Origin: a virus
IMG/VR virus record: IMGVR_UViG_3300025128_000397
Span: 1 to 21,764 of that record
Strand: one strand, 5' to 3'
Length of the DNA: 21,764 nucleotides
The translations under genes were made by a program, and so were the position numbers. This document shows positions 1-21,764 of the stretch, one piece after another. The first letter of the stretch is position 1; every line of letters begins with the position of its first letter. The notes beneath the pieces were generated by a model. The model was not told where the DNA came from, made no database searches, and saw only the letters and a program-made list of their open reading frames with translations.

Positions 1-152
1 GGTCCCAACTGCACCACATTAGCTATACTACCTGTTTGAAATGGAGTTACAGTTCCTTGTGTTGTTGTAGGCACGTAGTAAATAAAATCACCATTTTGTA
101 CTGATGTGTTTAATGAATCTCCTGGAAATTGTAATATTAAGTTTGTTGCCAT
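1..152 (-). CDS. 5' part of an unidentified virion-region gene, cut by the window edge
   Basis: An ATG at 152-150 opens a frame that stays open to base 1, giving 50 codons plus two bases. The peptide begins MATNLILQFPGD and continues with a Thr/Gln/Val-rich stretch containing YYVPTTTQG, which looks like beta-structured virion material rather than an enzyme. It starts 12 bases after the stop of the giant nozzle-like gene on the same strand, so it is probably the next gene of the same operon. The leader is A/T-rich with no Shine-Dalgarno sequence, like its neighbours. I do not recognise the family. A tail, fibre or small structural protein is a positional guess only. Confidence 0.7.
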   Translation of the reverse strand, partial: MATNLILQFPGDSLNTSVQNGDFIYYVPTTTQGTVTPFQTGSIANVVQLG

Positions 153-164
153 TTTTATTATTAA

Positions 165-3100
165 TTATAAAGTCATAATTGATTGAAAGTTAAACGCGTT
201 ATTTCCATTATATAACGTCTCACTTCCTTGTCTAAATCCTGAAGTACCGCTTGCAGTTGATGCACAGACAGCATTGTATTCAACTGAAGAGCCACTAGAA
301 TAACCAGAAGTATCTATAGTGTAACCGCTTTGGTAAACGTTCTGAGCGTTGTTATAGTCTCCTGCAATAACTATCGCTATATATATATTTGTATTGTAAC
401 CTGGATTATAAGTTGTTAAATTTGAGTTGAAGTTATTAGTATCCCAAGTTATTGTTAATGTATTAGTTGAAGCGTCATGACTAGCAATTGGAACTAAAGC
501 GTCAATAATAGGACATTCTAAAGTTGTTGCTTGTTTAGCAGGCATTAAAGGCGCGTTTTTCTTCGTGCTTCCATCATTAGCATAACACTGTTTACCAATT
601 TTTATATCGTATTCAGTATTTTCAGTTAAATCATCAAAAACGATATAACCTTCGTTACCTGTTGGATTCGTCAAAAACCAATCACCAGGAGTATTACCAT
701 TAGTATTACCGCCCCAACCAGATATAGTGTTAAACGCGTTTTCACCACTTAACGTTGTTAATTGGTTTTGGTATGATTGACCAGAATTATTTTCTCTATA
801 TCTACCTCTTACGTTAAACCAAGCTTCAGTTCCACCAGTATTATAAGGATCTGCTTGAGTAAACTGAGCAACACTAACAGCTATTTTTGTAAATGTTTTT
901 GAAATCACATCCGCTGTGTTACTATCAATTGATACGCTAGCGGTTTCTAAACAAGTTAAACAAGTACCGTCGTCTATTGTTGTACCTGGATAAGCACCAT
1001 CATTAACAAAGTCCCAACAAGGTGCAGTAGAACTAGAATCATTTGTTGAATTACAACCGTAGTTAAACGCATCGGTATTACTCCAACAACCGGTTTGATC
1101 ATCGTAAACACAACAATCTCCATCACCTGAACTAGCTATTCCGTATGTCCAGAAAGTGTTACCAGTAAAAGAAATATCACTAGTTACTACATCAGTAATA
1201 TTTGCAGTACAAGGTTGTGTTACTGTTCCAGCAGGATTACTTGTTGCAAATCCTCCCGCATCAAGTGATAACGACGGTTGAAGATAATTTGAAGCAAGTG
1301 TATTCATACAACCTGCCCACTCACACTGAGTATTATCAGCATCAGTAACATATTTATTATAATTAAGAGCCCCAACAATATTACAACCTACAATCTCTGG
1401 TGTAGTAAATGTTACTTCTGCGGGAGTAGCAGGGTCAGACGAAGAACTACCTACACCACACCAATTCCAAACTATAACCTTATATTGTTTACCTGGTCTT
1501 AAGAAACCTGGAGTGTTATCAGGATGATCACCGCAACGTATACCTACTATACCAGTATTACCATCAGGACCTAAGTTCCAAGTTTGCATACCAAAATGAC
1601 CAGATGGATCTTGGTTATAATTAAAACTATTATCTTGGCAAAAAGCAAATGTCGCTGTTGTTGGAGGTTGAGTAGTACCTAAACCATCATCACAATCAGC
1701 CCATGGTCCTTGTCCTGTAAGATCTCCAAAATGATTAATTATAGGTCTATCTTCATGATTCTTAAAAATTCCAAAAGTACCTACTGTACTACCAGGATTA
1801 ACGCCGCTAATTTGAGCCGTGTTATTGTTAGTGCTGTATAACGGATCTTCCATACCACTAGGTACTGTTAACCAAACTTGATTATCATCATCATATTCTC
1901 GTAACTCTAAACTTATACCAGCAATAGGTATAGGTCCTGGTCCACTGATATTAAAACCTGTATTACAACCACAATTACCACTAATAGCAAAGCCATTATA
2001 ACTAGCGTCATCCCAATTTATAACTGCGTTAGTAGGTGTTATATTTGTTACGGTTAAATTAGATACGGAAGGACAAGATGTTATACATGAACCATCATCC
2101 TGCGTGGCATTTGGATCAAAATTGAATGCTGATAAATTCATACAACCTAAAATATGAGCTATACAGCTTCCATCATCAGTATTAGCATTTGGATCAAAGT
2201 TCTGTGTATTTGGATCAGTACATCCAAATATTGGAGCAATACAAGAACCATCATCTATGTTTGCTGTCGAGTCATAATTAACTGCCACAGGATCTGTACA
2301 TCCATACACAAAAATATTTTGTCCAAAATCAATTGAAGGATCGTAGTTGTCTAATAATGTTTCTTGTGCACTTCTAACTGGACCACCATTAGGTGATGTA
2401 CCGCTTGTGTAGTTATCAGCGTTACAGTAAGTTATAACTCTAAATCTAAGGTACGTAAGAGTTGACGTCCAAAACGTAGTTGTTCCATTATCTGGTTGTA
2501 AAGCTACATCATGGAAAGTGTGTGTAAACGTTTGGCCGTTTGCTGGTACAGCGCCACTGTTGTCAAGAATTACCTCTTGAGAACCATTACTATTACCCCA
2601 GTTAGTTTGCATACCTGATCCAAACGAAGCGTAAGCCATTTGTAGTTTAAACTCATTAAACATATTTACGTTCCAAGGTAATTCTGGCGCTTGGAAAGAA
2701 ACAGTTACATCATGCATACCTACAGTTCCACTTGTTGCTAAAACAACGTTATCTACAGTAAGATTAATTGGTTGTTCACAGATTTGACAACCACAAGTAT
2801 TAAAAGGACCTACGGTTTGGCTACCTTGTGTAGGTACGCTGTTATACCAAGTGCTATTAGGGTTATTAAAAGTTGAAGCAGCATTTAGATCTTGTGAAAA
2901 CTCACCAGAGTTCCAAATATTATTATAGAAATTATTACCAATAAGAGTTTGATTAACAGAACAACCTATATAGTAACAAGAACCATCATCATTTATGCAA
3001 GAGCTACAATAATTACAAGCTGCTGGATCCATACATCCATCGGTTGGTGGTGTAATACAGCTACCATCGTCAAAAGTAGGACAAGGAGGAAGAATAGCGT

Positions 3101-6100
3101 TTTGATAATTGTAAGGTATAGTGTTATCACAACCTATACCAGGAGTTAAGTAATTAGAAGCTCCAACATCAGTACAACCACCGTAAGTACAAGAACCATC
3201 ATCACTGTTTACATCTAATTGAAGATTACCAGTTGGCGCTGAATAGTTAAAGGCTGGAGTTAAATTATCAAGACAACCATAAATATAATCATAACAACTA
3301 CCATCGTCTATATTAGCGTTTGAATCATAATTAAATGCTAGTGGATCTGTACAACCTGCTTGTGCGGTAATACAACTACCATCATCATTAGTAACATAAG
3401 GATATATATTATTTGTATTGTTTGGACCACCGTAGTTTGTTGCGTTTATGTTATTAAGACAACCATTATATTGACATGAACCATCATCAGTATTTGCACT
3501 TGAATTATAACTTAAATTATCAGCGTTTGGATCTGTACACCCAAGTAACACAGGAATACAAGGATCAGTAGTATCACTTGCAGAAACTTGATTTATAGTT
3601 GCAAGTGGATCATAGTTAAACTGACCAAAAGTTGTACAGCCATAAACTATAGAAGTACCTATAAAATTAGTATATCCAAGACCTTGAACAGCAAAACTAC
3701 TTGTATCAAATTTATTATAACTATTTGTTAAGTGACCATATTGATCTGTTGTTACAGCTTTACCTCTTATATAATTAAACCATTTACCTTCTTTTTCTAT
3801 AAACTCAATTATACTACCTTCTTGTTGGTCTGTTTTAATACTTTCTACATACCAACCGTTTTTAGGATTTAGATTATAGTATTGTGAGTCGCTATACAAC
3901 ACACCTGTTGCAGTTCCTAACAACAAAGGATCTTCTTCTATTAATAGTTTTACTCTAGACTGACTACCTTCATAATTCAAAGTATTAAAAGACTTAACAC
4001 TATGAGGAAAATCATTTAATAAAACAGTAACGCTTGATGGGTGTGGTGTAGTAGCACCATAAAAAGTATTTCTTGGCCAAGGGTTTAAAACAGTACCTTC
4101 TTCATGGTGTCTCCATAAATTACCATTTAAAAACGTATAATAATCATTAGCACAGCTAATAGCTAGTTCTGGAATATAAGATTTAAAACTAACCCAACCT
4201 TTTACGTTTTCTTTATAAGAAACAGTTGTTGTATTATTTTCATTTAGACTATAAGAATTTACAATTAAATCATTATCTTGCATTAATGTTAAATTGTATT
4301 CGTCTTTTCTGTCATCATAACTACCTATTAACTTAGTAGTTACTTTTAAATTATCTCTAAACCAATCTTTCATACCTGCATCAGATATAGCTGTTAAACC
4401 ATCTTTTGATAATCTTACAACAGAACCTCTTACTTTATCAGTAAAATAAACTCTATAAGCTTCCGATGCAAATGATTCTGGATTTTTAGATATACCATAT
4501 TCACCTACAAAAGGTATTGTTTGTCCTAAAACATTAGCCGTTGCGGTTAACTGCGGGTTTCCATCAGCGTTGAATACAGCATCTTTATTTGATAATATTT
4601 TTAGAACTTTATCTTCACAAAGAACTATCAAATCAGTATTTCTAGTATGTAGTTTTTGGATACTACCATATGATGGATTTATATCTTTAGTGATTTTTTC
4701 TGCTTGTATAAATTGGTTTAGATTATTTACACCACTAACAGAATTGTATATACCAGAATATATTAATCCATATTTTCTATTTTCTCTTTTATATTGTTCA
4801 GGTAAAGTTGTAGAAGCTTTTACACCATTTAAAATATAAGGTAAATTAAAATTATCTCTAACTCTATTAGATTCAACACCATTACCAAATGAATAACAGT
4901 TGTGCCAATTTAAATCATAAGAAGTATTGTATAAATTTCTTTTTAATTTTATAGTTCTAGTAAGACCATCGAATGGTGGCGGTTCTATAAATTGATCTAC
5001 AACAGCTTCTGCTTTACTACCATCTGGTCTTTCTATAATTATAGTTTCATTTACGTTTAAAGGTGGAACTCCACCAGGACAAGGTCCAACATAACAAACA
5101 TCTGCAGATAAAACTATTGTATCAAAATATGATGCTACAATATAAGTCCCTGGAACAGGATTGTCTGTATGCGCGCTAGATACTTTAGATAATTCAGGAG
5201 CGAATATTTTTATAGTTTGGTTATCTAAAGTTATAGGGTTGTAACCACTTATTTCGTGATAAATATTTAAATCAATAGATTCTTTTGGTTCCGTTTCCCA
5301 TATAGCTGGTTTTTTAGATTTTAATTTTTTAATACCAGGAGCAACATCAATAAATTGAATAGTATAACCAACAGCATCAACTCCTTCGTTAGTATTTCCA
5401 AAACCATCAGCATTATTGAAAAAATTTATATTTTTTGCTGAATTTGGACTTAATCTATTCATTGTGTATTGAGCAAAATATAAAGCATCAGAGGCTGATA
5501 TGCCACTTAAATCTATATTAACATCAGTTTGCGCGTCATAAGCTTTACATTTTATAGAAAAATCACTTGTACTATTTTCAATTATTTCAGATACAGTAGC
5601 TAACTGAGTTTGCGTAAGTGTTGTAGAAGCGTACTGGTATAAAACCATACCAACGGTTAATCTGTTACCGCTACTATCTTCTAAACTACTAACATTAATA
5701 GTGTAATTATTAGTAGAAGCTATTGATGCTGATAATTGTATTGTAACACCTCCAGATATTGCAGAACCATAACCTGATACAGGATTCCAACCTATAGTTT
5801 TGTTTAATGTTATTTTATAGTTTCTAGTAAAATTAGAAGGTCTCCAATGTGTACTAGTAGCATATTTAGTCCAATGATCAGGAGAAAACACGCTAATATC
5901 AACATCATTACCATCTCTAATCATATGTGGTCCAGCGTCCCAACCAGGTAAATTAGGATGTATACCACTAGCTGTAAAATGATTCCATGGTAAATTATCT
6001 CCAGAAGCAGCTACACTTTGATCAAGTGCATTTTCTTGTTGCGTGGTATCCATATTCTCACCATCTGTAAGATCATCAATCCTTACTCTATAGTAATTAT

Positions 6101-9100
6101 CTACATTAGTTATAGTATATATTTCTTCAGAAGGATCTTCTTTAAATCTAAATTTAGATCCAGCAACTAATCTTTTAGCAAAATCACCATTATCACCATC
6201 GTAAACAGAGTTACCATCGTCAATATCAAACATCGTGTCTAAATTATCCCAAGCGTAATCAACATCACTACCCTGTATACCACCAAAAGATAATTCAAGT
6301 CTGTTACCTGATAATCCCCAAGAAGCTTGTTGCGTAGGGTCTAAGTTTTCTTCAGGATTTGGAACACCATCCCCACCTTCATAAGGATATGTACCAGCAA
6401 TATGAGCGTCAGCATCTATAAACCAAACGTCAACGAACTTTTGATTTGTAGTATCTTCACCTGTTATAAGATTTCTTTCACTTCTAATACGATGATTAAT
6501 ACCATGTGGTAAGTTTCCTTCTTTTTTATCTGCTCTTTGAACATTTATACCTCTAAAAAACGCGTCAAATGGAGCCCATTTAAAATGAGATATTCCCTGC
6601 CAACCACTAACATTACCTAGGAAATGAGCAACTTCTCCTGTAGCAACTCTATAATCAAACCAACTTGAAGCGCTAGATGCATCACTATGTATACTACCAT
6701 GAGATGAAACTACATTTTCTAAACCGGTACTATTATCAGGTGTAAGTCCACTAGTATTTGAAAATACATATCTATGTTGATCTTGGGTTGCGGCTACTGC
6801 TGGTACTCTCCATAAGTATATCTTTTTTTCAGGACCAATAGATAAATTGGTTGTTATTGATGGTTGTTGGCTAGATATATTTTCAACAAAAGTATCATCT
6901 AAAAATATTTTTACAAAAAACTTACCATCAAATTCAGGTAAATTTTCAACTGTATATTTATAAAAATTAACAAAGGTTTCATCAAGTATTTTAGTTTGTG
7001 CGCCACCACTCACGTCGTCTGTAAATATATTTATATCCTCTCCTATTTTTTCTTCTAAAGTAATATAAATATAATCATCATCAGAAGCAGCAGAACCTAT
7101 TCTATATCTTTTACTTCTTACAGTTTCGTCTGCGTTTGCTAGTTCAAAATAAATAGCATCTCTTCCTATATTGTTATATATTTCATCTAATTTAGCTATA
7201 CTAGAAGTAGAATAAATATCTGCATAATTAATAGCAAACTTACTTTTGTTTAAAAGAGGTACTCTAGTATCATCACTAAATATAGATGTTGCATCAAAAT
7301 GTTGTCTAGAAGATATTAACGTTTGTTTTGTTTTAACAAAATCCGGTGCTTCGTTTTTTATATCTAATACTTTATATCTAGCTTCTTGAGCAACAGCAGT
7401 ATCAGATTCTATACCTTTTTTCATTATGATATAACTGTCTATATCTAATTTGTTTCTATCCGTAGAAGGGAAAGATAACCATATACCACCATCTTCAGCA
7501 TCGTACCAACGGTCCATAGCTAAATTATAATACTCACTAGATGATTCTTTTATGAAAAACTTATAGTACTTCATATTTGTAGGTTGATTCTGCCCTTTAA
7601 AACCAACTTTTAATCTATTACCACTAGCAGATTTATCTTTACCTAATTTAAAAGTAGAATTTAAACTAGAAATAACTGGCGTTTCTCTACCATGTTCATC
7701 TATAAATACAACACCTAATTGATATTCTCTTAACGATTTAATTGATCTAACTCCTGAGCCATCACTACTCTGCCTTGATGATATAATATGTTTAAAGTCA
7801 GGATAATATTTTAAACTATTAATAGTTGTTAGATCAAAATTTTGTATATAGTTACCGTATACAACTCTATTACCTGTTATTTCTTGTGCTTTTGCACTTA
7901 AAGGAACGTTGTCCCAAGGTCTTAGTATTTGATTTTCAGGTATAGCTGCTTTTATATTACTAGATTTTATTTCGTATGAGTTTGCATACCAAGCGTTGAG
8001 TGGTTCACCTATAATTGTTTCATCGTCTGGTTTTACAGTATCAATAATATAAACATTTGGAGAACCATCTTCTTTATAAAGTATTTCAACAGCATCTACA
8101 TCTTCATATTCCCCACCAACAGTATAAAACTGTGGAATAAAATTACTTAAAACAATAGAGTTTAATCTATTTGTCATTGCAGTATTATAACCTTTTTCAG
8201 CATTGTAACTAAAAGAACCTGGTTTAAATGCTACTTCAGAATATGGTGATATAGCTGAATATTCACCATCTGTATATTTATATCTAATAGCAAATCTAGG
8301 AAATTTAAATTCAAATAGCTTTTCAGATTCATCAAATAAATCTACTACATAAGTAAGTGGATCAGAAAAATTATCTGCACCAGCAAAAGGTATATCACCA
8401 CCTATTTCTGTTACTAAAATTTCTACGTGTGCACTACCTGGACCAGACGTAGGCCAGTTTTGTGCTTCTGGAGCAGCTTGTTGATCACTGGTATTAGATA
8501 CAAAAGAGTTATATGTACCAGAAGCGTTTGCACCTCCATTGTCCCATGCTGTTATTTGGCCTTTTATAGTAAAAGCAGAAGTGTCTAAAGGTATTGACGG
8601 TTGCTCGTTGTTAATATTATTAAATTCTTTTAAAATAAGTTTACTACCAATTTCCCATTGTAAAGTAAAATCACTAGCTATATTACCAGATGTATCTATA
8701 GCTTGAGGTATTTGTATTCTAAAAGTACTACCAACTTGTATATTAGAAAAGTCATATAAATCTGATTGTGCAAAATTAGATATGTTAGGGTTGTTTCCAG
8801 GAGTTGATATTGTGTTAATTAAACCACTATAAAATAAACCTGGTTCTCTAGATGTTTTATACTCTACAGACGGAGAATATTTAGGAGATTTTCTAATAAC
8901 AGTTATATGATCTTCTCTAATAGGAACTTGAGTACCTACTCCATCTATAGTATCTGTTATTAATAAAGTATGATCGTTACCACTTGAATCTGTACCTTGT
9001 AAACTACGGTTAATGTTTATTTTTTTAGGTTCATTAAAACCGTCTGTATAAAAAAGTAAATCATCAATTATATTTATACCTGTAATTAATTTTTCACTAT

Positions 9101-10931
9101 TAAAATTAAGAGCTCTTTTTCTAAAAAAGTTTAGATATTGACTAGACGAAAGATCTAACTCTGTAGATAAAAGTAAACTGTTAGGAGCAAAAGTTCCTGA
9201 AGGTATTTTAAACTTAACTTTAAAAGTACCTGCCATACTAGCAATAACATCAACACCTGTATCACAATTTATTATAGCAAAAGTATTTATTGTTTGTGGA
9301 TTATCTACTAAATTACCAAAAACTGGATCGAAATAACTATTTACATCTATACAACCACCATTACCATTACCTAAATCTGGAAAGTTAGCGTTAGGTTCTA
9401 TTTCTATTTGAATACCAGTTTGAGTATCATCTGGGGCAGTACCACCGTAGATACCATCAACCCCAGCATCAAATTGTATTTGGTATATATCATTTAACCA
9501 ACTAGAGTTCTGTGGTATTGTTATTTTATTATTAAAAATAGGTGGCCCAATGGTTTGTCTTTTAACTGAAAGCGCACGACCATTACCTGTTGATGGATAA
9601 TCTATCATACCAGTAAATATATTACCGCTAGTCTGAGGTGCGCCAGGGTAATTACTTGGTAAAGAAGGATGTGTAGATGTGTTTATACAAGGAGAACAAA
9701 AAGCGTTAAACTTTTTAAACTGATTTACATTTGGGTTAGTGTTGTTAACGTTAGGCACAGTACCACTACCCTGTGATGTAGGTAGATTTCCAGTTGTAAG
9801 ACTGTCTAGCCCATCTACTTGATCGGTAAATACTAAAGCTCTGTAAAATTGATGTTGGGTTGTAAAACCAGTAGGATCTTTTAATAATACTAAATAATTA
9901 TTATGTAAAGTAGCAGTGCCGTTAGGGAACATACTTGTAGTAAATAAGGCTGGCATTTGTCCACCTAATTCAAAAAGCTCCCATAAAGCGGTTGATCCTT
10001 CTATCCACGGATTTTGAGATCTAAGAGTTTCCCACGTACTAGGTTGCGATCCTCCTGCACCAACACAACCGTTTGCCTCTATTGAATTGATTGTAGCTAC
10101 AATAGCATTGTCGTTTGGTAAAAGAGTGTTAGAAATTAAACAGTCTGGTATTAAAACTAAATTCTCAAACCACTCTGTGTTATTGACTATGTTTACTCCT
10201 GTAGCCATCGTAGCGTCTAACCCAGCTGTTGTCTGCTGTGGATTTGCAGCGTTTGGATTATGTCCAATAACTTCAAAACCAAGCTCAGCTTGAGTAAAGT
10301 TAGGTGAAAAACTAAATTCAAGATCTTGTATTCCGCCAATATTTTGTACAATGGCAGATTCTGTATATTGACCAGCGTTATTCACGCCTTGAACACTCAT
10401 ACCTACATTTACAAAATCAATAAAACTAGCGTCTACAATTAATATATCGCTAGGTAAATTATTTTCAACAGTATCATTTGGTATTACAACACCGTATTTG
10501 TCAACAAAAACAGGTTCGCAACCTGCATATGTATGACGCATAATCATATCTTTTCTATGTAAAGGAGTAAAGTGTGTGAAAGGATCGTAGTTTCCACCGT
10601 GTGTAGTTATTAAGGTACTTATATAATCAAGTATATAGTTTGTGTCAAAATCAGGACCACAAACTAACCAGTATAAAGAATCATTTTTTTCATCAGATAT
10701 AGAGCCTACGGTTTTAGATCCAATTAATATAGGGTTTGGATCGCCATTAGCATTAGGATATGTACAACCTTCAATATTACCTAATATATTCTGAACAGTA
10801 CCAACATTAGAATCATCTGATGTTGACACTTCTATATTCATAGCGTCTCTATATTCTCCGTTTGGAACAAGTCTTTCATCAAGATCTTTGTTCATCTTAC
10901 CCCCGGTAAAATGATGCTTAATTTCTGGCAT
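165..10931 (-). CDS. Giant tail nozzle-like protein fused to a cysteine-rich repeat/FN3-like adhesin tail (3588 aa)
   Basis: The likely role is the distal tail nozzle or hub of a short-tailed phage, with a C-terminal host-binding extension. The N-terminus (residues 5-30) has the signature HHFTGGKMNKDLDER followed by VPNGEYRDA and NIEV, which I associate with podoviral nozzle proteins (T7 gp12, P22 gp10 type) and their large relatives in marine and crAss-like phages. Further family-like blocks are DDLLFYTDGFNEPKK (about 620), GNRVVYGNY (about 1020), SLREYQLGVVF (about 1070), AMDRWYDAEDGG (about 1140), GSYDDRKDEYNLTL (about 2205) and EFIEKEGKWFNYIRG (about 2390). Residues 2430-3588 are different: three GC/DDGSC repeat blocks with FN3-like segments between them. 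By my count this part holds about 50 cysteines, against 14 in the first 2430 residues. No signal peptide or membrane segment is visible. It starts 4 bases after the preceding neck gene. T7 gp12 has about 794 residues, so this protein is greatly enlarged. The nozzle assignment is probable; the adhesin role is inference. Confidence 0.85.
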   Translation of the reverse strand: MPEIKHHFTGGKMNKDLDERLVPNGEYRDAMNIEVSTSDDSNVGTVQNILGNIEGCTYPNANGDPNPILIGSKTVGSISDEKNDSLYWLVCGPDFDTNYILDYISTLITTHGGNYDPFTHFTPLHRKDMIMRHTYAGCEPVFVDKYGVVIPNDTVENNLPSDILIVDASFIDFVNVGMSVQGVNNAGQYTESAIVQNIGGIQDLEFSFSPNFTQAELGFEVIGHNPNAANPQQTTAGLDATMATGVNIVNNTEWFENLVLIPDCLISNTLLPNDNAIVATINSIEANGCVGAGGSQPSTWETLRSQNPWIEGSTALWELFELGGQMPALFTTSMFPNGTATLHNNYLVLLKDPTGFTTQHQFYRALVFTDQVDGLDSLTTGNLPTSQGSGTVPNVNNTNPNVNQFKKFNAFCSPCINTSTHPSLPSNYPGAPQTSGNIFTGMIDYPSTGNGRALSVKRQTIGPPIFNNKITIPQNSSWLNDIYQIQFDAGVDGIYGGTAPDDTQTGIQIEIEPNANFPDLGNGNGGCIDVNSYFDPVFGNLVDNPQTINTFAIINCDTGVDVIASMAGTFKVKFKIPSGTFAPNSLLLSTELDLSSSQYLNFFRKRALNFNSEKLITGINIIDDLLFYTDGFNEPKKININRSLQGTDSSGNDHTLLITDTIDGVGTQVPIREDHITVIRKSPKYSPSVEYKTSREPGLFYSGLINTISTPGNNPNISNFAQSDLYDFSNIQVGSTFRIQIPQAIDTSGNIASDFTLQWEIGSKLILKEFNNINNEQPSIPLDTSAFTIKGQITAWDNGGANASGTYNSFVSNTSDQQAAPEAQNWPTSGPGSAHVEILVTEIGGDIPFAGADNFSDPLTYVVDLFDESEKLFEFKFPRFAIRYKYTDGEYSAISPYSEVAFKPGSFSYNAEKGYNTAMTNRLNSIVLSNFIPQFYTVGGEYEDVDAVEILYKEDGSPNVYIIDTVKPDDETIIGEPLNAWYANSYEIKSSNIKAAIPENQILRPWDNVPLSAKAQEITGNRVVYGNYIQNFDLTTINSLKYYPDFKHIISSRQSSDGSGVRSIKSLREYQLGVVFIDEHGRETPVISSLNSTFKLGKDKSASGNRLKVGFKGQNQPTNMKYYKFFIKESSSEYYNLAMDRWYDAEDGGIWLSFPSTDRNKLDIDSYIIMKKGIESDTAVAQEARYKVLDIKNEAPDFVKTKQTLISSRQHFDATSIFSDDTRVPLLNKSKFAINYADIYSTSSIAKLDEIYNNIGRDAIYFELANADETVRSKRYRIGSAASDDDYIYITLEEKIGEDINIFTDDVSGGAQTKILDETFVNFYKYTVENLPEFDGKFFVKIFLDDTFVENISSQQPSITTNLSIGPEKKIYLWRVPAVAATQDQHRYVFSNTSGLTPDNSTGLENVVSSHGSIHSDASSASSWFDYRVATGEVAHFLGNVSGWQGISHFKWAPFDAFFRGINVQRADKKEGNLPHGINHRIRSERNLITGEDTTNQKFVDVWFIDADAHIAGTYPYEGGDGVPNPEENLDPTQQASWGLSGNRLELSFGGIQGSDVDYAWDNLDTMFDIDDGNSVYDGDNGDFAKRLVAGSKFRFKEDPSEEIYTITNVDNYYRVRIDDLTDGENMDTTQQENALDQSVAASGDNLPWNHFTASGIHPNLPGWDAGPHMIRDGNDVDISVFSPDHWTKYATSTHWRPSNFTRNYKITLNKTIGWNPVSGYGSAISGGVTIQLSASIASTNNYTINVSSLEDSSGNRLTVGMVLYQYASTTLTQTQLATVSEIIENSTSDFSIKCKAYDAQTDVNIDLSGISASDALYFAQYTMNRLSPNSAKNINFFNNADGFGNTNEGVDAVGYTIQFIDVAPGIKKLKSKKPAIWETEPKESIDLNIYHEISGYNPITLDNQTIKIFAPELSKVSSAHTDNPVPGTYIVASYFDTIVLSADVCYVGPCPGGVPPLNVNETIIIERPDGSKAEAVVDQFIEPPPFDGLTRTIKLKRNLYNTSYDLNWHNCYSFGNGVESNRVRDNFNLPYILNGVKASTTLPEQYKRENRKYGLIYSGIYNSVSGVNNLNQFIQAEKITKDINPSYGSIQKLHTRNTDLIVLCEDKVLKILSNKDAVFNADGNPQLTATANVLGQTIPFVGEYGISKNPESFASEAYRVYFTDKVRGSVVRLSKDGLTAISDAGMKDWFRDNLKVTTKLIGSYDDRKDEYNLTLMQDNDLIVNSYSLNENNTTTVSYKENVKGWVSFKSYIPELAISCANDYYTFLNGNLWRHHEEGTVLNPWPRNTFYGATTPHPSSVTVLLNDFPHSVKSFNTLNYEGSQSRVKLLIEEDPLLLGTATGVLYSDSQYYNLNPKNGWYVESIKTDQQEGSIIEFIEKEGKWFNYIRGKAVTTDQYGHLTNSYNKFDTSSFAVQGLGYTNFIGTSIVYGCTTFGQFNYDPLATINQVSASDTTDPCIPVLLGCTDPNADNLSYNSSANTDDGSCQYNGCLNNINATNYGGPNNTNNIYPYVTNDDGSCITAQAGCTDPLAFNYDSNANIDDGSCYDYIYGCLDNLTPAFNYSAPTGNLQLDVNSDDGSCTYGGCTDVGASNYLTPGIGCDNTIPYNYQNAILPPCPTFDDGSCITPPTDGCMDPAACNYCSSCINDDGSCYYIGCSVNQTLIGNNFYNNIWNSGEFSQDLNAASTFNNPNSTWYNSVPTQGSQTVGPFNTCGCQICEQPINLTVDNVVLATSGTVGMHDVTVSFQAPELPWNVNMFNEFKLQMAYASFGSGMQTNWGNSNGSQEVILDNSGAVPANGQTFTHTFHDVALQPDNGTTTFWTSTLTYLRFRVITYCNADNYTSGTSPNGGPVRSAQETLLDNYDPSIDFGQNIFVYGCTDPVAVNYDSTANIDDGSCIAPIFGCTDPNTQNFDPNANTDDGSCIAHILGCMNLSAFNFDPNATQDDGSCITSCPSVSNLTVTNITPTNAVINWDDASYNGFAISGNCGCNTGFNISGPGPIPIAGISLELREYDDDNQVWLTVPSGMEDPLYSTNNNTAQISGVNPGSTVGTFGIFKNHEDRPIINHFGDLTGQGPWADCDDGLGTTQPPTTATFAFCQDNSFNYNQDPSGHFGMQTWNLGPDGNTGIVGIRCGDHPDNTPGFLRPGKQYKVIVWNWCGVGSSSSDPATPAEVTFTTPEIVGCNIVGALNYNKYVTDADNTQCEWAGCMNTLASNYLQPSLSLDAGGFATSNPAGTVTQPCTANITDVVTSDISFTGNTFWTYGIASSGDGDCCVYDDQTGCWSNTDAFNYGCNSTNDSSSTAPCWDFVNDGAYPGTTIDDGTCLTCLETASVSIDSNTADVISKTFTKIAVSVAQFTQADPYNTGGTEAWFNVRGRYRENNSGQSYQNQLTTLSGENAFNTISGWGGNTNGNTPGDWFLTNPTGNEGYIVFDDLTENTEYDIKIGKQCYANDGSTKKNAPLMPAKQATTLECPIIDALVPIASHDASTNTLTITWDTNNFNSNLTTYNPGYNTNIYIAIVIAGDYNNAQNVYQSGYTIDTSGYSSGSSVEYNAVCASTASGTSGFRQGSETLYNGNNAFNFQSIMTL
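951..1388 (-). repeat. Degenerate GC/DDG repeat block C (3 units) in the giant tail protein
   Basis: Residues 3182-3327 hold three diverged units: GCNIVGALNYNKYV ending in TQCEW, GCMNTLASNYLQP with a long insertion ending in GDCCVYDDQ, and GCWSNTDAFNYGC ending in DDGTCLTC. The GC start and N-Y core are kept, but the ends are altered and extra cysteines appear. The block lies between FN3-like segments 2950-3181 and 3328-3588. Confidence 0.7.
2085..2306 (-). repeat. GC-x(n)-DDGSC repeat block B (3 near-perfect units) in the giant tail protein
   Basis: Residues 2876-2949 contain three head-to-tail units of about 24-25 residues: GCTDPVAVNYDSTAN, GCTDPNTQNFDPNAN and GCMNLSAFNFDPNAT, each followed by a DDGSCI end. 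This is the most regular copy of the repeat and defines its consensus. The block lies between two FN3-like segments (residues 2658-2875 and 2950-3181). The even spacing suggests a stiff stalk or spaced small modules. Confidence 0.9.
2961..3644 (-). repeat. GC-x(n)-DDGSC repeat block A (7 units) in the giant tail protein
   Basis: Residues 2430-2657 hold seven consecutive units. Each opens with GC followed by T/L/M and D/N, has an N-Y/F-D/N core such as AFNYDSNAN, and most close with NDDGSC or IDDGSC. The tightest unit is about 25 residues (75 bases). Others carry insertions, for example units 3, 5 and 6, and the first unit has lost the DDGSC end. The paired cysteines suggest a disulfide per unit and the acidic DDG suggests a metal site; both are inference. 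At DNA level the plus strand shows recurring gaaccatcatc-type words. This repeat style is familiar from secreted proteins of marine Bacteroidota. Confidence 0.88.
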
Positions 10932-10935
10932 TTAA

Positions 10936-12318
10936 TTAATGTTTAATTTGTTTTGATTTACCTCTTAAAACTTGAGTTATTTCTTCTAATTTAATATTAG
11001 ATAATCTTAATTTTGCTTTTCTTGTTTCAGCAAATCTTTCTTTTTTGTATCTTCTTACAATATATTCTGGTATACCAGCTTTTGTAGATAATATAGCGTA
11101 TAATATCCATTTATACATGGCTTCTTCAGCAAACTTATGCACTTGCATTTCTTCATCTGTACCAACAGTATCACTTAAATAGTCTAAAACTATTGTTTGC
11201 CCTGACATATTTGAACTAAAATGTATTTTACCAACTTTACAGTCTATATAAAAAGATCCATTTGTTTGCGCATGTGAAGGTTCTAAACCATATCTTTCGC
11301 CTTCATAAGGCCAATAAACATCATCTTCATAATCATCATTATTATTTTCAGATGGATTATTTGACTTGTAATTACTCCATGTTAAAGAATCTTCTTCATC
11401 ACCAACTCTAACTAATGATATATTATCTATAGTTACATTTCCAGCTGTTGAACTAGTTTGACTAAAAGTTATTGATCTACTACTTAGCTGTGCTTCTGTA
11501 ACACCTGTAGATAAATCTATTTCATGTGAATAAGTACCGTTTGCAGAAACAGATGTTGAATCTTTAAAGTCTCCATTTTCATCTATTATTCTCCAAGCAT
11601 AAGTACCGGAACTATAACCACTCAAAGTATATGTTATAGTATATTTTTCACCACTATGTATAGGTATGTTTTTAACATAAAATTCTTGATCTTCAGGAAG
11701 ATTATAACCGATTATAGCGTTATTATCAAAAAACCAACCAATTGAATTTGTTATTGGATCTGAAACGGTACCAGAAGCTGTATTTGTAGATTGTGCGGCT
11801 CCTCCAAGTAATGCGTTTAACACTATGTTTCCAACTCCAGCTTGTAGATTACTATTAAAACTATTAGATAATAAATTTCCAGATTTTATTAAATCACCAT
11901 TAGCATCAAATAAAAAATCTCCATCATCACTTTGCTGATATTTAGTAGGATTAGAAGTTTCTTTAGCTGGATATAAAATATGCTTAATACCTGAGCTATC
12001 AACACTACTAATTTTAGTATAGTTTACATAATCCTGAGGTAAAGGCATTGTTAAAGAATTAGGAACTTTATACTCTTGGCTTTTACAAGATTTAAAAGTA
12101 TCAAATGAAAACTCTTGTAAAGCTCTCATAGCATGAAACTGCACGTCTGTTATACTTACTTTAGATATTATTTTACCTTCACCAACATAGGCTATCATAA
12201 ACTGTTGTATTAATCTATTTAACGGAGTAAATTGATAGTTACCTAAATTACTTTCGTTTTCATAGTATTGTTGTTTTGTTATTGGTGAACCACTTTGAGT
12301 GTATAATAATCCTGACAT
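10936..12318 (-). CDS. Putative neck/ring (head-tail connector) protein with an inserted jelly-roll domain (460 aa)
   Basis: It probably forms part of the neck between portal and nozzle. This is based on position directly upstream of the nozzle-like gene, 4 bases after the previous gene, and on the general look of marine and crAss-like connector proteins. Residues 1-140 form a compact region with FTPLNRLIQQFMIAYVGEGK and PLPQDYVNYTKIS. Residues about 190-306 read as an inserted beta-sandwich domain (see separate entry). Residues 320-385 include YWPYEGERYGLEP, and residues 385-460 are helical and basic (YIVRRYKKERFAETRKAK), suited to packing in a ring or against DNA. There is no catalytic motif. 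The start follows an A-rich leader without a Shine-Dalgarno sequence. The CDS is certain; the neck role is inferred. A tail adaptor or other collar component is the main alternative. Confidence 0.75.
   Translation of the reverse strand: MSGLLYTQSGSPITKQQYYENESNLGNYQFTPLNRLIQQFMIAYVGEGKIISKVSITDVQFHAMRALQEFSFDTFKSCKSQEYKVPNSLTMPLPQDYVNYTKISSVDSSGIKHILYPAKETSNPTKYQQSDDGDFLFDANGDLIKSGNLLSNSFNSNLQAGVGNIVLNALLGGAAQSTNTASGTVSDPITNSIGWFFDNNAIIGYNLPEDQEFYVKNIPIHSGEKYTITYTLSGYSSGTYAWRIIDENGDFKDSTSVSANGTYSHEIDLSTGVTEAQLSSRSITFSQTSSTAGNVTIDNISLVRVGDEEDSLTWSNYKSNNPSENNNDDYEDDVYWPYEGERYGLEPSHAQTNGSFYIDCKVGKIHFSSNMSGQTIVLDYLSDTVGTDEEMQVHKFAEEAMYKWILYAILSTKAGIPEYIVRRYKKERFAETRKAKLRLSNIKLEEITQVLRGKSKQIKH
11401..11751 (-). 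other. Carbohydrate-binding-module-like jelly-roll insertion within the neck protein
   Basis: Residues 190-306 of the 460-residue protein show the pattern of CBM4/9-like lectin folds seen in many phage virion proteins: GEKYTITYTLSGYSSGTY near the start, a SANGTYSHEIDLS strand pair, ITFSQTSS, and the typical close NVTIDNISLVRV. It is flanked by a Ser/Thr/Asn/Gly-rich linker (about 150-190) and a Ser/Asn/Asp-rich linker (about 307-330), as expected of an inserted surface domain. The fold is judged from sequence pattern only; the ligand is unknown. Confidence 0.6.
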
Positions 12319-12322
12319 TTAT

Positions 12323-13018
12323 TTATTGTTTTTGTTGTTGAGTTTGTGATACTTCTAATAACTGTGCGGCTTGTAGTGTTTCTTCTCTCTTAATAGATAT
12401 ACCTGCTAAAGTTAATATTTTATAAACTAATTCATTAGAATCTGACTTAGGTAATTCAAAATCAGTGCTTGTTGCTGGATTATGTAATGCTTTTTCATTT
12501 ATAACAACATATCCCCACTCTACCTTTTCTGGTTCTTTAATATAAGAGTAAAAAACATCAGTAACATCAGACGGTGAAACAATAACCTCGTTATTAGCAA
12601 CGTAATATACAGGTCTTTTAAATGTTGGTCTAGTTAAAGGGCTTATATCTAATCTAGCAAATTCTTTAAAATCAACTTCGTAAGCTAAGTGTCTTCCAGT
12701 AACATCGTCATTATAAACACTGCCTAATTTCCAAACACCAGATATATCAAAACCATTATATGCGTTTAATGTCGCAGTAACGTATTCTTCAAAGTAAGAA
12801 ATTTTTTCTCTTAATAAACTAGCCATATCAGAGTACTGTGTATTGTTACCATAACCGGCTCTGGTAAATTGATTATAGTCATAAAAATACTGTTCCAATA
12901 TCTCTATTTGAGCCATGTTGGCAAATAGATTAAATTCTTGAGGCGTTATATAACCTCTTTGCTCTTTATTTGCTAAAGATAAAACTCTTTGATATATAGT
13001 ATCACAACTAATTGCCAT
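12323..13018 (-). CDS. Putative head-tail adaptor/ring protein (231 aa)
   Basis: This is probably the first neck protein attached to the portal, since it precedes the second neck protein and the nozzle-like gene. The N-terminal 75 residues are helical and family-like (TIYQRVLSLANKEQRGYITP, QEFNLFANMAQIEILEQYF). Residues about 100-170 look beta-rich (GVWKLGSVY, RPVYYVANNEVIVSP, VEWGYVVI). The C-terminus is helical (ELVYKILTLAGISIKREE) and ends in a Gln-rich tail. I recognise the general type from uncultured marine phages, where it lies beside the neck genes. No enzyme motif is present. It starts 12 bases after the 56-residue gene. The CDS is firm; the ring/adaptor role comes from gene order and helical character. 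Confidence 0.72.
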   Translation of the reverse strand: MAISCDTIYQRVLSLANKEQRGYITPQEFNLFANMAQIEILEQYFYDYNQFTRAGYGNNTQYSDMASLLREKISYFEEYVTATLNAYNGFDISGVWKLGSVYNDDVTGRHLAYEVDFKEFARLDISPLTRPTFKRPVYYVANNEVIVSPSDVTDVFYSYIKEPEKVEWGYVVINEKALHNPATSTDFELPKSDSNELVYKILTLAGISIKREETLQAAQLLEVSQTQQQKQ

Positions 13019-13030
13019 ATTTTTTAATTT

Positions 13031-13201
13031 TTATTTATTATAATTATAAGGAAATAATCTGTTTAAATTATCTTTTCTTTCATCACACCCACAATCTTTA
13101 CCAGTTATTTCACTAACTTTTTTTACAACTTTTTTTATACCAGTTGCTTTTGTAATTTTTTCTATTGTATCGCCTAATCCTTTAGATTTATTTTTTTCCA
13201 T
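13031..13201 (-). CDS. Small CGC-motif protein of unknown function (56 aa)
   Basis: The frame from ATG at 13201-13199 to TAA at 13033-13031 encodes 56 residues. The sequence starts MEKNKSKGLGDTIEKITKAT and is very lysine-rich, with GIKKVVKKVSEITGKD in the middle. It then has a CGC motif followed by DERKDNLNRLFPYNYNK. The helix-plus-CGC-plus-LFPY layout is familiar to me from small or C-terminal segments of proteins in uncultured marine and Bacteroidota phages, which supports a real gene. It fits between two genes on the same strand, 12 bases before the next start, with an A/T-rich leader. The closely spaced cysteines could bind metal with partner residues or form a disulfide. Function is unknown; a minor virion or DNA-associated protein is a guess from the positive charge. 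Confidence 0.8.
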   Translation of the reverse strand: MEKNKSKGLGDTIEKITKATGIKKVVKKVSEITGKDCGCDERKDNLNRLFPYNYNK

Positions 13202-13221
13202 ATAATTAAATTTTGTAGTTA

Positions 13222-13243
13222 CGATCGTCCTAAAGGACGACCG
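13222..13243 (-). other. GC-rich RNA stem-loop between the 273-aa and 56-aa genes
   Basis: Read on the minus strand, CGGTCGTCC, loop TTTA, GGACGATCG forms a 9-bp stem with a single G-U wobble. On the plus strand the same position would be an A-C mismatch, so the structure favours the minus-strand transcript. It lies 13 bases after the stop of the 273-residue gene and 20 bases before the next ATG, in an otherwise A/T-rich gap. No U-run follows, so it is not a standard intrinsic terminator. An RNA-processing, stability or translation-spacing element is possible. Confidence 0.65.
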
Positions 13244-13256
13244 CTCTACATTTAGA

Positions 13257-14078
13257 TTAATTTAATCTTTTTTCAATGTTGCTATACACCTCCATGCCTT
13301 CATCAGTTTTAAACCAATGCGCTAAAGCAGTGTATGGATGTTCATCAAAAGGTACAACCATTATTTTTCTATCGTTTGATCCCCACATAAAATTTCTTTG
13401 ATCTTGTGATAGTTTAATAATACCAAGCTCTACAGCTTTAATACCAAAGTTTCTAAGTTGTACATTATCATCATTAGCTAATTCTAAGAACAAAGAAGGA
13501 TTGTTTCTAGCAAATACTAGTAAATCTCTTTTAAGCTCTTTAGAACTCATCTTAGATACTTCAGAACCTTTTTCTACACGCATAATAGCTTCTGCTAAAT
13601 CAATATCTAATTCTCTAGCCATTAGTATTGCATCGGCTTCCATTTCTAGTATTTCTATTTCATCAGCAGCGTTAACTTCTGGCTTCCACTCTTCATAAAG
13701 AACATCTTTGCCTGGGTGATATAAAGATAAAAGTTTTTGTAAAATAGTTTTTTCTCTTGGAACTAACAAAGCGCCGTTTCTAAAAATTATATGTGATAAT
13801 CTTTGATCACCTTTCATTTCATCTACAAAACACGTTTGTTGATTTTCACAATATTTTAACTCTCTTTCAAAACCTTTTTCTTCGTCAAACCAATAAACAT
13901 TAGCTGATTTTATAGATCTTGATAAAGGTTTTTTATCTCCTTTTAAATAATAAACTCTATCTTTGGTTTCCCAAGTTGGTTTTTTAGGTTCAACTTTTTT
14001 AGGTTTTGGTGTTTCAACAACTGGTGTTTCAACAACAGGTACCTCTACCTTTTTTTTTGTTTCTTGTTTTTTTGCCAT
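13257..14078 (-). CDS. Conserved-looking phage protein of unknown function downstream of the capsid gene (273 aa)
   Basis: It has three visible parts. Residues 1-40 are a flexible Lys/Pro/Val-rich tail with the tandem element VVETPVVETP. Residues about 45-135 form a beta-containing region with KDRVYYLKGDKKP, YCENQQTCFVDE and IIFRNGALLVP. Residues about 140-273 are a charged helical domain with MRVEKGSEVSKMSSKELK, FARNNPSLFLELANDD, LSQDQRNFMW and HWFKTDEGMEVYSNIEKRL. The last domain looks well conserved and resembles proteins of uncultured aquatic phages as I remember them, but I know no function. It is the first gene after the capsid terminator and has no catalytic motif, signal peptide or membrane segment. 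A capsid-associated, cargo or decoration protein is plausible from position, as is a non-structural late protein. Confidence 0.85.
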   Translation of the reverse strand: MAKKQETKKKVEVPVVETPVVETPKPKKVEPKKPTWETKDRVYYLKGDKKPLSRSIKSANVYWFDEEKGFERELKYCENQQTCFVDEMKGDQRLSHIIFRNGALLVPREKTILQKLLSLYHPGKDVLYEEWKPEVNAADEIEILEMEADAILMARELDIDLAEAIMRVEKGSEVSKMSSKELKRDLLVFARNNPSLFLELANDDNVQLRNFGIKAVELGIIKLSQDQRNFMWGSNDRKIMVVPFDEHPYTALAHWFKTDEGMEVYSNIEKRLN

Positions 14079-14097
14079 AATATAATATATAATAAAA

Positions 14098-14137
14098 TTA
14101 ATAAAATAAAAGGCCGAGGCCGAAGCCCCGGTCTTTT
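14098..14137 (-). terminator. Strong intrinsic terminator with UUCG loop after the major capsid gene
   Basis: On the minus strand, AAAAGACCGGGGC, loop TTCG, GCCTCGGCCTTTT pairs over 13 positions with one A-C mismatch and one G-U wobble. The loop is the very stable UUCG type, closed by C-G. A T-rich tract, TTTTATTTTATT, follows. The hairpin begins 9 bases after the capsid stop, inside the 68-base gap before the 273-residue gene. It probably ends or reduces transcription after the capsid gene. No promoter matching the Bacteroidota TAnnTTTG pattern is visible between it and the next start, so downstream genes may depend on read-through. Confidence 0.9.
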
Positions 14138-14146
14138 AAAAATAGT

Positions 14147-15625
14147 TTACTTCATTAACATAAAGTTGTTAGCACCTTGAGTAACTAAACATCTTTCAGT
14201 TAAGAAATGTAGTTGCATTGCATCTAAAGCAGATGTAGCAGCACCAACAGAACCAGTAACCCAAGTTTTCATTCTTCGGTCATCAGTTTGTGAAGCTCTA
14301 TATCTAACATGTAAGAAAGGACGTTTCATACTAGCACCAACAGTTTGGTCATAAACTGAAGAGGTACCAGCAGGAATCATAACCCCTCTAATAGCAGCAG
14401 AACCTGCAACATCATTAATACCACCTCTTGTAGCTTTGTCATTTAAGTATCTGAAGTCAGACTTGTAGAAGTCATAAGAACCTCTTCTGAAACCAGTGAA
14501 ACCTAAATTTAATGCCATGTCTTCAGAGTTGTCAAATACTCCGTAAGAAGTACCACCAGCTCCGTAAGAATTCATTGAAGCTAACATGTCATCAATAGCT
14601 AAGCTAGTTGATCTGTTAACGAACATCATGTATTCTTCAATAGCACCTTGCTTATCAAACTCAGCAAGTATCGCATCAAACTCAGCTAAATCAGTAGCAG
14701 CGTTAACACCATTTACACCAGAAGTAACATTACCTCTATCAGTAATAGCATCAAATAAACCTTGCGTACCAACACCAGCGTCAGATGCAGCACCTAAACT
14801 AGTATCAACAACAGTAGAGTTGGAACCTCTAACGCTTTCTAGCATTGCCATCTCAATGTAGTCAGTAAATCTAGCTCTTGTATCAGCTTCAGCTTTTAAG
14901 TACCATAAGTAACCAGATTGTCCAGCCTCAGTAGAAACTTCTACCCAACCAATTCTAGATGCATCAGATCCTGATACTTCGTAGTAATCTTTCATTATAA
15001 TTGGTTTGTTAGTGAAAGTTTGGAACTTAGGCTCGTTAGCTGGAGTACGTGAAGTAGCAGCAGCAAAGTTGCCATCGTTGTAAGATGTTCCTTTTGCGTA
15101 TTCAGAACCAACAACTAATAAAGTTGATCCGCCAGCAGTTGTAGCGTGACCAGCTAAATTAGCTTTATCAAAAGGTTCAACTTGAATCTCAGCTGTATCA
15201 GTATCAACAGCTAAACAAGGCGTAACTATACCATCACTTGCAATAAGTACTATATCATTAGTTCTAACACCGTGATCAGCAACAGTAAAACCAGAAGTAT
15301 TACCATCAATATCACTTGTTACAGTAAACGTACCGTTTGTAGAACCAGATACAGCAACTGTACCTTTTACCGAAATGTGTAACCTACCTTGTTCTGACCA
15401 AACAACTTGATCAGCAGTCATAGATTCTTCAGCACTAACCTGCGCTAAAAAACCTGAAATTGTACGAGGTCCAAAAACCTCAGCTTCTTTTTCCATTAAA
15501 TCTGGAACATATTGTTGACCCCAACCTGCGTTTGACGCAGATGAAAGATCTAAGTAATTTGTAGATAATGTTTGCTTTTGTGGAGCTGGAACACTATTCA
15601 AATTATCTCCTGCAGTAATTGCCAT
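14147..15625 (-). CDS. Major capsid protein, HK97-fold type (492 aa)
   Basis: It forms the icosahedral head shell. The assignment rests on position (terminase, portal, scaffold-like gene, then this), a length close to the roughly 490 residues I recall for crAss-like capsid proteins, and sequence character. The N-terminal arm contains SNAGWGQQYVPDLMEKEAEV and PRTISGFLAQV. Residues about 85-180 form a Thr/Ser/Gly/Val-rich beta insertion. A PIIMKDYYEVSGSDASRIGW segment precedes a helical stretch (LKAEADTRARFTDYIEMAML) like the spine helix. The C-terminal half has PFLHVRYRASQTDDRRMKTW. The gene is less AT-rich than its neighbours by eye, consistent with very high expression. An A-rich leader lies 20 bases from the scaffold-like gene, and a strong terminator follows. 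No protease domain is fused. Confidence 0.9.
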   Translation of the reverse strand: MAITAGDNLNSVPAPQKQTLSTNYLDLSSASNAGWGQQYVPDLMEKEAEVFGPRTISGFLAQVSAEESMTADQVVWSEQGRLHISVKGTVAVSGSTNGTFTVTSDIDGNTSGFTVADHGVRTNDIVLIASDGIVTPCLAVDTDTAEIQVEPFDKANLAGHATTAGGSTLLVVGSEYAKGTSYNDGNFAAATSRTPANEPKFQTFTNKPIIMKDYYEVSGSDASRIGWVEVSTEAGQSGYLWYLKAEADTRARFTDYIEMAMLESVRGSNSTVVDTSLGAASDAGVGTQGLFDAITDRGNVTSGVNGVNAATDLAEFDAILAEFDKQGAIEEYMMFVNRSTSLAIDDMLASMNSYGAGGTSYGVFDNSEDMALNLGFTGFRRGSYDFYKSDFRYLNDKATRGGINDVAGSAAIRGVMIPAGTSSVYDQTVGASMKRPFLHVRYRASQTDDRRMKTWVTGSVGAATSALDAMQLHFLTERCLVTQGANNFMLMK

Positions 15626-15645
15626 AATTTTTTAATTTTAAATTG

Positions 15646-16827
15646 TTATTTATTGTTTTTAATTTTAAACTTAAAATCAGAAGAATCATTACCTAACACC
15701 TTTACTTTTATACCTCCAGCGTCTATAGTTCCATGACTTTGTCTTGGATCCATATTAACGTTTTTAGCTTTAGCTACACTATTTTTCATAGCATCAGCTT
15801 TTCCTTGTTCATAAAAGTGTTTTGCAACAGCGTCAGCGTTCATAGCTGTAAATAGAGATTTATGATACCCTTTAGCATCAGACATTTCATTTTTTTCGTT
15901 CAAGAACTTCTTGACAAAATTATTTATATCACTTTGAGTATTTTTAATTTCTTCAGTATTATTCACGTTAAATCTATATTTTTTATCCCCAACGTTATAT
16001 TCAAAGCCTTTAAACTTATCATTAAAAACATTATTTGTTTTCTTTAAAAAATTAGATTTTTGTGATTCTGCTACTTTTTTATTCTCTTCTGACTCTTTGT
16101 TATATCTATTAAAGAAATCAACTGCCTTCTGTTGCTCACTCGTGAGTTTTGAACCAGCTTTAATATCTTCATAGTATTTGGACTTTTGCCCGTCCAGATG
16201 GGCTCTAGCGTTGGCAACTTGCTCTTTTAACGCTAATTTTTTTCTTCGTATATCTCTTTCTTCATCTTCTTCTTCGTTATAAGAGAACGAATCTTCCATA
16301 AGGAAGTTAATTTCTTCGTTATTTAAATGAGGTTTTGTTTGCTTATAATACTCGTATAATAAATTTTGATCATCTAGCTTTGAGTAATCTTGATTAAGCT
16401 TTACATAGTCACTTAAATCTCCACCAGTTTCTTCCATAAAGTCCATTAACTTTTGAATATTTTCTGGTAGTGGCTTACCGGTAGCTTCTGCTTCAGCTAT
16501 AGCTTCTTCAACTTTTTCTTCTACTTCAGCAACTTCTTCTTCTGTTGAATCTTCAGTAATTTCTTCTAAAGCTGTAGTTTCTTGTACTTCTTCTTCCGGT
16601 TGTACTTCTTCTTGTTTTTCTGTAGACTCAATTTTTTCAGACTCTTCAACTACTATGCTATCGTCAGTGTTATCTTCTTTAGCTTCATCTTCTTTTAGTG
16701 TTGGAGGTTTATTTAAATCTACTTTAATTACGCTATCGTCATCAGCGCTTTCAAATTTTGTTTCATCAACTTGTTCAGTTGCCTCTTGTGTAGTTTCTTC
16801 AACTACTTGTTCATCTTTTTCTTCCAT
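15646..16827 (-). CDS. Putative scaffolding protein, acidic N-terminus (393 aa)
   Basis: It lies between portal and capsid genes, where many tailed phages encode a scaffold that guides procapsid assembly and then leaves. Residues 1-115 are extremely rich in Glu/Asp/Thr/Val (for example EEVAEVEEKVEEAIAEAEA). Residues about 120-190 contain LMDFMEETGGDLSDYVKL and LLYEYYKQTKPHLNNEE. Residues 190-350 are strongly helical and charged (RRKKLALKEQVANARAHL, KSKYYEDIKAG, NKESEENKKVAESQ). The last residues are basic (FKFKIKNNK), as in scaffolds that bind capsid through a basic C-terminal helix. I see no Ser-His or other protease motif, so a maturation protease is less likely. Function rests on position and composition. 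Confidence 0.7.
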   Translation of the reverse strand: MEEKDEQVVEETTQEATEQVDETKFESADDDSVIKVDLNKPPTLKEDEAKEDNTDDSIVVEESEKIESTEKQEEVQPEEEVQETTALEEITEDSTEEEVAEVEEKVEEAIAEAEATGKPLPENIQKLMDFMEETGGDLSDYVKLNQDYSKLDDQNLLYEYYKQTKPHLNNEEINFLMEDSFSYNEEEDEERDIRRKKLALKEQVANARAHLDGQKSKYYEDIKAGSKLTSEQQKAVDFFNRYNKESEENKKVAESQKSNFLKKTNNVFNDKFKGFEYNVGDKKYRFNVNNTEEIKNTQSDINNFVKKFLNEKNEMSDAKGYHKSLFTAMNADAVAKHFYEQGKADAMKNSVAKAKNVNMDPRQSHGTIDAGGIKVKVLGNDSSDFKFKIKNNK

Positions 16828-16855
16828 AATATAATATAATAATAATTAATAATTT

Positions 16856-19273
16856 TTACTTAGGGTCAAACGCACCTAAATCAAATCCGCCACCTAGTAT
16901 ATCATTACCTGCAGACTCAAAGTTTTTAGGTGGTTTTCCACTATTTCTTTGTTCAATCATCTCACTTTGTTGAGAGGCTTGAATTTTTGTTCTTTCATCT
17001 TTTCTATCTTCTTTCTGTTTTTCTCTTTCTTTCATACCGCTAACCTCTAAATTTTTTAACTGCATACTCATTTCAAACTCTAACTGCATAAGTTGTTTTT
17101 TATATTCAACTTCTTGCATCATTTTTTCAGCTTCTAATTTAGCTTTAACTTGTTCTAACTGTAAATCGCTTTGTGTTAACGCTTGGTTCTTTTGAACTTC
17201 TATTTGAGCAGCTGCTTGCGCAGCTTGAGTATTAGATTGAGATTGAGCCTGTATATTTTCTAATTGTAACTTTCTATCTCTATCTTGTTTCTTTTTTCTT
17301 CTTATTTTCAACATTTGATTAGCTAGCTTTACGTTCTTGATCTCTCTAAGATCAATAGCATCTTCTAGTTCTATATTCTTTTGTTGAAGAGCCATTTGTA
17401 TGTTATTTTCTAACATAGCTTTTTCTTCTTCATCAGGCATTAAATCTATAAATATTCCAAAATCGTACAAATGTAATTCTGACATCTCTTCCAATGTAGC
17501 AACGTTATGAGCTCCGATGGCTTGTATGAAAGCATTTTTTGTTGGTGAGTATTGAATTATATCAGATATTCTAAGAGATAAACACTCTGCTGTTTCTGCT
17601 GTTAAAAATAAACCAGCTTGCAAGATATGTCTTGTGGCTGTGTTACTATTAGCAGCTGCTAGCTTCTGAACTCCAACTAAAGCATTTTTATCTGGCATAC
17701 TACCATCTCTAGCCTCGTTTAAACCGGTTACATCTCTTATCATTTGTAGATAATAATTATACGTACTAATTAAAGCTTGCATTTTATTACCACCTGATCC
17801 AGATGTTATTTCTTTAATAGGTACTTTACCAGGATTTATATCACCATCTTGAGTAAATGATCTACCAATAACAGAACCAGTTTGGAAGAACATGTTTAGT
17901 GCTTCTTGTGGATTATAATTAGTTCCGTTACCTAAATCAACCTCTGCTAATCCATCTGCATCTAAATAAACACCGTCCGGAACCATTCTTGACATTACTT
18001 GCTGTAGTTTTAGATGTGTTAATTGAATCATATCAGCAAAACCAGTTATTCTTTTTACTAAACTTTCTATTTTTCCATTATACATTCTAGGTGCTACAAT
18101 AGAGTAATTCATTTTAACTTTAGTAAAATCACTTTTAGGACGCATCATATTTTTAGACATTTCCCACTTAAGAAGTTTATCAGTACCTAAAATTATAGCT
18201 CCTTCATACAAACACTCTATTGATCTTAGTAATCTTGAATAACCACCTTCCATATTTTCCGGTGGGTTAAACGAATCATCTTTAGGTATTACTTTATCAG
18301 CTCCAGTTCCAGTTTCTTTTACTTTATAAACTTCATTCATATAGGTTTTATAATTAAAATATAAAACTTGTATTTTATTATTATCTTCTTTATCAGAACT
18401 ATATTTATTATGATTATTATTTCTATGATAAGATTTATTTTTCATTATATCCTCAAGATCGCTTTCTGTTAAATGAGGAAACTGTTTAGCTAATTCATTT
18501 ACTGGAATAGATTTAACCTCACCAACATAATATATGTCTTCAAAATAAGGAGAATCAGTATAAGAATAAACTAAGTTAGCTGGATCAACATAGTCTATAG
18601 TAACACCTTCAGAAGTATTAAAATTATTTTTTACAGCTCCAATACCAAGAACCGTTAAATCATAATAAAATCTTTTCTTTATAAGTTCATAATTATTACC
18701 TTCCATTAAAACACTTAACGCTTGTTCTTCTGCTAGCTCTACAGCTTGCTTGTAGCTAAGCTGCATGTGTAATCCTAATTCTTCTTCTGTTTCAGGTAGT
18801 ATCTCAGGATTATTTTCAGTTAAATTAATACCGAAAGCTTGTTTAGCGAAAGCATCTAATTCTTTAGATCTCATATCTGCTAGAATAGATTCCATGTATT
18901 GTGTTCTTTTAGCTACTCCATATTGATCTTGTGAAAATGCTTTTATATCATATGTTCTTTCAGCTATACCATTAACAACTATATCAACAAATTTAGGAAT
19001 AATTGGAACAGGTGTCCAGTCTAAATTTAAATAGGACAAATCACCGTTTATAGATAACTCATCCTTATACTTTTGTATCGACTGTTCGCCTCTAGCATAT
19101 AATCTTAGGTTATGAAAGTTATTCATATTGTTTCTATACCTATTATTATTATAATCATTATTAAACCACTCAGTCTCTATAGCTTTAGCTACTTTTAAAC
19201 CATAATCATAACTAAGCTTCTCAGCATCACTTACGGTTTGACTAGGAAAATAGCTGTTACTAGAATATGCCAT
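16856..19273 (-). CDS. Portal protein (805 aa)
   Basis: The portal is the dodecameric ring at one capsid vertex through which DNA enters and leaves; the terminase docks on it. The gene follows the large terminase directly, 2 bases after its stop. Residues about 45-110 contain NFHNLRLYARGEQ and WTPVPIIPKFVDIVVNGIAE, the usual opening of a portal clip/wing region. The middle has VDPANLVYSYTDSPYFEDIYYVGEV and VKRITGFADMIQLTHLKLQQVM, plus GLNEARDGSMPDKNALVG. Residues about 655-775 form a long Gln/Lys/Glu-rich coiled coil (for example LEQVKAKLEAEKMMQEVEYK), matching an extended crown or barrel helix inside the head. The length fits the roughly 800 residues I recall for crAss-like portals, well above many siphovirus portals. 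The start follows an A/T-rich leader. Confidence 0.9.
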   Translation of the reverse strand: MAYSSNSYFPSQTVSDAEKLSYDYGLKVAKAIETEWFNNDYNNNRYRNNMNNFHNLRLYARGEQSIQKYKDELSINGDLSYLNLDWTPVPIIPKFVDIVVNGIAERTYDIKAFSQDQYGVAKRTQYMESILADMRSKELDAFAKQAFGINLTENNPEILPETEEELGLHMQLSYKQAVELAEEQALSVLMEGNNYELIKKRFYYDLTVLGIGAVKNNFNTSEGVTIDYVDPANLVYSYTDSPYFEDIYYVGEVKSIPVNELAKQFPHLTESDLEDIMKNKSYHRNNNHNKYSSDKEDNNKIQVLYFNYKTYMNEVYKVKETGTGADKVIPKDDSFNPPENMEGGYSRLLRSIECLYEGAIILGTDKLLKWEMSKNMMRPKSDFTKVKMNYSIVAPRMYNGKIESLVKRITGFADMIQLTHLKLQQVMSRMVPDGVYLDADGLAEVDLGNGTNYNPQEALNMFFQTGSVIGRSFTQDGDINPGKVPIKEITSGSGGNKMQALISTYNYYLQMIRDVTGLNEARDGSMPDKNALVGVQKLAAANSNTATRHILQAGLFLTAETAECLSLRISDIIQYSPTKNAFIQAIGAHNVATLEEMSELHLYDFGIFIDLMPDEEEKAMLENNIQMALQQKNIELEDAIDLREIKNVKLANQMLKIRRKKKQDRDRKLQLENIQAQSQSNTQAAQAAAQIEVQKNQALTQSDLQLEQVKAKLEAEKMMQEVEYKKQLMQLEFEMSMQLKNLEVSGMKEREKQKEDRKDERTKIQASQQSEMIEQRNSGKPPKNFESAGNDILGGGFDLGAFDPK

Positions 19274-19275
19274 AT

Positions 19276-21489
19276 TTATTTTATTATTTGTGAATTAAAT
19301 CCAGTATTACTATACTTGGAAATGTTTATATTTAGTTTTGATTTCTCAACTTTTGCGTTTGGTCTATATAAATGTCTATTATTTGCCATTATAGCTAAAC
19401 CAGAACTTATAGACGCATCAAATTTAGTTCTTTTATTTATATCAAATTTTGCCCAATCATTTAATAAAGCGTTAAAATATAAATCACCAAAGCTACCATC
19501 TTGCTTCATACCAACATGATCTTGTATATACATTTCAATAGCTGCCGCGTGAGCTTGTTTAATATCTTCACTTGAGTTTGGTATTCCACCTACCTCTTTT
19601 TCTGCTACTGATAGTTTATTCCAGACTTTATCTGGCCTATTCATACTAAAACCTCTATAACCTCTTCTTCTTAAATAGTATAATAACCTAGGTTTATTAT
19701 TTTCTGCTAATATAGGCATTCCATAAAAAACTAATGCCATCAACACGTCTTCAAAAAATATTTCAGCCGTAGGTGGTCTTGATAAGTACTCTAAAAAGAA
19801 GCTATTCGCAGGAGCGTCCTCCATACTAAACCTGGTTAAGCCGTGTAATGCTCCTTTAGATCCTTCTCCATCTACGGTTCCTGATATATCATACGAGTCA
19901 CAACCAAATGCTCCCATGTGTTCATTACCAGGATATTTAATACCATTTTTAAGTACCACTCTATTTTGTAATTGCTGAGGTGGAACCCAGCTAACTTTAA
20001 ACCTGCCTTTTGGATCTGGATAAAAAATTACTTGTGAATCTTTAACACCGTTAACCCATTGAAAATTACCAGTTGTAATACCTAGCGTTCTAGACATTTC
20101 TTCGTTATAATCTATTTGTTCGTATATTTTTACAAGATTAAATATACTGTTTTTTGTTTCGTCTCTAAAAGCGTGCTCTTCAGTTCTTGGAAACTGACGA
20201 TAAAATTCATTTAAAGCATCTTGATCGTCTTTCAAACCATCAGCTTCATTTTGCCAGCTATCTATTACACCTATATCTATTAATTCGCCGTCAGGTGCGA
20301 AGACATCGACATCAGGAGTATTAAAGACTGGAACTCCATACTCGTCAATAAATCCTTCGTAGTTCCATTCCATTGGGATAAACAAAGAGTAGAGACCAGA
20401 CTTAGTCTGACCATTTCTATTTCTTCTCGTGACATCTGACGCTCTGTATAGTTTTTTGAAATTTTCACCACCTTTATCTAATGCGTTTGAAGTAGAGCCC
20501 ATCATACATTTACCAATAATTCTACTACCTAATCGTAAACATGTTTTTGTAACTCTCCAGTTGTTTAAAATATTATCGGGTCTCTCCCATTTGCCACTTT
20601 CATCATGTACTAGTAAATTTAGTTTTTCACCATCATAACTATTATCTCCAGTATTTTTCCAATCAATAGTTGTGTCTAATCCTTCTAATTCTTCTAACTT
20701 TTCATTAGAAGTTATTTTTTTACGAGTAAATTTACTTGCTGGTACTCTATACGCTAACTCTGTCTTAGGACGATCCATACCATCTTGAATAGGTTTAAAA
20801 AAGAAAGGATAGTTTATGCTTATCGGAACTACTTTATCAGTAAACATCTTTTTAGCATCTGCACCTGTTTTAGATAAGATCCCATATCTACTATCACTTG
20901 CAAGAGTAGCTAAATTAACTGTTTCAGCAGATGACATGAACGAAAAGCCTGATCTTCTGTTCTTTAAGTAACACATCCCATAACATCTTTTATCAGCTTT
21001 ACAAGCTTCCCAAAATATATAGAACAATCTATTTGCTTCTCTAAAATCAGGCGCTCCAACATCTATTTTACTCCATTGAAGATACATATAATGTGTTCCC
21101 GCTATATACGTTGGCTTACCATTATTCATAAACCAGAAGCCTTCATCTCTTCTTTTAAACTCCTCGTCTATATAATCAAACCATTGTTCTTTTGATTCTT
21201 CTGGATAGCTCCTCCAATCAAATATATTTTTAAGACGTGATAATTCTTTTGGTTGTTCTATTCTTGACCACTTATCCTTTTGCAATTTATGTACTTGCAC
21301 GGGCATAGATGGTAAAGCAATTTTAAGATTTTGAATTTCATATATTTCTCCTATTTTACCTGTTTTAGATATAACAACCACATCATGCTCTTTGTTATAT
21401 CCATATTTCCATTTTTTACCACGATTCATTCTAGTAATCGTAGTTTTTTTAATGGGTTCTATTATATTAACTAAACTTTGATCGTACAT
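19276..21489 (-). CDS. terL: Terminase large subunit, packaging ATPase and nuclease (737 aa)
   Basis: It drives ATP-dependent DNA packaging into the procapsid and cuts the genome. An N-terminal block with NRGKKWKYGYNKEHDVVVIS and the segments GTHYMYLQWSKIDVGAP and EACKADKRCYGMCYLKN closely resemble crAss-like terminases as I remember them. The P-loop position reads NRRSGFSF (177-184), without the usual GK[ST]. Walker B is LNLLVHDE with D296 and E297. A coupling-type motif, MMGSTSNA, follows. The RNase H-like nuclease shows AFGCDSYD (D531), FFEDVL (E580, D581) and a late acidic position near NDWAKFD (D678). The ATG overlaps the stop of the preceding gene by one base (TAATG), so the two are translationally coupled. 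Confidence 0.94.
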   Translation of the reverse strand: MYDQSLVNIIEPIKKTTITRMNRGKKWKYGYNKEHDVVVISKTGKIGEIYEIQNLKIALPSMPVQVHKLQKDKWSRIEQPKELSRLKNIFDWRSYPEESKEQWFDYIDEEFKRRDEGFWFMNNGKPTYIAGTHYMYLQWSKIDVGAPDFREANRLFYIFWEACKADKRCYGMCYLKNRRSGFSFMSSAETVNLATLASDSRYGILSKTGADAKKMFTDKVVPISINYPFFFKPIQDGMDRPKTELAYRVPASKFTRKKITSNEKLEELEGLDTTIDWKNTGDNSYDGEKLNLLVHDESGKWERPDNILNNWRVTKTCLRLGSRIIGKCMMGSTSNALDKGGENFKKLYRASDVTRRNRNGQTKSGLYSLFIPMEWNYEGFIDEYGVPVFNTPDVDVFAPDGELIDIGVIDSWQNEADGLKDDQDALNEFYRQFPRTEEHAFRDETKNSIFNLVKIYEQIDYNEEMSRTLGITTGNFQWVNGVKDSQVIFYPDPKGRFKVSWVPPQQLQNRVVLKNGIKYPGNEHMGAFGCDSYDISGTVDGEGSKGALHGLTRFSMEDAPANSFFLEYLSRPPTAEIFFEDVLMALVFYGMPILAENNKPRLLYYLRRRGYRGFSMNRPDKVWNKLSVAEKEVGGIPNSSEDIKQAHAAAIEMYIQDHVGMKQDGSFGDLYFNALLNDWAKFDINKRTKFDASISSGLAIMANNRHLYRPNAKVEKSKLNINISKYSNTGFNSQIIK

Positions 21490-21764
21490 TACTTAGATCT
21501 ACCTTCTGCGAATCCTTTAAAGACTTTTTCCTTTCTCTTTTCAGATGTTTTACCCTCGAGTAAGTTTTGTTCTTCTTGTATTCTGTTAAGTATTTCAAAT
21601 GCGTCAAATATAGCTAGTTTTTTAGTAGCTGCCGCGTTTTTTAATCTATCAGCCGATACATCATCTTCAGTATTAGTAATAATTTTTTCTTCTGCAACCT
21701 TAATTAGCTCATCAACTGCTTTGCGCCCAGCTAGGATTATATTCTTCTTCGTCTCCTTGATATT
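21489..21764 (-). CDS. 3' part of a probable terminase small subunit, cut by the window edge
   Basis: The frame is open from base 21764 to a TAA at 21491-21489, giving 91 residues with no start inside the window. The peptide is highly charged and helical, with RKAVDELIKVAEEKI, ADRLKNAAATKKLAIFDAFE, ILNRIQEEQNLLEG and a basic end KRKEKVFKGFAEGRSK. Its stop overlaps the terminase large subunit start by one base, the usual place for a small subunit, which recognises phage DNA and regulates the motor. No helix-turn-helix is visible in this fragment; it would be expected in the missing N-terminal part. The identity is inferred from position and helical content. Confidence 0.7.
   Translation of the reverse strand, partial: NIKETKKNIILAGRKAVDELIKVAEEKIITNTEDDVSADRLKNAAATKKLAIFDAFEILNRIQEEQNLLEGKTSEKRKEKVFKGFAEGRSK

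Follow-up and report, generated by a model that had tools for sequence, protein, structure and literature searches.

The minus strand of an isolated viral contig of 21,764 bases (IMGVR_UViG_3300025128_000397, positions 1 to 21,764; hereafter the window) encodes a chain in which a large tail muzzle continues, within one reading frame, into a C-terminal arm of cysteine-rich repeats and FN3-like segments. Comparative sequence analysis establishes the muzzle identity, the sharp boundary between body and arm, the recurrence of the fusion among relatives, the equivalence in position between the arm and a domain here called S, and the faster change and recombination of the arm. It is rather probable that this muzzle, as a hexamer, shows six covalently attached arms made of cysteine modules and FN3-like domains that touch the host, and that exchange of arms shifts adsorption while the body is kept. 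The features concerned, all on the minus strand, are the following (window coordinates).

165..10931 (-), whole gene, muzzle body plus C-terminal arm; 3588 aa, ATG start (ORF listing)
3657..10931 (-), muzzle body, residues 1-2425; phrog_14478, tblastn to phi38:1, elemo and other muzzles, alignment
9042..10694 (-), expansion between conserved residues 80 and 630; ~480 aa more than phi38:1 (alignment position mapping)
3762..4076 (-), PF25729 crAss_MUZ_C, residues 2286-2390; 28.4 bits, cut-off 27
168..3656 (-), C-terminal arm, residues 2426-3588 (1163 aa); absent from named phage relatives, with homologous extensions in IMG/VR loci
2976..3641 (-), cysteine repeat block 1, residues 2431-2652, ~7 units; first units with pLDDT 85-90 in the model
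2424..2765 (-), FN3-like beta-sandwich segment, residues ~2723-2836; low-confidence model
2085..2303 (-), cysteine repeat block 2, residues 2877-2949, 3 units (repeat count)
1392..2075 (-), FN3-like domain with a long insertion, residues ~2953-3180; VIA-align Z 9.9, Foldseek, Pfam fn3 below cut-off
960..1385 (-), cysteine repeat block 3, degenerate units, residues 3183-3324 (repeat count)
168..959 (-), C-terminal part of the arm, residues 3325-3588; fold unassigned, low pLDDT
3..152 (-), start of a separate S gene; 50 codons in the window, running off its end (S family alignment)
10936..12318 (-), upstream virion structural gene, 460 aa; phrog_13977
16856..21489 (-), portal and terminase large subunit genes, in one cluster with the muzzle gene; phrog_6547, phrog_6681

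The original prediction of a single frame is borne out by the ORF listing of the window, in which the 3588 codons run uninterrupted from their ATG. The minus strand carries a tailed-phage structural cluster that comprises terminase large subunit, portal, scaffold-like and major capsid-type genes, three more structural genes and the muzzle gene, and the order TerL-portal-scaffold-MCP-...-muzzle is common to the window, phi38:1, elemo and MW202828. Cysteines are unevenly spread along the chain, with 15 in residues 1-2430 vs 51 in residues 2431-3588; the motif EFIEKEGKWFNYIRG occupies residues ~2377-2391, and the cysteine-rich segment comes next.

Residues 1 to about 2430 had been called a nozzle, and homology and synteny agree that the protein is of nozzle type, while refining the label: by homology, residues 1-2425 are a crassvirus-type tail muzzle with a putative T7-nozzle-like core, and internal inserts make them roughly twice as long as the phi38:1 body. 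The virion structural family phrog_14478 matches the body with E=8.4e-125, and crAss_MUZ_C, found in 16 of 17 aligned muzzles, lies just above its cut-off in the window and reaches 65-68 bits in the phi38:1 and elemo muzzles. The tblastn search retrieved 87 phage records; apart from one metagenomic genome, they belong to phages of Flavobacterium, Cellulophaga, Tenacibaculum and Maribacter. Among named viruses, Pervagoviridae and Elemovirus come nearest, and neither is assigned to Crassvirales in the NCBI taxonomy. Muzzles measure 1324 aa in phi38:1, 1470 aa in elemo and 1551 aa in MW202828. Besides the expansion listed above, alignment position mapping places further expansions relative to phi38:1 at residues 683-883 (~+170) and 1395-1879 (~+260). 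The product of the upstream 460-aa gene is likewise longer than its ~285-aa counterparts in phi38:1 and elemo and seems insert-bearing too.

Mean pLDDT of the two structure models is 55 and 42. The AlphaFold model of residues 1985-2560 (pLDDT 55) covers a C-terminal half propeller and is poor, the omission of the N-terminal blades being the probable cause; its top VIA matches in the PDB are nonetheless C6 phage tail nozzles, at Z 6.1-6.9, under 8. A beta-propeller core may be shared with T7 gp12 and the podovirus nozzles GP4, Pa223, VP1 and SU10, a likeness of Z 6-7 drawn from a poor model. Among viral models, the same segment matches the Crassvirus muzzle C-terminal domain protein of Virus NIOZ-UU157 (1.4e-21) and crAss-like 'stabilization' proteins, and PDB sequence searches with the full chain and three family profiles found no muzzle. 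In T7 and P22 the fibres or spikes are separate proteins, and no such nozzle arm is known from either phage. In crAss001 the muzzle acts as a hexameric gatekeeper and comprises a T7-nozzle-like ring-joining domain, a propeller, two Ig-like domains and a crass fold (PMC10172136). The window protein resembles this muzzle, gp44, in crAss_MUZ_C, in its putative propeller-type core and, by homology, in its position at the tail tip; it differs in its 1163-aa C-terminal arm, since none is described for gp44 (PMC10172136).

The arm is built on the repeat GCTDPxAxNYDxxAxxDDGSC, of which ~13 units, including degenerate ones, lie in three blocks separated by beta-sandwich segments. Together with the 51 cysteines after residue 2430, these units account for the cysteine-rich repeats that the original prediction had described, and its FN3-like segments hold for at least one domain, that of residues 2953-3180. 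Although the arm model is of low confidence overall, this domain (model residues 534-761) aligns to FN3 domains over 92 residues at 2.5 A with a Z of 9.9 (VIA-align), Foldseek assigns it to FN3 with probability 1.00, and Pfam fn3 scores 19.9 bits in the window arm, below the cut-off of 25, and exceeds that cut-off in the arm of a related locus, L049. NCBIfam yielded no match to the arm, and a single record of the phage collection matches it, a marine single-cell virus, over ~58 residues; no cultured arm-bearing relative occurs in that collection. The arm is absent from the named relatives phi38:1 and elemo.

Related muzzle loci (numbered L017, L048 and so on, L001 being MW202828) place the joint between body and arm in a wider context. 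The 76 classified muzzles, window included, comprise 39 with a repeat-bearing arm, 18 with none, 14 with a fused S and five others, in proportions that differ from natural ones, as the 80 loci of the IMG/VR scan were retrieved by similarity to the window. Across these loci, muzzle ORFs range from 1650 to 3765 aa. The extension past the body end measures 0 to 1291 aa and in many loci contains 28-58 cysteines; in no IMG/VR muzzle was a repeat unit seen within the body itself. The extensions of 39/76 begin at one shared point, near which 18/76 muzzles end; close relatives that stop around residue 2430 thus exist. A tree of the 76 rows, built on the conserved C-terminal body, requires 10 changes of the arm label, of which strongly supported branches force at least five; the S-fused muzzles of L013 and L054 nest in an otherwise arm-bearing clade. 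L064 (7720-10779) has a 1020-aa muzzle extension that contains few cysteines and matches BACON below threshold; it is another arm type, positioned as the cysteine arms are. Sequence comparison thus shows that the fused arm is not the sole arrangement: in other relatives the arm is split off or missing, S is fused, or the body bears a different type of extension.

That an assembly or sequencing artefact near base 3650 joined two genes in the window is very improbable. What lends the idea some substance is L048, whose two parts lie in different overlapping frames, so that in a single contig an error of one base could be enough to fuse or separate them. There the muzzle ends after ...WFNYIRGKAWQQ, and an overlapping ORF in another frame starts VATINSFGKDSFDNADSSFQGLG, runs into cysteine repeats and carries Lcl_C above its cut-off; it could be the product of a one-base frameshift in a fused gene, whether natural or introduced by sequencing. 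A second arm ORF in L048 (849 aa) starts MAISNFGIGGFDNADSSFQGLG, and both open with an SFQGLG segment, the same as at the body end; because this second copy has its own ATG, the arm of L048 exists as a stand-alone gene. Against an artefact in the window, the extension occurs at a shared place in 39 classified muzzles, and the two closest arm-bearing relatives, L017 (3765 aa) and L069, are homologous to the window through most of the arm. A misassembly is therefore contradicted by dozens of independent IMG/VR contigs that extend from the same point.

The position of the arm becomes clear from two further elements, S and D. The S domain (~120 aa) ends in GYYAxVxFxNxSxxKAELFSVGSEVxESSK in the family alignment, and it occurs in three main layouts relative to D: body and S fused, then D, the fusion also seen in elemo and phi38:1; body, then D, then S; and body plus arm, then S, then D. 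The window encodes S on its own, from base 152 on the minus strand. The arm thus stands where S would otherwise end the body. That S is the usual C-terminal end of the muzzle agrees with PHROG 18548, which matches both the body end of the window and S. The ORF of 400-567 aa that follows arm-less muzzles was considered as an unfused arm and rejected, as it is the cysteine-poor D gene; in arm-bearing phages D mostly lies after S. As a separate observation, the usually cysteine-poor D gene is cysteine-rich in L044 (15807 onward) and L035, with 26 and 17 cysteines, and that of L044 holds three units of the arm-repeat type. Other D genes (e.g., L025, L072, L013) have low-complexity N-termini followed by a conserved APPGFHYMPDGTLMSDAEH motif.

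Compared with the C-terminal 420 residues of the body, the arm is less alike in 13/13 pairs, as in the window and L017 (38% identity in the arm vs 75% in the C-terminal body). Compared with the whole body it is less alike in 12/13 pairs, the exception being L011/L019, whose arms are more alike; whole bodies have themselves diverged, with 44-51% in many pairs, and so the arm on average changes only moderately faster than they do. The clearest case is L049 and L050, from different metagenome records, which show three differences in the first 16.1 kb, muzzle body included, then ~120 differences in the arm along with a repeat-length indel, then variable islands in the downstream genes, with near identity resuming after 23.4 kb. 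The high dS of the arm (0.096 vs 0.0015 in the body) indicates that it changed by import of a divergent allele through recombination and not by accumulated point change. The dN/dS of the arm (0.43) is below 1 and thus gives no sign of positive selection over the whole arm; as the downstream genes also differ, the arm is not the sole variable site. These alignments indicate that arms recombine while the body is kept, which agrees with the earlier suggestion that host range could change by repeat shuffling without touching assembly, except that the clearest change involves imported divergent alleles with a repeat-length indel and not only shuffling.

How such an arm might act can be outlined from the known muzzle. 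As the gatekeeper at the end of the short tail, the muzzle, if hexameric as in crAss001, would display six covalent arms, which probably leave its side and not its tip, because the propeller and C-terminal domain of crAss001 are proximal to the crass-fold tip. The cysteine modules may form stiff disulphide-bonded spacers, FN3-like or other arm domains may contact the surface of a marine Flavobacteriales host, and arm exchange would change adsorption while the tail-sealing body stays. Six covalent arms binding the host are the best reading of the data, in which we infer the hexamer, the display and the intactness of the chain; the named relatives manage without an arm, and this counts against the arm as a host-contact device. 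If the arm binds the host, recognition and gate opening would be coupled in one polypeptide, and how crassvirus muzzles sense the cell surface would become directly testable, with the natural series of fused, split, absent and S-fused forms and the L049/L050 pair as ready comparisons. A wider reading, nearly as likely as not, is that in a large group of marine crAss-like phages the gatekeeper doubles as an adhesin platform, at whose C-terminus cysteine arms, other extensions or S are fused, split, duplicated or exchanged by recombination, S being separate when an arm replaces it.

The arm might instead serve as general surface decoration or as a spacer, anchoring the phage to polysaccharide, particles or biofilm, with specific receptor binding left to other proteins such as crass-fold inserts, the D protein or fibres. 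This is the less likely role, though a serious one: in cell proteins the repeat follows lipoboxes in the manner of a spacer, near-identical phages differ in D and other downstream genes as well, and Ig-like/BACON adhesins of gut phages attach to epithelium (PMC13370021). The covalent seat on the gatekeeper and the replacement of alleles suit host contact, yet are compatible with tethering. It is improbable that the arm goes undisplayed, either because it is cleaved off or because it only helps the large muzzle to fold or assemble; many relatives do lack an arm, but cysteine-rich and FN3-like content is typical of displayed segments, and an unsystematic look identified no cleavage site or chaperone-like domain.

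The repeat itself has cellular counterparts. Its DNA pattern matches at least 118 stretches of cellular genomes, mostly from aquatic Flavobacteriales, Saprospiraceae, Chitinophagales and Neomarinimicrobiota and a few archaea; a scan of cellular genome contigs with the whole arm found no relative, whereas the repeat pattern did match. Several of the cellular repeat ORFs have, by eye, a signal-peptide-like start or a lipobox directly before a unit; the position right behind a lipobox suggests that the repeat is a spacer and not a ligand-binding module. These matches point to the repeat as a module of secreted proteins in the likely host group, and this group is likely aquatic or marine Flavobacteriales. 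Being common to Flavobacteriales surface proteins, the repeat also hints at the hosts of uncultured marine phages. In the open literature searched, no paper on the DDGSC repeat turned up.

Muzzles, repeat-bearing tail proteins and modular adhesins are already known. The closest named homologues, gp97 of Cellulophaga phage phi38:1 and gp22 of Flavobacterium phage elemo, share 32-33% identity and the gene neighbourhood with the window muzzle, but lack the arm and carry S fused at the C-terminus. The crAss-BACON tandem repeat proteins are tail-associated and evolve by transfer and duplication (PMC6949934); like the arm, they consist of repeat domains common to Bacteroidota surface proteins, but the domain is another one and occurs in ORFs near tail genes, not in muzzle fusions, the weak BACON match in the L064 extension aside. 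In the open literature searched, which excluded subscription papers and preprints, no description was found of a muzzle fused to a repeat-built adhesin arm that is replaced or split among relatives.

Several loci depart from these layouts in other ways. The muzzle of L018, L052, L083 and L015 consists of two adjacent ORFs, divided near window residue 1940/1999, immediately ahead of the conserved C-terminal region. L079-L082, L074 and L063 are without a cysteine arm and carry inserts of ~700-1300 aa inside the C-terminal region, which in L080-L082 lie between residues 2206 and 2322, an alternative insertion site. In MW202828, a gene annotated as a glycosidase is followed by a 267-aa ORF (5634-6437) that looks like the C-terminal end of the muzzle plus S and stands apart from the 1551-aa muzzle.
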